From: Bacteroidales bacterium
Lineage (GTDB): Bacteria; Bacteroidota; Bacteroidia; Bacteroidales; UBA932
Assembly (NCBI GenBank): GCA_017938925.1
Contig: JAGBAO010000001.1
Span: 50,817-114,816 of the forward strand
Reading direction: 5' to 3'
Length of the DNA: 64,000 bases
The position numbers were made by a program, and so were the translations under genes. How positions within the stretch are numbered: position 1 is the stretch's first letter; each line of letters starts with the position of its first letter. Positions 1 through 64,000 of the stretch are shown here, piece by piece. The notes below the pieces were generated by a model that saw only the letters and a program-made list of their open reading frames with translations, made no database searches and was not told the origin of the DNA.

Positions 1-420
1 GAAAGTACCCTTGATATCCTTGTAGCACTTTACGCTTGCCTCGTAAACTCCGAGTTCCTTGGCAGCCTCTGCTACAGTGATGTCCTTCTTGTCAACCTCG
101 ATACCAGCTGCTACGAGAGCCTCAGCGAGCTGAGCTGTAGTAACTGAACCGTAGATCTTGCCAGCCTCGCTTACCTTAGCTGAAACCTTCACAGTAGTCT
201 CAGCAAGCTTAGCTGCGAGAGCCTCTGCGTCAGCAACGAACTTGGCGATCTTGTGAGCCCTCTGACGGAGGTTCTCAGCAAGCACCTTCTTTGCAGAAGG
301 AGTCGCCATGATAGCGTAGCCCTGTGGGATAAGGTAGTTGACAGCGTATCCTGTCTTTACATTGACGATATCGTCTGCGTGGCCAAGGTTAGCCACATCT
401 TTCTTAAGAATAATCTCCAT
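1..420 (-). CDS. rplI: 50S ribosomal protein bL9 (C-terminus cut by window edge)
   Basis: Reading the minus strand from the ATG at 420 gives MEIILKKDVANLGHADDIV, the typical bL9 N-terminus, followed by the helical linker and the start of the C-terminal rRNA-binding domain. About 140 codons are present, so only roughly the last ten residues of a normal bL9 are missing at the window edge. It is the last gene of rpsF-rpsR-rplI. A Shine-Dalgarno core GGAGG (complement of 429-433) lies 8 bases before the ATG and just after the rpsR stop, so translation is probably coupled to rpsR. Structural protein of the large subunit, near the L1 stalk. Confidence 0.95.
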   Translation of the reverse strand, partial: MEIILKKDVANLGHADDIVNVKTGYAVNYLIPQGYAIMATPSAKKVLAENLRQRAHKIAKFVADAEALAAKLAETTVKVSAKVSEAGKIYGSVTTAQLAEALVAAGIEVDKKDITVAEAAKELGVYEASVKCYKDIKGTF

Positions 421-436
421 ATTGCTGTCCTCCTTA

Positions 437-703
437 TTATTTCAAAAGGTCTGTTACGTATGGAAGAAGTGCAAGATGTCTTGCTCTCTTCACTGCCTGA
501 GCCACCTTTCTCTGGAACTTGAGTGAAGTACCTGTGAGACGACGAGGAAGGATCTTACCCTGCTCGTTGAGGAATCTCTTGAGGAACTCAGCGTCCTTGT
601 AATCTACATACTTGATACCAGCCTTCTTGAAACGGCAGTATTTCTTCTTTCTAACCTCTACTGTAGGAGGGTTGAGATAACGGATTTCATTGTTCTGTGC
701 CAT
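437..703 (-). CDS. rpsR: 30S ribosomal protein bS18
   Basis: An 88-residue basic protein with the bS18 core ([20 protein letters not shown], then [20 protein letters not shown]). bS18 pairs with bS6 on the 30S platform; the operon order rpsF-rpsR-rplI fits. The rpsF stop overlaps the Shine-Dalgarno of rpsR (TAAGGAGGA, complement of 711-719), which indicates coupled translation. A clear Shine-Dalgarno is notable in Bacteroidota, where bS6, bS18 and bS21 are known in Flavobacterium to help occlude the anti-Shine-Dalgarno of 16S rRNA. Confidence 0.97.
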
Positions 704-716
704 AATTCAGTCCTCC

Positions 717-1055
717 TTATTTAGCCTGTTTGTTAGCCCTTCTCTTCTCAGCGTAAGCAACTGCGTGCTTGTCCATAGCGAAAGTGAGGAATCGCATGAT
801 TCTCTCATCGCGACGATACTGAGTCTCGAGTCTTGCGATCACCTGAGTGTCAGCCTTGAACTCGATCATGTAATAGAATCCTGTGGTCTTCTTCTGGATA
901 GGGTAAGCGAGCTGACGCAGACCCCAATCCTCCTCGTACACGATCTCACCGCCCTTTGAAACGATGTAGTCAGTGTACTTCTTTACCGCTTCCTTCATCT
1001 GAGCTTCAGACAAAACGGGAGTTGCAATGAAAACGGTTTCGTACTGTTTGATCAT
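717..1055 (-). CDS. rpsF: 30S ribosomal protein bS6
   Basis: A 112-residue protein beginning [20 protein letters not shown], with the bS6 ferredoxin-like fold signature including [18 protein letters not shown] in the middle and [12 protein letters not shown] near the end. First gene of the operon with rpsR and rplI; ssb/priB is absent between rpsF and rpsR. The ATG is preceded by an A/T-rich stretch without Shine-Dalgarno, unlike the two downstream genes. A promoter and a possible autoregulatory hairpin lie upstream. Confidence 0.97.
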
Positions 1056-1088
1056 TTTGTTTGTAATTAATTGTTTAATAATAATTTG

Positions 1089-1157
1089 CGCCCATCCGCG
1101 AAAACAAAATTCCGCAAATGGGCTGCAAATATAGGAATAAATCTTTAATTATCAAAG
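1089..1157 (-). promoter_or_regulatory. rpsF operon promoter and leader hairpin
   Basis: On the minus strand TTTG (complement of 1153-1156) and TATATTTGC (complement of 1125-1133) sit 19 bases apart, matching the Bacteroidota -33/-7 promoter. Transcription would start near 1119-1123. Immediately downstream an inverted repeat (GCCCATttGCG ... CGCggATGGGC, 1089-1122) would form a hairpin at the very 5' end of the mRNA. rpsF leaders in many bacteria bind the S6:S18 complex, so this could be an autoregulatory site; that role is inference. Confidence 0.6.
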
Positions 1158-1191
1158 CCTTTCCGGAAATTTCCGGACCGGCCTCTGTAGG

Positions 1192-1713
1192 CTACTCAGC
1201 CGTAGCAAGAGGTGAAGGAGTGTTGTAGGTACGGGCTGCAAGCTCCTTATCGAGCATATACATGCCATACTTGTTTCCTTCCACAGCTTCGGTAGCCGCG
1301 ATCATGTCGCGTGCAGACTCTTCTTCCTCGACCTGCTCGTCGATGAACCAGTTCAGACGGCTGATCGAAGCATAGTCCTTGTCGTCGTTTGCGATGACTG
1401 CAAGATTGTGGATCAGCGCCGTCACCTTCTTCTCGTGCTCAAGAGTCTGCTTGAACATGTCCAGAACAGAGTCCCATGTCGAAGGGACAGCCTCGATAGG
1501 AAGGAGTTCCACCTTCGCGTCACGTGAATTCAGATAGTTCATGAAGATGCGTGCATGATCCTGCTCCTCCTTGAACTGGACGAAGAACCAGTTTGCCACT
1601 CCCTTATATCCCTTTGCCTCTGCATCGAGAGACATTGCGAGGTAAAGATATGCTGACCAGAGCTCGGCATTCACCTGAGCATTGATCGCCTGATGTAATT
1701 TTGTACTCAACAT
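1192..1713 (-). CDS. ftnA: Ferritin (FtnA type)
   Basis: I chose the ATG at 1713 because GGAGG lies 8 bases before it; a longer in-frame start at 1764 has no such support. The 173-residue product MLSTKLHQAINAQVNAEL has ferroxidase-centre residues in the expected places: the glutamate of NAELWSAYLYLA, the E..H pair in KEEQDHARIF, and the acidic EQVEEEESARDM helix. It should form a 24-subunit cage storing iron(III) in the cytoplasm and protecting against Fenton chemistry. It sits 52 bases after the pepD stop on the same strand, so the two may be co-transcribed. No haem-binding or Dps features are seen. Confidence 0.93.
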   Translation of the reverse strand: MLSTKLHQAINAQVNAELWSAYLYLAMSLDAEAKGYKGVANWFFVQFKEEQDHARIFMNYLNSRDAKVELLPIEAVPSTWDSVLDMFKQTLEHEKKVTALIHNLAVIANDDKDYASISRLNWFIDEQVEEEESARDMIAATEAVEGNKYGMYMLDKELAARTYNTPSPLATAE

Positions 1714-1765
1714 AATTTTGTCCTCCAATTTTGATTTTAACGGTTGCTGCTTAGCAACAATCATA

Positions 1766-3247
1766 CTATTTCACAGGAATGTTTTCAAGGACCGCCTTGA
1801 GGAACTCCCAGCATTTTGCAACAGAAGGGATATTTGCACGCTCGTCAGGGCTGTGAGGGCTCATGAGGGTAGGACCGCATGAAACCATGTCCCAGTGCGG
1901 ATATGCTCCGCTGAGGATACCGCACTCAAGTCCCGCGTGGATAGCCATGACGGCCGGCTCCTTGCCGTAGAGGTCGTTATACACCTTCTTCATTGTGGCG
2001 AGGATCGCTGAATCCGGATTCGGAGCCCAGCCTGAATATCCGCCTGCAAATGAGGTCTGGATTCCGGCAAGTGCAAACACCGCCTCGAACTTCTGAGCAA
2101 GAGCCTCCTTTGCAGTGTCCACAGAACTTCTCATGAGAGTCTTGACAGAGAACTCACCTCCTTCTATCTTGACCATCGCGAGGTTGTTCGAAGTCTCCAC
2201 GAGGCCAGCCATCTCGCTGCTCATGCGCTCCACTCCGTCAGGACATGCGATTATAGCACGTACAAATCTGAGGGCATCCGCCTCAGGAACATACTTGCAC
2301 TCGTCACCACCGCAGCAGCACTCGCCTTCCGCGCATTCGTAAGGCTTGAAGATGAATTCCGAATCAGGATCGGTACCGGCATACTCAGCCTTGATTTCCG
2401 CAGCAACGCGGTCGAACACCTTCTGAGCATCAGCAAGTTTCTCTGCAGGAACATATACCGTAGCGAATGCCTCTCGAGGAATCGCATTGCGGAGTGTACC
2501 GCCTTCCAGGTCGAGGAGCTTCACGTCGGCCTCGGTCATAAGAGCGTAAAGGATGCGGGCAGCAAGCTTGTTGGCGTTGCCTCTGTAAAGAATGATATCC
2601 ATACCCGAGTGACCGCCCTTGAATCCCTTCACTGCAAGCGAGTAGCAGAGCCAGCTCTTGTCATATTCAGCAGGAACGTAAGTCGCGGTTGCCGAAGCGT
2701 CCAGACCGCCGGCACAGCCCACATAAAGCTCTCCCTCTGTCTCCGAGTCGAGGTTGATGAGGATGTCACCCTGGAGAAGGCCTGGCTTGAGGGCGTTAGC
2801 ACCTGTCATTCCGGTCTCTTCGTCCACTGTGATGAGGAGTTCTACAGGTCCGTGCTTGAGATTGTCGGACTCAAGGACAGCCATACCCATGGCCACGCCA
2901 AGTCCGTTGTCGGCACCGAGGGTGGTACCCTTGGCCTTCACCCACTCGCCGTCGATCCATGTCTGGATAGGGTCCTTCTCGAAATCATGGACAGTGTCGG
3001 CATTCTTCTGAGGGACCATGTCGATATGGCCCTGAAGGATTACACCCTTCATGTTCTCGCAGCCAGGGGTTGCAGGCTTGCGGATGACGATGTTTCCGAT
3101 CTCGTCCTTGATGGTCTCAAGTCCATGGGACACGCCCCAGTTATACATATATTCAACTGCAAGTTCCTCGTGCTTTGACGGACGAGGGATCTGAGTCAAT
3201 GCGTAAAAGTTCTTCCACACTATCTGTGGATCAAGATTCTGAATCAT
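1766..3247 (-). CDS. pepD: Aminoacyl-histidine dipeptidase (M20C, PepD)
   Basis: A 493-residue cytosolic metallopeptidase of the M20 family that cleaves Xaa-His and other dipeptides. Visible metal-site motifs are QGHIDMVPQ (H74), LGADNGLG (D113), VDEETGMTG (E143/E144), and GGHSGMD near 211, with a final GLECG segment and a late histidine in the C-terminal catalytic lobe. Length matches the family. Oddity: the dimerisation domain carries a cysteine cluster (C305, C310-C312, C317) not usual for PepD. Next gene downstream is ferritin. Family assignment is secure; substrate range is inferred. Confidence 0.93.
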   Translation of the reverse strand: MIQNLDPQIVWKNFYALTQIPRPSKHEELAVEYMYNWGVSHGLETIKDEIGNIVIRKPATPGCENMKGVILQGHIDMVPQKNADTVHDFEKDPIQTWIDGEWVKAKGTTLGADNGLGVAMGMAVLESDNLKHGPVELLITVDEETGMTGANALKPGLLQGDILINLDSETEGELYVGCAGGLDASATATYVPAEYDKSWLCYSLAVKGFKGGHSGMDIILYRGNANKLAARILYALMTEADVKLLDLEGGTLRNAIPREAFATVYVPAEKLADAQKVFDRVAAEIKAEYAGTDPDSEFIFKPYECAEGECCCGGDECKYVPEADALRFVRAIIACPDGVERMSSEMAGLVETSNNLAMVKIEGGEFSVKTLMRSSVDTAKEALAQKFEAVFALAGIQTSFAGGYSGWAPNPDSAILATMKKVYNDLYGKEPAVMAIHAGLECGILSGAYPHWDMVSCGPTLMSPHSPDERANIPSVAKCWEFLKAVLENIPVK

Positions 3248-3259
3248 AATGGTTATTGT

Positions 3260-4336
3260 TTATTTAAGTATCACATTCACCGGAAGGGAACTTTCCTGAC
3301 CGAGCTGATATACAGGAATACGGGTCTGAAGTACAGCATTGCCGGAATCGATCAGTTTCACAGAGCATATCGCCGGAATACGGAAATACGCCTCCACAGG
3401 CTTCGCTACGGCCTTCACTTCCTCCGCCGTCACCTGGGGCTGCATGAACTTCTGAGGCACAAGTTCCAGCACGACCGGCCTTCCGGACATATTGTCGGCC
3501 GGCACAAGACCGGCAGTGTCAGACAGGCGGAAAGCTATATACATCTGGCTTTCACGTTTCGGATCCGGCACAATCTCGAATCTCTTGACCTGGGTCTGAT
3601 ATTCCGAATAGCCGGTGAACAAGGTCATATATTCCTTTTCCAGCCTTGTAAGTTCTTCAATGGCAGCACCCATGGCCTCGCCGCTATACGTCGCATCCGT
3701 GTCTCCTGTCACTATCTGCAGCCTCTTCTCGCGAAGCTTGAGGATCATGTCGGCAGTCTCGGCCGCTCTTTTCTCAGGGGACTTTTCCACCACCATATTC
3801 TGCTGCACCGACACCTTATTATACATAGATTCCTTCTTTTCGTTACGGTACAGCGTGGTGGATTCCGACGTCAGGTTGGAAGTCACGCCGTTTGCAGAGA
3901 AATCCCCCCTGGTCTCCACAGGGAAACGCCAGATGGATTCGTCCGCGAAATTGGCATCAGCAAATGAAATGAGTCCTTCGGCAGAGAGTTTAAGGAAGGT
4001 CGCGTCAATTGTTCCCTTCTTCACATTCACGGTATACCTTCGGCTCTGGTCAGCCTCCACATAAGGAGCGATCTTCACCTGAGTGAGCTGGAAGGTGGTT
4101 TCATCCTTCTGACCTGCCTTGATTCCGAGATATTTCTCCGCATATTTCGCATACGGGCCTGCATAGAATTTCTCCTGGACAGCCTCCACCTCAAGAGTGA
4201 TGGTTGTCGAAGGTAGTGAATAGGTCAGAAATCCCTGAGGGTCCTCACCCTTCTTCTGTGCAGCCGCCGACAGGGAAACCGTCAGCACGGCAGCAAGAGT
4301 AAAAAGTCTTGAAAGCATATTCATATTCTTCATCAT
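3260..4336 (-). CDS. DUF4831 family exported protein
   Basis: I use the ATG at 4336 (preceded by AAGGAAA) rather than an upstream in-frame ATG that would overlap the acyltransferase gene. The 358-residue product begins MMKNMNMLSRLF and has a clear signal peptide ending around SLSAAAQ. The rest is beta-rich with repeated hydrophobic/acidic patches and resembles the Bacteroidota-specific DUF4831 family, whose function is unknown. It starts 7 bases after the acyltransferase stop, so both are likely in one operon driven by the promoter near 5280, suggesting an envelope role. Confidence 0.75.
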   Translation of the reverse strand: MMKNMNMLSRLFTLAAVLTVSLSAAAQKKGEDPQGFLTYSLPSTTITLEVEAVQEKFYAGPYAKYAEKYLGIKAGQKDETTFQLTQVKIAPYVEADQSRRYTVNVKKGTIDATFLKLSAEGLISFADANFADESIWRFPVETRGDFSANGVTSNLTSESTTLYRNEKKESMYNKVSVQQNMVVEKSPEKRAAETADMILKLREKRLQIVTGDTDATYSGEAMGAAIEELTRLEKEYMTLFTGYSEYQTQVKRFEIVPDPKRESQMYIAFRLSDTAGLVPADNMSGRPVVLELVPQKFMQPQVTAEEVKAVAKPVEAYFRIPAICSVKLIDSGNAVLQTRIPVYQLGQESSLPVNVILK

Positions 4337-4343
4337 ATTTTCC

Positions 4344-5264
4344 TTATTTCCAACGTTTATGAGACCACAGCCAGTTTGCAGGAGTCTCATTCAGTTCCTC
4401 CTGCAGGAGGTCGTAATACTTCCTGAGAATCTCCTCCGGAGTCATCCTGGAGGCATCCTCGCAGATAGGGATGAAAGTCATCTCGTAATGTCCGCGCTCC
4501 ACCCTCTTCATCTTCATATATACCACAGCATGAGCCAGCTTGCATGCCACTCCCATACTTCCTATCATGGCATTTGTCGGCTGATGCATGAACTCTCCTA
4601 TCGGATACTTTCCGGCGCCCTTGTACGGTGCCTGATCTGCAGGATATATGTACAGGCACTTGCGGTCCTTGTTCGCAATGGAGAAACGGAGGATGTTCTT
4701 CGACTCCACTTCACATTCCGTACCCACGAGCTCCAGCGGAGCGATCCTGTTCAGGGCAAACACCCTGTCTGATATCTCGCTGGACATCTTCTTATAGACC
4801 ACATATATCTCCTTTTCCGAAAAGGCCAGCCTGCCACCGTCCTCCGAATCATAGCCCGGAAGGCCACCGAGGAGTTCCCAGTTGCCGCAGTGGGTGCTCA
4901 GGAGGGTCACGCTCGGAGCCTTGTCATACAGCTCGGACAGAGCATTGATGTTGGTCAGCCTCACGATTCCCTGCTTTCTCAGACGGTCATACGAACTGCC
5001 GCCAAACCATATGAACTCGGCGACAAGCTCACCGAGATGGCGGTAGAAGTCCTTGTATATCTGCTTTATCTCCTTGTATTTCTTATCGGGGAAGGCACGT
5101 GAAAGATTGACCCACACGACATCGGACCTGTAACGCAACACACTGCCGGCCAGCCACGAAAGCACATCACCCATAAAGTAATGGAATCGTAGCGGCAACT
5201 TCGACAGAAGCACTATAAGCACTCTGAATGTCTTCACCCAAAACGTCTTCATATCCGTTTTCAT
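4344..5264 (-). CDS. Lipid A biosynthesis-type (LpxL/HtrB-like) acyltransferase
   Basis: About 306 residues from the ATG at 5264, which lies 11 bases after the -7 box; a start at 5252 is also possible. The N-terminus has a hydrophobic anchor (VLIVLLSKLPLRFHYFMG). The acyltransferase motif HCGNWE is of the HX4E kind seen in LpxL/HtrB, followed by YPADQAPYKG and a final WLWSHKRWK, typical for the family. The enzyme transfers an acyl chain to a lipid A precursor at the inner membrane. It heads a two-gene unit with the DUF4831 gene. Exact acyl position is not deducible. Confidence 0.87.
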   Translation of the reverse strand: MKTDMKTFWVKTFRVLIVLLSKLPLRFHYFMGDVLSWLAGSVLRYRSDVVWVNLSRAFPDKKYKEIKQIYKDFYRHLGELVAEFIWFGGSSYDRLRKQGIVRLTNINALSELYDKAPSVTLLSTHCGNWELLGGLPGYDSEDGGRLAFSEKEIYVVYKKMSSEISDRVFALNRIAPLELVGTECEVESKNILRFSIANKDRKCLYIYPADQAPYKGAGKYPIGEFMHQPTNAMIGSMGVACKLAHAVVYMKMKRVERGHYEMTFIPICEDASRMTPEEILRKYYDLLQEELNETPANWLWSHKRWK

Positions 5265-5274
5265 ATTCAAACAA

Positions 5275-5302
5275 GCAAATATAAGAATTTTTCTTATCTT
5301 TG
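5275..5302. promoter_or_regulatory. Divergent promoters for acyltransferase and POT transporter
   Basis: Two -7 boxes face away from each other: TATATTTGC on minus (complement of 5275-5283) for the acyltransferase and TATCTTTG on plus (5295-5302) for the transporter. Only 11 bases separate them, so the upstream parts of the two promoters overlap. Clear -33 boxes are not visible for either. Confidence 0.6.
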
Positions 5303-5343
5303 CCAGCTGTGGAATTACTAACAACTAAATAATCTATCACATT

Positions 5344-7014
5344 ATGTTCAAAGGTCAACCAAAAGGACTCTTCGCCCTGGCCCTTGCCAACACAGGTGAG
5401 CGCTTCGGCTACTACACAATGCTGGCCATCTTCCTCCTGTTCATCCAGGCGAAATTCGGCTTCAGTGCGGCAGCAGCCACCCAGATTTATTCAATATTCC
5501 TTGCAGGAGTATATTTCATGCCTCTGATCGGAGGTATCCTCGCTGACAAGATCGGCTATGGAAAGTGCGTCACCCTCGGTATCGGCGTGATGTTCCTCGG
5601 CTACCTCTGTCTGGCAATCCCTACCGGAGCCAACACAGCTGGTCTGATGCTCATGTTCGGCGCCCTGACGCTGATCGCAATCGGAACAGGTCTGTTCAAG
5701 GGTAACCTCCAGGTTATGGTAGGTAACCTCTATGATGATCCTAAGTATGCAGCAAAGCGAGACTCTGCATTCAGCCTCTTCTACATGGCAATCAACATCG
5801 GAGCGATGTTCGCCCCTTCCATGGCAAAGGCGATGACCAACTTCGCTCTCGGCAAGGCAAATCTCGTGTATAACGCAAACATCCCTGCTCTGGCTCATCA
5901 GGTGATGGACGGCACCATTTCTGCTGAAAACCTCACAAGACTTGAGGGACTCGCAGCCACAATGCCGGGTGCTGCAGGAATGGACATGGCGACTTTCGCT
6001 CCATTCTACATCGAGAAACTTTCTACCGCATACAACTACGGATTCGCTGTGGCTTGCGTATCCCTGATCCTTTCAGTGGCAATCTACTTCTGCTGCCGTC
6101 CTTGGTTCAAGCACACTGAGGCAAGCGCAAAGCAGGCCAAGGCAGCAAACCCTGCAGCTGAGGTTGTGGAACTCACTCCAGCTCAGACAAAGAGCCGTGT
6201 GACAGCCCTCCTCTTCGTCTTCGCAGTGGTTATCTTCTTCTGGATGGCATTCCATCAGAACGGTGCGACCATGACACTCTTCGCACGCGACTACACTGCC
6301 AATGCAGTTGAAGGCGGACTCAGAATCGGATTCAACATCTGGTGCCTCGCCCTCATCGCGATTTCAATCTACACCCTCTTCAGCACATTCCAGTCTGAGA
6401 CAAAGAAGGGCAAGCTCACCTCAGGCATCGCAACCCTCGTTCTCTGGGGACTTGCAGCGGCACTCTACCTCAGAATGCCGGCGGTTGTGAACATCCTCCC
6501 TTCTGACTTCCAGCAGTTCAACCCGTTCTATGTGGTGGCACTGACTCCGGTTTCACTTGCAATCTTCAGCGCCCTGGCAAACAAGGGCAAGGAGCCTTCT
6601 GCACCTCGCAAGATAGGTCTCGGAATGTTCGTAGCGGCGGCAGGATTCCTTATCCTTACCCTCGGCTCGATGGGACTTGCTTCACCTAAGGAACTCGGCG
6701 GAACAGTAAGCCCTGACCTCGTGTCACCATCATGGCTGATATCGACTTACCTCGTGCTCACATTCGCAGAGCTTCTCCTTTCTCCGATGGGTATCTCATT
6801 CGTGTCAAAGGTGGCTCCTCCTAAGTACAAGGGTATGATGATGGGTGGCTGGTTCGCTGCAACCGCAATCGGAAACTACCTCGTATCCGTTCCTGGCCTC
6901 CTTTGGATGAGAATTCCGCTCTGGTCTATCTGGACAGTGCTCATCGCTATCTGCGTCGTATCAGGAGTCTTCATGTTCGCTAACATGAAAAAGATCGAGG
7001 CTGCTACGGAGTAG
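5344..7014 (+). CDS. POT/PTR family proton-dependent oligopeptide transporter
   Basis: A 556-residue protein of the major facilitator superfamily with about 12-14 hydrophobic segments. The N-terminus GLFALALANTGERFGYYTML corresponds to the POT helix-1 signature; the second glutamate and arginine (ER) of the ExxER proton-coupling motif are present but the first glutamate is asparagine here. GGILADKIGYGK is the MFS loop 2-3 motif, and DDPKYAAKRDSAFSLFYMAINIG is the POT signature region. Predicted to import di- and tripeptides at the inner membrane. Followed by a strong hairpin terminator. Confidence 0.9.
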   Translation: MFKGQPKGLFALALANTGERFGYYTMLAIFLLFIQAKFGFSAAAATQIYSIFLAGVYFMPLIGGILADKIGYGKCVTLGIGVMFLGYLCLAIPTGANTAGLMLMFGALTLIAIGTGLFKGNLQVMVGNLYDDPKYAAKRDSAFSLFYMAINIGAMFAPSMAKAMTNFALGKANLVYNANIPALAHQVMDGTISAENLTRLEGLAATMPGAAGMDMATFAPFYIEKLSTAYNYGFAVACVSLILSVAIYFCCRPWFKHTEASAKQAKAANPAAEVVELTPAQTKSRVTALLFVFAVVIFFWMAFHQNGATMTLFARDYTANAVEGGLRIGFNIWCLALIAISIYTLFSTFQSETKKGKLTSGIATLVLWGLAAALYLRMPAVVNILPSDFQQFNPFYVVALTPVSLAIFSALANKGKEPSAPRKIGLGMFVAAAGFLILTLGSMGLASPKELGGTVSPDLVSPSWLISTYLVLTFAELLLSPMGISFVSKVAPPKYKGMMMGGWFAATAIGNYLVSVPGLLWMRIPLWSIWTVLIAICVVSGVFMFANMKKIEAATE

Positions 7015-7060
7015 TACACCAGCGCAACACATAACAGTTTGTATATCAGACTGTTCGCAG

Positions 7061-7097
7061 CATGTCCTGCCTTCCACGGAAGGCAGGACATGTCTTT
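7061..7097 (+). terminator. Terminator after POT transporter
   Basis: A perfect 15-base inverted repeat (7061-7075 and 7078-7092) with a 2-base centre, followed by TCTTTATT. Lies 47 bases after the transporter stop. Confidence 0.85.
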
Positions 7098-7154
7098 ATT
7101 CAACTCACCATCAACGACTTACGCACCACGCTTTTTTCATTGCAACGATTTTCC

Positions 7155-7162
7155 TATCTTTG
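7155..7162 (+). promoter_or_regulatory. -7 box for TIGR02757 gene
   Basis: TATCTTTG ends 9 bases before the ATG at 7172, so the transcript would be leaderless or nearly so. Confidence 0.55.
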
Positions 7163-7171
7163 TAGGTTACT

Positions 7172-7873
7172 ATGGAAGAAGCATTGAAAGAAACCCTGAT
7201 CGGATGGGCGGAAGAATATAACCATCCCAAGTATTTCCAGGAAGACCCGATAATCTTCCCCACCGAGTTTGCGCGCAGGCTACAGGCTGGGCAGGCGTCG
7301 CTGGCTGACGTGGAGATTGCCGCACTCCTGGCCGCACATCTGGCATGGGGGCGCAGGGCGATGATCGTGCGGGACTGCGGAAGGATGTTCGACGAGATGC
7401 AGTGGCGGCCGTATGACTATGTGATGAGCGGAGAGTACAGGAATGAGGATGTCAGCCTGCACAGGACCATCAAGTGGAGCGAGTTTGCCGGAATCTGCGG
7501 AAGACTCCGCGGAATATATTCCGAGATGGAGAGTTTGGAAGGTCTGTCGGACATGGATTTCAGATGCAGGGTCTTCGGGCAGAAGGAAGACAGGAAGGCC
7601 CCTAACAAGAAGATAAGCATGATGCGAAGATGGATGGTCAGGGACGACGGCAAGGTGGATCTGGGACTATGGAGGAATTCGCAGAAGACCGACCTGATCC
7701 TGCCGCTGGACGTGCATGTGTATGATCAGGCAACTGCGCTCGGACTGACGGAAAGGAAGCAGAAGGACATCGTGACGGCGCGTCAGATCACGGATGTCTT
7801 CAAGGAAATATGGCCGGAGGACCCCTGCAAGGGCGACTTTGCCCTTTTCGGATACGGAGTGACACATATGTAA
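7172..7873 (+). CDS. TIGR02757 (DUF2400) family protein
   Basis: A 233-residue soluble protein resembling the Bacteroidota-conserved TIGR02757 family: an N-terminal helical region with DPIIFPTEFARR, the AALLAAHLAWGRRAMI helix, a central KKISMMRRWMVR segment, and LILPLDVHVYDQATALG followed by a C-terminal ALFGYGVTHM. The family is uncharacterised; its LDVHVYDQA region and helical make-up recall helix-hairpin-helix DNA glycosylases but I cannot show catalytic residues. Single gene with its own promoter, upstream of a zeta-like kinase. Confidence 0.75.
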   Translation: MEEALKETLIGWAEEYNHPKYFQEDPIIFPTEFARRLQAGQASLADVEIAALLAAHLAWGRRAMIVRDCGRMFDEMQWRPYDYVMSGEYRNEDVSLHRTIKWSEFAGICGRLRGIYSEMESLEGLSDMDFRCRVFGQKEDRKAPNKKISMMRRWMVRDDGKVDLGLWRNSQKTDLILPLDVHVYDQATALGLTERKQKDIVTARQITDVFKEIWPEDPCKGDFALFGYGVTHM

Positions 7874-8004
7874 CCATTAAAAATTTCCAGAAATTTTGGG
7901 AGAGCAAGGCGTGAGAGGAGGATGAACAGCAGCAACCTGTTGGTTGTGAGGATTCAGACGACAAGCGACAACGCAGCTATCGCAAAATTTATAAATTTTT
8001 GATT
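7874..8004. other. Intergenic segment bounded by two A/T palindromes
   Basis: The gap between the TIGR02757 and zeta-like genes is bounded by two palindromes, AAAATTTCCAGAAATTTT (7880-7897) and AAAATTTATAAATTTT (7984-7999). The 86 bases between have no plausible gene and are purine-rich on plus (GAGAGGAGGATGAACAGCAG within). The layout resembles a small dispersed repeat, but only one copy is in this window. Confidence 0.35.
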
Positions 8005-8622
8005 ATGCCAAGACTATATATAATATCAGGATGCAACGGAGCCGGAAAGACCACCGCCTCCTACACAATGCTGCCGGAAATGCTGGATTGCAGCGAATTC
8101 GTGAACTCGGACGAGTTCGCGAAGGGTCTGTCACCTTTCCAGCCGGAAAAGGCCTCCATCCAGGCCGGAAGATACATGATTGCCAAGACCAGATATCTTC
8201 TCAAGAAGAGACTCGATTTCGGAATCGAGACAACTCTTGCGACCAGGACCATTCTCAAGACAGTGAAGATGGCCCAGGCTGCGGGATACACCGTGACTCT
8301 GCTGTATTTCTGGCTGAACTCCCCGGAACTTGCAATAGAAAGGGTCAAGGCCAGAGTGGAGGCAGGAGGGCATAACATTCCGGAGGAGACCATAAGGAGA
8401 AGATATAAGGTCGGCATTGATTATTTCTTCCATGACTATGCTCCGATCTGCGAGAGATGGATCCTGGCAGACAATTCGCAGATACCTTTCCGCGTGATAG
8501 CAGAGGGTTCAAAACTGGACCTGATCAACATCAAGGACAGGGAGACATACGAGAAGATCAGAAAGATCGCCCAGGAGACCCACAGATATGCAGAGGAAAA
8601 AGGAGAGATGCTTTCTCTCTAA
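8005..8622 (+). CDS. Zeta toxin-like P-loop kinase
   Basis: A 205-residue protein starting MPRLYIISGCNGAGKTT: Walker A GCNGAGKTT at residues 9-17. The FVNSDEFAKGLSPFQP segment and FGIETTLATRT match the zeta-toxin/polynucleotide-kinase-like family (chromosomal zeta-like proteins of 190-210 residues). Zeta toxins phosphorylate UDP-N-acetylglucosamine, but isolated chromosomal relatives may be metabolite kinases. There is no small epsilon-type antitoxin gene beside it. I use the ATG at 8005; an in-frame TTG two codons upstream is less likely. Next gene is tldD, 30 bases downstream. Confidence 0.8.
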   Translation: MPRLYIISGCNGAGKTTASYTMLPEMLDCSEFVNSDEFAKGLSPFQPEKASIQAGRYMIAKTRYLLKKRLDFGIETTLATRTILKTVKMAQAAGYTVTLLYFWLNSPELAIERVKARVEAGGHNIPEETIRRRYKVGIDYFFHDYAPICERWILADNSQIPFRVIAEGSKLDLINIKDRETYEKIRKIAQETHRYAEEKGEMLSL

Positions 8623-8652
8623 GGAGGCGGGCGTGAACAACACATTGAAGGC

Positions 8653-10068
8653 ATGAACGGAAATCAATATTATCTGAATATATTCAAGGTAACGGAGAAT
8701 CAGCTCAAGATGCTGACTGACACAGCATTGGCTCACGGAGGTGATTTTTCTGACCTGTACTTCGAATACACCACATATTTCAATCTGCTTCTTAAGGACG
8801 AAGTCGTGTCCTCTGGAGGATTTCACACCGATTACGGAGTCGGAATCAGAGTCCTGAAGGGAGAAAAGACGGGGTATGCATATTCCGAGAACACAGAGAT
8901 GGCGGATATGATGCAGGCCGCCAAGGCAGCGTCAGCGATAGCGCTGGGCACTTCCGGCAGCTGCACATATGCGCCTGTGCGGGACAAGACATATGACCTC
9001 TACCCTATGGCCGCCAACTGGCGTGCACGCAGCGCCGAAGCATTTCTTCCTTTTCTCAAGGAACTGGAAAAGGAAGTATTCTCCAGGGACACGAGGATCA
9101 TCAAGGTCATTGCACGAATGTCTGATTCGGTCAGTGACGTGATGATGTTCAACTCTCTTGGAGAGCTCACATGCGACACAAGACCGATGGGCAGCGTGAC
9201 GGTTACCGCTGTGTTCCAGCAGGGAGGCAAGACTGAGAACAAGACAGCTTCACGCAGTTTCAGGATGGGTGCGGAACTTATTGGTCCAGACCTGGTCCGA
9301 GAACTGTCTGATGAGGTGGTAAAGGGCATTGACGAGAGATTTGAAGCCACAAGGCCCAAGGGCGGGCAGATGCCGGTCGTGATGGGAGCCGGTGCATCAG
9401 GCATACTTCTCCACGAGGCAATGGGACATGCCTTCGAGGCAGATTTCAACAGAAAGGGACAGTCAATATTCTCTGACAGGATGGGCCGGCAGGTGTGTCC
9501 GAAGGGTGTGAATGTCGTGGACGACGGAACAGTCGCCTTCAACAGAGGCTCCGGGAATTATGACGACGAAGGCGTACCGGCTCAGAAGACCTATATGGTC
9601 GAGGACGGAATACTCCGCTCGTACCTCCACGACAGGATAAGTGCCAGCTGGTACGGAGTGCCGTCCACAGGCAACGGCAGAAGGGAGAACTTCAGATACA
9701 ACCCTATCCCTCGAATGAGGGCCACATATATGGAAAGCGGCGAGGCAGACCCTCAGGGAATCATTGCGGATGTGAAGCAGGGGATATATGTGGACGAGTT
9801 TTCAAACGGTCAGGTCAAGATAGGAGAAGGAGACTTCACATTCTTTGTCAAGAGCGGATTCCTCATCGAGAACGGCAGACTGACCGCACCTGTAAAGGAT
9901 ATAAACATCATCGGAAACGGCCCTCAGGCACTTGCAGACATCGTGGCTGTGGGTAACGACCTTAAGATTGACAACGGAACATGGACCTGCGGAAAGGAGC
10001 AGAGCGTGCCGGTTTCATGCGGCATGCCGACCGTCCTTGTCAGCAGCCTGACCGTTGGGGGCGAATAA
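8653..10068 (+). CDS. tldD: TldD metalloprotease subunit
   Basis: A 471-residue protein with the catalytic zinc motif HEAMGH at residues 254-259, followed by the family segment FEADFNRKGQSIFSDRMG. TldD with TldE forms a heterodimeric protease that degrades unfolded peptides and matures certain peptides (microcin B17) or degrades CcdA in E. coli. The partner gene follows 25 bases downstream. Length fits. The motif is intact, so an active enzyme is expected in the cytoplasm. Confidence 0.93.
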   Translation: MNGNQYYLNIFKVTENQLKMLTDTALAHGGDFSDLYFEYTTYFNLLLKDEVVSSGGFHTDYGVGIRVLKGEKTGYAYSENTEMADMMQAAKAASAIALGTSGSCTYAPVRDKTYDLYPMAANWRARSAEAFLPFLKELEKEVFSRDTRIIKVIARMSDSVSDVMMFNSLGELTCDTRPMGSVTVTAVFQQGGKTENKTASRSFRMGAELIGPDLVRELSDEVVKGIDERFEATRPKGGQMPVVMGAGASGILLHEAMGHAFEADFNRKGQSIFSDRMGRQVCPKGVNVVDDGTVAFNRGSGNYDDEGVPAQKTYMVEDGILRSYLHDRISASWYGVPSTGNGRRENFRYNPIPRMRATYMESGEADPQGIIADVKQGIYVDEFSNGQVKIGEGDFTFFVKSGFLIENGRLTAPVKDINIIGNGPQALADIVAVGNDLKIDNGTWTCGKEQSVPVSCGMPTVLVSSLTVGGE

Positions 10069-10093
10069 GCGGAACATATCTTTGTAATTTGAA

Positions 10094-11497
10094 ATGATTG
10101 ACAACAACGAAATATCAATAGCGAAATTCTGCATTGACTCAGCTCTCAGACAAGGTGCCTCAGGAGCCAGGGTTTCCCTGACACAGAGCATCATCGACAG
10201 TTGCATGATGCTGAACGGAGAGCTCGACAAGGTGACTCACTCTGCCGACAGATCCATATATATGTATATCTATGCAGACGGCCGCTACGGCACATTTTCC
10301 ACCAACCGTCTGGAAAGGGACGAACTGGAGGACTTCATCGGCAAGGCCATTTCCATGGTCAGGATGCTGGGAGAAGACCTGTGCAGGACCCTTCCTGAAG
10401 CCGGGCGTACAGCAAAAGATGCAAGAACAGGGCTGGAACTGGACCTTTATGATGCAACAATTGCCGAGAGCGAATCGGGCACAAGGCTGGAAAGGACAGA
10501 TAGAATTTCCATATACAGGGATCTCACGCGAAAGTGGGAGCAGGACGGCTATCTCATTGCAGACGGCACGGGCCATGAATACCGTCTCATATCGGAAGAA
10601 TGCGAATACACTGAGTCTTTCGAGGACAATTACGTGTGCGATTCCAACGGATTTGAAGGAAGGCACACCGAGACCTCTTTCAGTGCCTTCTGCGAAATGA
10701 CCATAGAAGACAGCGAAGGGAACAAATACAGCGGTTTCTGGTGGGACGCAACTCCTAAATTCAGCGAACTGGACCTGAAAGGATGCAGCGCAAGGGCCCT
10801 TGACAAGGCTGTCAGGCAGATCGGGCCGAAGTCCCGCCGTGGCGGACACTACAGGATGGTGGTTGACTGCAACGCAGCATCGCGTCTGGTCTCTCCCCTT
10901 TTCACGGCCCTCAACGCCTCATCCATCCAGCAGAAGATGTCCTTCATGGATGACACCCTCGGCAAGCGCATGTTCCCGGAGGGATTCACAATAATGGACA
11001 TGGCAAGAACAGCAGGCAAGGCAGGATCGAGGCTGTTCGACACGGAGGGAGTCGCAACCAAGGACGCCCCGATCATTGAGGATGGAGTGGTCAAGCAATA
11101 TTTCATCAACACATATATGTCGAACAAGACGGGACTCGAGCCGACAGTCGAAGACATATCCCGCCCGTGCGTCATGCCATATCTGAAAGATGAAGTGTTG
11201 TCTTTGGCAGAAAAAGACCTATCTTTGGAGGTTATTATGAAGCATTGCGGCAGCGGAGTGCTGGTGACAGGTTTCAACGGAGGCAACTGCAATCCGGCCA
11301 CAGGAGACTTCTCCTTCGGTGTGGAAGGCTTTGCGTTCAGCAGGGGCAAGGTCACTCATCCGGTGCGCGAGATGCTGATAACAGGAAACATGATCGAGTT
11401 GTGGAACAACCTCATCGCAGCAGGAACTGATGCACGCAGCAGCGCGCGCTGGCAGATTCCTTCGCTTGCCTTTGAAGGGGTTTCATTCTCAGCATAA
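10094..11497 (+). CDS. tldE: TldE/PmbA metalloprotease partner subunit
   Basis: A 467-residue protein of the PmbA/TldD family without the HExxxH zinc motif, as expected for the TldE subunit. Family hallmarks include the C-terminal FNGGNCNPATGDFSFGVEGF stretch (near residues 391-410) and REMLITGNMIELWNN. Lies directly after tldD on the same strand, consistent with an obligate complex. Preceded by TATCTTTGTAATTTG, so it may also have a promoter of its own inside the tldD tail. Confidence 0.92.
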   Translation: MIDNNEISIAKFCIDSALRQGASGARVSLTQSIIDSCMMLNGELDKVTHSADRSIYMYIYADGRYGTFSTNRLERDELEDFIGKAISMVRMLGEDLCRTLPEAGRTAKDARTGLELDLYDATIAESESGTRLERTDRISIYRDLTRKWEQDGYLIADGTGHEYRLISEECEYTESFEDNYVCDSNGFEGRHTETSFSAFCEMTIEDSEGNKYSGFWWDATPKFSELDLKGCSARALDKAVRQIGPKSRRGGHYRMVVDCNAASRLVSPLFTALNASSIQQKMSFMDDTLGKRMFPEGFTIMDMARTAGKAGSRLFDTEGVATKDAPIIEDGVVKQYFINTYMSNKTGLEPTVEDISRPCVMPYLKDEVLSLAEKDLSLEVIMKHCGSGVLVTGFNGGNCNPATGDFSFGVEGFAFSRGKVTHPVREMLITGNMIELWNNLIAAGTDARSSARWQIPSLAFEGVSFSA

Positions 11498-11524
11498 GAA
11501 TTAAAATATTAAAACAGACTACAT

Positions 11525-12118
11525 ATGAAAATTGGACAGAACAAGGTAGTGGAATTCTGCTACGAACTTGAAGTGGACGGCCAGGTGGTGGACAAGACCT
11601 CAAAGGAAAGACCTCTGGACTATATACACGGCACAGGCTGCCTCCTTCCTAAACTCGAAGAGCACATCGATGGCATGGAGCCGGGTGCAACATTTGACGT
11701 AACGCTTTCACCGGCAGACGGATACGGCGAGGTGGACCCAGACAGGATCATAGACCTTCCAAAGGCAGCATTCGAGGTGAACGGCGAGGTGCGCGAGGAC
11801 CTTCTGGTTCCTGGCAACACGATTCCTATGCTCAACGGCTCCGGAGCTGTGATTCCGGGCGTCGTTCTTGAGGTCAGCGAGGACAGCGTGAAGATGGACC
11901 TGAACCATCAGATGGCAGGAAAGACTCTCCATTTCAAGGGTGAGATCCTCACAGTGCGCGAAGCCACTGAAAAAGAGCTGACAGAGGGCCTGCATGGCGA
12001 ATATGTGCACACCTGTGGCGGATGTGGCGGCGGATGCCACGGTCACGGTGACGGAGAGTGCGGAGGATGCGGCCACGAAGGCGGATGCGAGGACGAAGGC
12101 TGCTGCGGCTGTCATTAA
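11525..12118 (+). CDS. slyD: SlyD-like FKBP peptidyl-prolyl isomerase with Cys/His-rich tail
   Basis: A 197-residue FKBP: residues 1-65 and about 115-150 form the isomerase domain (KVVEFCYELEVDGQVVDKTS, then LHFKGEILTVREATEKEL), with the SlyD insert-in-flap domain between (ADGYGEVDPDRIIDLPK). Residues 162-197 are a metal-binding tail with nine cysteines and five histidines in Gly-rich spacing, as in E. coli SlyD, which delivers nickel. It acts in the cytoplasm as folding catalyst and metallochaperone. No nickel enzyme genes are in view. Two bases separate its stop region from the glycosyltransferase start, so they are co-transcribed. Confidence 0.92.
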   Translation: MKIGQNKVVEFCYELEVDGQVVDKTSKERPLDYIHGTGCLLPKLEEHIDGMEPGATFDVTLSPADGYGEVDPDRIIDLPKAAFEVNGEVREDLLVPGNTIPMLNGSGAVIPGVVLEVSEDSVKMDLNHQMAGKTLHFKGEILTVREATEKELTEGLHGEYVHTCGGCGGGCHGHGDGECGGCGHEGGCEDEGCCGCH

Positions 12119-12121
12119 TAT

Positions 12122-13270
12122 ATGAAGACTGCGATCGTCATATTGAACTGGAACACGGAAGGCTTCCTCAGGGAGTTCCTTCCCGGACTTCTTCGTTCCG
12201 TCGCTGATGAGGACGGGGCGGAAGTCATCGTGGCTGACAACGGATCCACTGACGGATCGCTGAAGGTCATGAGCGAGGAGTTTCCGCAGGTGAGGACAAT
12301 CGCATTCAACCGGAACCACGGCTTCACAGGAGGCTACAACAAGGCCTTCGAGGAAATATACGGCACAGCAGAAGCACCATTGGAAAACGCTCCGGAATAT
12401 TTCCTGCTGATCAACTCCGACATAGAAGTCACGGAAGGATGGCTCAGGCCACTGACGCAATGGATGGACTCGCACCAGGACTGCGGGGCATGCGCGCCCA
12501 AGCTGCACAGCTGGCAGGACAGGGATATGTTCGAATACGCCGGTGCTGCAGGAGGATATATCGACAGCTTCGGCTACCCTTTCTGTAGAGGCAGGATACT
12601 CAAAAGGCTTGAAAAGGACGAAGGACAGTATGACACTCCCAGAAATGTATTCTGGGCGACAGGTGCATGTCTGCTGGTAAGGAGCAGTGTCTATGCCGGT
12701 CTTCACGGACTTGACGAGAGATTCTTCGCCCACATGGAGGAGATAGACCTGTGCTGGAGGATGCAGCTTCAGGGATGGAAGGTGACGGTGGTGCCGCAAT
12801 CGACGGTATATCATGTCGGAGGAGGGACTCTGCCTGCCGAATCACCGTTCAAGCTATTTCTGAACTACAGGAACAATCTCCTCATGCTGGACAACAATCT
12901 GGCAAGGACATATGCCCTGAAACTCTACAGGCAGGGGCGATCTGCTGAAGAAGCGGCAAGAAAAGGAATCTGCTGCGCCCGTCTGAGGACGTTTCTGAGA
13001 AGGGATCTTGACGGATTCTCAGCTGTAGTGTACTTGCTTACATTCAGGTGGAAGAACGTAAGCTCAGTACTGAGGGCACACCGGGAATATCTCAGTCTGA
13101 GACACGGTTCAGAAACACAGGACATCATCGCATACCTGCAGAATTACGGCGGAAAGGCCGAAATGAACGGAATGTACAGAAAATGGATAGTCCCGAGAGC
13201 TATATTCAAGGGAGAAAAGATATTCACAAGCATAAAGGACAAGGATTTCGTTAAAATCAAGGAATCATGA
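12122..13270 (+). CDS. Family 2 glycosyltransferase
   Basis: A 382-residue GT-A fold enzyme. Residues near the start (TAIVILNWNTEGFL), VIVADNGSTDGS near 38-49, and LLINSDIEV (DxD-like metal site, near 94-102) are typical of GT2, and HMEEIDLCWRMQLQGWKV with VYHVGGGTL is the acceptor-side signature of rhamnosyl-type GT2 enzymes. Probably adds a sugar to surface polysaccharide or glycoprotein at the cytoplasmic face. It overlaps trkA by 4 bases (ATGA), so translation is likely coupled, though the functions seem unrelated. Confidence 0.87.
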   Translation: MKTAIVILNWNTEGFLREFLPGLLRSVADEDGAEVIVADNGSTDGSLKVMSEEFPQVRTIAFNRNHGFTGGYNKAFEEIYGTAEAPLENAPEYFLLINSDIEVTEGWLRPLTQWMDSHQDCGACAPKLHSWQDRDMFEYAGAAGGYIDSFGYPFCRGRILKRLEKDEGQYDTPRNVFWATGACLLVRSSVYAGLHGLDERFFAHMEEIDLCWRMQLQGWKVTVVPQSTVYHVGGGTLPAESPFKLFLNYRNNLLMLDNNLARTYALKLYRQGRSAEEAARKGICCARLRTFLRRDLDGFSAVVYLLTFRWKNVSSVLRAHREYLSLRHGSETQDIIAYLQNYGGKAEMNGMYRKWIVPRAIFKGEKIFTSIKDKDFVKIKES

Positions 13271-14625
13271 AGATAGTCATAGCAGGAGCAGGCGAGGTGG
13301 GATCACACCTTGCAAAGATGTTGAGCAATGAGTCCAACGACATAACGGTCATCGACTCCGATCAGGAAAGGCTCGATGCCCTTGGCGCAATAGCAGACGT
13401 AGTTACGGTGGAAGGCAATCCTTCCACCATCCACACGTTGCAGGAAGCCGGCACGGCAGACGCCGACCTCTTCATCGCCGTGAACCCGTCAGATTCCCAG
13501 GATGTGAACATCGTCAGCGCCATGCTTGCCAAGAAACTCGGAAGCAAGAAGGTGACGGCACGCATAAACAACGAGGAATACCTTAGCTACGAGAACAAAT
13601 ATCTCTTTACGGAAATGGGCATAGACCTGCTTTTCTATCCGGAGAAGATCGCGGCCGGAGAGATTGCAGACCTGCTCAAGAGAACTGCATCCACCGATTC
13701 CATGGACTTCGCCCGCGGAAAGCTGCAGATGGCGGTGTTCAAACTTGAAGAGGAATCTTCACTTCTCGGGATGAACATGGCGGAGTTCAGCCAGCTTGCC
13801 GCAGAAGACGGGATGAATTACAGGGTAGTTGCCATCGCGAGGAACAACCAGACAATCATTCCTAAGTTCGACACCAAGTTCAAATATCACGACCTGGTGT
13901 TCATAATATCCAAAAGGGAAGGAATGGATGTGCTGATGAAGTACATCGGCAAGAAGAACATAGAGGTGAACAATCTCATGATTCTCGGTGGAAGCCCTAT
14001 CGGAGAGATGGTGGCACGTCAGATGGCCAAAGAACTTGACAGCGTAAAACTGATCGAGCTCAACAAGGAAAAATGTCTTGATCTTTCGGAGAAACTTCCA
14101 AGCAACGTGATAGTCGTGAACGGTGACGGTAGAAATTCAGACATGCTGATAGAGGAATCCATCAAGGACTTCGACGCATTCGTGGCTGTGACCAACAGTT
14201 CCGAGACCAACATTCTTGCATGCGTCGCAGCAAAGAGCCTGGGTGTTGCCAGGACGATAGCAGAGGTCGAGAATCTGGAGTACATACGCCTTGCCGAGAG
14301 CATGGGTGTGGATGCGGTCATCAACAAGAAGCTCATCACTGCCGGCCGCATCTTCAAGTTCACACTCAGCAACAAGGTGCGTTTCATCAAATATATGAGC
14401 GGAACCAATGCAGAGATCCTGGAATTCATCGTCGCCCCTGACACAAAGATCACTAAGGTCCCTCTCAAGGACATGGGCTTCCCTTGCAATGCCATCATAG
14501 GCGGAATCATCCGCGGCAACGAATCGTTCATAGCAGTCGGAGACACCCAGATCCAGGCCTACGACCGCGTGGCCGTCTTCGCCCTCCCGGAAGTCGTCAA
14601 GGAAGTTGACAAGTTCTTCAGGTAG
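13267..14625 (+). CDS. trkA: TrkA potassium uptake regulatory protein
   Basis: A 452-residue protein with two RCK (KTN) units. The first NAD-binding motif is IVIAGAGEVGSHLAKML at residues 3-19; the second, LMILGGSPIGEMVARQM, begins near residue 238. Each is followed by an RCK_C domain (near 140-225 and 365-450). It gates the TrkH/KtrB potassium channel, whose gene is not within the window. Start overlaps the glycosyltransferase stop by 4 bases. Confidence 0.93.
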   Translation: MKIVIAGAGEVGSHLAKMLSNESNDITVIDSDQERLDALGAIADVVTVEGNPSTIHTLQEAGTADADLFIAVNPSDSQDVNIVSAMLAKKLGSKKVTARINNEEYLSYENKYLFTEMGIDLLFYPEKIAAGEIADLLKRTASTDSMDFARGKLQMAVFKLEEESSLLGMNMAEFSQLAAEDGMNYRVVAIARNNQTIIPKFDTKFKYHDLVFIISKREGMDVLMKYIGKKNIEVNNLMILGGSPIGEMVARQMAKELDSVKLIELNKEKCLDLSEKLPSNVIVVNGDGRNSDMLIEESIKDFDAFVAVTNSSETNILACVAAKSLGVARTIAEVENLEYIRLAESMGVDAVINKKLITAGRIFKFTLSNKVRFIKYMSGTNAEILEFIVAPDTKITKVPLKDMGFPCNAIIGGIIRGNESFIAVGDTQIQAYDRVAVFALPEVVKEVDKFFR

Positions 14626-14687
14626 CCAGAAGTCGAGGCAAAAGAGGAAGGAAGATAGCTGGAGAAGACTGCCATAGCCACACATAA

Positions 14688-14730
14688 AGCGGGTGCTACA
14701 TGATTTCAAGGTTTTCATGTAGCACCCGCT
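14688..14730. terminator. Large perfect inverted repeat after trkA
   Basis: Arms of 16 bases (14688-14703 AGCGGGTGCTACATGA and its exact complement 14715-14730) around an 11-base loop, 62 bases after trkA. There is no long T-run, but it probably ends transcription in one or both directions. A third partial copy of the arm (GGTGCTACA) is at 14764-14772. Confidence 0.55.
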
Positions 14731-14843
14731 ATATAATTTCCCATATTTGCCCTATTTCAAAGACAGGTGCTACACAAAAAGGGCAGATTCATGTACAACA
14801 CGACAGTGGTGGAATTGAAAAAGGGATAAATTACGGCATCTAG

Positions 14844-15010
14844 CAGCAACTAATCAGCAACTAATCAGCAACTAATTATAAATTACTGATAATCTTAAAA
14901 CCACTGTGACATTAATTGCTAACATCATGTCACAGTAGTTGATGAACGTAGTATTTTTAGAGTATCAACACTCCACTGTGACATTTCCTGGGCATATGAT
15001 GACACAGTGA
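14844..15010. repeat. Tandem AGCAACTAATC repeats and four CACTGTGACAT-type repeats
   Basis: Three tandem units AGCAACTAATC occupy 14844-14874. Downstream, a CACTGTGACAT word appears as two inverted pairs: 14899-14912 with 14927-14940 (13 of 14 bases pair) and about 14973-14984 with 14998-15008. The block fills the gap between the convergent trkA and cassette-1 cargo genes. It may be a terminator set, protein-binding repeats or the border of the inserted DNA. Nothing else is visible in the 14626-15030 gap. Confidence 0.6.
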
Positions 15011-15030
15011 TTCAGATAAAAGCAACATAG

Positions 15031-17250
15031 TTATTTTACCTTCTGAGCATTATCCTTGTTGAGTGAAGAAAGCAAGATTTTACCATCTCTATATAGAAGG
15101 GTGATTCTATAATTAGTCTTCTTGAATAAACCTGACACAGTCAAAACACAATCCACCTTTTCATGGCTTTCTCCATATATTTTTTCGATTTCATACGCAG
15201 ATATTGTGGTAAAATCTAAAATATGGGCAGTAAATACTTCACTATGATTCTGATTCTCATATCCCTCAAAATCAAAATACTTTTCAACCTCAGAAATATT
15301 AGTAAAGTCAGACGAGAACTTATTGCTTATATACTTCAGAATTTCATTTACTCTTTGTTGCACTTCTTTGAGTTTCCTTTCTTCCAATACTTCTAAGATC
15401 TTCATATCAGACTCTGTTGCACTTTCTTTTAACTGATCAGTTTGTCCACATCGTATTCCCAATTCATATATGTCACTTTTTTTCATATAGCATACAGTAT
15501 TCCCATTATCCGTCAGGATGAGGTATTGTGCATCATATTCACACGCAATCATTCTTTTATATAACGCTTCAAACACCTTTTGTGCCTTTGCTTTGAGATC
15601 ATTCGTTAAAGGTTTTTCATCCCATTTCAATTTCCAATACCGAACTTCTTCTATATCTTCTCTGGACACATCATTTAAAATACAAGAAGGATAAGAATAT
15701 AAAATATGAGCAAGATCTTTCACTCCCGTTACATACAGTTGATGTCGTTTTTGATTCCAGTCTGCTCTTTTGCTTTCAACACTATCCTTGAATACTGCTG
15801 GCACAGATTGTAAAAATTCTTCATATTTACTTGACTGAACTGCCAGGTCTGCCCATGAGTCAAATGTAAAGCAATATAGTATATCCCCTTTTGTATAATA
15901 GCAATAAGTACTATCCACGGAATATGTTAGATCAGTTCGGATTTCATCATAATATTTATCTATATCAACCTCCAGTTTTGCTATATCCAACTCTAGCGCG
16001 CCTATACTACGATTAGTCAAGAATTTATATATATTCTCGCTAGAAGACACATAAAGTGCTTTATTAAGAACATCTGCTACTGTAGTCGCATTTGAGTGTA
16101 TTTGTGCCAAAGATATTTCATTAATCTGCGTCATCTGTTCATCTGTCAAATATATGGTAGATTCAAATTCAGACGGATTTCGGGTTCCCTTTACACATGA
16201 GAAATACTCCTGTGCCTTTTCTGCCCTCCTATGTACTTTCACATAATACAGATTGTACTTATCATCATAGTCTATAATACCAGCATATAACAGATTGTTC
16301 TTCAAGTACGAAAAACTACCACATTGTTTTGTAGCAATCGCTTCAGCAATATCATTAAGTATTTTATCAAAATACTCATCCTTAAAGAAGAGCAATTGCT
16401 TCAGGTATTTATATTTTATGTATGCACTCTGTCCAAATTTCCAAACTCCAAGATCATCCCAATTAATTGCATCTCTCCTCAGAATAAGCGACCATGCCTT
16501 AATACCTAAGTCCAGACTATCTGTACACACATAGATAGACTCTGCATTAAGTTGCTCCTCCGAAATCTCGCCATTCGCAAATTGCGCTGACTTCGTCACT
16601 ATCAACGATGGAGTACCGACAGATGTTTCACCATCAAAAGAACTTATCAACACACTATTAATATACTCTTTTGTCTGACTGCCAAACTTCCAAGTACCCG
16701 TCAGCTCTCCTTTTGGAGTCAAAGTGCCGGAAATTTCTTCCGGAAGATTCTCAGTAACACCTTTAATCTTATAACTGCCAACCAATCTTCCATTATTATA
16801 GTTCACATTAACAAAACATTCATTATGTCCTGCATATGTCTGATTAAACGTACCATGAGGAAGGCCATTACTAAAATTACCATTCAACTTATACGATACC
16901 ACGCTAGTACCACCAGGGACTTCCGTTATATTGATCTTACAACTCAAATTTAAACTTCCATGTAAATTACCATTCAGATGACTTCCTGTCAATCTATATG
17001 TTGAGTTAATGTTAGCTGTAGGTTCAAATATAGTAGGCGTTCTACTTACATCAGCTGATGCAACTATCGTAAATGGGCCATTATAGTATGATGTCCCATC
17101 ATCTCTGAGAGAATATGAATAAGTATAATCACCTTGTAAAGGCCACAATGTATCAATATATAGCGGCCTTGTTGCTTGTTTCTGCTCTTGAGCAGCAATT
17201 GTACATACTGTTAAAAATAACGTACAAATAAATAACAATTTAGTTTTCAT
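15031..17250 (-). CDS. Secreted MORN-like repeat protein (cassette 1 cargo)
   Basis: A 739-residue protein in AT-rich DNA, with a signal peptide (MKTKLLFICTLFLTVCTIAA). Residues about 85-200 contain imperfect glycine/aspartate-asparagine repeats of the form LNGNLHGSLN, LNGNFSNGLPHGTF, YNNGRLVGSYKIKG, TPKGELTGTWKFG, which look like MORN or toxin_YwqK-type beta-hairpin repeats. The remaining 500 residues are helical and charged, with no motif I recognise. It lies 16 bases after the 310-residue gene and is probably co-transcribed from the RNA-element promoter. Likely periplasmic. Function unknown. Confidence 0.7.
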   Translation of the reverse strand: MKTKLLFICTLFLTVCTIAAQEQKQATRPLYIDTLWPLQGDYTYSYSLRDDGTSYYNGPFTIVASADVSRTPTIFEPTANINSTYRLTGSHLNGNLHGSLNLSCKINITEVPGGTSVVSYKLNGNFSNGLPHGTFNQTYAGHNECFVNVNYNNGRLVGSYKIKGVTENLPEEISGTLTPKGELTGTWKFGSQTKEYINSVLISSFDGETSVGTPSLIVTKSAQFANGEISEEQLNAESIYVCTDSLDLGIKAWSLILRRDAINWDDLGVWKFGQSAYIKYKYLKQLLFFKDEYFDKILNDIAEAIATKQCGSFSYLKNNLLYAGIIDYDDKYNLYYVKVHRRAEKAQEYFSCVKGTRNPSEFESTIYLTDEQMTQINEISLAQIHSNATTVADVLNKALYVSSSENIYKFLTNRSIGALELDIAKLEVDIDKYYDEIRTDLTYSVDSTYCYYTKGDILYCFTFDSWADLAVQSSKYEEFLQSVPAVFKDSVESKRADWNQKRHQLYVTGVKDLAHILYSYPSCILNDVSREDIEEVRYWKLKWDEKPLTNDLKAKAQKVFEALYKRMIACEYDAQYLILTDNGNTVCYMKKSDIYELGIRCGQTDQLKESATESDMKILEVLEERKLKEVQQRVNEILKYISNKFSSDFTNISEVEKYFDFEGYENQNHSEVFTAHILDFTTISAYEIEKIYGESHEKVDCVLTVSGLFKKTNYRITLLYRDGKILLSSLNKDNAQKVK

Positions 17251-17265
17251 AATAATAGGTATTAA

Positions 17266-18198
17266 TTAGTATACTAGAAGTTTTTGCGCAAGCGTAAAGA
17301 TTTGCTTTAAGATGCTGTCGTTTTTCAAGAATGGCAGTTCAGCTAAGTCAGATTTGTTTATATCAAAGCCAGCACCGTACGCAGAGTAATCCTGCATATT
17401 TAACAACAACGACAGATTACCTCTGTGAATTTTCCCGACATACCAAAGAAGCCTATCAAAGGCATCATATGTAGCTGATGTACCTATAATATTCCTTAAT
17501 GAATCAATCGCATTAATATATCTCGCAATATCAGTAACCTTGATGGCAGGCATGTTTTCAAGGAATAAATAATTACACAACTTAGGATACATTTCTTTTA
17601 CAACAGAATCATAGATTGGAAATTGAAAATCTGTCAAGAAATATGCATACTTGCTGATCAGTGATATCGCAGTCCCCTTTGATTTAGCATCTTTCCCTAT
17701 TCCATAACCCTCTGAAAACAAATTACTCAATCTATTATCTGAGCCATCCTTATATAGTTTCAAATGTCCTGAAACAAAATCGAATATTGGAGAATGTCGG
17801 TGCCCATTGTTCAAATATTCCAAGAACTTATATTTAAGGGTATTAAGACTTCCGCCAGATAACAGAAATAAGACTTCTGCGAGTTCTCCTATACCGTAAT
17901 AACGCCGAGTCATCTGAGTCGAATACATATTATCTATAAGTGTCAGTTGCAGAACAATATGATCCAACAAGTTGTCACTATCAACACTTGCATTTGTAAA
18001 AGTTGAATAAATAATTCTCTTATTAATTGAATATGCTGAGCCATCGTTATTATTATTGTCAAGTCGTTGAATCTCTGACAGAATTCGACGGATCTCCTCC
18101 AATCGGACTTCCTTAACTTTTTGTTTGAAGACAGTTCCATCATCCTCAAAAAAATAATCCAAATCCTTGAAGAGGTTCTGCAATTTTGTTTGGCTCAT
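17266..18198 (-). CDS. Unknown protein with HhH-glycosylase-like motif (cassette 1 cargo)
   Basis: I use the ATG at 18198 (product MSQTKLQNLFKDLDYFF, 310 residues); an in-frame ATG at 18264 would read through the conserved 3' end of the RNA element. The protein is soluble and helical. The segment KGTAISLISKYAYFL (174-188) followed by FPIYDS (193-198) recalls the lysine and aspartate spacing of OGG/HhH-GPD-like DNA glycosylases, where a K..(T/A)..SKhLhFL...FPIhDs pattern is common. This is suggestive only. Directly follows the RNA element; the secreted protein gene follows. Confidence 0.6.
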   Translation of the reverse strand: MSQTKLQNLFKDLDYFFEDDGTVFKQKVKEVRLEEIRRILSEIQRLDNNNNDGSAYSINKRIIYSTFTNASVDSDNLLDHIVLQLTLIDNMYSTQMTRRYYGIGELAEVLFLLSGGSLNTLKYKFLEYLNNGHRHSPIFDFVSGHLKLYKDGSDNRLSNLFSEGYGIGKDAKSKGTAISLISKYAYFLTDFQFPIYDSVVKEMYPKLCNYLFLENMPAIKVTDIARYINAIDSLRNIIGTSATYDAFDRLLWYVGKIHRGNLSLLLNMQDYSAYGAGFDINKSDLAELPFLKNDSILKQIFTLAQKLLVY

Positions 18199-18245
18199 AT
18201 CTGAGTTTTTTGCCCCCGTCCCTGAGAATAAAAGGGTTATAGATG

Positions 18246-18453
18246 CAGAAAGCGTGGGACGCATTGCTCATTTCAGCTGATAGGCCCTAGGAACTGCCTC
18301 GGAATTGAAATAAGCAACAGCCCACGCTGATACCGACCCTGAGAGGGGTACAGATACAGGTGAGGTTGTCTGCATATCCTCATTCCGTAATGAATTTCCT
18401 AGGTTCATCAGCGAGGGTAAAGCAAAACACTCTCTGTGTTTCAGTATTATGTC
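18246..18453 (-). ncRNA. Structured RNA element, copy 1 (kinase-cassette RNA)
   Basis: On minus, a -7 box TACATTTG (complement of 18457-18464) precedes about 208 bases that align with 47242-47444. Elements in transcript order: hairpin AAACAC-AGAGA-GTGTTT; strand CCTAGGAA (complement of 18396-18403); identical CTCACCTGTATCTGTACCC; closing helix P1 AGCGTGGG/CCCACGCT (18321-18328 with 18251-18258); inner helix TTGCTTATTTCA/TGAAATGAGCAA; and in the P1 loop TTCCTAGG (complement of 18286-18293), which pairs with the outer CCTAGGAA to make a pseudoknot. Copy 2 keeps this pairing with changed bases. It could be a free RNA or a long leader of the cargo genes, whose first ATG is 48 bases beyond. I recognise no named RNA family. 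Confidence 0.8.
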
Positions 18454-18542
18454 TTGCAAATGTAACAAAACATAGTAACAAAACCAACGGCCTGAACAGT
18501 ATTTGGGGCTGTTGCTGTTTTACGGTGGCAAATGTATCAAAA

Positions 18543-18565
18543 AAGACAACCCGAACGGATTGTCT
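18543..18565 (-). terminator. Kinase 1 terminator
   Basis: On minus, AGACAATCCGTTCGGGTTGTCT followed by TTTTT forms a hairpin just after the kinase stop at 18579. The same hairpin follows kinase 2, so the kinase unit is transcriptionally separated from the RNA element. Confidence 0.8.
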
Positions 18566-18578
18566 TTACTTGTCTTTG

Positions 18579-19769
18579 CTATTTGAAAGGTCTGTAAGTC
18601 TCTTCCTTTGCTATAAGACTGTTATAAAATTGTATTTCCTCGAGTGATAATCCCGACCTCGCATACGAGGGTTTTGCCCCGATGGTTTTTATGACTCTCT
18701 CATAATATTGCTGCTGGATAGTTGTGTAATAAGACACGAAGCCGCTTATAAGCTGCTGATCAGAAGTAGCATTCTGAAAACTGTCCCAGATTGCCGGAAG
18801 TCTCTTCATTGCAGTTTCCATTTCCTGAAATCCGAACTCCATATAAGGAATTGACTTCAATCGTTCCTCCAAGCCGGCATAGATTGCATGCACCTGAGAA
18901 TCAATGGCTGCATATACAGAGTCGCATAGTTCCTGTCTCTCCTTTTCTGCAGTTTTGAACTCCCGGAACTCACTTATTTCATCGACGACATTGCCCGCCA
19001 TCCAGATCAGAAATACAAGGCATGCGACAGCCAAAGCTGCATAGACGGGACGATATCTGTGAGATATCGCCTTTATCACCTGATCGACATCCGCATACCT
19101 GTCATCCCTGTTCTGCTCAGTACATCTTTTAATTATGCGGGAATATCTCGTCCCAAGAATATCCTTAAGGAGGAGTCCAAGAGAATATATATCGCTTCTG
19201 GAATCAACACTTTCATGCCTGAGAAGTTCCGGAGAGGCATATTCCGCAGTACAGCCCATGGTTCTGGCGAGATAGTAAGCATCGGTGTCGGAGAGTCCGA
19301 AATCCAGAAGTTTGACAGAATTGTCACTGCGACTTATCAATATATTCTCCGGCTTCAGATCGTTGTGAATCACTCCTTTGCGATGGAGATAGCCGACAGC
19401 ATCCATCAACTGGCCGGCAATCCTTCTGCGAGAGGATATGGATGGATTCTCCCGGAGAAACTCCGTCAGATTTCTTCCATCCACGTATTCCATCACTATG
19501 CACGGACCGACAACAGTGTTTTCCTCAAAGGTGAATACATTGGCAATATGCGGATGATCGAGGCCTATCGAGATGTCATATTCCCTTCTTATCATCGCCA
19601 TCATGCGTCCGGAATCATCACAAGCAGTCTTCAGAATGAAATACTTCCCTGCCTTGCTTACCTTGTAAAGCCGGCTTATGGAACTTTCAGCAATCAATAC
19701 AGGATCGGCATACCCGGAGTCATAAGAAACGGGGGCGTGCACAGTAAGAAGCTGGGAATTCTCGCTCAT
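18579..19769 (-). CDS. Membrane-anchored Ser/Thr protein kinase, cassette 1
   Basis: 396 residues from the ATG at 19769, which lies about 40 bases after the -7 box; a longer in-frame start at 19814 falls inside the promoter. Kinase features: K47 in FILKT, HNDLKPEN at 135-142 (HND in place of HRD), DFG at 156-158, YASPELL near 177-183. A single membrane helix (about 243-260) follows, then a roughly 135-residue extracytoplasmic helical domain ending ETYRPFK. No PASTA repeats. Kinase 2 (47564-48730) is paralogous over the full length. The gene is divergent from the HTH-like gene and followed by terminator, RNA element and cargo. It may sense envelope signals and phosphorylate the HTH protein or cargo; this is inference. 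Confidence 0.88.
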   Translation of the reverse strand: MSENSQLLTVHAPVSYDSGYADPVLIAESSISRLYKVSKAGKYFILKTACDDSGRMMAMIRREYDISIGLDHPHIANVFTFEENTVVGPCIVMEYVDGRNLTEFLRENPSISSRRRIAGQLMDAVGYLHRKGVIHNDLKPENILISRSDNSVKLLDFGLSDTDAYYLARTMGCTAEYASPELLRHESVDSRSDIYSLGLLLKDILGTRYSRIIKRCTEQNRDDRYADVDQVIKAISHRYRPVYAALAVACLVFLIWMAGNVVDEISEFREFKTAEKERQELCDSVYAAIDSQVHAIYAGLEERLKSIPYMEFGFQEMETAMKRLPAIWDSFQNATSDQQLISGFVSYYTTIQQQYYERVIKTIGAKPSYARSGLSLEEIQFYNSLIAKEETYRPFK

Positions 19770-19811
19770 TTTTGTCTTTTTATGTCTTATCAGGCTATGG
19801 CATTGCGACCT

Positions 19812-19832
19812 CAAATATAATGATTATTTTTG
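19812..19832. promoter_or_regulatory. Overlapping divergent promoters, cassette 1
   Basis: TATATTTG on minus (complement of 19812-19819) serves the kinase and TATTTTTG on plus (19825-19832) serves the HTH-like gene. Only 5 bases separate the two -7 boxes, so RNA polymerase should occupy one or the other. The same arrangement with nearly identical bases is at 48774-48794. The plus ATG at 19840 begins 7 bases after the box, so that mRNA is nearly leaderless. Confidence 0.7.
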
Positions 19833-19839
19833 TCTCGTT

Positions 19840-20430
19840 ATGAACATAAAGACAGATATTCCACAGATAGCACTGCTCAGAGAGCGGATTGAGAAGTCAA
19901 TAGATTTTCCCTTGAACACCCACGGAGATTTCCTGCGTCTTTCAGCAGGAATCGAATTCACGTTGCGCGAACATATGTCAGAAAGCACTCTGGAGAGGCT
20001 GTGGGGATATTCTACAAGACGGTATGACACCGTGTCTGTCAGAACGCTTAATGTACTCTGCCGTTTCATAGGCATACACAGTTGGGAGCAGTTCTGCGAA
20101 TCACTCTCGTCTGAGGGGCACGAGTCCGAACTGTTTACCGGCAGTACAATCAACGCTGCTGATCTGGCAGTCGGGACACGCATCAGGATAGGCTGGCTTC
20201 CTGACCGAATGTGCACTGTCCGCTATCTGGGAGACAACAGGTTCGTCGCAGAAGAGACACAGAACTCCACAATGCAGTCTGGAGACACATTCTCATGTCT
20301 GCAGTTCCAGAAAGGACGCGAATTGCATCTTGACGACTTCCGCAAGGCCGATCCGTCAGAAAGATTCCGCTATGTCGTGGGAATAAACAGCGGCCTCACG
20401 ACTCTGGAAGTCATTCCTCCTGCTAAATAG
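19840..20430 (+). CDS. HTH-like regulatory protein, cassette 1
   Basis: A 196-residue protein (MNIKTDIPQIALLRERIEKS) closely paralogous to 48802-49383. Residues 47-80 (SESTLERLWGYSTRRYDTVS, then VRTLNVLCRFIGI) look like a helix-turn-helix, the N-terminal half being all-helical. The C-terminal half (about 115-190) is beta-rich with GTRIRIGWLPDRMCTVRYLG and NSTMQSGDTFSC conserved between the copies. I do not know a named family. Its divergent pairing with the kinase across a shared promoter suggests that it regulates the cassette or is a kinase substrate. Confidence 0.75.
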   Translation: MNIKTDIPQIALLRERIEKSIDFPLNTHGDFLRLSAGIEFTLREHMSESTLERLWGYSTRRYDTVSVRTLNVLCRFIGIHSWEQFCESLSSEGHESELFTGSTINAADLAVGTRIRIGWLPDRMCTVRYLGDNRFVAEETQNSTMQSGDTFSCLQFQKGRELHLDDFRKADPSERFRYVVGINSGLTTLEVIPPAK

Positions 20431-20435
20431 CCCTG

Positions 20436-21539
20436 CTATTCCTCAGGAACCATGTTTTCGGCGTACTTGCGCCATTTGTCTATGAGGGCCTGCATGTCGG
20501 CAGGAAGGGGCGAGTCGAAGCGGACCATCTGCTTGGTGCGAGGGTGGACGAAGCCGAGGGTCTTGGCATGGAGGGCCTGGCGGGGGAGGAGCTTGAAGCA
20601 GTTCTCGATGAACTGGCGGTATTTCGCATATATGGTTCCCTTGCGGATCTCCGAGCCGTCATAGCGTGAGTCGTTGAAGAGAGGATGACCTATCCAGTTG
20701 AAATGCACACGGATCTGATGGGTTCTTCCCGTTTCCAGACGACACTCCACCACAGTCACATATCCGAAACGTTCCAGTACGCGGTAATGAGTCACGGCGT
20801 GCTTGCCGTAATCTCCGTCAGGGAAGACCTTGAAACGCATGCGGTCGTTAGGGTCACGTCCGATGTTACCGATGATAGTTCCTTCATCTTCCTTGAGGTT
20901 CCCCCACACAATCGCCACATATCTGCGCTCGATGGAATGCACGAAGAACTGCTTTGCAAGGTCGAGCTGGGCCTCGTCATTCTTTGCAACCACAAGAAGT
21001 CCTGACGTGTCCTTGTCGATTCTGTGCACCAGCACTCCCATCCTTTCATCCTGAGCATCAGGACCTTGCGAGATTCCAAGATGATGTGCCAGGGCGTTGA
21101 CCAGCGTACCGCTGAAATGGCCGTGGCCGGGATGAACCACCATGCCGGCCTCCTTGTTCAGCACAAGCACATCGTCATCCTCATGAACTATGTTCAAAGG
21201 AATATCCTCCGGAAGAATCTCCAGTCCACGCCTCTGATAAGGCATCACGAAAGTCACCACATCGCCCGGACGAATGACATAGTTTGCCTTCACGATCCTG
21301 TCGTTCACGCGTATATATTCCGCCTTGATTGCCAGCTGGATACGGTGACGGGAGGTGTATTCCATATGCGTTGCAAGATACTTGTCCACACGCATCGGGA
21401 CCTGCCCTGCAGAAATGTCGAAACGATAATGCTCGAACATCTCCTGCTGCTCGTCCTCATAAGCCACCTCGTCCCCGGCCTGGAGAGAATCGAAATCCTC
21501 TATAGGATCCTCGTCAAAGTTCATGAACTGCTTATCCAT
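20436..21539 (-). CDS. rluD: RluA-family pseudouridine synthase (RluD)
   Basis: A 367-residue protein with an S4 RNA-binding domain (about 48-105) and the catalytic motif HRIDKDTSGLLVVAKN with the essential aspartate at D175. Family elements LETGRTHQIRVHF and RQALHAKTLGF follow. It should modify uridines of 23S rRNA helix 69 (positions 1911, 1915, 1917 in E. coli numbering). An acidic 40-residue N-terminal extension precedes S4. Last gene of a LysE-DUF362-PASTA-rluD run with gaps of a few bases. It is convergent with the HTH-like gene, 5 bases apart. Confidence 0.93.
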   Translation of the reverse strand: MDKQFMNFDEDPIEDFDSLQAGDEVAYEDEQQEMFEHYRFDISAGQVPMRVDKYLATHMEYTSRHRIQLAIKAEYIRVNDRIVKANYVIRPGDVVTFVMPYQRRGLEILPEDIPLNIVHEDDDVLVLNKEAGMVVHPGHGHFSGTLVNALAHHLGISQGPDAQDERMGVLVHRIDKDTSGLLVVAKNDEAQLDLAKQFFVHSIERRYVAIVWGNLKEDEGTIIGNIGRDPNDRMRFKVFPDGDYGKHAVTHYRVLERFGYVTVVECRLETGRTHQIRVHFNWIGHPLFNDSRYDGSEIRKGTIYAKYRQFIENCFKLLPRQALHAKTLGFVHPRTKQMVRFDSPLPADMQALIDKWRKYAENMVPEE

Positions 21540-21542
21540 CTT

Positions 21543-22397
21543 CTATAACTCTTCCTTTACGGTTTCCTCTACAATCACCTCTCTGACCGGCACACGGGAA
21601 TGATCCAAAGTGAAATACAGGTCCACCTTATCTCCCATGCTCACCGCAATGCTGTCGGATGCTTCCGGTTCCTGCTTGTAAACCACTGCATTGAGGCTGT
21701 CATCGTAGTCCTTCACAGTTTCGTCAAACCTGATCTTTCCCAGATTGAGAGAATGGTCATGCACTGCCTCCACGGCACTCAGATTCCTGAGTCCTGCAAG
21801 ATATGGAACGTAAGTTACATTATCACGGGAATTGAGTCCGACCACAAGATCTATCACGGCCTCGCTCTCGATCATAGCACCCGCTTCGATTTCCTTGTCA
21901 TCGTGCAGCTGACGGAGGACATTGTTGGTCGCCATGTCGTGGACATATATGAGCTTGCCCAGCACCAGACCGCGGGACATGAGTTCAGCCTTTGCCTGAC
22001 GAGTCGAATATCCGATCAGATCGGGCATTGTGATCTGCTTTGGATTGACAGCATTGATGGTCAACGCAATACGGCGACCGCTCTTGACCTTTGCACCAGG
22101 TACAGGGTTCTGTCTGTACACCGCTCCCCTCTTCATTCTCTTGACAAAGACAGAGTCAGTCACATCTATCCTCATTGAGGCTTCCTCGGCTACAGCCTGA
22201 GCTTCCTCAACGGTAAGATTTGAAAGATCCGGCACGGAAAGTTCCTGATTGTGCTTTGTCACAACATTCAGAAAGATCATCGCACCGACAATCAGCACAA
22301 CCACTACAACCAGCGCACCGAGAAGGTTACGCACAATCCAGTTACTGAAGAATCCCTTCTTCTGAGTCTTTGTCTCAGTCTTTTTTGCCATCCTCAT
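21543..22397 (-). CDS. PASTA domain membrane protein
   Basis: A 284-residue protein with a short basic cytoplasmic tail, one membrane helix (near 21-46, LLGALVVVVVLIVGAMIFL), then three PASTA repeats (about 50-115, 116-190, 191-265; openings VPDLSNLTVEEAQAVAEEA, MPDLIGYSTRQAKAELMSRG, VPYLAGLRNLSAVEAVHDH). PASTA modules bind cell-wall fragments; Bacteroidota have such kinase-free PASTA proteins beside rluD. Start overlaps the DUF362 stop by one base (TGATG); ATG at 22391 is an alternative. Not obviously linked to the nearby kinase cassette. Confidence 0.88.
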   Translation of the reverse strand: MRMAKKTETKTQKKGFFSNWIVRNLLGALVVVVVLIVGAMIFLNVVTKHNQELSVPDLSNLTVEEAQAVAEEASMRIDVTDSVFVKRMKRGAVYRQNPVPGAKVKSGRRIALTINAVNPKQITMPDLIGYSTRQAKAELMSRGLVLGKLIYVHDMATNNVLRQLHDDKEIEAGAMIESEAVIDLVVGLNSRDNVTYVPYLAGLRNLSAVEAVHDHSLNLGKIRFDETVKDYDDSLNAVVYKQEPEASDSIAVSMGDKVDLYFTLDHSRVPVREVIVEETVKEEL

Positions 22398-23542
22398 CAG
22401 ATCTTTATAAGTTCATAATCACGGCAGCCAAGGCCTATCTTCTCACCGTACTCTACACCTGCCTCCCAGTTTGTGTCAGGGTGAACGATGCGGAACTTGT
22501 CCTCACCCATATGATGGTGATGATGACCGCAGGTGCATCCCTCCTCATGATCCTTGTCCTTGTCTGAAACAGCGTTGCCCACAAGACTTGGCGCAGCCTT
22601 CACCAGATCCGCACATGCGCAGTCCAGAGCTACAGGGTCAAACGAAGCCGCGATTCCAAGATCCGGAACTATCGCCGCATCATTGTGTCCCCAGCAGTCA
22701 CAGTTAGGGGATACGTTCATTATGAAGCTGATATGGAAGTTCGGTTTTCCCTTGACAACCGCATAGGCATATTCAGCGATCTTGCTGTTCAGCACGTCTG
22801 AGGTGTCATAGTCCTTGATCACGGCAGCAGACTTCTGGCAGACAGCCACGCACTGGCCGCATCCCACGCACTTGTCGTAGTCAATTACAGCCTTTCTGTC
22901 CACGACCTTCACTGCATCGTGACGGCAGTATTTCTCACAAATGCGGCAGCCGATGCAGTTCTCAAGATCAATCATCGGCTGGGACGAAGAGTGCAGCTCG
23001 AGCTTTCCGCCGACACTTGCAGAACCCATTCCGAGATTCTTCAGAGCACCGCCGAAGCCGCTCTGCTCGTGTCCCTTGAAATGGTTCATCGAGATGACGA
23101 TATCAGCGTCCGCTATCGCAGCACCGATCTTCGGAGCCGGGCAATATGAGCCGCCACAAGGCACTTCCCTGTAATCTGTTCCCTTGAGTCCGTCCGCGAT
23201 GATGACATCGGCATGAGCACCGATCCTGTTGAATCCGTTCTCATTGGCTGAATTGATATGATCGACGGCATTGGAGCGTCCACCTGTGTAGAGGGTGTTG
23301 CTGTCGGTGAGGAAAGGCTTGCCTCCGAGCGAACGGATCACGTCCACCACACGGGCAGCATAGTTAGGGCGTATGTACGCCATGTTTCCAGGCTCACCGA
23401 AATGAATCTTGATAGCAGTGAACTTGCCGTCGAAATCAATGTCCGCGATTCCGGCGCGTCTGATGAGTTTCTCAAGCTTGACAAGAAGGTTGTTTCCCGG
23501 CACCGTCCTGAGGTCCGTGAAGAATACTTTAGATTTTTCCAT
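22397..23542 (-). CDS. DUF362 domain protein with two 4Fe-4S clusters
   Basis: A 381-residue protein: residues about 1-185 and 270-330 make up DUF362, with a ferredoxin insert containing CIGCRICEKYC and CVGCGQCVAVCQ (two 4Fe-4S binding sets) near 195-245. The C-terminus has a CTCGHHHHHMG metal-binding stretch. This family is widespread in anaerobes and is thought to be an electron-transfer or metal-binding protein; the reaction is unknown. Sits 2 bases after the LysE-family gene, in one operon. Confidence 0.85.
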   Translation of the reverse strand: MEKSKVFFTDLRTVPGNNLLVKLEKLIRRAGIADIDFDGKFTAIKIHFGEPGNMAYIRPNYAARVVDVIRSLGGKPFLTDSNTLYTGGRSNAVDHINSANENGFNRIGAHADVIIADGLKGTDYREVPCGGSYCPAPKIGAAIADADIVISMNHFKGHEQSGFGGALKNLGMGSASVGGKLELHSSSQPMIDLENCIGCRICEKYCRHDAVKVVDRKAVIDYDKCVGCGQCVAVCQKSAAVIKDYDTSDVLNSKIAEYAYAVVKGKPNFHISFIMNVSPNCDCWGHNDAAIVPDLGIAASFDPVALDCACADLVKAAPSLVGNAVSDKDKDHEEGCTCGHHHHHMGEDKFRIVHPDTNWEAGVEYGEKIGLGCRDYELIKI

Positions 23543-23544
23543 GA

Positions 23545-24195
23545 CTATATTATCGGTTTACCATAAAATACTACATTGAACAGTCCCTGTCCGAAAAGAG
23601 CTATGCCTATTATCACGATTATAGCTCCCGTTATCCTGCTGATCCACACTATAGTACGCATCTTGAACACATTGCGGAAACGGCTCAGCAGCCACGACAT
23701 GAAGAACCAGTAGGTAACTGACCCGGCACTTACAGAAAGGATCATAGGTGCTACCCTCCAGGTGTGAGGGGCATCATTTGCGAGTCCGAAGAATGCAAAA
23801 AGAGTGAACATCACGAATATCGCTCCCGGGTTTGAAAAGGCCATCGCAACAGCCTGGCCAAAATCTCTTGGAGAGACCGAGGGCACATCCTTTCCTTTCT
23901 TTCTGAGAGGATTCTTCAGAGCCATGGAGGCTCCGACCAGCATCAGCACGACACCTCCGACAAGAAGGATGAGACTCTTGTGGGCATCGATGAAACGCTG
24001 TGCAAAAGCCAGGGCGAATATGGCTATGGTCGCATAACACGTGTCAGCCACCGTAGCGCCGAGCCCGGACACGAATCCGGACTTTCTCCCTTTACTCAAG
24101 GACTTCTGTATCACCAGTATGGCTATCGGTCCAAGAGGGGCCGATGCACAGATTCCGACAAGGAATCCCTTAAGCATGTCAAACAAAATATCCAT
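23545..24195 (-). CDS. LysE family translocator
   Basis: About 216 residues from the ATG at 24195 (MDILFDMLKGFLVGICASAP), with six hydrophobic segments. The PLGPIAILVIQKSLSKGRKSG motif of the first loop is the LysE/RhtB signature. It is predicted to export amino acids or similar small metabolites across the inner membrane. A longer in-frame start at 24234 would overlap the promoter. First gene of the operon reading through DUF362, PASTA and RluD. Confidence 0.87.
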   Translation of the reverse strand: MDILFDMLKGFLVGICASAPLGPIAILVIQKSLSKGRKSGFVSGLGATVADTCYATIAIFALAFAQRFIDAHKSLILLVGGVVLMLVGASMALKNPLRKKGKDVPSVSPRDFGQAVAMAFSNPGAIFVMFTLFAFFGLANDAPHTWRVAPMILSVSAGSVTYWFFMSWLLSRFRNVFKMRTIVWISRITGAIIVIIGIALFGQGLFNVVFYGKPII

Positions 24196-24234
24196 AAGAT
24201 CAGATTCAGCCTGATTCAGCAAAAGCAAAATCAA

Positions 24235-24264
24235 GCAAATATAGTAATTTTATTTATACCTTTG
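24235..24264. promoter_or_regulatory. Divergent promoters for LysE operon and lnt
   Basis: TATATTTGC on minus (complement of about 24235-24243) and TACCTTTG on plus (24257-24264). The two boxes are about 13 bases apart, pointing away from each other. Confidence 0.6.
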
Positions 24265-24289
24265 CACGAGAACAAGACTACTCGCCCAA

Positions 24290-25915
24290 ATGAAAAAGGA
24301 AAACATATTGCTCTGGGGACTGGTACTGCTTTCTGCGGTCCTGATGTCCATACCGTTTCTTATTCCGCACACCGGACTTATCGCACTGGTCGCTCTGGTT
24401 CCGCTGCTGTGCATGGAGAGGATCGCCAGCCAGCTGGGAAAGAAGAGGATATGGATATATCATTATTCCGCCTTCGTGCTCTGGAACGCCTTCACGACAT
24501 TCTGGGTGTGCAACGCCACAGTGGGCGGCGGTCTGTTCGCTATCTTCGCAAATGCCTTTCAGATGTCTCTGATATTCGGTCTGTTCAGGCTCAGCAAAAA
24601 GAAATTCAGCGGCGCGCTTCCATATATTTTCCTGGCCCTCACATGGATTGCATGGGAAAGATTCTACTTTGACGCTGAGATCTCCTGGCCGTGGCTCGTG
24701 CTCGGCAACTCGTTTGCAAGGACGATATGGGCCGTGCAGTGGTACGAATTCACCGGAACTCTCGGCGGTTCTCTCTGGATCTGGGCCTGCAACCTCGGGA
24801 TATTCGGTCTTCTGGTGTCGCTTTCCGACGGCAGCTGGTCCGATTTCAACATAAAGGCAAAGGCGGCTTCATGCATCGGTCTTATCACTCTTTTCACATT
24901 ACCGCCTGTGGCTTCCGGAGCAATCGGAAAGCAATACGAAAACGCAATGGAGGCAGACGAGAGTCTGGAAGTGCTCATCATCCAGCCGAACATCGATCCA
25001 TACAACAAGTTCCAGGCAATGACCCAGGACCAGCAGAATGCACTGCTCGAAGGCATGATGGCCAAGGAACTGGCTCCGCGCAAGGCGGACTCATGCAGCA
25101 CTCCCCTTCTGGTCGTTGCACCGGAAACCTTCACTGGAGACATAGTATGCGGAGACTACCCTCGCAGCCGCACCTGGAGGCGTATGACGTCATTTCTGAA
25201 AGACTATCCCGGGGTAAACCTTCTTTTCGGAGCATCTTCTTATGACTATATTTATGCTGACAAGGCTCCTTCCCACACGGCAAGACACATCCGCGATGGC
25301 CTGTGGTTAGAGGCTCACAACTCGGCACTGATGACTGACGGCACTGCGCGTACGGAGATATTCCACAAGAGCAAGCTTGTTGTTGCTGTGGAGCACACTC
25401 CATATCCTGCAATATTCTGCAAGATAGACGACCTGCTGGGAGGCGTGATGGGAAGGTGCGTCGGACAGGACGAGATCAGCCTGCTGCATGTCAAGGCCGG
25501 GGAGGCGGAGATTCCGGTCGGATGTGCAGTGTGCTATGAGTCAGTGTTTGGAGAATATTACACAGACTACATCCGTAAGGGAGCCCGTGCAATGACAATC
25601 ATCACCAACGACGCATGGTGGGGGGACACGCCGGGATACCGCCAGCACCTGAGTTACGCATCTTTGAGGGCAATAGAGACAAGACGTGCCATAGCCCGCT
25701 GCGCCAATACAGGAATTTCAGCAATAGTAAGCCCTTCCGGAAAAATACTGAAGCCCACTCCCTGGTGGGAGCAGGCTTCGATAAAGTCTGATATTCCTTT
25801 GCGTGACGACCTCACCTTCTTTGTAACTCACGGAGACATCACAGGACGAATCTGTACCTTCCTGTTCTGTCTGCTTCTGCTGGCTCTTGCCGTCAGATTC
25901 ATCACGAAAAGATAA
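24290..25915 (+). CDS. lnt: Apolipoprotein N-acyltransferase
   Basis: A 541-residue protein with an N-terminal bundle of about six membrane helices (1-205) and a nitrilase-like periplasmic domain, then a last membrane helix near 520-538. The catalytic triad is visible as E279 (VAPET), a lysine in HKSKLV (360-362) and C415 (VCYES). It adds the third acyl chain to lipoproteins, the final step after Lgt and LspA. It ends one base before the stop of the convergent BACON gene. Confidence 0.93.
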   Translation: MKKENILLWGLVLLSAVLMSIPFLIPHTGLIALVALVPLLCMERIASQLGKKRIWIYHYSAFVLWNAFTTFWVCNATVGGGLFAIFANAFQMSLIFGLFRLSKKKFSGALPYIFLALTWIAWERFYFDAEISWPWLVLGNSFARTIWAVQWYEFTGTLGGSLWIWACNLGIFGLLVSLSDGSWSDFNIKAKAASCIGLITLFTLPPVASGAIGKQYENAMEADESLEVLIIQPNIDPYNKFQAMTQDQQNALLEGMMAKELAPRKADSCSTPLLVVAPETFTGDIVCGDYPRSRTWRRMTSFLKDYPGVNLLFGASSYDYIYADKAPSHTARHIRDGLWLEAHNSALMTDGTARTEIFHKSKLVVAVEHTPYPAIFCKIDDLLGGVMGRCVGQDEISLLHVKAGEAEIPVGCAVCYESVFGEYYTDYIRKGARAMTIITNDAWWGDTPGYRQHLSYASLRAIETRRAIARCANTGISAIVSPSGKILKPTPWWEQASIKSDIPLRDDLTFFVTHGDITGRICTFLFCLLLLALAVRFITKR

Positions 25916-25916
25916 C

Positions 25917-26819
25917 TTACATATTTGAGAGGTCAACCTTCACCAGACCTTTGATATCCTTGAATTCCACAACGAAATCCTCTGAACTTCCGGAGAGTTT
26001 CATCTCAACGGTGTGTTCAGTATCATTGTCGTACCTATACCCTTCAAGGTCGCTGCTGAATGGGGATGAGGTCCCGTCACCCCAATAGACATAGCCTGTA
26101 AAACCGCCTGAGATGTAAGGCATCACGAAGTCAGTCCCGCTTGCAGTTACAGAAAACATGAAATACTTTTCTTCTTCCTCTTCTTTGCCGGAATCCTTCT
26201 CCACACCTTTCTGCACGACAGACACGACTTCCTCTATATCCTCATCCTCACAAATGAATATTATTTCCACCGACCTTTCGTCAGGACTGTCATTAGGTTC
26301 CACTTCAAACTCATGAGTAGCCTTGGACATCTTCTTTGACTTCACTTCACGAATCCATGACACCCTGTCCGAAAATTCCACCTCATACTCCACATTGTGT
26401 TTCAATTCGACTTCAAACACATCTCCTTCCGCATCAATGACGAAATCCGCCTCTTCCAGCAATATTGACTTCTTCTCCCTTTGAATGACCTTCATCTGCA
26501 GTGACTTTGCAGCAATACTCACAGTAATTGTCGCTTCTCTTTCCTCTGCCTTGTCATTCGCTTCGACAGTCATCTTTATTTTTGCAGACTCCGCTGTACC
26601 CTCTTCCGGAGAGACCTTGCACCACTGGGCATCACTTTCGGCTGTCCAGTCAGAATCGGTAACCAGCACCACGGTCTTCTCGCCACCAGAAGCGAGAAAA
26701 ACCATTTCCTCATTGGCCTTGTTGAGCAGTTCCAGAGTATCTGTCTCAACTTCCGCGAGCATATTGCAAGCCGACATCACCACCGCAAGCATTGCATATA
26801 TAGACAATTTCTTCATCAT
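25917..26819 (-). CDS. BACON-like lipoprotein, partner of C10 peptidase
   Basis: A 300-residue lipoprotein: signal and lipobox MLAVVMSAC with C18 as the lipidated residue. Two BACON-like domains follow (about 35-115 with DSDWTAESDAQWCKVSPEEG, and 115-200), each a tandem immunoglobulin-like fold. The C-terminal third is a separate beta-rich region. The ATG overlaps the C10 peptidase stop by 4 bases (ATGA), so the two are translated together. In Bacteroides C10 proteases are often next to lipoprotein inhibitors; this could be such an inhibitor or a surface anchor. Role inferred from position. Confidence 0.75.
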   Translation of the reverse strand: MMKKLSIYAMLAVVMSACNMLAEVETDTLELLNKANEEMVFLASGGEKTVVLVTDSDWTAESDAQWCKVSPEEGTAESAKIKMTVEANDKAEEREATITVSIAAKSLQMKVIQREKKSILLEEADFVIDAEGDVFEVELKHNVEYEVEFSDRVSWIREVKSKKMSKATHEFEVEPNDSPDERSVEIIFICEDEDIEEVVSVVQKGVEKDSGKEEEEEKYFMFSVTASGTDFVMPYISGGFTGYVYWGDGTSSPFSSDLEGYRYDNDTEHTVEMKLSGSSEDFVVEFKDIKGLVKVDLSNM

Positions 26820-28294
26820 TTCTGCTCCTCCTTACCGACTGTAAATTCCACTGTTCTTGACTGAGTCCCGTTTTCAAACACAAAGCGATGGGTCTTTTCC
26901 ACAGAATCTTTCTCCAATATGAACGTACGGCTATCGGACACCAGTTCCTCGGACCTGACCTGTGTTGCCTTAGTATCACCGGCACCTGATATCAGATATG
27001 TCATGTTTACCTCACCGGTAACCGTAACTACTAATTCCCTCGTCTTGTTCACATATTTCAATGACACTAGTTCATCCAAAGGAACTTCCGGTTCAGGCTC
27101 CGGTTCTATTCCCGACTTGCGGAAATTCACTATCACGGACTGCCAGTCATTGTATGACCCCATATTGGCGCCTACTCCCTGATCAGCCGGTTCCAAAGCA
27201 TTTATCTTATAATAACCGTTGGAATATCCTCCCCATCCCCAGTTGACATGAAAATAATCCATTGTCGTATATCCGTCAAGAACAAACATATGACCGCCAT
27301 AATCGTCAGTTCCAGCAAACACCACAGGTCCGTTGGCCATTTCATCCTTGACCAGGTTCAGCCACTCTGATGATGAATAATTATATTCATATGTATAATA
27401 ATCTTGATAATAACGGACATCGACTGACTTGTCATATCCGAAATAAGTCCGTAAAGCAGGAGGAACATCGTCATCATAAATGCCTGTTCCATATTCTCCG
27501 GCACTATAATCCGCCTTTGTTGCCGCTCCTATATCCGCCATAAGACGAGCAACCTGCTCCTTCTGGTAAGAACTCCACCCGCCATAATATCCGTCAGTCA
27601 GAGGCATGCTGCTCCAATCGTATTTTTCACCTAATATCCTACCAGAGAAGGACTTATATCCCACCACATTATAATCCTCATCATATACTTCAACTTTGTA
27701 ATCCGGTATAGTTCCGCTTCCGGCCTCCGGCCACTCCCTCCATCTCATCGCAATGGCTATTGCAGTCGGACCACACCCAGTGTAACTTCTGGAATCGCCA
27801 TCCATCGGGCACTGATTATAATAAGGTTCACCCTGGTCCCACAAGGCTGTCTTATACAAGCACACATCCGACCCGACATTGGCTGTCAGGGCATTCACCT
27901 TCAGGCCGGCTGTACGGGCGGCATCAATCTGAAGGCTGACATGCCTGAGCCACCATTGGAGATTCCGTGGCATGTTCTGCTCCTTAAAATTGAATGAATC
28001 TGAAAAGCCAAGAATCGGGACAGCTGAATCATCTCCGGAAACTATCACGAATCCCGGACCTGCCTCATTATTGAATACATAAAACGCAGGAGAAAATGAA
28101 GATTTTGTCATGACTCCTGACCCATCATAGACCATCCGGAGATTCAAAGACGAAGATTTCGTCATCACCCGCTGCTCCATGAAACCATAAGCAATCTCAC
28201 GTGCCTGTTCCAATGTCCTCACCTCCGCCTGAACGGCGAAAGAAGACATCAGAAACAACTGCAAAATAAAAAACTTATACCTTGACATATTCAT
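26816..28294 (-). CDS. C10 family (streptopain-like) cysteine peptidase
   Basis: A 492-residue secreted preproenzyme: signal peptide to about VQA (residue 23), a Spi-type prodomain (about 24-135), and a papain-like catalytic domain. The nucleophile C174 is in YTGCGPTAIAIAMRW and the catalytic H335 in GGHMFVLDGY, followed by HVNWGWGG (350s). A C-terminal extension of about 100 residues after GSYNDWQ is beta-rich. The family includes streptopain (SpeB) and the Bacteroides fragilis bfp proteases. Start at 28294; M3 is also possible. Co-transcribed with the BACON lipoprotein. Confidence 0.9.
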   Translation of the reverse strand: MNMSRYKFFILQLFLMSSFAVQAEVRTLEQAREIAYGFMEQRVMTKSSSLNLRMVYDGSGVMTKSSFSPAFYVFNNEAGPGFVIVSGDDSAVPILGFSDSFNFKEQNMPRNLQWWLRHVSLQIDAARTAGLKVNALTANVGSDVCLYKTALWDQGEPYYNQCPMDGDSRSYTGCGPTAIAIAMRWREWPEAGSGTIPDYKVEVYDEDYNVVGYKSFSGRILGEKYDWSSMPLTDGYYGGWSSYQKEQVARLMADIGAATKADYSAGEYGTGIYDDDVPPALRTYFGYDKSVDVRYYQDYYTYEYNYSSSEWLNLVKDEMANGPVVFAGTDDYGGHMFVLDGYTTMDYFHVNWGWGGYSNGYYKINALEPADQGVGANMGSYNDWQSVIVNFRKSGIEPEPEPEVPLDELVSLKYVNKTRELVVTVTGEVNMTYLISGAGDTKATQVRSEELVSDSRTFILEKDSVEKTHRFVFENGTQSRTVEFTVGKEEQK

Positions 28295-28345
28295 AAAGGT
28301 TAGAACATGTAAAGGTATAAAGTTTTAAGCAAATTCCAATATAAA

Positions 28346-31282
28346 CTATCTACGCATAGGCGGACCGCCCATAGGGCCCCTATTCTGACCGTTGCGGTTG
28401 AAGTTTCCGAACCTGTAGGTCAGCGACAGGATTATATAGCGTCCGAGCGTATTGTTACGCACCTCCTGATGATAGTTGGCAGAATCCGTAACAGACAGAT
28501 TCTTTGACTGACCGAGGATATCATAAGCCTTCAAGGCCAGAGTGAACTTCTTCTTGAACAGCTGCTTGGTTATCTCTGCGTTAAGGACGAACTCATCCTC
28601 CTGAGGAGTGGTATAGCCGTTGTACCAGTTATAGTCCAGATCGGCAATAAGGTTGATTCCTCCCGGGATGGTCCAGTTCATGGACATGTCGGCCTGATTG
28701 TTCCAGGTAGCCTTCAACTGGCTGTTCTCCATTGTGTACCAAGACTTTGTCATCCTCGTACGTCCGCCCAAAGTAAGCTCCACGAAGTCGTTTCTATAAG
28801 TCAGGCGGAGTCTCTGGGTGAAATTCATCGTCTGCGTCCTGTTGGTTATGAACATGTCGCTTGCACCGAGATCCGGGAAGTCCTGATTGAAGAGGCCGTA
28901 ATCAAAGCTGGCGTTCTCCGCATCATAATATTTCGATGACTCCAAAGCTCCGGTACCGATATATGAGGTCGACTGATTATAACGGGCAAAAGTCATTGAG
29001 AATATGGAAAGTCCTGTCTTTCCGAAAGGAGAGTTGACCATTATTCTCGCATCCACGTTTCCTGATGCCGGGCCGTTGACCGGGATCGAGTACTGGACAC
29101 CTGCCGGATCATACCACTGTGCAGAAGTGATCGCATTCTCCACGAGACTTCCTCCGAAACGGGCATTGACCGAAGTGAAGGTCTTCTTGTTGGTATATCT
29201 GAAATTACCGCGGATGTTATGATTGAAGTACGGATTCAGATTCGGATTACCGAGAGCGATGTTCAGAGGGTCCGAATTGTCCGGCACCGGAAGAAGCTGG
29301 GAAGTCGAAGGCTGGTTCGACCATCCGAAATAGAAGAATCTGACATTGGAATTCTCCGTGAACTCATAATTCAGCATGGCCTGCGGAGACCAGTTTATCA
29401 CCTTGCTTCTGTATGCATCATGACCTGTGGTTTCATTGTAAGTATCTGTAGGATTCACAGATGCTCCCAGCTGAGCCCTGAACTTCTTTTTCTGATAGCT
29501 GAAGTTCACTCCGGCCCTCTGGGTGATGGAACGGTTGAGAATGCTGTTGGAGTATCTGTCGTCGATGGACTCTCCTGCGTGGTCAAAGACAAGGAGCCCG
29601 CTGTCAAGCAGGTCAGTACCGCTGTTGAAGGTATTCTTATATGATGTGTTTCTTGACCATCCGTACTGATAGTTGGCTTCAAAGAAGATGTACTCCGTAA
29701 TCGGCTCCGTGTACACTACCCTTCCGCGGAGAGACACGCTTCTGGAATTCTGATCGAAGCGCTGATTCACGATTTCATTGCCCCAGAGTCCGGCAGAATC
29801 CTTGACGGAAGTCAGAGACTGGTTGAAGCCGTCAAGATTATTGTCGCTGAAGCTGTACCGGATGTTGGCAGAAATCGTTCTTCCAGGCTTTCCAAGCCTC
29901 TGTCTGAAAAGCAGGAATCCGCTTGTGCTCCAGCTGTCACTGTCTCCGAGATTGCTGTTGTATCCCCTGTTGGTGGAGTCACGCTGTCCGTCACGTTCCG
30001 TATATGTCTGGAAATCAGAGAACTCATTAAAAGATCCGGAACCGATATTAAACTGCGGCTCAAAGAGGATAGAGGTGTTCTCAGAGAACTTATGCTCCAG
30101 ACGGACTCCGAACCTGTGACCTTGCGAGAAGGTGTTGTTGGTTCCTTTCTGATCATAAAGCAGACGGCTTCCGTCATCAAGATATGTGATCTTCGAACTC
30201 TCCTCTTCCACGAACTTGTCGGAGCCGTTGTAAAGGTAGTTTCCAGCAAGGTCCATATCTCCATCAAGCAGAGTGAAGGCTCCGTTCAGACCTCCCATCC
30301 ATGTGTTGGAGATTCCGTTGTTGCGGCCCCAGCCGCCCATTCCGCGACCCATTCCACGGCCTCCCCTCATATTCTGCATCATGCTTCCGGCAACATCATT
30401 GAAACCACGGTTATTAGTGTTGTTGCCGTTCAGGATTATACTTATCTGGCTTTCATCAGTGAACCTTCCCACCATGGCAGCTCCCTGATATCTCCAGTCA
30501 TTCATGTCAGAGCCTTCTCCAGGAATGTCATGACCGCCGCCTCCCATTATGTTTCCGAACCAGCCCTTCATCATTCCCGGTCTGAGCGAAAGGTCGATAA
30601 CTGTCTCTTCCTCTCCGTCATCGATTCCTGTGAACTGCGCCTGATCCGACTTCTTCTCAACGACCTTTACCTTCTCGATGATCTTTGCCGGAATGTTCTT
30701 GGATGCAAGCTGCGGATCGTCAAGGAAGAATGTCTTTCCGTCTATGGTTATCTTCTTGATGGTCTCTCCGTTGGCGGTGATGGAGCCGTCAGCCTCAACC
30801 TCCACACCAGGAAGTTTCTTGAGAAGTTCCTCAAGCATGTCGTTGTCCGAGGTCTTGAAGGACGAAGCCGCGTATTCTATCGTATCCTTCTTGACGATGA
30901 TGGGATTTCCCACTGCAGAGATCTGAGCTGCATCGAGGGCGATTGCATCATCCGCCATCCTGATTGTCCCCAGATCCATATTCTTTTCAATGGTGATTTC
31001 CCTGATATAAGACTTATATCCCATGAGTTCAACCCTGAATGTATAGGACCCCTTCTTGAGCTTTGTCACTGTCGCATATCCCTGATCGTCAGTGAGAGTG
31101 TACTTCAGGGCCTCTTTTTCACCTTTGACAGTCACGGAGGCCGTTGCAAAGGCCACCGGCTGGCCTGTCTTTTCCTCAACAGCACGCACCTTTACGGAAT
31201 ATATGGCCTGAGCAAATGCAGATGGGGCCGCAAGAAGCGACACTAAAAGAAGAAGTATATGGGATAGTTTCTTGATGGACAT
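28346..31282 (-). CDS. Outer-membrane beta-barrel protein with carboxypeptidase-like domain
   Basis: A 978-residue TonB-dependent-receptor-like protein: signal peptide to SAFAQA, an N-terminal carboxypeptidase-regulatory-like fold (about 27-115), a plug-like region (about 115-230), and a long barrel ending GRYIILSLTYRFGNF before a Gly/Pro/Arg-rich tail. There is a low-complexity stretch near 310-330 rich in GRGMGRGMGG. It is of the Bacteroidota outer-membrane beta-barrel family (OMP_b-brl_3), which differs from SusC; no SusD-like partner is adjacent. Substrate not deducible. Confidence 0.85.
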   Translation of the reverse strand: MSIKKLSHILLLLVSLLAAPSAFAQAIYSVKVRAVEEKTGQPVAFATASVTVKGEKEALKYTLTDDQGYATVTKLKKGSYTFRVELMGYKSYIREITIEKNMDLGTIRMADDAIALDAAQISAVGNPIIVKKDTIEYAASSFKTSDNDMLEELLKKLPGVEVEADGSITANGETIKKITIDGKTFFLDDPQLASKNIPAKIIEKVKVVEKKSDQAQFTGIDDGEEETVIDLSLRPGMMKGWFGNIMGGGGHDIPGEGSDMNDWRYQGAAMVGRFTDESQISIILNGNNTNNRGFNDVAGSMMQNMRGGRGMGRGMGGWGRNNGISNTWMGGLNGAFTLLDGDMDLAGNYLYNGSDKFVEEESSKITYLDDGSRLLYDQKGTNNTFSQGHRFGVRLEHKFSENTSILFEPQFNIGSGSFNEFSDFQTYTERDGQRDSTNRGYNSNLGDSDSWSTSGFLLFRQRLGKPGRTISANIRYSFSDNNLDGFNQSLTSVKDSAGLWGNEIVNQRFDQNSRSVSLRGRVVYTEPITEYIFFEANYQYGWSRNTSYKNTFNSGTDLLDSGLLVFDHAGESIDDRYSNSILNRSITQRAGVNFSYQKKKFRAQLGASVNPTDTYNETTGHDAYRSKVINWSPQAMLNYEFTENSNVRFFYFGWSNQPSTSQLLPVPDNSDPLNIALGNPNLNPYFNHNIRGNFRYTNKKTFTSVNARFGGSLVENAITSAQWYDPAGVQYSIPVNGPASGNVDARIMVNSPFGKTGLSIFSMTFARYNQSTSYIGTGALESSKYYDAENASFDYGLFNQDFPDLGASDMFITNRTQTMNFTQRLRLTYRNDFVELTLGGRTRMTKSWYTMENSQLKATWNNQADMSMNWTIPGGINLIADLDYNWYNGYTTPQEDEFVLNAEITKQLFKKKFTLALKAYDILGQSKNLSVTDSANYHQEVRNNTLGRYIILSLTYRFGNFNRNGQNRGPMGGPPMRR

Positions 31283-31315
31283 GATTCCACGCAGTCATTA
31301 TGATTCATACAACAA

Positions 31316-31335
31316 GGCTGACCACCCGGTCAGCC
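31316..31335. terminator. Hairpin between ruvC and outer-membrane gene
   Basis: A perfect 8-base inverted repeat GGCTGACC/GGTCAGCC with a 4-base loop. It could end ruvC transcription or lie in the leader of the outer-membrane gene. Confidence 0.5.
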
Positions 31336-31384
31336 TCAAAACCTTGTTTTGACACGAGCGTCACACAAAGGTTTAAAGGAAATT

Positions 31385-31942
31385 TCACTTTTTTATCCTG
31401 TCCGGATTGTTTTCCAGAAATTTCTTCCAATCTGTCTTGCCACCTGTACCGGCAAGAGGGTTGCTCATCTGATAGTGGTGACATAGAGCAATCGCCAGGG
31501 CATCTGTAGCATCGAGGTGTTTAGGATTCAGTTCCACCTTCAGGGTCTTCTGAATCATCATAGCCACCTGCTCTTTTGACGCCGCACCGTTTCCGCATAT
31601 TGCGATCTTGGCTTTCCTCGGAGCATACTCAGCCACAGGTATCCCCTTCATGACCGCAGCCGTCAGGGCAGCTCCCTGGGCTCGTCCGAGCTTCAGAATC
31701 ACCTGGGCATTCTTGCCGTAAAACGGAGACTCCACGGCAAGTTCATCCGGCTTATGGATTTCAAGAAGTTCCGACACTCCGGCAAATATGTTCGCAAGTT
31801 TCTCAAACGGATCGGTGATCTTTCTGAGGTCGAAGACCCCCATATCGACATAATGGGGTCCTTTGGAATCAATGCATATGACCCCGTAACCTAAAATGTT
31901 GGTTCCGGGGTCTATGCCTAATATTGTTTTCGGTTTGATCAT
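31385..31942 (-). CDS. ruvC: Holliday junction resolvase RuvC
   Basis: 185 residues from the ATG at 31942 (MIKPKTILGIDPG); a start five codons further upstream is possible. The acidic active-site pieces are visible: D in LGIDPGTNILGYG, E in LAVESPFYGKN, and the D pair in HLDATDALAIALCHH. The enzyme resolves Holliday junctions with RuvAB, whose genes are not in view. Its 5' side carries a duplicated CAAGCTCGGAATGACAAT sequence. Confidence 0.93.
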   Translation of the reverse strand: MIKPKTILGIDPGTNILGYGVICIDSKGPHYVDMGVFDLRKITDPFEKLANIFAGVSELLEIHKPDELAVESPFYGKNAQVILKLGRAQGAALTAAVMKGIPVAEYAPRKAKIAICGNGAASKEQVAMMIQKTLKVELNPKHLDATDALAIALCHHYQMSNPLAGTGGKTDWKKFLENNPDRIKK

Positions 31943-31948
31943 AAGATT

Positions 31949-31992
31949 CCTCGACAAGCTCGGAATGACAATATCAAGCTCGGAATGACAAT
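31949..31992. repeat. Dispersed GTCATTCCGAGCTTG-type repeat
   Basis: The unit CAAGCTCGGAATGACAAT occurs twice in 44 bases between serS and ruvC. Related words, CCTCGACAGGCTCGGGATGAC at 49846-49866 and TGTCATTTCGAGAATC at 61205-61220, occur in other gaps, which suggests a dispersed intergenic repeat. Confidence 0.6.
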
Positions 31993-31994
31993 TC

Positions 31995-33266
31995 TTAGTC
32001 TATGTAATCAAATCCAGTGTATGGACGGAGAGCCTCAGGAATCTCTATGCGGTCTCCCTTCTGATTGTTCTCGAGAAGAGCCGCAACCACACGTGGAAGA
32101 GCAAGCGAACTTCCGTTGAGAGTGTGGGCAAGCTGTGTCTTTCCGTCAGCGTCCTTGTAGCGGAGCTTGAGGCGGTTCGCCTGGTATGACTCGAAATTGG
32201 ACACTGAAGAGATCTCAAGCCAGCGTCCCTGTGCCGCCGAGTACACCTCGAAATCGTAGGTGATCGCCGAAGTGAAGCTCATGTCTCCACCGCACAGACG
32301 GAGGATACGGTACGGAAGTCCGAGAGACTTCACGATTCCCTCCACATGCGCGATCATCTCATCAAGAGCAGCATATGACTCTTCCGGCTTCTCGATACGC
32401 ACGATCTCCACCTTGTCGAACTGATGCAGGCGGTTGAGTCCGCGCACATCCTTTCCGTATGAACCGGCCTCGCGACGGAAGCACGGAGTGTAGGCTGTCA
32501 TCTTCACCGGGAAATCGTTGTTTCCAAGGATGACATCCCTATAGATATTGGTCACAGGCACCTCTGCTGTAGGGACAAGATAGAAGTTGTCCACTGTAGC
32601 ATGATACATCTGTCCCTCCTTGTCAGGAAGCTGGCCTGTACCGAAGCCGGAAGCCTCATTCACCATCACAGGCGGCTCCACCTCCTGGTATCCTGCCGCT
32701 GTATTGATGTCAAGGAAATAGTTGATCAGGGCTCTCTGAAGCCTTGCACCCTTGCCCTTGTACACAGGGAAGCCGGCACCGGTGAGCTTCACTCCGAGGT
32801 CAAAGTCGATGATGTCATACTTCTTTGCAAGCTCCCAGTGAGGAAGACTGTTCTCTCCGAGCTCAGGGATCTCGTTACCTGTCTTGACCACGACATTATC
32901 CTCAGCTCCCTTTCCCTCCGGAACCATATCGCATGGGAGGTTAGGCAGAAGCACCACGAGAGAATCCAGTTCCGAATTGTTCTCCTGGGCCTTGGCCTCT
33001 ATTTCGCCCGAGCGTGCCTTCAGAGCGGCAACTTCCGCCTTGACAGCCTCGGCCTCTTCCTTCCTGCCTTCCTTCATCAGACCTCCGATCTGGGCAGCCT
33101 TCTTCTTCTGCTCGGACAGGCATGTGTCAAGCTCGAGCTGAAGGGCTCTTCTGTTCTGATCAAGGACATTGATCTTTTCCACTATTTCCTTTGCGTCAAA
33201 ATTCTTGACTGCGAGTTTCTCGATCACGAACTCCGGATTCTCACGGAGCAGTTTTAATGTCAGCAT
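31995..33266 (-). CDS. serS: Seryl-tRNA synthetase
   Basis: A 423-residue class II synthetase. The N-terminal coiled-coil arm (about 25-105) that grips tRNA-Ser is clear from heptads of E/K/L/A. Motif 2 FRREAGSYGKDVRGLNRLHQ is near 265-285, and motif 3 (LALPRVVAALLENNQ) near the end. It charges tRNA-Ser and tRNA-Sec. Full length with the usual terminal segment. Confidence 0.95.
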   Translation of the reverse strand: MLTLKLLRENPEFVIEKLAVKNFDAKEIVEKINVLDQNRRALQLELDTCLSEQKKKAAQIGGLMKEGRKEEAEAVKAEVAALKARSGEIEAKAQENNSELDSLVVLLPNLPCDMVPEGKGAEDNVVVKTGNEIPELGENSLPHWELAKKYDIIDFDLGVKLTGAGFPVYKGKGARLQRALINYFLDINTAAGYQEVEPPVMVNEASGFGTGQLPDKEGQMYHATVDNFYLVPTAEVPVTNIYRDVILGNNDFPVKMTAYTPCFRREAGSYGKDVRGLNRLHQFDKVEIVRIEKPEESYAALDEMIAHVEGIVKSLGLPYRILRLCGGDMSFTSAITYDFEVYSAAQGRWLEISSVSNFESYQANRLKLRYKDADGKTQLAHTLNGSSLALPRVVAALLENNQKGDRIEIPEALRPYTGFDYID

Positions 33267-33290
33267 ATTATTGTCTGTTTATTGATTATA

Positions 33291-33330
33291 AAAAGAGGAC
33301 CGACACCCGCTCGGGTATACAGTCCTCTTG
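33291..33330 (-). terminator. Terminator after rplU-rpmA
   Basis: On minus, AAGAGGAC (33322-33329) pairs with GTCCTCTT (33293-33300) around an internal CCCGAGCGGG loop, and the hairpin is followed by a T-run. Confidence 0.8.
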
Positions 33331-33353
33331 TTTCTTGTCATAAATCCCGAGTC

Positions 33354-33614
33354 TTAGTTCTCAAATGGGAGTACCGAGACGTAAGATTTGTTATCAGCCT
33401 TCTTGCGGAAGCTGACACGACCGTCGATCAAAGCGTAAAGAGTATGGTCCTTACCGATACCCACGTTCAGACCTGGGTTGTGAACAGTACCTCTCTGACG
33501 AACGAGGATGTTACCAGCCTTTACTACCTGATCACCATATTTCTTGACTCCGAGTCGTTTGCTATGTGACTCACGACCGTTCTTGGAACTACCGACGCCT
33601 TTTTTATGTGCCAT
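33354..33614 (-). CDS. rpmA: 50S ribosomal protein bL27
   Basis: An 86-residue basic protein starting [20 protein letters not shown] with [19 protein letters not shown]. This N-terminus needs no proteolytic trimming, unlike in Firmicutes. bL27 reaches the peptidyl-transferase centre. A GGAGG precedes the ATG. Co-transcribed with rplU. Confidence 0.97.
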
Positions 33615-33634
33615 AATTATTCCTCCTCAATTAA

Positions 33635-33946
33635 TTAAGCGATCGTATTGATCTGAAGTTTAGTAAGATACTGACGGTGACCGTTCATCTTCTGGTAACC
33701 TTTACGACGTTTCTTCTTGAATACAAGAACCTTCTTGCCCTTGCAAGTGTCGTCAAGTACAGTAGCTGTAACCTTGGCACCCTCAACGTATGGTGCACCG
33801 ACCTTAACTGCTCCGTCCTCGTCGATAAGGAGAACCTTGTCGAACTCAACAGCAGCACCCTTCTCAGCCGCGAGGCGGTTGCAGAAGATTTCCATACCAG
33901 CCTCTACTTTGAACTGCTGGCCTGCAATGTCTACAATTGCGTACAT
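33635..33946 (-). CDS. rplU: 50S ribosomal protein bL21
   Basis: A 103-residue protein, [20 protein letters not shown], with the bL21 end motif [19 protein letters not shown]. Head of the rplU-rpmA pair. The start is preceded by an AT-rich segment and a possible leader structure (33947-34046). Confidence 0.96.
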
Positions 33947-34046
33947 ATAAAAACTTAAATATTAAAGTTTTAGACAGCAAGCGGCTGCACCCTGGCAGCT
34001 CTTTATCATTGGCTTGACAATCTGTAAAATTTCTTCTTTTATAGGA
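33947..34046 (-). promoter_or_regulatory. rplU leader region with hairpins
   Basis: On minus between rpsU and rplU there are the hairpin GCTGC-CAGGGT-GCAGC and an AT-rich palindrome AAAACTT-TAATATTT-AAGTTTT directly before the rplU ATG. Either an rpsU terminator or a ribosomal-protein leader. No good -7 box is visible, so rpsU and rplU may share transcripts. Confidence 0.4.
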
Positions 34047-34241
34047 CTACTGCTCGTCCTGAAGCTGCATCTGCTGAACGTAGATAGCCTTCTGCATCTG
34101 CATTCTCTTCTTCACTGACGGCTTGAGGAATGTCTTCCTTGCGCGAAGCTCGCGGATTGCACCTGTCTTTTCGAATTTCCTCTTGAACTTCTTGAGGGCC
34201 TTCTCGATGCTCTCGCCATCCTTTACTGGAACTATAATCAT
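34047..34241 (-). CDS. rpsU: 30S ribosomal protein bS21
   Basis: A 64-residue protein MIIVPVKDGESIEKALKKFK with a basic C-terminal helix, as in bS21. The ATG is preceded by AAAAGGAGGTGAT (complement of 34248-34260), an exceptionally strong Shine-Dalgarno for this phylum. In Flavobacterium, ribosomes lacking bS21 expose their anti-Shine-Dalgarno and translate rpsU, making an autoregulatory loop; the sequence here fits that. Confidence 0.96.
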   Translation of the reverse strand: MIIVPVKDGESIEKALKKFKRKFEKTGAIRELRARKTFLKPSVKKRMQMQKAIYVQQMQLQDEQ

Positions 34242-34247
34242 GCTTAA

Positions 34248-34281
34248 ATCACCTCCTTTTTATTATAGGGCTGCAAAGATA
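34248..34281 (-). promoter_or_regulatory. rpsU: rpsU promoter and strong Shine-Dalgarno
   Basis: TATCTTTGC is at the complement of 34273-34281 and the 11-base Shine-Dalgarno at the complement of 34248-34258, giving a 5' leader of about 25 bases. Confidence 0.75.
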
Positions 34282-34314
34282 GGCATAAAAATTTAATTTC
34301 CAAGACCCTCCCGG

Positions 34315-35022
34315 TTATTTCAGAAGTTTTTTGAACTCTTCCATTCCCTTGGTAGCCACGTCCTTGATATGAGTGATCCTGCCATCCCTGACAGGCACGT
34401 CCTTAGGGTCTATTATATATATAGGTGTGCCCGCCTTTGCATAGGCATAAAGCCCGGCAGCAGGATAGACCTGCAGGGACGTTCCCACAATAAGGAGGAT
34501 ATCTGCAGCCTCAACAGCATCAATGGCCGCCTCAATCTTCGGCACCGCCTCGCCAAACCACACGATGTGCGGCCTCAGCTGAGCCCCGTTCGGAGCCAGG
34601 TCACCGATATGTACCGCCTCTGCACCAATATCAAAGACCGTCTCCTCGGAAAATCCGTCCATTTCGTTGCAGCAGTTCTCCGGACGCACCTTGGTCAGTT
34701 CGCCATGAAGGTGAATGACACGGGTGCTGCCGGCTCTCTCATGCAGATTATCCACATTCTGAGTCACCACGGTAACATCATATTCATCCTCCAGAGAGGC
34801 TATAGCAAGATGAGCGGCATTGGGCCTGACGGTCGGAAGCTGTGCACGACGGGCGTTGTAGAAATCCAGGACAAGAGCAGGATTCCTGTACCATCCTTCG
34901 ATCGAGGCAACATCCTCGACCTTATGCTGTTCCCAAAGTCCGTCACTGTCCCGGAACGTGCTTATTCCGCTTTCGGCGCTTACTCCTGCGCCTGTCAGCA
35001 CTGCAAGTTTCTTCTTCATCAC
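34315..35022 (-). CDS. cobB: Sir2 family NAD-dependent protein deacylase (CobB-like)
   Basis: A 235-residue sirtuin: GAGVSAESGISTFRDSDGLW (NAD-binding), VVTQNVDNLHERAG, the catalytic histidine in IHLHGE, and RPHIVWFGE. The four zinc cysteines usual in CobB are not there (only an adjacent Cys-Cys pair), so it belongs to the zinc-less variants common in Bacteroidota. Removes acyl groups from lysines. Overlaps the ATPase gene by 4 bases. Confidence 0.88.
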   Translation of the reverse strand: MMKKKLAVLTGAGVSAESGISTFRDSDGLWEQHKVEDVASIEGWYRNPALVLDFYNARRAQLPTVRPNAAHLAIASLEDEYDVTVVTQNVDNLHERAGSTRVIHLHGELTKVRPENCCNEMDGFSEETVFDIGAEAVHIGDLAPNGAQLRPHIVWFGEAVPKIEAAIDAVEAADILLIVGTSLQVYPAAGLYAYAKAGTPIYIIDPKDVPVRDGRITHIKDVATKGMEEFKKLLK

Positions 35023-36164
35023 TGTATCTCAAAGAAATATTTCGTAATCCAATACTCGAACAAAGGATCGAGAATGACCGGTTCGTCCTTGTCATTGAAG
35101 GTTATCACCTCCTTCTTCCTCAAGGCGTCCTTCACCCTGCGGACATTTGCCGATGAGTTCAGTCTGTATCTGTCGATCACCTCCGAGGCACTGAACTTGA
35201 CGACACCGTCAATTATCGCCCTCATCAGGCTTAACTGATGGTCAGTCAGGTCATTGACTATCGCAAGGAAGCGCGGTTCGTTGACAGAAATGATGGTCTT
35301 GAGCGCCTCCATCAGGATTCCTTCGTTGAGATATCCCCTGGACATGGAGTCACAGATTGACACGAAATGATTGAGATACCACATGTTCGAGCGGAACAGC
35401 TTGCAGGCACCGATCACCAGATCCCTCTCTATGACTTTGCCGGAGGTTCTGAAACCTCTGATGATGTGTTCGATTATATCCTTGTCATCCACAACCTGCA
35501 GCGGAAGATGCTCGACCTGACGGTAGAAGAACTTGCGTTCTGCAAAGATATTCTTCATTGCATTCACTTGCGAGCCTGTCAGGATGTAGGAGGCCGACCT
35601 GTTCTTCTCCGCAAAGATTCTTTCCATGATATGGAAGACGGTCTCATAGTCAAAGTCGGCAGCCCGGGTCAGGTTCTGGAATTCCTCTATGACCACATAG
35701 CATGGCACTCCTCTTTCCTCGGCGATCCTGAACGGAAGGCGCAGCATCTGCTCCACATCATTCTCGTCCGGTTCCCAGTTCAGACACACGATCTCCTCAT
35801 GAGAGGCAAACCTGGCCGGATCGAAAAGGAAATGCGTGCCTTCCAGATGACGAGACACCACCTGGGAGTATTCTGCCGGAGTGGAATACACCGGCTTTAT
35901 GACAGCGGTACCGAAACGTTTAAGGAAATCATATACTGTCCTGACATTGAAAAGGTTGACCCAGGCGACGGAGAACTGCCTGCCGGCCGCTCTCATATTG
36001 AACAGTGTCTGCTGCACCACCGACATCTTTCCTGATTTCGGGGGCTCGTAGAGGGTTACATGCTCTCCTGCCTCAAGAAGGTTGGACAGAATGGTGCATT
36101 CCATATTTCTGCCGACAAAGTTTCTGCCGGTCACATAGTTGTCATATACGAAAGGAGTATCCAT
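35019..36164 (-). CDS. AAA-type ATPase with C-terminal winged helix
   Basis: A 381-residue protein with an N-terminal NFVGRNMECTILSNLLEAGE start typical of archaeal-type/prokaryotic ATPases. The Walker A region is degenerate, EPPKSGKMS at 40-48 (no first glycine, methionine where Ser/Thr is expected). The Walker B-like segment is YVVIEEFQNL and there is a sensor-1-like ILTGSQVNAM. The C-terminal 100 residues form a winged-helix (ASEVIDRYRLNSSANVRRVK). Function unknown; ATP hydrolysis may be lost. Coupled to the sirtuin gene. Confidence 0.75.
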   Translation of the reverse strand: MDTPFVYDNYVTGRNFVGRNMECTILSNLLEAGEHVTLYEPPKSGKMSVVQQTLFNMRAAGRQFSVAWVNLFNVRTVYDFLKRFGTAVIKPVYSTPAEYSQVVSRHLEGTHFLFDPARFASHEEIVCLNWEPDENDVEQMLRLPFRIAEERGVPCYVVIEEFQNLTRAADFDYETVFHIMERIFAEKNRSASYILTGSQVNAMKNIFAERKFFYRQVEHLPLQVVDDKDIIEHIIRGFRTSGKVIERDLVIGACKLFRSNMWYLNHFVSICDSMSRGYLNEGILMEALKTIISVNEPRFLAIVNDLTDHQLSLMRAIIDGVVKFSASEVIDRYRLNSSANVRRVKDALRKKEVITFNDKDEPVILDPLFEYWITKYFFEIQ

Positions 36165-36185
36165 GACTTTGGAGTTTTAACCTCG

Positions 36186-36276
36186 CAAATTTAATATATG
36201 ACATCCATAAATACAACATAAATGTTACTTCTAAATTATGATATATTTTCCGTATATTTGTGAGATTGTAAATTTG
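36186..36276. promoter_or_regulatory. Divergent promoters for ATPase and AsmA-like genes
   Basis: On minus TAAATTTG (complement of 36186-36193) reads into the ATPase. On plus two -7 boxes, TATATTTG (36253-36260) and TAAATTTG (36269-36276), precede the AsmA-like gene; the second ends 7 bases before its ATG at 36284. Confidence 0.55.
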
Positions 36277-36283
36277 CGAGCAT

Positions 36284-39200
36284 ATGAATAAAGACAGGAA
36301 ATGGTGGAAGACCGTTCTTAAGGTGATTCTCTGGTTCATCGGGATATGGGCAGCGCTGCTGGTCATACTGCAGCTGACACTCACGGAGAAGACTCTGGAA
36401 AAACTGGTTGACAGATACGCGGCAGAGTACATCGACGGAGACATCTCCTTCGGAAAGGCGTCCGTATCAATGTTCAAGAGATTCCCGAGAATATTCCTTT
36501 CGCTGGACGACTTTGCCGTAACATACCCGGCAGACCGATTCGATGCACAGGAGAAGATGGGTGTGCAGGGTCACCTGATGCACCATGGATGCGGCGAGAC
36601 AGCTGACACCCTGGCCTCTTTCGACAGGTTTTCCGCGAGCATCAACGTAGTTTCCCTTATCGGTGGAACCATCAGGATTCCTCATCTGCGTCTTGTGCAG
36701 CCAAGGATCTTTGCCCATTCATATGCAGACGGAAAGGCTAACTGGAACATGTTCCACTTTGAATCGGGAGAAGAGGAAGCAAACTCGACCTCAACGGGAC
36801 TGCCCGACATTTCCCTCGGAAGAATCAGTTTCAGCAGGCACCCTCACATCGTGTACACAGACAGCCGTGACACGGTGTTCGCCATGATTGACATCGCAAG
36901 AATCAGATTCAACGGACAGATCAGGACAAAGTCTCCGAATGATGCACGCAACAAGATCGGACTGACAGTTGACAGCATGTTCGTGGCAGGAAGACTCAAG
37001 AGAGACACCCTGGCCCTAGCTGTCGATCATTTCAACATTCATGAACACGAAGGTCATATGGACATCGACGCCAGAGCCAAGGCCCTTCTTGCGACCGGAT
37101 CGTTCGGCAGAATACACCTTCCGATAGGAATGTCCGGCAGGCTGGATTTTCCGAAGGACACAGTTCCGGCCGTTACACTTGACGGTTTCAAGGCAAACAT
37201 AGGAGACTTCCCTCTTGTGGCTGATGCAGACCTGAGATTCAAGGAAGGGAAGACTGGTATAAAGGCAAAAGTGGGGCTCAAGGACTGCAAGCTGAACGAC
37301 GTTTTCCATGGTTTTGCGAAGGACATCATCCCTGAACTCGCAAACATTCAGACGGATGCAGCACTCACTATGCTTGCCGAATGCGACGGAGACTATATCA
37401 ATGCGACAGGCAAGTTCCCGGCAATGAAGGCGGCCATCAGTCTTCCCGAAGCTTCACTCTCCTATTCCGGACTGGACAGTCTGAAGCTGACCGTGAGCAT
37501 TGCTGCCAACGGCCGTATGGACAGAAACGGAAGAATATATGCAGGGCTGGACAGCCTCAGGGTGGACACCAGAGGATTGTACGTGAATCTGAGCGGAGCT
37601 GCAGAAGACCTGACTGGAGCCGACCCGCTTCTGAAGATCACCGGACGGCTTGATGCATCTTTGGATACATTGACAGCCTTCCTGCCTGACACTCTGGGAC
37701 TTACAGCCTTCGGAACTGTCGCCGCAGACCTTCAGGGAAGCGCACTGATGTCACAGCTGAACATGTACAACTTCTCAAGAGCAGACATCAACGGAAAGGT
37801 CATCAGCGACGAAGTGACGATCAGGATGCCTGACGACTCCCTTGATGTGAACATAACGGGTCTGGATATAACTCTGGCTCCGGAAGAGAGGACATCCCGC
37901 AGGGATTCTACCAGAAAGTTCAGGCTCATAGGAATTACGGCAGCTGTCGCAAATGCAGACATAGCGTATGGCAATGCTTTCAGCGTCAAGGCACAGGATC
38001 TGTCCGTATCTGCAAAGAACTCGATCAGCCAGGGAAAGGAAGCAGACACGACGGCCCGCATCAACCCTTTAAGCGGACGGCTCATAGCCAAGCGCCTCAT
38101 AGTAAAGGATGCAGCGTCCACCAGCCTGAACCTGAGGAACACCAACAACGGCTTCATGCTCATGCCGAAGAAGGGGCAGCCTCAGGTACCTGTCATGAGG
38201 CTTACCAGCAAGAGCGACAAGATAACCCTTTCAAGCGGAAAGAACAGAGCCATTCTGACTGACGCAGACATCCGTGCCCGCGCTGCCATGAACACTGTCG
38301 AGAGAAGACAGAAGGCGAAGGCGTTCATGGACTCACTTGCAAGAGTATATCCTGACATTCCACGTGACTCTCTCTTCGCCCACATGATGGCTCAGAGAGG
38401 AAGCAGGCCTGTTCCGGAGTGGATGAAGGAGGAGGATTTCAGGAAGCAGGACATCGACATCAGGCTTGACGAAACAATGGCCAGATATTTCCGTAACTGG
38501 GACCTTAACGGAAGCATAGGCGTACGCACCGGTATCGTGATGACCCCTCACTTCCCTCTCCGTAACATTCTCAGAGGATTCGACCTCAGCTTCACCAACA
38601 ACGAGGTGAAGATAGACAGTTTCAAGGTAGTGGCAGGAAAGTCGGAGATAGAGGCCAGGGGATCTCTCACCGGGCTCAAGAACGCCCTTCTCGGCAGAGG
38701 ACGCAGAGCGATGAAATTCAATCTTGATGTATCCTCCGACGGGATGGACGCCAACGAGCTCCTGTCTGCATATCAAAAGGGATCGCAGTATGTTCCGGAT
38801 GAGGTCAGCTCAGAAGAAGTCAGTGATGCAGATCTGCTTAAGATGGTCACTTCCTCAGACTCCACAGCAGTTGCGGACAGCATTGTGCCTTCGCTTATCG
38901 TCGTACCGGCAAACCTCAACGCAGACATCAGGGTGAATGCAGCCAACGTGAAATACACTGACCTGCTGGCGGAAAGCATAACAGCCAAGCTGGTGATGAA
39001 GGAAAGATGTGTCCAGATAACAGACACCAAGGCTAAGACCAATATGGGTGACATAAGTTTCGACGCATTCTACTCCACCAGAAGCAAGAAAGACATCAAG
39101 GCGGGCTTTGACCTCAACTTCAAGGACATCACAGCAGACAAGGTCATAAGCCTGATGCCGGCTATCGACACCATCATGCCTCTGCTGAAATCGTTCAGCG

Positions 39201-39940
39201 GCCTTCTGAACTGTGAAGTGGCAGCGACCACCTCGCTTGACACCAACATGAATCTTGTGATGCCGAGCATAAACGGCGTAATCCGCATTGGCGGCGAGGA
39301 CCTTTCCATCAAGGGCAGCGAGATGTACAGGAGCCTTGCCAGAAAACTCCTTTTCAAGAACAAGAAGGAAGGCCACATAGAAAAGATGACGGTCGAGGGC
39401 ATGATCAAGGACAACACTCTTGAAGTGTTCCCGTTTGTCATAAAGATGGACAGGTATATGCTGGCCTTGAGCGGCATCCAGAACCTGGACATGTCATACA
39501 GATACCATGCATCCCTGATAAAGTCTCCTTTCCTGATCAGGCTTGGAGTCGATATCTATGGTCCTGACTTCGACAACATGAAGTTCAAGATCGGAAAAGC
39601 AAAATACAAGAACGGCAATGTTCCTGTCTTTACAGCCGTAGTGGACCAGACCAAGGTCAACCTCGTGGAGTCCATCCGCAACATCTTTGACAAGGGAGTG
39701 GATGCTGCTGTCCGGGAAAACATAAGGCAGTCCGCAATCCTCGAACACAAGCAGAAGATCGGGTATGTCAAAGCTGTTGACATGAAGCTTGAAGAACTTT
39801 CCGCATCCGAACAGAAGCAGATGGAAGCGGAGCAGGCGGCTGACCAGGCAGCTCAGGCAGCAGAATCCGGCGAGACGGCTCCTGACACAGCCACAGATGC
39901 TCAGGAGGAAACAACAGCAGAAACAGCAGACCAACAATAG
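36284..39940 (+). CDS. AsmA-like outer-membrane assembly / lipid transport protein
   Basis: A 1218-residue protein with an N-terminal membrane helix (residues 11-35, VILWFIGIWAALLVILQLTL), then a long series of beta-strand repeats characteristic of AsmA/TamB-type bridge proteins, ending in a low-complexity A/E/Q-rich tail (from about 1170). Such proteins span the periplasm and take part in phospholipid transport or outer-membrane biogenesis. It precedes prmA by 9 bases, and its own promoter lies just upstream. Family level is confident, individual function is not. Confidence 0.8.
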   Translation: MNKDRKWWKTVLKVILWFIGIWAALLVILQLTLTEKTLEKLVDRYAAEYIDGDISFGKASVSMFKRFPRIFLSLDDFAVTYPADRFDAQEKMGVQGHLMHHGCGETADTLASFDRFSASINVVSLIGGTIRIPHLRLVQPRIFAHSYADGKANWNMFHFESGEEEANSTSTGLPDISLGRISFSRHPHIVYTDSRDTVFAMIDIARIRFNGQIRTKSPNDARNKIGLTVDSMFVAGRLKRDTLALAVDHFNIHEHEGHMDIDARAKALLATGSFGRIHLPIGMSGRLDFPKDTVPAVTLDGFKANIGDFPLVADADLRFKEGKTGIKAKVGLKDCKLNDVFHGFAKDIIPELANIQTDAALTMLAECDGDYINATGKFPAMKAAISLPEASLSYSGLDSLKLTVSIAANGRMDRNGRIYAGLDSLRVDTRGLYVNLSGAAEDLTGADPLLKITGRLDASLDTLTAFLPDTLGLTAFGTVAADLQGSALMSQLNMYNFSRADINGKVISDEVTIRMPDDSLDVNITGLDITLAPEERTSRRDSTRKFRLIGITAAVANADIAYGNAFSVKAQDLSVSAKNSISQGKEADTTARINPLSGRLIAKRLIVKDAASTSLNLRNTNNGFMLMPKKGQPQVPVMRLTSKSDKITLSSGKNRAILTDADIRARAAMNTVERRQKAKAFMDSLARVYPDIPRDSLFAHMMAQRGSRPVPEWMKEEDFRKQDIDIRLDETMARYFRNWDLNGSIGVRTGIVMTPHFPLRNILRGFDLSFTNNEVKIDSFKVVAGKSEIEARGSLTGLKNALLGRGRRAMKFNLDVSSDGMDANELLSAYQKGSQYVPDEVSSEEVSDADLLKMVTSSDSTAVADSIVPSLIVVPANLNADIRVNAANVKYTDLLAESITAKLVMKERCVQITDTKAKTNMGDISFDAFYSTRSKKDIKAGFDLNFKDITADKVISLMPAIDTIMPLLKSFSGLLNCEVAATTSLDTNMNLVMPSINGVIRIGGEDLSIKGSEMYRSLARKLLFKNKKEGHIEKMTVEGMIKDNTLEVFPFVIKMDRYMLALSGIQNLDMSYRYHASLIKSPFLIRLGVDIYGPDFDNMKFKIGKAKYKNGNVPVFTAVVDQTKVNLVESIRNIFDKGVDAAVRENIRQSAILEHKQKIGYVKAVDMKLEELSASEQKQMEAEQAADQAAQAAESGETAPDTATDAQEETTAETADQQ

Positions 39941-39949
39941 GAATATACA

Positions 39950-40807
39950 ATGAACAGTCAGGAATATATAGAGGTGTCAGTCAAGATCACCCCATACAGC
40001 GAAGAAAATGCAGAAATAGTCACAGCCGAGATCTGTGACCTCCCATATGAGTCATTCAGCAGCGAGGATCCGTTCCTCAAGTGCTACATTCAGAAGGACC
40101 TCTACGACGCCCAGGAACTGAAGGTCGTTCTCGGAGGTCTGGAGGGATACGGGTTCGAAATCGAACACTCCGCCAATCTGATGCCGGCGGTGAACTGGAA
40201 CGCCATGTGGGAAAGCCAGTTCACCCCGATCATCGTGGACGGGAAATGCACTATCAAGGCCTCCTTCCACAAGGATCTGAAGAAGACACGCTACAACATC
40301 ACCATAGATCCGAAGATGGCCTTCGGCACCGGCCACCATCAGACCACCTATATGATGTGCCGAGCTCTTCTGGAGAACGAAGAGGCTGTACGTGGCAAGG
40401 TCGTAATGGACATGGGCTGCGGCACTGCCGTACTCGCTATCCTGGCAGCCAAGATGAAGGCCGCCCAAGTCTATGGAATCGACATCGACGCAGTTGCAGC
40501 AATCTCTGCATATGACAACGCCCGTCTCAACCGTGTGGGAAAAGTGATAGAGACATATTGCGGTGACGCTTCACTGCTCCAGAGAAACACCTACGACGTG
40601 CTTCTGGCAAACATCAACCGAAACATCCTGCTGCAGGACATTCCCACATACTCGTTATGCATAAGACGAGGAGGTCTGCTCTTTGTCAGCGGCTTCTACC
40701 TTGAAGACATGCCAATGATAGTGGGCATGGCGGCAAACAGCGGACTGGAATATGTCAGTCACGACACAATCGACAACTGGTGCTGCATAAAGTTCAGAAA
40801 ACCTTGA
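39950..40807 (+). CDS. prmA: Ribosomal protein L11 methyltransferase
   Basis: A 285-residue class I methyltransferase. The PrmA-specific N-terminal domain (1-110) precedes DPKMAFGTGHHQTTYMM and the SAM-binding motif VMDMGCGTAVLAILAAKMKA near residues 147-166; LLANINRNILLQDI is the post-II motif. It methylates lysines of ribosomal protein L11. Confidence 0.93.
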   Translation: MNSQEYIEVSVKITPYSEENAEIVTAEICDLPYESFSSEDPFLKCYIQKDLYDAQELKVVLGGLEGYGFEIEHSANLMPAVNWNAMWESQFTPIIVDGKCTIKASFHKDLKKTRYNITIDPKMAFGTGHHQTTYMMCRALLENEEAVRGKVVMDMGCGTAVLAILAAKMKAAQVYGIDIDAVAAISAYDNARLNRVGKVIETYCGDASLLQRNTYDVLLANINRNILLQDIPTYSLCIRRGGLLFVSGFYLEDMPMIVGMAANSGLEYVSHDTIDNWCCIKFRKP

Positions 40808-40827
40808 AACCACACGACAATTCACAT

Positions 40828-42957
40828 ATGATGAAGGCAAATGCAATACTGGCAATAGCTGCAGCCATGCTCATATCCTCATGCACAATGAAGGAATACA
40901 GGACAGACCTTCTCGGAGTAGAGGTCACTCCGGATGAGAACCGGGAATATTCTTACACTGACAAGAAATCGGGTTACTGGTACGGAAGGACACATCAGGA
41001 AACGACCGAATGGTGGTCAGGATGGAACATGGCCAAGAAGCGCGTACTTTCCGACTACAGAATTGGAGTCGGTGACAGCATGCTGGACAGGAGCGAGGCT
41101 TCATGCACCGTATATCCTGACAGGCTCGTACGCACCTGGGACAATGCCCGGGAAACCTTCTACATGGTCGACAACCTTCCTATCATATATATCGAGCTTG
41201 AGACAGAAGCAGATTCGGTCACATGCCAGCTGAACATGGAACGCATCTGTGAAGTCGTCACCTGCTGTGACAATATGTTCTTCATTCCACACGAGGGTGA
41301 AGGCTGCATACTTCTGGCTCCGGCTGCTGACTGCCGCTATGTTTCATTGGCAGACGGTCTGAAGACCGGATCAGAGGCCGGCGGTTTCATCCTGGCATAT
41401 GGAACTCAGGATGAGTGCAGAGGTCTGGTCGAGAAATTCCGCGCGGAAGGTCAGGAACTGCTCAAACAGAGAAAGGACCGCATAAACTCTCTCGTGACCG
41501 AATACAATCCGGTGAAGTCGAACCTTCCCGAGCTGGACAGGGCGCTTGACTGGATCACCATCACGATGGACGAGCTGATCACCTGCCAGCAGGGCAACGG
41601 AATCTACGCCGGTCTGCCATGGTTCAACGAGTATTGGGGACGCGACATGTTCATCTCCATGCCGGGAGCCTGCCTGGTGACAGGACAGTTCGATGTGGCA
41701 AAGGAGATCCTGAAGGATTTTGCAAAGCTTCAGGACACCGATCCGTCATCCGAGACCTATGGACGTATTCCGAACAGGGCCAATCTCGAAGGTATTCTTT
41801 ACAACACGACAGACGGCACTCCACGTTTCGTGATCCAGGCTCTTGAACTGGCACAATACTGCGGCGACACAGAGTTCCTTGCAGACATCTACCCGGCAAT
41901 CAAGACCAGCATCAATGCCTCAATAGCCAACTACACTGATGAGAAAGGCTACCTGACCCATGCAGATGCAGACACCTGGATGGATGTCAAGCGCAACGGA
42001 ATCCCCGGATCGCCTCGCGGAAACCGCGCAAATGACATACAGGCCCTGTGGTACGGCCAGCTCACTGCAGGAAGCAGGATTGCGGCACTAATGGGCGACA
42101 CCGGCTCGGCAGAGGAATGGAGCGGACTGGCTCAGACTCTGGCAGCCAACTTCGAAAATGATTTCTGCGACAAGGCAGGATTCATGGTCTATGACCACCT
42201 CAACACAGACGGCAGCCAGGATATTCAGTTCCGTCCCAACCAGCTCTACTGCTTTGACCTCATCAGCGACGACGACTTCAAGCAGAGGGTGACAAGACGG
42301 TCATGGGAGGAACTTGTCTATCCATGGGGCGTGGCTTCACTGGCTCAATGGGACAGGCAGTTCCACCCCCAGCACGAAAACTGGCACTACTACCACAAGG
42401 ATGACGCCTACCATAACGGAACCATCTGGCTGTGGAACAACGGAATCGCCATGCAGCGCATGATAGAATACGGTCAGGTGGACGCGGCTTGGGAACTGTT
42501 CAAGAACATGAACCGCCAGGCACTGCACGAAGGAGCCGTGGGAAGTCTCAGCGAGAATGCAGACGCTCATCCACGCGAAGGTCAGAAATGGGTGAACCGC
42601 TCCGGAACCTTCCTCCAGGCATGGAGCAATGCCGAGCATCTGAGAGTATGGTACCAGCATTTCCTCGGAATCCGTCCGGACCTGCTAAACGGAAAAGTAG
42701 TGATAGAGCCAAAGCTTCCTTCAGAAATCACTCATCTGGAGACATCAGTGAAGATCGGCGACGGAACGCTCCATTACAAATATAAGGACGGGAAGGTCAG
42801 CGCCCGATTGGAAGGCTGCCCGGCTGAACTCGTAGTCCTGCCTGTTTCGGGACAGACGGATTCTCCGGTCTTTGAAGGCGTCGGTTTCTGCCGGCCAGAT
42901 CCGCTCGACAGCTATCCGTGCTTCGAGACATATCACGAAACGGCATTGACATATTAA
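40828..42957 (+). CDS. Amylo-alpha-1,6-glucosidase-like lipoprotein (glycogen debranching type)
   Basis: 709 residues from the ATG at 40828; the longer in-frame start overlaps prmA and would hide the signal. Lipoprotein signal MMKANAILAIAAAMLISSC, C19. An N-terminal beta-rich domain (about 60-220) is followed by an alpha/alpha-barrel with WFNEYWGRDMFISMPGACLV and HPREGQKWVNRSGTFLQAWSNA, matching the GDE C-terminal (GH133-like) family. As a lipoprotein it would act in periplasm or on the surface, unlike cytoplasmic glycogen debranching enzymes. Substrate uncertain; alpha-1,6-linked glucan is the best guess. Confidence 0.8.
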   Translation: MMKANAILAIAAAMLISSCTMKEYRTDLLGVEVTPDENREYSYTDKKSGYWYGRTHQETTEWWSGWNMAKKRVLSDYRIGVGDSMLDRSEASCTVYPDRLVRTWDNARETFYMVDNLPIIYIELETEADSVTCQLNMERICEVVTCCDNMFFIPHEGEGCILLAPAADCRYVSLADGLKTGSEAGGFILAYGTQDECRGLVEKFRAEGQELLKQRKDRINSLVTEYNPVKSNLPELDRALDWITITMDELITCQQGNGIYAGLPWFNEYWGRDMFISMPGACLVTGQFDVAKEILKDFAKLQDTDPSSETYGRIPNRANLEGILYNTTDGTPRFVIQALELAQYCGDTEFLADIYPAIKTSINASIANYTDEKGYLTHADADTWMDVKRNGIPGSPRGNRANDIQALWYGQLTAGSRIAALMGDTGSAEEWSGLAQTLAANFENDFCDKAGFMVYDHLNTDGSQDIQFRPNQLYCFDLISDDDFKQRVTRRSWEELVYPWGVASLAQWDRQFHPQHENWHYYHKDDAYHNGTIWLWNNGIAMQRMIEYGQVDAAWELFKNMNRQALHEGAVGSLSENADAHPREGQKWVNRSGTFLQAWSNAEHLRVWYQHFLGIRPDLLNGKVVIEPKLPSEITHLETSVKIGDGTLHYKYKDGKVSARLEGCPAELVVLPVSGQTDSPVFEGVGFCRPDPLDSYPCFETYHETALTY

Positions 42958-42963
42958 TCAACA

Positions 42964-43419
42964 CTATTTATTGACAAGACTCAGCAGGGAGGAGACTGAA
43001 AAGTTTCCTCCCAGACTGTTCAGCACATAAATTTCAGGATTATATACCACAAGTTCAGACACGGTCTCGGGACCGGATATCAGAACATAGACATCCACAA
43101 CCCCGTTCTTGCCCTCGGTCTTGCCATAATACTCATATGTCTTGACAGCTGCCTTGAAATCGGCAAGAAAGTCATCCTTGACCTGGGCTGAAGCATTGCC
43201 GAGCTTCATAACGTAAAGCTGATCCACCTCATCAGCAATCGGAGCAAGTCCATAATTCCCAAGGAAACCCCTGACAAGAGACATCCGGGCACCTCTGGCC
43301 ACAAAATCCTTTACGCCCTTCTCTTCGCCATATCTGACGACCAGCTCCTCCACCGGAGTCTGCGCAGCTGCACCCGCATATATCAGCAGTGCAGCAAATA
43401 TCATCAATATCTTCCGCAT
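42964..43419 (-). CDS. DUF4252 exported protein
   Basis: 151 residues with signal peptide MRKILMIFAALLIYAGAAAQ. The remainder, ending LGGNFSVSSLLSLVNK, matches the small Bacteroidota DUF4252 family, which is uncharacterised and often near sigma/anti-sigma genes; none is here. Convergent with the debranching-type gene. Confidence 0.78.
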   Translation of the reverse strand: MRKILMIFAALLIYAGAAAQTPVEELVVRYGEEKGVKDFVARGARMSLVRGFLGNYGLAPIADEVDQLYVMKLGNASAQVKDDFLADFKAAVKTYEYYGKTEGKNGVVDVYVLISGPETVSELVVYNPEIYVLNSLGGNFSVSSLLSLVNK

Positions 43420-43488
43420 TGTTTCTTAATTCTTTATTGCAGTCGGACTGCAATCTTCGGTGCATTGCATTTTCCGTACCGAAAAAAA

Positions 43489-43515
43489 GGAACTGATACC
43501 TTCGATATCAGTTCC
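43489..43515. terminator. Hairpin at the left border of cassette 2
   Basis: GGAACTGATA (43489-43498) pairs with TATCAGTTCC (43506-43515). On minus it is followed by a seven-T run, so it works best as a minus-strand terminator of a transcript coming from the integrase-remnant side, where I find no gene. The rest of 43420-43605 shows no gene. Confidence 0.65.
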
Positions 43516-43605
43516 TTGTGCGGGTTATGGGTCCCTACCAAAGAACACCAAACGAGAGTTCAAACTTTTCCCATTTTTCCAAAAGGCTTCCAACTACTTA
43601 CGTAA

Positions 43606-43791
43606 GTTAAGCTCAGACAGAAGCCACTAGCCGACGGCAAACTGTCATTGTACTTGGATTTCTATCCTCCGATCACCGACCAGGTGACAGGCGAAAAGAC
43701 ACGCCGGGAATTCCAGCAGAGATAGCACGATGCCGCCCACATCGACCTCGCCGACTGGATCATAAAATATCTTGAAACCAACAACAATTAG
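43606..43791 (+). pseudogene. Remnant of a tyrosine recombinase (integrase)
   Basis: In one plus frame, after a stop at 43603, the DNA reads VKLRQKPLADGKLSLYLDFY then PPITDQVTGEKTRREF, the arm-binding domain of Bacteroidota phage-type integrases, to a TAG at 43717. The same frame continues past it with HDAAHIDLADWIIKYLETNN to a TAG at 43789, recalling the start of the core-binding domain. There is no start codon and no catalytic domain, so it is a degraded fragment. It lies at the left edge of cassette 2, with tRNA-Leu and tRNA-fMet at the right. Confidence 0.75.
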
Positions 43792-43861
43792 CTACTATTT
43801 TCCATAGGGGAAACGACATCAATATATTATATTTGTAAACGTGAATTATAAAGATTGAATT

Positions 43862-44731
43862 ATGACAAAGACATCTATCATGAATGTACAGGGAATCGAA
43901 ATAGCCCTGACTACAATCAACGAAGAAGACTTTATCTGTATCACAGATATTGTAAAAGCCAAGGGTGGAGACGCCCGTGCTGCCGACATCATAAAAAACT
44001 GGATCAGGAACCGTAGCACCATTGAATTCCTTGGTACTTGGGAAACCATATATAACCCAAATTTTAAAGTGGTCGAATTTGACCACTTTAGAAAAGAGGC
44101 TGGATTACCAACCTTTACAATGAGTGTCAGCAACTGGATTGAAAAGACAGGAGCCATCGGAATCGTATCAAAAGCCGGACGATATGGTGGAACCTATGCA
44201 CATAAAGACATTGCATTTGAGTTCTGCTCCGCAATCAGTCCAATGTTCAAGCTCTATGTCATCAAGGAGTACCAGCGCCTCGTAGAACTCGAACGAAGCG
44301 AACTCGCCCTATCCTGGAACGTAAAGCGCCTCTTATCCAAAGCTAACTACCACATCCACACCGATGCCATCAAGAACGTCATCCTGCCAAAACTCAACAT
44401 CAGCCAGATGAAACAAGGTCTCGTTTATGCAAGCGAAGCAGATCTTCTGAACATGGTTCTCTTCGGCTGCACAGCCAAGCAATGGCAGGAAGCGAATCCT
44501 GAACTTGCAAAGACGATGAACATCAGAGACACGGCTACAATCAATCAGCTGATAGTTCTCTCCAATATAGAATCCCTGAATGCGGAGCTTATCAAGCAAG
44601 AAGTATCAAAAGAAGATAGATTCACCATCCTGCATCGCACTGCAGAAGAACAGCTGGCAGTTCTGATATCCAGAAATGCAGAACAGAACTTCGCAAAGCT
44701 CGCATCAGATGATCCGAAACTCATAGGATAG
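43862..44731 (+). CDS. KilA-N domain DNA-binding protein
   Basis: A 289-residue protein. Residues about 10-150 form a KilA-N domain (DFICITDIVKAKGGDAR, IIKNWIRNRSTIEFLGTWE, and GRYGGTYAHKDIAFEFCSAI), then a C-terminal helical region with a long coiled segment. KilA-N is typical of phages, prophages and mobile elements, and of Bacteroidota accessory loci. -7 box TATATTTG at 43828-43835. A T-tailed hairpin follows. It points away from the cassette-2 cargo and may belong to the mobile element rather than to the cassette. Confidence 0.85.
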   Translation: MTKTSIMNVQGIEIALTTINEEDFICITDIVKAKGGDARAADIIKNWIRNRSTIEFLGTWETIYNPNFKVVEFDHFRKEAGLPTFTMSVSNWIEKTGAIGIVSKAGRYGGTYAHKDIAFEFCSAISPMFKLYVIKEYQRLVELERSELALSWNVKRLLSKANYHIHTDAIKNVILPKLNISQMKQGLVYASEADLLNMVLFGCTAKQWQEANPELAKTMNIRDTATINQLIVLSNIESLNAELIKQEVSKEDRFTILHRTAEEQLAVLISRNAEQNFAKLASDDPKLIG

Positions 44732-44767
44732 TTCTCTTTATAATTCACACTCAAGAAACTATTTCTC

Positions 44768-44799
44768 GCGGTAATTCCATCACGGAGTTGCCGCTTTTT
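44768..44799 (+). terminator. KilA-N gene terminator
   Basis: GCGGTAATTCC (from 44768) pairs, with G-T wobbles, with GGAGTTGCCGC (to 44794), followed by TTTTT. Confidence 0.75.
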
Positions 44800-44892
44800 C
44801 ATTAGCTTTGCCTCGTCATGGCCGACATGATCGGCCATCTTCGAGTCTCTCACGACAGTTCTCTAAAATAGTGTGCAATCAATCCCTACTTA

Positions 44893-46458
44893 TTATACAA
44901 AATTCAAAGAATTCCGTACAACATCAGCAAGGTTATCAAGTGAACTGCCAGACATAGTCGTAATATCTTCACAGAATATGACCGGAATATCCGTTCCGTT
45001 AAGTATGTAATGACCATTATTGAAAGTCTCCGGATTTACCCATCTGCCTTTACCGAAAATCAGGTTCTTGCAATAATCGGTGAAGAACAGTATTGCCTTC
45101 GGCTTCAATAAAGCTATAGTATCGTATGTCAATTCAAGTTGTTCTCTTATAAAATCCTGATTTACTTTCATCAAGGCATCTCTGTCATTCTCCCTCACAT
45201 AGAGAAGATTCATGTGAGCATACGACTTCCCGCATCTGCCTGCAAAAGACTCCAAGGCCTTGAAATATGGTGGTGCATCATCACGCTGATAGAAACTACC
45301 GTATAAGAGCGAATGCTTATTGTTGCTTTCGATAAAGCGTTGATCATCCTCCGGGCTATATGATGGATTGACTCCTACGAAAAGAATGCAGTCTTCAACT
45401 CCATCTGCAGCAAATATCGGACGACGTTCTATATATTCTGATGGTACTGAATGCCTGTATTTAAGCCATATTCTGTGCAAAGCACTACAGATTCTGTTAT
45501 TTGCATCGAGGTCAAAGAAGATGGGGGCGTCTTCACTGTCAACACTTTCTGCGCCATCGAAGTGTGAAACTGTAGATATTTGGTATTCAACGTGCTGTAC
45601 CTCATTTTTCTGTTCTACACTATACTTATCTTTTTCGCCAGCCAGCCATTCTTCAAACTCACATTTTCTTTTATGCACTTTATAAAAGTAAAAGCTCCAT
45701 AATGCTATTATCAGAAATATCGAACACACCAAGGCTATTATAAGAACAGTGTCCTCATACCAAGTGTAATCATAGTATTCTATAGTCTTAAATATCCACT
45801 TCTCAGAATAAACAGCTGTTTCTTCTTTGCGAATCTGCCAAATGAAAAATATGACCATAAGCAATCCTCCTGTACCCAAGAGTGAGAACCTACGGTATTT
45901 GCTGTTTTTAACTTTAACTTCTGCCCTCTTTAGTTCTATTTCCTTTTCCAACAAGATTTCTCCATAAACAGGAATATGGGGGTCATTCGGATTAATACAT
46001 CTGAGTTCAAACAGGCACTGGGAAAATTTTTGATATAAAGCTTCATTATACTGATTGTGGATTCTGCCCTCTTCGCCATCATCATGCCTTTTGATAGATT
46101 TCATCTGAATTGACAGTTGTCCCAAGAGTTCATTCAAGCCATGTGATGTCTTAGGTATCGAAATAGCCATCAGTTTGTCAACATTTTCCAAAACAGCGGA
46201 ATTCAACATATTCAATTCTGCCCTTCTCGCTCTATTATCCTCTTCAATCTGGTGTTGTTCCGCTATCCTCAACCTTCTTTCTTCACGTTCTGCAGCTTCC
46301 TGCTTGATGCGCATCCTGTCCTCATGTCGCCTCTGAACATCACGATTCACTCTTCGATAAGGGGTTGACCAACTGTCTCCGAAGACTGCATTAGATATTA
46401 CTTTGGCTGTATTTTTACCTAATTCCCGACCAAAAGACTTACCAAATGAACTAGCCAT
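44893..46458 (-). CDS. Membrane-anchored uracil-DNA-glycosylase-like protein (cassette 2 cargo)
   Basis: A 521-residue protein in AT-rich DNA. Residues about 40-90 are a highly charged coiled coil (RRHEDRMRIKQEAAEREERR), two membrane helices are near 195-215 and 240-262, and the cytosolic C-terminal domain has the UDG-superfamily pattern: motif 1 FVGVNPS (360-366), AHMNLLYVREND (about 414-425), and LLKPKAILFF (about 450-460). The usual C-terminal histidine motif is replaced by VIFCEDITTMSG, so catalysis is doubtful. Two bases after the 251-residue gene, one transcript. A fusion of a UDG-like fold to membrane helices is unusual. Confidence 0.75.
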   Translation of the reverse strand: MASSFGKSFGRELGKNTAKVISNAVFGDSWSTPYRRVNRDVQRRHEDRMRIKQEAAEREERRLRIAEQHQIEEDNRARRAELNMLNSAVLENVDKLMAISIPKTSHGLNELLGQLSIQMKSIKRHDDGEEGRIHNQYNEALYQKFSQCLFELRCINPNDPHIPVYGEILLEKEIELKRAEVKVKNSKYRRFSLLGTGGLLMVIFFIWQIRKEETAVYSEKWIFKTIEYYDYTWYEDTVLIIALVCSIFLIIALWSFYFYKVHKRKCEFEEWLAGEKDKYSVEQKNEVQHVEYQISTVSHFDGAESVDSEDAPIFFDLDANNRICSALHRIWLKYRHSVPSEYIERRPIFAADGVEDCILFVGVNPSYSPEDDQRFIESNNKHSLLYGSFYQRDDAPPYFKALESFAGRCGKSYAHMNLLYVRENDRDALMKVNQDFIREQLELTYDTIALLKPKAILFFTDYCKNLIFGKGRWVNPETFNNGHYILNGTDIPVIFCEDITTMSGSSLDNLADVVRNSLNFV

Positions 46459-46460
46459 AA

Positions 46461-47216
46461 TTACAAATATTTACTTATTGATTTAACAGTTTTTGAAAAG
46501 TCATATAGTGCCACGAAGTCTGATTCTGACAATCTCTGTTCTGAACCAAGATTCCGAGAATGCGAATACATGACTGTTACAGTACCTTTCAGGCGGCACA
46601 CACCGTCCTGCGGACGATATATAATTTCTCTCTGAGCAAGTTCATCCTGACGGAATCCCTTGATTATTCTTATATCCAGTCCCCTGTTTTTGAGAGAATC
46701 TGGCAGATCATCTTCTGATACTTTCCGAAAGTCATATCCCATCCACACACAGTCTTCCGATGCTCCCCAGAACGGGTATGTAGATTTGTTGGCAACGATC
46801 AAAAGAGAGGGAGCGATACGTTCTATTTCAGTTTGAGCAACCCTAATTACATTAGCTATGGCTGCTTCATTTCCCCTGATATTATCCAAAAGTGTCTTTT
46901 GCTCTTTTTCGTAAAAAGGGAAAAGATCGAGATAGCCGCATTGAGACATCAAATCCTCTGGAATGAAGCTTCCAAGTTTAGAAAAATACGGATGTCCATC
47001 TCCATTAAATGGCTTTGGGTATGAACTTGTCGGAACGTATTGGCCGTTGACCGGCACACTTGGATTGATGCCGGTGATGAGGACATTCCCATTTACTGAT
47101 TCATCATTGTCGCAAGACACAAAACCTGCTTTTGCAAAATAGGAATTTTCTGGAAATGAAGATATTACCTCCAGATAATCTTGATAGAGATCCATGACAT
47201 TCTTCTGCCTCCTCAT
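46461..47216 (-). CDS. Uracil-DNA-glycosylase-like protein (cassette 2 cargo)
   Basis: A 251-residue soluble protein with the UDG-superfamily motif 1 as GINPS (49-53), YLDLFPFYEKEQ (around 95-106) as the next conserved strand, and IAPSLLIVANKSTYPFWG further on. A histidine (MYSHSRNLG) near the end could be the catalytic one. No iron-sulphur cysteines. Starts 26 bases after the RNA element, so it is directly under its control if the RNA is a leader. Paired with the membrane-anchored UDG-like gene downstream. Confidence 0.72.
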   Translation of the reverse strand: MRRQKNVMDLYQDYLEVISSFPENSYFAKAGFVSCDNDESVNGNVLITGINPSVPVNGQYVPTSSYPKPFNGDGHPYFSKLGSFIPEDLMSQCGYLDLFPFYEKEQKTLLDNIRGNEAAIANVIRVAQTEIERIAPSLLIVANKSTYPFWGASEDCVWMGYDFRKVSEDDLPDSLKNRGLDIRIIKGFRQDELAQREIIYRPQDGVCRLKGTVTVMYSHSRNLGSEQRLSESDFVALYDFSKTVKSISKYL

Positions 47217-47241
47217 CCCTGGAGATTTACTGTTAAAAATA

Positions 47242-47444
47242 CAGAAAGCGTGGGACGATCGCCTAAATCATCTGGTAGGCCCTGAGATTGCCTTGGAATT
47301 GAAATAAGCAACAGCCCACGCTGATATCCATATTCCCTTTCGGGTACAGATACAGGTGAGGAAGTCAGCCAATTCTCATTCCAATTGAATTTCTCAGGTT
47401 CACCAGAGAGAAAAAGCTTACACTTTCCGTGTAAATATTATGTC
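47242..47444 (-). ncRNA. Structured RNA element, copy 2 (kinase-cassette RNA)
   Basis: About 203 bases aligning with copy 1 (18246-18453). -7 box TACATTTG at the complement of 47448-47455 and TTTG at the complement of 47473-47476. Elements: ACAC-GGAAA-GTGT hairpin; CCTGAGA (complement of 47392-47398) pairing with TCTCAGG (complement of 47281-47287) inside the P1 loop; the CTCACCTGTATCTGTACCC box; a GAAA-capped CCC/GGG hairpin; and P1 AGCGTGGG/CCCACGCT (47315-47322 with 47247-47254). The pseudoknot bases differ from copy 1 on both strands but still pair. P1 is followed by TTTCTGTATTTTT, so it may act as a terminator, making this a possible switch before the UDG-like cargo. Confidence 0.8.
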
Positions 47445-47530
47445 CTACAAATGTAGGAATAATTTTTCAATACAAAAGCCTTCCACAATGGGCTGTCGCT
47501 TAAATTATTGATGATGCAAATCTAAACAAA

Positions 47531-47554
47531 AAGACAACCCGGTCGGATTGTCTT
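47531..47554 (-). terminator. Kinase 2 terminator
   Basis: AGACAATCCGACCGGGTTGTCT followed by TTTTTG on minus, right after the kinase stop; the same hairpin follows kinase 1. Confidence 0.8.
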
Positions 47555-47563
47555 TTCTTGTCT

Positions 47564-48730
47564 TTATTTCTCGTAAGGTCTGTATGGCTTTTGGTCTCTC
47601 ATTAATCCATAGTAGAAAGTCAACTCTTCGTATGAAAGCCTGCTTTCAGAAAGCTTTGGTATAGTTTCCAGTTTTGACTTAAACTGCTCGGTGTACTTTG
47701 ATGACAAAGTTGTATAAATTGAACCTAGTGCTGCCTGAATTTCTATGTCATCCGTCTTGAGCAGAGTGGCATCCCTGATACTCCAGTGCTCCTGCCACAA
47801 GCTATTAGCCTCAATACAAGCAAACTCCCAGAATCTGATTTCATCCATCTTGTTCAGAAAACGGTCTGTCGCAGCTTTCAATGCGTCATCCATATCTTCT
47901 GACAACTCCTTTAACTCATCTGCTCTGTTATCAGGCTGTTGCGGGATGAAAAAATAAGGTGTCAAGGTAGCAAGGAAAAGCAAGACTGCGGCAGCAACCA
48001 ATGGAATGGAATGCGTTCTCTTGAATGCTTTCTGCATCTGCTCGACATTTGTATATCGCTTTGCTGCATCCTTACGCAGAGCCTTGCCTGAAATATACCT
48101 ATACTTCCCTCCAAAGATATCCCTCATCAGAAGGCCAAGAGAATATATATCACTTCTGGCATCCAACGGAGCCGAATGAGCCAGAAGTTCCGGCGAAGCG
48201 TATTCCGGAGTGCAGCCCGGAGTCTTTGACAGATAATGCGCATCGTCATCGGACAATCCGAAGTCAACCAGTTTCACAGTATTGTCAGAGTGGGTTATCA
48301 GTATGTTTTCAGGTTTCAGATCGTTGTGGATGATACTTTTCCTATGCAGATACGCTACTGCTTCCAACAACTGGCTGAAGACCCTTCTACGCTGCTGGAT
48401 GGGTGGATTTTCCTTAAGGAATTCACTCAGCGTGCGCCCATCGACATACTCCATTATAATTCCCGGTCCGACAACTGTATCCTGCTCATAGGTAAACACA
48501 TTAACGACATACGGACAATCAAGGCCGATGGATATTTCATACTCTCTTCGTACCAGGGCATTCAATCTTCCGGTATTGTCCTTAGATGTCTTGATGATAA
48601 AATACTTGCCGTCCCTGCTGACCCTGTACAGACGTGTCATGGAATTTTCTGATAGCAGAACAGGATCAGAATATATGCTGTTTCCTGCTATTGGCTGAAA
48701 CTCAGGAACCAGTTGCGAATCATTACTCAT
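47564..48730 (-). CDS. Membrane-anchored Ser/Thr protein kinase, cassette 2
   Basis: 388 residues, paralogous to 18579-19769 over the entire length. Kinase lobe with FIIKT lysine, HNDLKPEN, DFG (KLVDFGLSDDD) and EYASPELLAHS; membrane helix near 245-262 (IPLVAAAVLLFLATLTPYFF); extracytoplasmic helical domain ending PYRPYEK. Start at 48730, about 37 bases after the TATATTTG box. Shared order with its sister: HTH-like gene divergent, RNA element and cargo downstream. The divergent sequence between the sisters, with conserved motifs, argues for a working kinase in both. Confidence 0.88.
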   Translation of the reverse strand: MSNDSQLVPEFQPIAGNSIYSDPVLLSENSMTRLYRVSRDGKYFIIKTSKDNTGRLNALVRREYEISIGLDCPYVVNVFTYEQDTVVGPGIIMEYVDGRTLSEFLKENPPIQQRRRVFSQLLEAVAYLHRKSIIHNDLKPENILITHSDNTVKLVDFGLSDDDAHYLSKTPGCTPEYASPELLAHSAPLDARSDIYSLGLLMRDIFGGKYRYISGKALRKDAAKRYTNVEQMQKAFKRTHSIPLVAAAVLLFLATLTPYFFIPQQPDNRADELKELSEDMDDALKAATDRFLNKMDEIRFWEFACIEANSLWQEHWSIRDATLLKTDDIEIQAALGSIYTTLSSKYTEQFKSKLETIPKLSESRLSYEELTFYYGLMRDQKPYRPYEK

Positions 48731-48773
48731 ATATTGTCTTTCTATGTCTTATTTGAAAGTCGGTTTGTCCGGT

Positions 48774-48794
48774 CAAATATAATGATTAATTTTG
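48774..48794. promoter_or_regulatory. Overlapping divergent promoters, cassette 2
   Basis: TATATTTG on minus (complement of 48774-48781) and TAATTTTG on plus (48787-48794), 5 bases apart, as in cassette 1. The HTH ATG at 48802 begins 7 bases after the plus box. Confidence 0.7.
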
Positions 48795-48801
48795 TTGCGT
48801 T

Positions 48802-49383
48802 ATGAATATAAAGTCAGATATACCACAGATATCCGTTCTAAGGCAGCAGGTCGAACAGAAAGCCGGTTTTCCTCTTGACACACATGGGGATTTTCTGACT
48901 TTGTCGGCGAAGATAGAGACATGTCTCCGCGAACACATATCGGAAAGTACATTGGAACGGATTTGGGGCTATTCCACAAGGCATTATGACACAGTGTCAT
49001 CAAGAAGTCTTAATGTGCTTAGCAGATTTGTCGGGTTTCATGGTTGGGAGGAGTTCTGCTGTTCCTTATCTCCCGGCAGTACCGCCTCTGAACTATTTGA
49101 CGGAGATTCCATAGATGTTTCAAAACTACAGCCAGGTGCGCGCATAAGACTTGGGTGGGCTCCTGACAGAGTTTGCATTGTCAGATATTTAGGAGACTTC
49201 CAATTTATTGCAGAAGTCACAGAAAACTCCACCATGCAACCAGGGGACACATTTTGTTGCAGACAGTTTCAGAAAAACAGGACGGCTCACTTGGACAATT
49301 TCTGCAAGGTAGGAACCGAAAAGAGATATACATACATCATTGGCAAAAACACTGGGATTACCATTCTCGAAGAAACTGACTGA
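48802..49383 (+). CDS. HTH-like regulatory protein, cassette 2
   Basis: 193 residues, paralogous to 19840-20430 (MNIKSDIPQISVLRQQVEQK; SESTLERIWGYSTRHYDTVS; RIRLGWAPDRVCIVRYLGDF). Helical N-terminal half with a putative helix-turn-helix, beta-rich C-terminal half. It differs from its sister by many substitutions but no gaps near the core, so both copies are under selection. Confidence 0.75.
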   Translation: MNIKSDIPQISVLRQQVEQKAGFPLDTHGDFLTLSAKIETCLREHISESTLERIWGYSTRHYDTVSSRSLNVLSRFVGFHGWEEFCCSLSPGSTASELFDGDSIDVSKLQPGARIRLGWAPDRVCIVRYLGDFQFIAEVTENSTMQPGDTFCCRQFQKNRTAHLDNFCKVGTEKRYTYIIGKNTGITILEETD

Positions 49384-49560
49384 CTTTCGAGCATAGCGAA
49401 GGCGCATCTGACTGGGGGCAAGATGGATCTTTGATCCCCTTTGCTTGCACGGTTTTAAGGCCTTCCTGAAAACTGCAAGTCCCTTCCACGAGGAAAGGGA
49501 TTTAGGAATGTGGTAACGTAAAAGGCGGGCACTCGCCCGTACACAAAAAGAGAACCATCG
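49384..49560. other. Non-coding segment between cassette 2 and tRNA-Leu
   Basis: No gene seen. Contains hairpins GGGGATCAAAGATCCCC-like (around 49427-49441), TCCCTTCC-ACGA-GGAAAGGGA (about 49481-49501), and GGGCACTCGCCC (49528-49539). A terminator hairpin for tRNA-Leu, AGAGAACCAGCGATGGTTCTCT on minus, is at 49550-49571. Confidence 0.5.
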
Positions 49561-49575
49561 CTGGTTCTCTATTTG

Positions 49576-49657
49576 TGCGGGCGAAGGGAATCGAACCCAT
49601 ACGCCTCTCGGCACCAGATCCTAAGTCTGGCTTGTCTACCAATTTCAACACGCCCGC
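49576..49657 (-). tRNA. tRNA-Leu (anticodon TAG)
   Basis: 82 bases without encoded CCA. Acceptor strands GCGGGCG and CGCCCGC, D-arm with TTGGTAGA, anticodon loop in CAGACTTAGGATCTG giving TAG, long variable arm TGCCGAGAGGCGT, and T-loop GGTTCGATTCC. Class II tRNA as expected for Leu. Confidence 0.93.
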
Positions 49658-49697
49658 TCGCTGTATAAAAAGAAAAGCAGATCGGAATCTGCTTTCT

Positions 49698-49773
49698 TGG
49701 TAGCGGGAGGAGGACTCGAACCTCCGGCCTCCGGGTTATGAGCCCGACGAGCTACCAACTGCTCTATCCCGCG
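49698..49773 (-). tRNA. Initiator tRNA-fMet (anticodon CAT)
   Basis: 76 bases with encoded CCA. The first base C faces A at 72 (C-A mismatch), and the anticodon stem has three G-C pairs (GGGCTCATAACCC), both marks of the initiator. T-loop GTTCGAGTCC. Promoter upstream: TATATTTG at the complement of 49785-49792 and TTTG at the complement of 49813-49816, 20 bases apart. Confidence 0.94.
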
Positions 49774-49877
49774 ATATTGGACTGCAAATATACGGACATT
49801 TTTTTTAATCCGCAAATTTTATTTCACTTTTTTGTAGGAAAGATCCCTCGACAGGCTCGGGATGACATCAGGAGGGA

Positions 49878-51287
49878 TCAGCCAAGAAAGGCGATCATTC
49901 CTTCCACATCTGCCTTTGCGAAGGCCTTCTGCTCGCCTGTGGTGAGGTTCTTCAGGTTGACCACGCCTTCTGCCACTTCGTTTCCTCCGACGATGGACAG
50001 GAACGGAATCGCCTTCTTGTCGGCATAGTCGAACTGCTTCTTCAGTTTGGTCTGCTCCGGATAGATTTCGCAAGGGACTCCTGCCTCACGTAGAGACTTC
50101 ACAACCGGAATGAGATATCTGAGTTCGTCGGCACCCATGTTTGCAAAAAGAAGCTTTGTGGTCGAAGTCACCTCTGACGGGAACTTGTCCAGGCCCTTGA
50201 GCACATCGTATATGCGGTCTGCTCCGAATGAGATTCCGACTCCCGACATGTTTGGAAGGCCGAAGATGCCGGTGAGGTTGTCGTAGCGTCCGCCTCCGCA
50301 GATGCTTCCTATCGCATAGTCCTTTGCCTTCACCTCAAAGATAGCTCCTGTATAGTAATTCAGACCGCGGGCAAGCGAGAGGTCGATCTCCACGTCGTGA
50401 CGGATTCCCGCCGCGTCAATAAAGCCGAAGAGTTCCTCCAGCTCGTCAAGTCCCTTGAGACCTGTCTCAGAGACGATTCCCGATGCTGACTTTCCGCTCA
50501 TAAGGTCTCTCATCACAGCGATCTTCTCAGCCGTCGAGCCTGAGAGGGTGAGCACCGGACGGATGACCTCGACGGCCTCCCGGGTCAGTCCCTTCTCAAG
50601 CATCTCTGCCTCAACAGCCTCAAGTCCTATCTTGTCGATCTTGTCTATCGCAACAGTGATGTCCACAACCTTGTCAGGAAATCCGCAGATCTCTGCCATT
50701 CCGGTCAGGACCTTACGGTTATTGATCTTGATGCAGACATTCACATCAAACAGAGTGAACACCCTGTCCACGATCTGGACGAGCTCAAGTTCGTTGAGCT
50801 GGGAAGTCGAGCCTATCACGTCCACGTCGCACTGATAGAACTCCCTGTAGCGTCCCTTCTGAGGGCGGTCGGCACGCCATACAGGCTGGATCTGGAATCT
50901 CTTGAACGGGAATGTGATGTCGTTCTGGTGCTGGACCACGAAACGAGCAAATGGCACGGTCAGATCGTAACGAAGACCTTTTTCGCACACCTTCAACGAG
51001 AGTGCCTTGCTGTTGTAGCCGTCCTCTGTACCCTCGACGCGGAAGGAATCATAGTCGATCTTCGAAAATGCATCTCCGGAGTTAAGGATACGGAACAGGA
51101 GCTTGTCTCCCTCCTCGCCATACTTTCCAAGCAGGGTGCTGAGATTCTCCATCGAAGGAGTCTCTATCGGTGCATATCCGTAGGTCTTGAAGACTGAACG
51201 GATGGTGTCGAAAATATAGTTGCGGCCCGCCATTTCTGCAGGTCCGAAATCTCTTGTTCCCTTTGGAATCGATGGTTTCTGTGCCAT
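49878..51287 (-). CDS. hisS: Histidyl-tRNA synthetase
   Basis: A 469-residue class II synthetase, [20 protein letters not shown], with the HisRS motif [14 protein letters not shown] and [17 protein letters not shown], then a C-terminal anticodon-binding domain. -7 box TATATTTG at the complement of 51314-51321. Insert near the middle is of normal length. Confidence 0.94.
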
Positions 51288-51331
51288 TTGATATTCGTTT
51301 AATGTTCAACCTGCAAATATACAAATAAAAA

Positions 51332-51363
51332 CGTGACTCCGACACGCTGGTATCGGAGTCACG
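51332..51363. terminator. Bidirectional terminator between PepSY-like gene and hisS
   Basis: CGTGACTCCGA and TCGGAGTCACG arms around an ACACGCTGGTA loop. The stem is flanked by A-runs upstream and downstream, so it can stop both strands; it would mainly end the minus-strand lipoprotein gene. Confidence 0.75.
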
Positions 51364-51384
51364 AAAAAATTATATCCAGTCAGA

Positions 51385-51852
51385 TCAGATAGTCGGGAAA
51401 GCAAGAGAGACCTCTCCATCCTCTGTCACCTTGAGGGCAACTTCCACTCCCCCATATCTCACTTCAATCTCATAATAGTTGCCGTCAGGAGTCTCCACAT
51501 ATTCGATATCGCTTCCGGAAAGAACTGCAGAAGCATATTCCGAAGCCGCCAGGGCATCCTTTACCGACTGCGGCAATGCACTCGCTACCATATCGGTCTC
51601 CGTGCGGATCCAGTTTCCGGAAGCATCGTACCAGGCCTCATGTTCCTGCACTGCAGGAGCCTTGCCTGTCTCAAAGGAGACCTTCCAGTATCCAGCCTCG
51701 GCCTCCCACTCCACATCACGCGCATCAGGATACATTTCAGCAAATTCCGACCTTACGCTTTTTGCAGGCTTTCCGTCTTCATATTTCTCACATGAGAGCA
51801 GTGTCAGGGCGGCTACTGCTGCCGCCATGAAAATCATATAGAATCTTTTCAT
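51385..51852 (-). CDS. PepSY-like lipoprotein
   Basis: 155 residues, lipoprotein signal with C21 (AVAALTLLSC). Two PepSY-like (DUF2874) repeats: about 30-85 with DARDVEWEAEAGYWKVSFE, and 90-155. Small exported proteins of this type are common in Bacteroidota and may inhibit proteases or bind metal. Two bases after the second PepSY-like gene on the same strand. Confidence 0.78.
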   Translation of the reverse strand: MKRFYMIFMAAAVAALTLLSCEKYEDGKPAKSVRSEFAEMYPDARDVEWEAEAGYWKVSFETGKAPAVQEHEAWYDASGNWIRTETDMVASALPQSVKDALAASEYASAVLSGSDIEYVETPDGNYYEIEVRYGGVEVALKVTEDGEVSLAFPTI

Positions 51853-51854
51853 GA

Positions 51855-52286
51855 TCAGTCGTCGATTTCAATAAGGTTATAGTTCTTGTTGAACTTGAGG
51901 TCAAGGCGGTTGGAAAGCGTCACCTCATAGTGTCTCTTATCCACCTCATAACTGACAAAGTATGCGTCTGGGTACCTCACCTTCACGAACTCTACAATCT
52001 GCACAGGAACGAGGTCCGAAGGTACTCCATCCCTTGACTCTATCTTCTTCAGGGCTCCGTCGTTATAGAACTCCAGACTCACGCCGTTTGCAAGAGCGAC
52101 ATTGTAGTCGGGAAGAACGATGTCATCGTCCTTTGTAGAGAAGAGCACCTGAACTTCCGGATAGTTGGTATTGATGAAAGTCCTTGCTGCAGCTGGAAGC
52201 TGGTCCATTGATATAGGCCTGTCATCGGCCTTTGCGACAGCGGCAAAAAGAAGAAGTACCGCTGAAATTGTCAAAATCTTTTTCAT
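51855..52286 (-). CDS. PepSY-like exported protein
   Basis: 143 residues from the ATG at 52286, following -7 box TATATTTG (complement of 52314-52321); a much longer in-frame ORF upstream has no promoter support. Signal MKKILTISAVLLLFAAVAKA. Two PepSY-like halves; the motif YPEVQVLFSTKDDDIVLPDY sits in the first. Operon with the PepSY-like lipoprotein. Confidence 0.78.
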   Translation of the reverse strand: MKKILTISAVLLLFAAVAKADDRPISMDQLPAAARTFINTNYPEVQVLFSTKDDDIVLPDYNVALANGVSLEFYNDGALKKIESRDGVPSDLVPVQIVEFVKVRYPDAYFVSYEVDKRHYEVTLSNRLDLKFNKNYNLIEIDD

Positions 52287-52432
52287 AATCCATTGTTTTG
52301 GTTTGTCATAGCACAAATATAAGACCTTGAAATGAAAAATGCAAGTAATTTTGAATATTTCTAAATTAAAAACGCAATATTTTTCACATAGATATGGAAA
52401 AAAGGTGCCGATTATATAATTTTGCAGGGAAT

Positions 52433-53383
52433 ATGAAGAAGGGTAAAGCATATATATGGGCTGCCGGAGCAGGACTTCTTGTTCTGATGATTGCAGCGGA
52501 TCTTGCGTGCGGCGGGGAGGCGGGCGCGCAGGTGCTGCTGCACCTGAGGACGCCACGCGTCCTGACGGCCCTGCTTGCAGGGGCGTCGCTCGCGCTCGCC
52601 GGCGGGCAGATGCAGAGTGTGCTCAGGAACCCGCTGGCAGACCCGCACATCATGGGAGTGAGCGCCGGAGCCGCTCTGGGTGCAGCGCTTGCAACAATGC
52701 TTGGAGGACATTCCCTTCCCGGAATATTTAATGGGATCACCATTGCAGCAGCTGCTTTTGCAGGAGCACTCAGTGCCGCCGCCATCATACTCCTTGCCTC
52801 ACGCCGATTCAGAACCGCCTCGTCACTGCTCATATTCGGAGTCATGCTCGGATTCATAGTCAACGCTCTGGTGGCCATTCTCCAGTTCTCTTCCGATGCG
52901 GAAAGCCTGAAGATGTTCTACAGCTGGTCTGCCGGAAGTTTCTCCAACGCAGGATGGAACGAGATCGGGATACTGACAGTCACCCTTGCGACCGGCCTTG
53001 CCGGGGCCAGCTTCAACTCCAAAGGTCTGGACATAATCCTGTTCGGAGATGAGTTCGCCGCCATGTCCGGCGCACCTGTGCAAAGGATCAGACTCAGGGC
53101 CATCCTCGGATGCAGCCTGATGACAGCCACTGTCACGGCCTTCTGCGGCCTGCTCGGTTTTGTCGGGATCGTTGCCCCTCACATGGCCAGAGGCATATTC
53201 CGCACTTCATCCCACAGAACCATCATACCCGCATGCATGCTCACAGGATCCATGACGGCACTTGCTGCAGACCTTCTTTCACAGATTTCGTCTGCTCCCC
53301 TACCGGTTGCAAGCACGATGGCGATAGTCGGCGTACCGGTGATACTATATATATTATTAAAAGGTAGAGGCTATGGCGAATAG
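52433..53383 (+). CDS. FecCD/BtuC family ABC transporter permease
   Basis: 316 residues from the ATG at 52433, which lies 8 bases after the -7 box TAATTTTG (52417-52424). About eight to ten membrane helices. Family motifs LRTPRVLTALLAGASLALAG, MQSVLRNPLADPHIMGVSAG and GLLGFVGIVAPHMARG are intact. It imports iron-siderophore, haem or cobalamin. Shorter at the N-terminus than most members. Overlaps the ATPase gene by 11 bases. No binding protein or TonB receptor gene is adjacent. Confidence 0.9.
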   Translation: MKKGKAYIWAAGAGLLVLMIAADLACGGEAGAQVLLHLRTPRVLTALLAGASLALAGGQMQSVLRNPLADPHIMGVSAGAALGAALATMLGGHSLPGIFNGITIAAAAFAGALSAAAIILLASRRFRTASSLLIFGVMLGFIVNALVAILQFSSDAESLKMFYSWSAGSFSNAGWNEIGILTVTLATGLAGASFNSKGLDIILFGDEFAAMSGAPVQRIRLRAILGCSLMTATVTAFCGLLGFVGIVAPHMARGIFRTSSHRTIIPACMLTGSMTALAADLLSQISSAPLPVASTMAIVGVPVILYILLKGRGYGE

Positions 53384-54050
53384 GACGCTGCACTCCATAA
53401 GAGACCTTACAATAGGTCACGGAGACAGGACTCTCTGCTCCGGAATATCCTTCGACATCTGCGAGGGAGACTGCATCATGCTTTGCGGAGCCAACGGCAG
53501 CGGCAAGACCACCCTGATGAAGGCTTTGGCAGGATTGTCAGAAGAGGTCATGATGATTCCAGCAAGAATCCCCAAAGTGGCAGGCTTCACCCTGAAGGAA
53601 TTTGCCAGGATAGGGTGCTTCAGCCAGAGCGACATGGCAGGAAGGCTGTCTGACCAGCATGAAGAGGCCCTGGACGTGGCGATAAGTTCCCTCGGTCTGA
53701 CCCACCTGGCAGACAGGGACATATCCACTCTCAGTGACGGCGAATTCCAGAAGGCAGGCCTGGTGTCAGCACTTGTGCGCAACGCATCAGTCATCCTCCT
53801 TGACGAACCCACCGCCTTTCTCGATGCAGAGAACAGGATCAGCGTCCTTTCAACTCTCAGAGAAATATGCGACAGAAAAGGCATAGCAGTGATCTTCTCC
53901 ACCCACGACCTGCACGACGGCCTGAAGGTCTGCACCAAGGTCCTTGCCTTCGGAGCCGACGGCCGTTTCCGGTGCAGCGGTAACACCTCAGAATCCATGT
54001 CCGAGACCGTCTCCACAATATTCTCCCGCTCCCGCGAAACAATCCTATAA
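53373..54050 (+). CDS. ABC transporter ATP-binding protein (iron/cobalamin type)
   Basis: 225 residues, shorter than usual FepC/BtuD proteins (about 255). Walker A GANGSGKTT (39-47), Q-loop around CFSQSD, signature LSDGEFQK (120-127, LSGGQ variant), Walker B VILLDEPTAFLD (140-151), H-loop FSTHDLHD. Partner of the permease. Confidence 0.9.
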   Translation: MANRTLHSIRDLTIGHGDRTLCSGISFDICEGDCIMLCGANGSGKTTLMKALAGLSEEVMMIPARIPKVAGFTLKEFARIGCFSQSDMAGRLSDQHEEALDVAISSLGLTHLADRDISTLSDGEFQKAGLVSALVRNASVILLDEPTAFLDAENRISVLSTLREICDRKGIAVIFSTHDLHDGLKVCTKVLAFGADGRFRCSGNTSESMSETVSTIFSRSRETIL

Positions 54051-54069
54051 GCTACAGAATCTCGGGGGA

Positions 54070-54100
54070 TTTGTTTTAAACGAAACTTTTCATACCTTTG
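54070..54100 (+). promoter_or_regulatory. polA promoter
   Basis: TTTG at 54070-54073 and TACCTTTG at 54093-54100 with 19 bases between: the full Bacteroidota consensus. Start site near 54106, about 65 bases before the polA ATG. Confidence 0.8.
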
Positions 54101-54172
54101 GGGTTCATTTTTGGCCGACCTGGTCAGAAGTGACGACACAGGTCCCACACTCACGCCTTAACAGCGACAGCA

Positions 54173-56836
54173 ATGAACAAGAAACTATTTCTGATTGACG
54201 GGCATGCACTGATCTTCAAGATGTATTATGCATTCCTGAGGCACCCGATGATCAATTCAAAGGGAGCAGACATGTCCATCCTGTTCGGATTCACGAAGTA
54301 TATACTGGAACTTATCGAAAAGGAGAAGCCGACTCATCTTGCTGTGGCGTTCGACCCTCCGGGAGGCACTTTCAGGCATGAGATGTATCCTGACTACAAG
54401 GGCACCCGTTCAGAAACCCCTCAGCTCATAATCGACTCACTGGAGCCCCTGTGCGAACTCTGCAAGGCCATGGAGTTCCCCGTCCTCATGGTCAAGGGAT
54501 TCGAAGCCGACGATGTGATCGGCTCAATGGCCAAGCGCGCCGAGAAGGAAGGCTTCACAGTGTATATGGTCACCCCTGACAAGGACTACGGCCAGCTCAT
54601 ATCTCCGAATATCCTGCAATATAAACCTGGAAAATCCGGAAGCGAGGCGGAGATCATAGACACCGTCAAGATCTGCGAAAAATACGGCATAGACACACCT
54701 GAGCAGGTGGTGGAGATCCTCACAATATGCGGAGACGCATCCGACAACGTGCCGGGAGTCAAGGGCGTTGGAGAAGTCGGTGCCGGAAAACTCATCGCGA
54801 AATTCGGAACCGTTGACAACATATATGCCCACATAGATCAGCTGACCCCGAAGCAGAGAGAGGCATTCGAGAGTTCAAAGGAGCATATCGGACTCAGCCA
54901 CGAGCTTGTGACCATCAAGACCGACATTCCTCTTGACGTGACTGACAAGGAAATGGAGCTCACGGGTGAATATACCCCGGAAGTTGCCGACCTGTTCGAG
55001 AAATATGAGTTCGGCTCGCTGAGAAGGTTCCTTGGCAATGTGAAGCCGACAGTGACTCAGGAGGCAAAGACACTGAACTTCAAGGAAACCAGTGCAAAAG
55101 AGGTGTGCAAGGCGGCGGCAAAAGACGGGAAGTGTGCTATCATAACAGAAGGCGAGGAAAGCTCAATATTCACCGGAATCAAGAGGATTACGGTCAGCGC
55201 CTGTATCGGTGAAGATTCATGCATATCTGCGGCGGCTGGAGCGGAAGAATTTGCAGAGCTTCTTGCTGACGGGAATATAGAAAAATATGGATATGACCTG
55301 AAATACCAGCGTAATATCCTCACACACAACGGATTCTCTTTACAGGGGCGTCTGATGGACATCGAACTGATGCACTATCTGATCAACCCGGAGAAGAGCC
55401 ACAAGATAGAAATCCTGTCCCGCACATATCTCGGCATCAATCTCGAGGAGGCAATGCCGGCAAAGGCTGAGTCACAGCAGGAGCTTTCCCTCTTTGACGA
55501 AGTGCCGGAAGACGAGCCTCAGAACAGCCGCATCGCAGAGGCGGCGGCAATCATCCTTCTGGGTGAAAAAGTCCGCGAGGAGATGGTCTCCATGGAACTC
55601 GACAGGCTGTATGACACGATGGAGGAGCCGCTGATGAGGGTTCTCTCCGACATGGAACTTGAAGGAGTGAAGGTCGACCTTGGCCAGTTGCGCAGATATG
55701 CAGCAGGGCTTGCTGCTGAAATGAACGACATTCAGGAAAAGGTGAGGGAAATGGCGCAGGACCCGAATCTGAACATACTCTCCCCTATCCAGATCGGCAG
55801 TCTGATTTTCGAGAAGCTGAAGCTGGATCCTAAGGTCAAGCCGAAGACAGGAGTACGCTACAGCTACCCTACCGACGAGGACACCCTGAGCGCCCTTGCA
55901 GACAAGCACCCTATAATCAATGAGATACTCGAATACAGAGGAGTACGCAAACTGCTCTCGACATATATCGAGCCGTTCCCGAACTACGTCTCCCCTGTCA
56001 CAGGAAAGATACATACGACCTTCAACCAGGCCCTGACAGCCACGGGACGCCTCAGCTCGTCGAAACCGAACCTGCAGAACATCCCGATCAGGACTGAGCG
56101 AGGAAAGGAGATCCGCAAGGCCTTTGTGCCGAGCCGTCCGGACGGAGTCATCGTTTCCGCCGACTACTCCCAGATCGAGCTCCGCATCATGGCTCATCTG
56201 AGCTGCGACACCCATCTGATCGAGGCCTTCCGCAACGGACAGGACGTGCATGCAATAACTGCCGCCAAAGTCTTCGGAATAGCGCCTGAGGAGGTGACTG
56301 CAGACCAGAGAAGGATAGCCAAGACGGCCAACTTCGGCATCATGTACGGAATATCAGCCTTCGGCCTGTCCCAGCGCCTGCATATCGGCCGCGCCGAGGC
56401 TAAGAAGATCATAGAGGATTATTTTGCGAACTTCCCGGCGATATCGTCATACATAGAAGACACTCTCGCTGCAGCCCGCGAGACAGGATATGTCGAGACA
56501 CTATTCGGACGCAGGAGATATCTGCCTGACATAACATCGAAGAACGGCACTGTCCGCGCCCTCGCCGAGAGGAATGCCATCAATGCGCCTATCCAGGGCA
56601 CTTCGGCAGACATCATAAAACTGGCTATGATAAACGTGGACAGAAGACTCCGGAAGGAGGGACTGCAGAGCCGCATGGTGCTTCAGATCCACGACGAACT
56701 TGTCTTTGACGCCGTGAAGGAGGAAGTCGAGACCCTCTGCACCATCGTCAGGGAGGAAATGGAAAACGTGACCAAACTTTCAGTACCACTAACCGTTGAA
56801 TGCAACTATGGAAACAACTGGCTCGAAGCTCACTGA
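54173..56836 (+). CDS. polA: DNA polymerase I
   Basis: 887 residues. 5'-3' exonuclease domain (1-290, MNKKLFLIDGHALIFKMYYA; GFEADDVIGSMAKRAEKEGF), a middle domain (about 300-490), and the polymerase domain with motif A VSADYSQIELRIMAHLS, motif B RRIAKTANFGIMYGISAFG and motif C LQIHDELVFDA. In the middle domain I do not see the DxE or other acidic motifs of an active 3'-5' exonuclease, so proofreading is probably absent. The sigma factor gene starts inside its 3' end. Confidence 0.93.
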   Translation: MNKKLFLIDGHALIFKMYYAFLRHPMINSKGADMSILFGFTKYILELIEKEKPTHLAVAFDPPGGTFRHEMYPDYKGTRSETPQLIIDSLEPLCELCKAMEFPVLMVKGFEADDVIGSMAKRAEKEGFTVYMVTPDKDYGQLISPNILQYKPGKSGSEAEIIDTVKICEKYGIDTPEQVVEILTICGDASDNVPGVKGVGEVGAGKLIAKFGTVDNIYAHIDQLTPKQREAFESSKEHIGLSHELVTIKTDIPLDVTDKEMELTGEYTPEVADLFEKYEFGSLRRFLGNVKPTVTQEAKTLNFKETSAKEVCKAAAKDGKCAIITEGEESSIFTGIKRITVSACIGEDSCISAAAGAEEFAELLADGNIEKYGYDLKYQRNILTHNGFSLQGRLMDIELMHYLINPEKSHKIEILSRTYLGINLEEAMPAKAESQQELSLFDEVPEDEPQNSRIAEAAAIILLGEKVREEMVSMELDRLYDTMEEPLMRVLSDMELEGVKVDLGQLRRYAAGLAAEMNDIQEKVREMAQDPNLNILSPIQIGSLIFEKLKLDPKVKPKTGVRYSYPTDEDTLSALADKHPIINEILEYRGVRKLLSTYIEPFPNYVSPVTGKIHTTFNQALTATGRLSSSKPNLQNIPIRTERGKEIRKAFVPSRPDGVIVSADYSQIELRIMAHLSCDTHLIEAFRNGQDVHAITAAKVFGIAPEEVTADQRRIAKTANFGIMYGISAFGLSQRLHIGRAEAKKIIEDYFANFPAISSYIEDTLAAARETGYVETLFGRRRYLPDITSKNGTVRALAERNAINAPIQGTSADIIKLAMINVDRRLRKEGLQSRMVLQIHDELVFDAVKEEVETLCTIVREEMENVTKLSVPLTVECNYGNNWLEAH

Positions 56837-57407
56837 TCTGACGGACAGCGATCTCGTCCGCCTTGCCCTGGATCAGAACCAGGCCGCCTTCATCGTGCTA
56901 TACACCCGATACCACATCGGAGTGAAAAGCCATATATCCAGATATGTCTCCCAGAAGGAAGATGTCGAAGACATAGCTCTCGAAAGCTTCCAGAAGGCAT
57001 TCAGCCAGATAGGGACATATAACGACGAGTACAAGTTCTCGACCTGGCTGTACAGAATCGCCCGCAACACGGCCTTCGACCACCTCAGCAGGCACGACCG
57101 CGAGAGGACAAACATGCCGACGACCTCGATCAACGAGGACATAGCAGAGCTCAAGGAACTGCCTGCCAGCATGCATAACCCCGAGGAGGACATAATCAAC
57201 CAGCAGGAATACGACAAGTGGCTGAACAACATCGAGAAGCTCAAGGACGACTACCGCATTGTCGCCAAGATGAACCTGATCGACAACTTCGGCTACAAGG
57301 AGATTGCAGAAGCCCTGGAGCTTCCGCTTAACACGGTCAAGACCAAGATCCGCAGAGCCAAGGCCATGTTGCTCAAGATGATGGACTACTCAGACGAATT
57401 ATTATAA
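56808..57407 (+). CDS. RNA polymerase sigma-70 family (ECF-like) factor
   Basis: 199 residues from the ATG at 56808 (METTGSKLTDLTDSDLVRLA), overlapping the polA end by 29 bases; a start at 56796 is possible. Region 2 (VEDIALESFQKAFSQIGTYN, FSTWLYRIARNTAFDHLS) and region 4 (NFGYKEIAEALELPLNTVKT with KIRRAKAML) are intact. No anti-sigma gene next to it; Bacteroidota have a group of such orphan sigma factors. Translation is probably coupled to polA. Followed by rsmG after 5 bases. Confidence 0.88.
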   Translation: METTGSKLTDLTDSDLVRLALDQNQAAFIVLYTRYHIGVKSHISRYVSQKEDVEDIALESFQKAFSQIGTYNDEYKFSTWLYRIARNTAFDHLSRHDRERTNMPTTSINEDIAELKELPASMHNPEEDIINQQEYDKWLNNIEKLKDDYRIVAKMNLIDNFGYKEIAEALELPLNTVKTKIRRAKAMLLKMMDYSDELL

Positions 57408-57412
57408 AAGCC

Positions 57413-58087
57413 ATGACATTCAAGGAATTTGAAAATATAATCCTGGAGAAATTTCCGGAGACGACACCTCTGCAGATGGAGCGTTTCCGCAAGATGGACG
57501 CACTCTACCGCGACTGGAACTCGAAGATCAACGTAGTCTCCAGAAAGGACATAGACGAGCTGTACAGGCACCACGTCCTGCACTCGCTCGGGATAGCCGC
57601 ATATCTCAAGACAAAGATGCCGGACGTATATGACAGGCTTCGCGGGGAAGGCGTATATAGCGCAGCTCTTCCGCTCAAGATCCTGGATCTCGGGACAGGA
57701 GGCGGTTTCCCTGGCATTCCTCTGGCAGTGATGTTTCCCAAGGCTGAATTCACCCTATGCGACTCCATCGGCAAGAAGATCATAGTTGCCAGCGAGGTCA
57801 GCAAGGGCCTGGAGCTTGAAAACGTCAAGACTGTCAATGCGCGTGCAGAGTCACTTCCGGAGACCTTTGACTATGTAGTTTCCCGTGCAGTGACATCGCT
57901 GGACAACTTCATGCCGTGGGTAAAAGGCAAATACACGGAAGGCATCCTCTACCTCAAGGGAGGAGACCTGACCGAGGAGATCGCCAAGGCCAAGCTCCGC
58001 AATGGTTCGGTGCATACCTGGCCTATATCAGAATGGACAGACGACCCTTTCTTCGAGACGAAACAGGTCATATTCATCGAACGATAA
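57413..58087 (+). CDS. rsmG: 16S rRNA (guanine527-N7)-methyltransferase
   Basis: 224 residues with SAM motif ILDLGTGGGFPGIPLAVMFP (about 93-112), and the substrate motif VVSRAVTSLDNFMPWVKGK. Methylates G527 of 16S rRNA. In one operon after the sigma factor. Confidence 0.92.
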   Translation: MTFKEFENIILEKFPETTPLQMERFRKMDALYRDWNSKINVVSRKDIDELYRHHVLHSLGIAAYLKTKMPDVYDRLRGEGVYSAALPLKILDLGTGGGFPGIPLAVMFPKAEFTLCDSIGKKIIVASEVSKGLELENVKTVNARAESLPETFDYVVSRAVTSLDNFMPWVKGKYTEGILYLKGGDLTEEIAKAKLRNGSVHTWPISEWTDDPFFETKQVIFIER

Positions 58088-58160
58088 GGGCTATTAAAGG
58101 GCTGAAGCAGTGAATTTCAGAAGGAAGAGGCAATTCTTTCAAGAAAATATTCAATAAAAT

Positions 58161-58191
58161 TTTGTAAATAAAATCAAAAAGACTACCTTTG
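58161..58191 (+). promoter_or_regulatory. rpmH promoter
   Basis: TTTG 58161-58164 and TACCTTTG 58184-58191, spacer 19: consensus promoter. Confidence 0.8.
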
Positions 58192-58232
58192 CACTCCCAA
58201 AATTGTATCGAAAAATATAAAAACTAGAAATA

Positions 58233-58385
58233 ATGAAAAGAACATTCCAACCATCAGATCGCAAGCGCCGTAACAAGCACGGCTTCCGCGAGCGTATGTC
58301 GACTCCAAACGGACGTCGCGTATTGGCAGCACGCCGCCGTCGTGGCCGCAAGAAACTGACCGTATCATCTGAGGACAGATGGTAA
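58233..58385 (+). CDS. rpmH: 50S ribosomal protein bL34
   Basis: 50 residues starting [20 protein letters not shown], then [20 protein letters not shown], the bL34 signature, with a short C-terminal extension ([10 protein letters not shown]). Own promoter and terminator. rnpA and yidC, the usual neighbours elsewhere, are not next to it. Confidence 0.95.
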
Positions 58386-58433
58386 TCGTCTGAGCCCTGG
58401 AACCTTTTTCATTATTCAGGGACAAAGTTACAG

Positions 58434-58458
58434 AACCCGGCCGCACTGGTCGGGTTTC
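58434..58458 (+). terminator. rpmH terminator
   Basis: AACCCG and CGGGTT arms (58434-58439, 58451-58456) around CCGCACTGGT, followed by a T-rich stretch. Confidence 0.65.
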
Positions 58459-58472
58459 TTGTTTTAATTACT

Positions 58473-58480
58473 TACCTTTG
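58473..58480 (+). promoter_or_regulatory. tadA -7 box
   Basis: TACCTTTG ending 5 bases before the tadA ATG at 58486; the mRNA must be leaderless or nearly so. Confidence 0.55.
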
Positions 58481-58485
58481 TGGAT

Positions 58486-58923
58486 ATGGAAGAAAACGAA
58501 AAATACATGAAGGAAGCCCTTCGTCAGGCAGCTCTGGCCGAAGCTGAAGGCGAAGTTCCTATCGGAGCTGTCATCACATGCCGCGGAAGGATCATCGGCA
58601 AGGGACATAACATGACGGAAAGGCTCAATGACCCCACAGCTCATGCCGAGATGATAGCCATCACCGCAGCCACGGAAGCGATGGGAGGCAAATACCTCAA
58701 CGACTGCACCCTGTACGTGACAGTAGAGCCTTGCCCCATGTGTGCAGGAGCTCTTGCATGGTCACAGATAGGCCGGGTCATCTACGGAGCTTCCGATCCA
58801 AAGCGAGGTTTCTCCATGTTCTCCCCTTCCCTCATGCATCCCAAGACGGAAGTCGTTTCAGGGGTGCTGGCAGAGGAATGCGGCTCGAAGGTGACGGAAT
58901 TCTTCAGAAAGAAGAGAAGCTGA
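58486..58923 (+). CDS. tadA: tRNA-specific adenosine deaminase
   Basis: 145 residues from the ATG at 58486 (an in-frame GTG at 58480 overlaps the promoter). Zinc/catalytic motifs: HAEMIAI (H, E) and PCPMCAGAL (C, C). It makes inosine at the wobble base of tRNA-Arg. Followed after one base by the YqaA-like gene. Confidence 0.93.
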   Translation: MEENEKYMKEALRQAALAEAEGEVPIGAVITCRGRIIGKGHNMTERLNDPTAHAEMIAITAATEAMGGKYLNDCTLYVTVEPCPMCAGALAWSQIGRVIYGASDPKRGFSMFSPSLMHPKTEVVSGVLAEECGSKVTEFFRKKRS

Positions 58924-58924
58924 C

Positions 58925-59362
58925 ATGGAGTGGCTTGAAGGACTCGGGCTTTTAGGCCTGTTCATCGGCACCTTTCTGGCAGCCACCATATTCCCGTTCA
59001 GCTCGGATGCGCTCTATCTGGCGATACTTGCTGCGACCGGCAGTCCTGTCAGCTGTCTTCTTGTGGGTACCCTCGGCAACTGGCTCGGAAGTGTCCTGAC
59101 CTACTGGATCGGATGGATCGGCAAATGGGAATGGATCGAGAAATGGTTCAAGGTCAAGCCCGAGACCCTGCAGAAGCAGAAGGAGAAGGTGGACCGCTAT
59201 GGAGTGTGGCTGGCCCTTGCCGCATGGGTACCGTTCATCGGAGATGTCATCGCCATCGCCCTGGGATTCTACAAGACCCGTCCCTTCTGGACAATGGTCC
59301 TGCTGCTTGTCGGAAAATTCGCCCGCTTCCTTGTCTGGAATCTGGTTTATGGACTGTTCTGA
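58925..59362 (+). CDS. YqaA-like (VTT/DedA-related) membrane protein
   Basis: 145 residues with three or four membrane segments. TIFPFSSDALYLAILAATG and GTLGNWLGSVLTYWIGWIG are the family pattern; the YGVWLALAAWVPFIGDVIAI segment is the second half-helix. DedA relatives move lipids such as undecaprenyl phosphate; this subgroup is uncharacterised. Confidence 0.85.
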   Translation: MEWLEGLGLLGLFIGTFLAATIFPFSSDALYLAILAATGSPVSCLLVGTLGNWLGSVLTYWIGWIGKWEWIEKWFKVKPETLQKQKEKVDRYGVWLALAAWVPFIGDVIAIALGFYKTRPFWTMVLLLVGKFARFLVWNLVYGLF

Positions 59363-59367
59363 ATCAA

Positions 59368-59395
59368 AAAACGGAATGCCTAGGCATTCCGTTTT
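59368..59395. terminator. Bidirectional terminator between YqaA-like gene and tRNA-Gln
   Basis: A perfect 28-base palindrome AAAACGGAATGCC/TAGGCATTCCGTTTT; works for the plus gene and the minus tRNA. Confidence 0.85.
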
Positions 59396-59398
59396 AAG

Positions 59399-59469
59399 TT
59401 GAGATACCAGGATTCGAACCTGGACAGACAGAACCAAAATCTGTAGTGCTACCATTACACCATATCTCA
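59399..59469 (-). tRNA. tRNA-Gln (anticodon TTG)
   Basis: 71 bases, acceptor TGAGATA/TATCTCA with a discriminator A, anticodon stem CAGA and TCTG around loop TTTTGGT giving TTG, T-loop GGTTCGAATCC. CCA not encoded. No close -7 box is visible upstream. Confidence 0.93.
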
Positions 59470-59549
59470 ATTCCGGGGTGCAAAGATAGTATTTTTTTCT
59501 TGTTATGCAAAGAGGCTCCCGTTTCCGAGAGCCTCTTCATAGAAATCAT

Positions 59550-61172
59550 TTAGAGTCCAAGCTTCTTGAAAAAGTCGTTGCCCTTGTCATCCACGAGGAT
59601 GAATGCAGGGAAGTCCTCTACATGGATCTTCCAGATCGCCTCCATTCCGAGCTCCGGATACTCGACGCACTCGATGCTCTTGATGTTGTTCTGAGCGAGG
59701 ATCGCTGCAGGACCTCCGATAGAACCGAGGTAGAATCCGCCGTACTTCTGGCAAGCGTCAGTCACCTGCTGGCTTCTGTTACCCTTGGCGAGCATGATCA
59801 TGCTGCCGCCATGGCTCTGGAACAGATCGACATATGAGTCCATACGGCCTGCTGTAGTAGGTCCCATTGAACCGCAAGGCATTCCTTCCGGAGTCTTTGC
59901 CGGACCTGCGTAGTAGATAGGGTGATCCTTGAGGTACTGTGGCATCTCCTCTCCCCTGTCAAGGCGCTCCTTGATCTTCGCATGCGCGATGTCGCGGCCT
60001 ACGATGATTGTTCCATTGAGGCTCAGACGTGTTGATACAGGATATTTGGTAAGCTCTGCAAGGATATCCTTCATAGGCTGGTCGAGATTGATTTTCACAG
60101 CCTCGCCCTCGCCTGCCTGACGGAGTTCCTCTGGAATGAGGCGTGCAGGATTGTCATCGAGTTTCTCGATCCAGATACCGTCCTTGTTGATCTTCGCCTT
60201 GATGTTACGGTCAGCCGAGCAGCTCACTCCGAGTCCTACAGGGCAGCTTGCACCGTGGCGTGGAAGACGGATGATGCGCACGTCGTGAGCGAAATACTTT
60301 CCTCCGAACTGTGCACCCAGACCGATCTTGTGAGCCTCCTCGAGAACGAGCTTCTCAAGTTCGATGTCACGGAATGCACGTCCTGTCTCGTCTCCTGTCG
60401 TAGGGAGCTCGTCATAGAACTTGGTTGAAGCGAGCTTCACTGTGAGAAGGTTCTTCTCGGCAGATGTTCCACCGATCACGAAAGCCACGTGATATGGAGG
60501 GCATGCCGCTGTTCCGAGAGTCTTCATCTTAGCGACGAGGAACGGAACAAGAGTCTGCGGATTGAGGATGGCCTTTGTCTCCTGATAGAGATAGGTCTTG
60601 TTCGCCGAGCCACCGCCCTTTGTCACGCAAAGGAAGTGGTACTCTGCACCGTGAGTTGCCTCGATATCGATCTGTGCAGGAAGATTGCACTTGGTGTTCA
60701 CCTCATCGTACATTGTGAGAGGCGCGTTCTGCGAATAACGGAGGTTCTCCTCAGTGTAGGTCTTGTACACTCCGAGAGAAAGAGCCTCTTCGTCGCAATA
60801 TCCTGTCCACACCTGCTGTCCCTTCTCGCCGTGGATGATGGCAGTACCGGTGTCCTGGCAGAAAGGCAGCTTGCCCTTGCAGGCAACCTCGGCATTGCGC
60901 AGAAAGGTCAGTGCCACATACTTGTCATTCTCGGAAGCCTCTGGATCGTGGAGAATCTTCGCCACCATCTCGTTATGCTCCGGACGAAGCATGAAGGAAA
61001 CATCACGGAAAGCCGTGTTAGCCATAACTGTAAGTCCCTCCTTAGCGATCTTGAGCATCTCATGACCCTCAAACTCGCCGGTGCTCACATACTGCTCCGA
61101 ACCCGGAATCTTGTAGTATTCAGTCTTGTCCTCGCCAAGCTGAAACATAGGTGCATACTTGAAATCTGCCAT
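59550..61172 (-). CDS. fumA: Class I fumarate hydratase (iron-sulphur)
   Basis: 540 residues. [4Fe-4S] cysteine candidates are in [26 protein letters not shown] and [12 protein letters not shown]; family end [11 protein letters not shown]. Interconverts fumarate and malate; suits an anaerobic metabolism with a reductive TCA branch. Oxygen-sensitive type. Two TATATTTG boxes lie upstream at complements of 61275-61282 and about 61285-61292. Confidence 0.94.
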
Positions 61173-61364
61173 TTTGTATTGTGTTAGTTTATTTTTTCGT
61201 TGTTGTCATTTCGAGAATCCCCCTTCTGTCATGTCGAGCGACCGCAGGAAGTCGAGACATCTCGTGACATCGTACAAATATAGCAAATATAAACGAGACT
61301 CCGCTTTAAGTCCATCAAAAAAGAGAAGCCGTGATGACTTCTATTTTCAATATATACAGATATG
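61173..61364. other. fumA upstream region with dispersed repeat
   Basis: No gene. Holds tandem -7 boxes for fumA, and a CATGTCGAGCGACCGCAGG / GTCGAGACATCTCGTGACAT stretch with an inverted arm (ATGTCGAG ... GAGACAT), similar to other GTCATTCCGAGC-type repeats. Confidence 0.45.
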
Positions 61365-61718
61365 TTACTCCACATCATATAAGTCAGGTTTTCTTACCCA
61401 ATGACAAGTCGGAGCGTTAGTTTTCAATGAGTTTTGTGTTGCGGTGCGATCTAACTTATACACACCGATAAACTGATACTTGCTTGACCCCTTCCTTTTG
61501 ATGAATGTGATACGTGTCTCATCGCTATATTTTTCAAGGATCTGTTCCACATGTCTCAACCGTTCCTTTCCGCTTTTAGTGCTATGCTCCTCAATCAAGT
61601 CTCCGCCGTTACATATCTCATTTCCCCACATTGGATGACCTTCAGTCGGACACCAAACAGTTTCATTCGGGCGCCCTATCCTATCTCCGCAACAGGAGCA
61701 AGGATTTTTTCTTGGCAT
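61365..61718 (-). CDS. Small cysteine-rich protein of unknown function
   Basis: 117 residues from ATG 61718 (MPRKNPCSCCGDRIGRPNET). Likely zinc site from C7, C9/C10, then CPTEGHP and GNEICNGGD; C-terminal half TRITFIKRKGSSKYQFIGVY recalls small beta domains found with HNH-type nucleases. AT-rich accessory region. Could be a truncated nuclease-associated protein; not recognised. Confidence 0.5.
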   Translation of the reverse strand: MPRKNPCSCCGDRIGRPNETVWCPTEGHPMWGNEICNGGDLIEEHSTKSGKERLRHVEQILEKYSDETRITFIKRKGSSKYQFIGVYKLDRTATQNSLKTNAPTCHWVRKPDLYDVE

Positions 61719-61803
61719 TGTATGCATCACAAGCATCTATAACTTTGCTAAACTCTTGCCTTGTGATCATTATTTTATGCATAATCTTACAATTAAAAGA
61801 TGA

Positions 61804-62082
61804 TTATTCTTGGAGGCAACGGACAGATAGAGCGACACCGCGAGATTCGTAGCACGGCTGAGCGACGTTGCCATCGCTGTCGAATTCCAGGCTGCACACG
61901 ACGCTGTTGCTAGGAGAGGCAGACCAATATTTGCCGCCGAAACGGGCAAATTGCTGGCCGTCATTGTTGTACTCGATAAAACCCGAAGCAGGATACCATG
62001 TTGTGGAAAGACCCTGTTGGAAATAAACGACACAATACCCCACACTCTGATAGATATGGGAGGCACAGAATGCCCAAACCAC
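61804..62082 (-). pseudogene. C-terminal fragment of a FISUMP-type surface lipoprotein
   Basis: Reads WYPASGFIEYNNDGQQFARF, GGKYWSASPSNSVVCSLEF and ends GVALSVRCLQE, the closing motif of Fibrobacter-succinogenes-major-paralogous-domain/DUF1566-type Bacteroidota surface proteins. The N-terminal lipoprotein part is missing and nothing upstream continues it in frame, so this is a remnant. Confidence 0.65.
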
Positions 62083-62283
62083 AATTATCTATACGAAAGT
62101 GAGTGTTGTTTCGTATCATCCTTCTAACAAAGAAAACTTCCACATTTTCATTAAAGGACTTGCGAAAAACACTTTCACAAATATGTAATGTCAACGGCTT
62201 ACACCGCCTGACACGACAAAGTTAAGCATTTTTCGATTACGGACAGAACTCACAGGGGGTATTGCTACTGGAAAGAAAAGCAG

Positions 62284-62291
62284 TATCTTTG
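62284..62291 (+). promoter_or_regulatory. -7 box of the Abi-type gene
   Basis: TATCTTTG 23 bases before the ATG at 62314. Confidence 0.55.
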
Positions 62292-62313
62292 TCTTGAAGA
62301 AAGATTACAGGAT

Positions 62314-63012
62314 ATGAAGTACAAAGATTTTGAAAACATCATATCTCCGGAGCGAATGAGAAAATACAATGTCGCGTGTGGAGGGAATACAGTGCAGGCA
62401 ATGACATTATATCGTTATAATCTGCGCCTGTCACAGGAAATGTTTGTCGTAGTCAGTTGTTTTGAAGTGGCTCTTAGAAACAGAATTGATGCTGTGATGA
62501 AAGCGCATCTTGGCAACGACTGGCTCAGAGACCTTATTCTCCCTGGTGGAGCATGGTATAATGATCGAAGACTAGAAAAGACCAGAAAGATTATTGAGAA
62601 TGCATATAATGGTCTCGTGAAGAATGGAACCTACTCAAATTCCAAGCTTCTTTCTGAAATGGAATTCGGAGTATGGAAGCATATGTTTTCAAACGTCCAG
62701 TACCGCCTGTCTGGTAGAAAATTGATGGGTATATTCCCCAATAAGCCAAAATCCACTCAGAGTCATAAATTTGACAACACTTACGTGTTTGGCGAACTGG
62801 ATTATATCAATAAACTGAGGAATCGTATCGCGCATCACGAGCCCATATGCTTCAGTAAAAATCCTGTCAGCATAGACACGAAATACATACATAACAGATA
62901 CAATAGAATAATGGAGCTCTTCAGGTGGATGGATATCGACGGGGCATCACTTTTGTATGGATTAGGTCACATTGATAACGCATGTAATCAAATAGATGCG
63001 TTACTGAAATAA
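62314..63012 (+). CDS. Abi-like HEPN protein (abortive infection family)
   Basis: 232 residues, all helical. YRYNLRLSQEMFVVVSCFEV and ALRNRIDAVM in the N-terminal half and LRNRIAHHEPICF near the end match the Abi_2 (AbiD/AbiF-like) family. The HEPN ribonuclease motif Rx4H is R169-H174. HEPN proteins of this group cleave RNA and abort phage infection. Single gene with its own promoter, no toxin-antitoxin partner. Probably a defence gene. Confidence 0.82.
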   Translation: MKYKDFENIISPERMRKYNVACGGNTVQAMTLYRYNLRLSQEMFVVVSCFEVALRNRIDAVMKAHLGNDWLRDLILPGGAWYNDRRLEKTRKIIENAYNGLVKNGTYSNSKLLSEMEFGVWKHMFSNVQYRLSGRKLMGIFPNKPKSTQSHKFDNTYVFGELDYINKLRNRIAHHEPICFSKNPVSIDTKYIHNRYNRIMELFRWMDIDGASLLYGLGHIDNACNQIDALLK

Positions 63013-63050
63013 AAAACGAGCAAAAATTTGTTTGTTATAAAAAAACAGCA

Positions 63051-63113
63051 TACATTTGCAGTGTTTAGTCCCGGTAGCCCCTGATTCGTCAAGCTATCGG
63101 GTTTGGTTTTTTA
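63051..63113 (+). ncRNA. Very short RNA with consensus promoter and terminator
   Basis: TTTG (63027-63030, spacing 20, or 63031-63034) and TACATTTG (63051-63058) form a strong promoter; start near 63064. Only about 49 bases later a hairpin CCCGGTAGC/GCTATCGGG (63070-63078, 63093-63101) with T-run ends it. No start codon of any useful ORF inside. Either a tiny sRNA or an abortive decoy promoter. Confidence 0.6.
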
Positions 63114-63117
63114 TACA

Positions 63118-63309
63118 GAAAAAGCATCTCGTTTGAGATGCTTAAATTTTGCCCCTTATGCGTGGCGGAGGTTTACGCCTTGCGGTGTGATGCGATGCGG
63201 GCGGGGACTTCGCACTACCCATTACATCGTCCGACCACGACTTACTATTTCAGGGCTCGTAACCGCATTGCGATAAGGGTTATCATCCCTTCTACGAATT
63301 CCCCGATGA
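63118..63309 (-). ncRNA. Structured small RNA of about 190 bases (6S-like candidate)
   Basis: On minus: TTTG (complement of 63343-63346) and TATCTTTG (complement of 63316-63323), 19 bases apart; start near 63309. It ends with AAGCATCTC-AAAC-GAGATGCTT and a T-run at 63118. No ORF. The 5' strand CGGGGAATTCG pairs with CGAAGTCCCCG near the middle (10 of 11), enclosing about 80 bases with more hairpins. Size, promoter and terminator resemble 6S RNA (Bacteroidales-1); a single transcript is sure, the family is a guess. Confidence 0.6.
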
Positions 63310-63483
63310 CCCTGCAAAGATATGCAGTTTTTCTTAATCTGCAAAATTCACACAAAACAGCTGATACATTATGGGTATTTCATCTTTGAAATCAGTCATT
63401 TTTATGGACGGGAAATGAAAATCCAAAGTGACTTAACATGGGGGGCAGCTAAACTACGTCAAGTCTATTAGATAAATTCGGAT

Positions 63484-63858
63484 TTATTTCTGTGTCACTC
63501 TCATGCTGGATGCAAGGTTGCCATGCATTCCGCCAACATATAAGGTGCGACTTTTGCCTGTTGTATTCTTTTCTGCGGTAAGTGTCATTTCCCAGGCTTC
63601 CCCATTGAAAGAAGATTTTGCTATACTTGCAGTAAGCCATTCATATGTCACAGTAAATATCTCAGTTTCCTCATCGTATTCCGGAGAATGAACACCCTCT
63701 CCGTCATAATTCAGGATATCCAAAGTTTCAGGGGCAACGATAGTTTGTACTGTTATTGTTTCACCTGATGAAGACATTGTTACACTTGAGGGAGTAAAGA
63801 ATTTCTCACATCCGCAAAGGCATACAACTGCTGCCAAAACTGTTAAGATTCGTTTCAT
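63484..63858 (-). CDS. Small BACON-like lipoprotein
   Basis: 124 residues, lipobox AVVCLCGC (C17). A single beta-sandwich with SSVTMSSSGETITVQTIVAP and a final SSMRVTQK as in BACON domains. Lone domain; no peptidase neighbour in view. AT-rich surroundings. Role unknown. Confidence 0.7.
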   Translation of the reverse strand: MKRILTVLAAVVCLCGCEKFFTPSSVTMSSSGETITVQTIVAPETLDILNYDGEGVHSPEYDEETEIFTVTYEWLTASIAKSSFNGEAWEMTLTAEKNTTGKSRTLYVGGMHGNLASSMRVTQK

Positions 63859-64000
63859 AGTAAAGTAACTATGTTTGTAATCTATTGAAAGACGCTCTCA
63901 GGGGCTTGTCGGCCCCTGCCGCTTGGCAGACCCCCGAGAAGTTTTTCATATAAAAGTTAAGCTACTGATATTTTTGCTAAATTTATTTGGCATCAATTAT
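63859..64000 (-). promoter_or_regulatory. Upstream region of the BACON-like lipoprotein with nested hairpins
   Basis: On minus the leader contains TCTCGGGGG, CTGCC-AAGC-GGCAG, GGGGC-CGACAA-GCCCC and CTGAGA in series; the outer arms (TCTCGGGG with CCCCTGAGA) could close around the first hairpin. A GC-rich structure in AT-rich DNA just before the ATG. No clear -7 box, and no gene in the rest. Confidence 0.45.

What the first reader, a model, noticed from the sequence alone, without database searches (positions are those of the whole stretch)
15031..20430. Duplicated kinase / HTH / RNA / variable-cargo cassette, copy 1
The order HTH-like gene (19840-20430, +), shared promoter, membrane Ser/Thr kinase (18579-19769, -), kinase terminator, about 208-base RNA (18246-18453), then two cargo genes (17266-18198, 15031-17250) repeats at 43.9-49.4 kb with the same parts and different cargo. 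Keeping control parts constant while changing cargo is the pattern of an exchangeable effector module, as in many defence systems. I know of no described system with this order.
Basis: partly seen in the sequence, partly recalled or inferred. Interest (0 to 1): 0.93.

Follow-up and report, generated by a model that had tools for sequence, protein, structure and literature searches.

The report
Swappable-cargo cassette with new leader RNA
A gut-type bacterium carries two copies of a gene cassette in which a DNA-binding-like protein, a kinase and a large folded RNA that is not in the public RNA catalogue stay the same while the genes behind the RNA are exchanged; the RNA looks like a widespread gene-control element of the Bacteroidota.

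Summary
Two loci 29 kb apart share a divergent HTH gene (63% identity), a membrane-type kinase (46%) and a ~210-base RNA (77%), followed by unrelated cargo. I found ten loci in this order, with several cargo types. In 40 genomes chosen because they carry the RNA, 18 of 37 HTH relatives lie within 3 kb of an RNA copy, all on its 5' side.

The RNA is the larger finding. No Rfam family covers it. Covariance models find it in 94 of 344 genomes of the order and 52 of 395 of the phylum; the 40 chosen carriers hold 367 copies. On 106 copies, 39 of 45 pairs change on both sides, a pseudoknot included. It has its own promoter box and precedes a gene on the same strand in 91 of 100 and 49 of 49 copies with a scorable gene, so it reads as a ~240-base leader. 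In about half the copies an upstream element, antisense to the RNA core and covarying with it, suggests a two-promoter folding switch.

The defence reading is not shown: of the window's five cargo-side proteins, one has a clear defence-family match. Signal, ligand and mechanism are inferred.

The parts
19840..20430 (+). HTH protein, copy 1 (196 aa)
19812..19819 (-). -7 box TATATTTG in the HTH/kinase gap, copy 1
   Evidence: block present in the 9 cassette loci printed, with small changes
18579..19769 (-). Ser/Thr kinase with a hydrophobic, probably membrane-spanning segment and C-terminal domain, copy 1
   Evidence: Pkinase E=3.3e-34; 46% identical to copy 2; membrane segment read from the sequence
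18539..18567 (-). kinase terminator, copy 1
   Evidence: hairpin followed by T-run, read from the sequence
18529..18536 (-). upstream -7 box (Pup) TACATTTG, copy 1
18506..18516 (-). element E, AGCAACAGCCC, antisense to RNA core GGGCUGUUGCU, copy 1
18457..18464 (-). inner -7 box (Pin) TACATTTG, copy 1
18217..18453 (-). leader RNA, copy 1 (covariance-model core 18241-18453, helix P7 to about 18217)
   Evidence: R2 148.2 bits; P7 CGUCCC/GGGACG
17266..18198 (-). cargo 1a, 310 aa, no known family; start ATG at 18198
   Evidence: ORF; no Pfam, PADLOC, PHROG or PDB sequence match, NCBIfam only an insignificant one (E=0.11); 88% identical homologue at the same place in L126
15031..17250 (-). cargo 1b, 739 aa, signal peptide by eye, no known family
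   Evidence: 31% homologue behind the RNA in L023
48802..49383 (+). HTH protein, copy 2 (193 aa)
47564..48730 (-). Ser/Thr kinase with a hydrophobic, probably membrane-spanning segment, copy 2
   Evidence: Pkinase E=1.6e-34
47517..47524 (-). upstream -7 box (Pup) TAGATTTG, copy 2
47490..47501 (-). element E, AAGCGACAGCCC, pairs with the core through one G-U, copy 2
47448..47455 (-). inner -7 box (Pin) TACATTTG, copy 2
47213..47444 (-). leader RNA, copy 2 (model core 47237-47444, P7 to about 47213)
   Evidence: R2 170 bits; P7 UCGUCCC/GGGAUGA
46461..47216 (-). cargo 2a, 251 aa, no family match (a GINPS motif recalls uracil-DNA-glycosylase-like proteins, from memory only)
44893..46458 (-). cargo 2b, 521 aa, two hydrophobic segments by eye, no family match above a cut-off
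   Evidence: marginal PADLOC RTas346 E=0.0014 and NCBIfam AmaP E=0.0005 below its cut-off; N-terminal part 37% identical over 83 columns to the gene behind the RNA in L050

Best explanation
The cassette is a regulated expression unit with exchangeable output. Shown by sequence: a pseudoknotted ~240-base leader RNA with its own promoter box sits directly before the cargo, and an HTH + kinase pair lies on its 5' side, the HTH usually transcribed away from it. Inferred: the kinase senses an envelope or infection signal and modifies the HTH protein, which acts on the promoters of the region; the leader RNA then sets cargo expression in cis, its last helix (P7) closing just before the start codon. 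Inferred with less weight: transcripts that start at the upstream promoter carry element E, which pairs with the RNA core and breaks helices P5/P6, whereas transcripts from the inner promoter lack E and fold into the conserved structure, so promoter choice decides the fold.
For: RNA structure: 92.9% of cells paired, 39 of 45 pairs with changes on both sides, covariation 0.646 against 0.229 shuffled and at most 0.080 slid; the pseudoknot, which is not in the model used for alignment, is 83-93% paired with UA, CG and UG types. P7 pairing score 15.7 over 148 copies against 13.0 +/- 0.16 with partners permuted. Leader position: first downstream ORF on the same strand in 91 of 100 and 49 of 49 copies that have one, 78 of those 91 and 44 of those 49 starting no more than 130 bases away; upstream ORF on the same strand only in 64 of 97 and 32 of 58. 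Own promoter: TAnnTTTG from 80 bases before to 15 bases into the RNA in 124 of 156 copies, 8 in an equal downstream stretch, 9.9 shuffled. HTH-RNA link: 18 of 37 HTH genes within 3 kb, all 5' of the RNA, 15 divergent; chance expectation 0.8 for 2.5 kb on both sides. Kinase within 250 bases of 29 of 37 HTH genes. Element E.
Against: Nothing here is measured in cells. 19 of 37 HTH genes show no RNA and most RNA copies lack this HTH, so each can occur without the other. About half of the copies tested have no element E at score 8 (63 of 132 have it; 61 of 127 lack it). The inner promoter box could make the upstream one redundant, and a strict upstream box was seen in only 25 of 66 copies with E. 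No HTH operator or kinase target is known. Downstream genes in the window's family mostly lack an export-type N-terminus, unlike elsewhere, so one shared signal is not obvious.
Confidence: 0.6

Rival explanations
1. The RNA is a metabolite riboswitch or protein-binding leader of general use that the HTH/kinase units merely picked up; HTH and kinase regulate something else.
For: The RNA is far more numerous than the HTH: 367 copies against 37 HTH genes in the 40 genomes.
Against: HTH on the 5' side of the RNA in 18 of 18 cases and a preserved order in ten loci. A single metabolite would normally mean related downstream genes; these are very diverse.
Confidence: 0.25
2. The RNA acts in trans as a stand-alone noncoding RNA and the gene behind it is incidental or its target.
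For: Own promoter box in 124 of 156 copies; closed fold; T-rich 3' end in many distant copies; two tandem copies in L023 and L095.
Against: Same-strand downstream gene in nearly all copies at a short distance; P7 reaches close to the start codon.
Confidence: 0.15
3. The unit is an anti-phage defence system in which the RNA or kinase holds a toxic cargo inactive until infection.
For: GC-poor stretches (0.36-0.46 in 2-kb bins against about 0.51); KilA-N PDC-S22 (409 bits) beside copy 2; a cargo elsewhere weakly nuclease-like (PDDEXK_9 E=2.4e-4, below its cut-off) and, behind RNA copies without the cassette, proteins that match Orf5, HEC-06 and SspE models (L025, L034).
Against: Cargo scanned with PADLOC came from 5 of the 10 loci and gave only one marginal match; cargo includes OmpA, SPFH, LRR and ion-channel proteins; outside the family the RNA mostly precedes proteins with an export-type N-terminus.
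Confidence: 0.2
4. Element E is a DNA site near the inner promoter, recognised by an RNA-guided or ordinary regulator, rather than part of a longer transcript.
For: E lies 55-64 bases from the inner box in 42 of 61 copies (quartiles 55-61), tighter than its distance to the RNA (quartiles 65-84).
Against: A strict promoter box stands directly before E in 25 of 66 copies (control windows 1 and 5; shuffled 1.3), so E probably begins a transcript; deviations from perfect pairing in consensus-core copies are 41 G-U against 24 mismatches, as expected for RNA-RNA pairing.
Confidence: 0.2

Closest known systems
cis-regulatory leader RNAs and riboswitches
   Same: Structured, covarying, own promoter box, directly before a gene on the same strand, helix near the start codon
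   Different: No Rfam match over the core; several copies per genome before unrelated genes; antisense element next to a second promoter box in about half the copies or fewer
DUF805 and DUF805b RNA (Rfam RF03081, RF02914)
   Same: Typed by Rfam as cis-regulatory; a match begins 14-36 bases 3' of this RNA's model core in L047, L048, L056, L063, L066, so it can overlap the P7 region (the L047 match is below its gathering score, as is the DUF805b match in L063)
   Different: 35-68 bases; the core of the new RNA does not match either model
Flavo-1 RNA (RF01705)
   Same: Structured RNA of Bacteroidetes without known function (PMC2864571 and PMC9723704, passages and one section seen)
   Different: No Flavo-1 match in the 33 distinct sources scanned (window and 32 loci, seven of them from outside the order)
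Kinase-bearing anti-phage systems (PD-T4-6, MADS mad6, Stk2)
   Same: Protein kinase domain matches these models
   Different: Best matches cover the kinase domain only; I did not search the window for their other parts beyond the nine proteins scanned
Integron or defence-island cassettes
   Same: Constant element followed by variable cargo
   Different: The constant element is a promoter plus leader RNA; integrase and attachment sites were not searched for (recombinase-like ORFs were seen by eye near some relatives, see Noticed in passing)

Membership tests
Rfam RNA families (4227 models, release 15) | score at or above gathering threshold over the RNA core | tested here: not met
   window whole; both copies at E up to 10, best sense-strand match over the core 20.2 bits against a gathering score of 99; 32 further loci at E up to 0.5 or 0.1: none over the core
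cis-regulatory leader RNA | conserved structure with compensatory changes | tested here: met
cis-regulatory leader RNA | directly 5' of a gene on the same strand | tested here: met
   91 of 100 and 49 of 49 copies with a downstream ORF; three RNA copies are in both sets; 3 of 103 and 11 of 60 copies had no scorable ORF
cis-regulatory leader RNA | changes expression of the gene behind it | not testable with these tools
   needs transcript mapping and reporters
riboswitch | binds a specific small ligand; downstream genes share a pathway | tested here: inconclusive
   ligand not testable; downstream genes diverse, enriched for export-type N-termini outside the own family
PD-T4-6 / MADS / Stk2 kinase defence | whole-protein match to the kinase model | tested here: inconclusive
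   best match covers residues 46-208 of 396; many kinase models match alike
PD-T4-6 / MADS / Stk2 kinase defence | protection against phage | not testable with these tools
   experiment
XRE / lambda-repressor-like HTH | repressor-type helical N-domain | tested here: inconclusive
type III toxin-antitoxin | ToxN/AbiF-like nuclease behind a short repeat RNA (definition recalled) | tested here: not met
   no such Pfam or PADLOC match in the cargo scanned; RNA is about 240 bases and not a short repeat (by eye)

The most novel reading that the evidence does not exclude
The leader belongs to a large, unlisted class of Bacteroidota control RNAs whose fold is set by promoter choice: a second promoter adds a short 5' element antisense to the RNA's own core, and a nearby HTH/membrane-kinase pair selects the promoter, so that an outside signal is turned into an RNA fold that switches exchangeable interaction or defence genes.
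Probability: 0.2. Interest if true: 0.93.

Novelty: new variant of a known kind. Interest (0 to 1): 0.8.

Why it matters
A structured RNA found in 94 of 344 sampled genomes of this order, with 367 copies in 40 chosen carriers, is absent from Rfam. It marks promoters and probably regulated genes in gut bacteria, many of them exported-type proteins of unknown role, and in one family it heads exchangeable cargo beside a kinase pair. If the two-promoter switch is real, it would be a gene-control principle in which the start site decides the fold of the leader. It also makes many uncharacterised Bacteroidota operons testable as one regulon.

Tried and rejected
Coding reading of the RNA region: open frames cross the RNA in some relatives (for example 85 aa in L025), but the closely related copies L010 and L011 differ by a one-base insertion in the core, and the helices covary; rejected.

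Single-stranded DNA (attC-like) reading: many standard pairs are G-U, which would be C-A on the other strand; RNA preferred.

Pairing GCGUGGG/CCCACGC, my first idea: the sequence allows it, but GCGUGGG can also pair locally (P6, by eye) and CCC with a downstream strand (P7); I did not count it and do not claim it.

Phage or plasmid origin: no match of the copy-2 RNA in phages or plasmids and no exact 20-base core in viral contigs. The tools warn that near relatives may be left out.

Start of cargo 1a at an ATG inside the RNA (18264, listed) rejected in favour of 18198.

Literature: searches listed no paper on this RNA or cassette that I could recognise; the library lacks most subscription papers and I saw mainly listings. 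Seen: passages of PMC2864571, PMC8040213, PMC7366714, PMC9723704 and section 19 of the last; no whole text. PMC9723704 reports 64 structured 5' regions in one Flavobacterium, some without Rfam match; whether this RNA is among them I could not check.

Limits of the counts. The 40 genomes were chosen because they had an RNA match (39 by R1, G228 by BLAST), so copy numbers are not population means. Only the best 150 or so places were listed. Of the 27 HTH genes without a listed RNA I fetched all surroundings; the last eight HTH-RNA neighbours come from a search of these short stretches at a looser threshold (weakest E=9e-4), while the expectation used 2.5 kb and whole-genome counts at E<=1e-4. 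Alignment A7 was fitted to model R1, which favours its helices; the pseudoknot, P7 and E were not in R1. One search kept 148 copies (those with a recognisable CCACGC-type motif and enough flank) and a few of its best pairings lie 76-101 bases away and are probably noise. One search used 132 copies, after dropping those without a recognisable core or enough flank. ORF calls are mechanical, without a gene finder; export-type N-termini were scored by a simple hydrophobicity rule.
Full report
What was checked. HTH proteins are 63% identical, kinases 46%, RNA stretches 77% over 217 bases. The cargo of the two copies is unrelated (no BLASTP match between copies below E=0.6) and has no family match above a curated cut-off; the KilA-N gene beside copy 2 does (Pfam KilA-N, PADLOC PDC-S22). 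Both copies lie in GC-poor stretches (0.36-0.46 in 2-kb bins against about 0.51).

The cassette recurs. The own genome has five HTH relatives, the window's two included. An exact 20-base stretch of the RNA core, searched in genomes of 84,980 species, gave 59 stretches of DNA, some from the same genome, all with names that I read as Bacteroidota, among them Bacteroides fragilis S82, B. faecis MAJ27, Alistipes, Rikenella, Odoribacter, Dysgonomonas and Taibaiella; model R1 matched all 59. Of 60 RNA copies tabulated there (L181, which is L023 again, left out), 7 have HTH and kinase in the window's order (L126, L142, L143, L168, L175, L178, L179); with the two window copies and L023 this makes ten loci. 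They are not all independent: L126 is the orthologue of copy 1, and L142, L178, L179 are close relatives; in L168 the HTH is cut by the contig end; in L143 another gene stands between kinase and RNA. The first cargo gene differs: cargo 1a (copy 1, L126), cargo 2a (copy 2), a 322-aa protein then WG repeats (L175), a PD-(D/E)XK match below its cut-off (L143), a 118-119-aa protein (in L168 with an insignificant ubiquitin match, and followed by an OmpA protein; L178 and L179 alike by eye), a zinc-ribbon-like protein then SPFH (L142), a cargo 1b relative (L023).

HTH, kinase and RNA are linked outside this family too. In 40 genomes chosen because they carry the RNA, the HTH profile found 37 genes in 19 genomes. 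Ten lie within 2.5 kb of an RNA copy listed; I fetched the surroundings of the 27 others and found an RNA near 8 more (two of the 27 have under 350 bases on their 5' side). So 18 of 37 HTH genes have an RNA within 3 kb; in all 18 the HTH is on the 5' side of the RNA, 15 divergent and 3 on the same strand. Two more distant HTH-like genes in Bacteroides-type loci outside this set (L136, L147) lie on the 3' side. By density about 0.8 would be expected within 2.5 kb on either side. A kinase of the same kind is within 250 bases of 29 of the 37 HTH genes, in divergent, convergent or tandem order. The other 19 HTH genes have no detected RNA, and most RNA copies have no HTH of this family.

The RNA is a large unlisted family. 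No Rfam family covers its core in the window or in 32 further loci, seven of them from outside the order; in the two copies at permissive settings nothing came near a gathering score. BLAST found it in 15 of 299 genomes of the family (one match, L021, spurious); model R1 in 94 of 344 genomes of the order at E<=0.001; model R2 in 52 of 395 of the phylum at E<=1e-4; 367 copies in the 40 chosen genomes, 8 in the own genome, up to 34 in one.

Structure. On 106 copies (105 distinct) the fold has 92.9% paired cells, 39 of 45 pairs with changes on both sides and a covariation score of 0.646, against 0.229 when partners are shuffled and at most 0.080 when slid. This includes a pseudoknot that was not in the model used for alignment. 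A further helix P7, outside the model, joins the bases just before ACGCUUU to a strand mostly 28-44 bases after the CCACGC motif: mean score 15.7 over 148 copies against 13.0 with permuted partners. P7 puts the 3' strand of the closing helix into its loop and ends close to the start codon, so the whole RNA is about 240 bases.

It is a leader. The first downstream ORF is on the same strand in 91 of 100 and 49 of 49 copies that have one; 78 of the 91 and 44 of the 49 begin no more than 130 bases from the model end, median 50 and 47 (three RNA copies are in both sets). Upstream ORFs are on the same strand in 64 of 97 and 32 of 58. A promoter box TAnnTTTG stands between 80 bases before and 15 bases into the RNA in 124 of 156 copies, against 8 in an equal downstream stretch; this consensus is given for Bacteroides in PMC7366714, which also gives a median 5' UTR of 32 bases (passages). 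Downstream proteins have an export-type N-terminus in 55 of 72 and 28 of 49 copies against 85 of 239 and 77 of 264 background ORFs, but only in 4 of 16 in the window's own family. So the RNA is a general leader of mostly surface or secreted proteins, and this family has put it before other cargo.

An unexpected element. In about half the copies (63 of 132 at score 8) a stretch E (AGCAACAGCCC) roughly 50-90 bases before the RNA is the reverse complement of the RNA core GGGCUGUUGCU. Where the core differs, E differs with it: 17 of 63 variant-core copies reach the threshold, against 6.0 on average and 13 at most in 200 rounds with swapped upstream regions; for consensus cores 46 of 69 against 29.9 and at most 41. 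An earlier, simpler count gave 51 of 113 upstream against 24-33 with swapped regions and 2 of 110 downstream. Deviations in consensus-core copies are 41 G-U against 24 mismatches. A strict promoter box stands directly before E in 25 of 66 copies (control windows 1 and 5), and E lies 55-61 bases (quartiles) before the inner box, against 65-84 before the RNA. The simplest reading is two tandem promoters: the longer transcript begins with E, which can pair with the core and break helices P5/P6; the shorter lacks E. This competition is inferred, not shown. A DNA-level role of E is the rival.

How it most likely works. Shown: order, promoter boxes, leader position, conserved fold, linkage. Inferred: HTH as DNA-binding regulator of the promoters (the AF2 model has a helical N-domain that resembles repressor-type HTH chains only weakly), the kinase as membrane sensor, the leader as the switch. 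Defence is possible, not shown: cargo from 5 of the 10 loci was scanned with PADLOC and gave one marginal hit, though some RNA copies without the cassette precede relatives of Orf5, HEC-06 and SspE (L025, L034).

Verdict.

Noticed in passing
window 43862-44731 (+): KilA-N protein beside copy 2, matching PADLOC PDC-S22 (409 bits) and PHROG 2657 (transcriptional regulator), convergent to the cargo.
   Followed up: partly
window 49383-49773: Copy 2 ends next to tRNA-Leu and tRNA-Met genes and lies in a GC-poor stretch: a possible insertion hot spot.
   Followed up: no
L047, L048, L056, L063, L066: Rfam DUF805 / DUF805b RNA matches begin 14-36 bases 3' of the model core of the new RNA, so some genes have a composite leader (the DUF805b matches in L047 and L063 are below the gathering score).
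   Followed up: no
L023 7653-8198; L095 3096-3669; L072 2795-3190: Two RNA copies in tandem (the second copy in L072 scores only 32 bits).
   Followed up: no
L168, L175, L178, L179, L198, L203: Genes for small repeat proteins (insignificant ubiquitin match in L168) behind the RNA, with OmpA (L168), an ion channel (L198) or a TerB-like protein (L198, by eye) near; function unknown.
   Followed up: partly
L149, L194, L201, L202: ORFs that look like tyrosine recombinases (by eye) lie near RNA copies, in L194 directly before one.
   Followed up: no
genomes G313, G344, G367, G470: Several RNA copies lie within a few hundred bases of a contig start in these fragmented genomes, as if flanked by repeats.
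   Followed up: no
L029 3372-8273: RNA followed by a weakly vWA-like and a Tubulin_2 protein (165 bits), an operon type worth a look.
   Followed up: no
L025, L032, L034: In the same genus the RNA sits among genes for relatives of Orf5/HEC-06/SspE (L025, L034) and proteins with a WGDG motif (L025, L032; by eye).
   Followed up: partly
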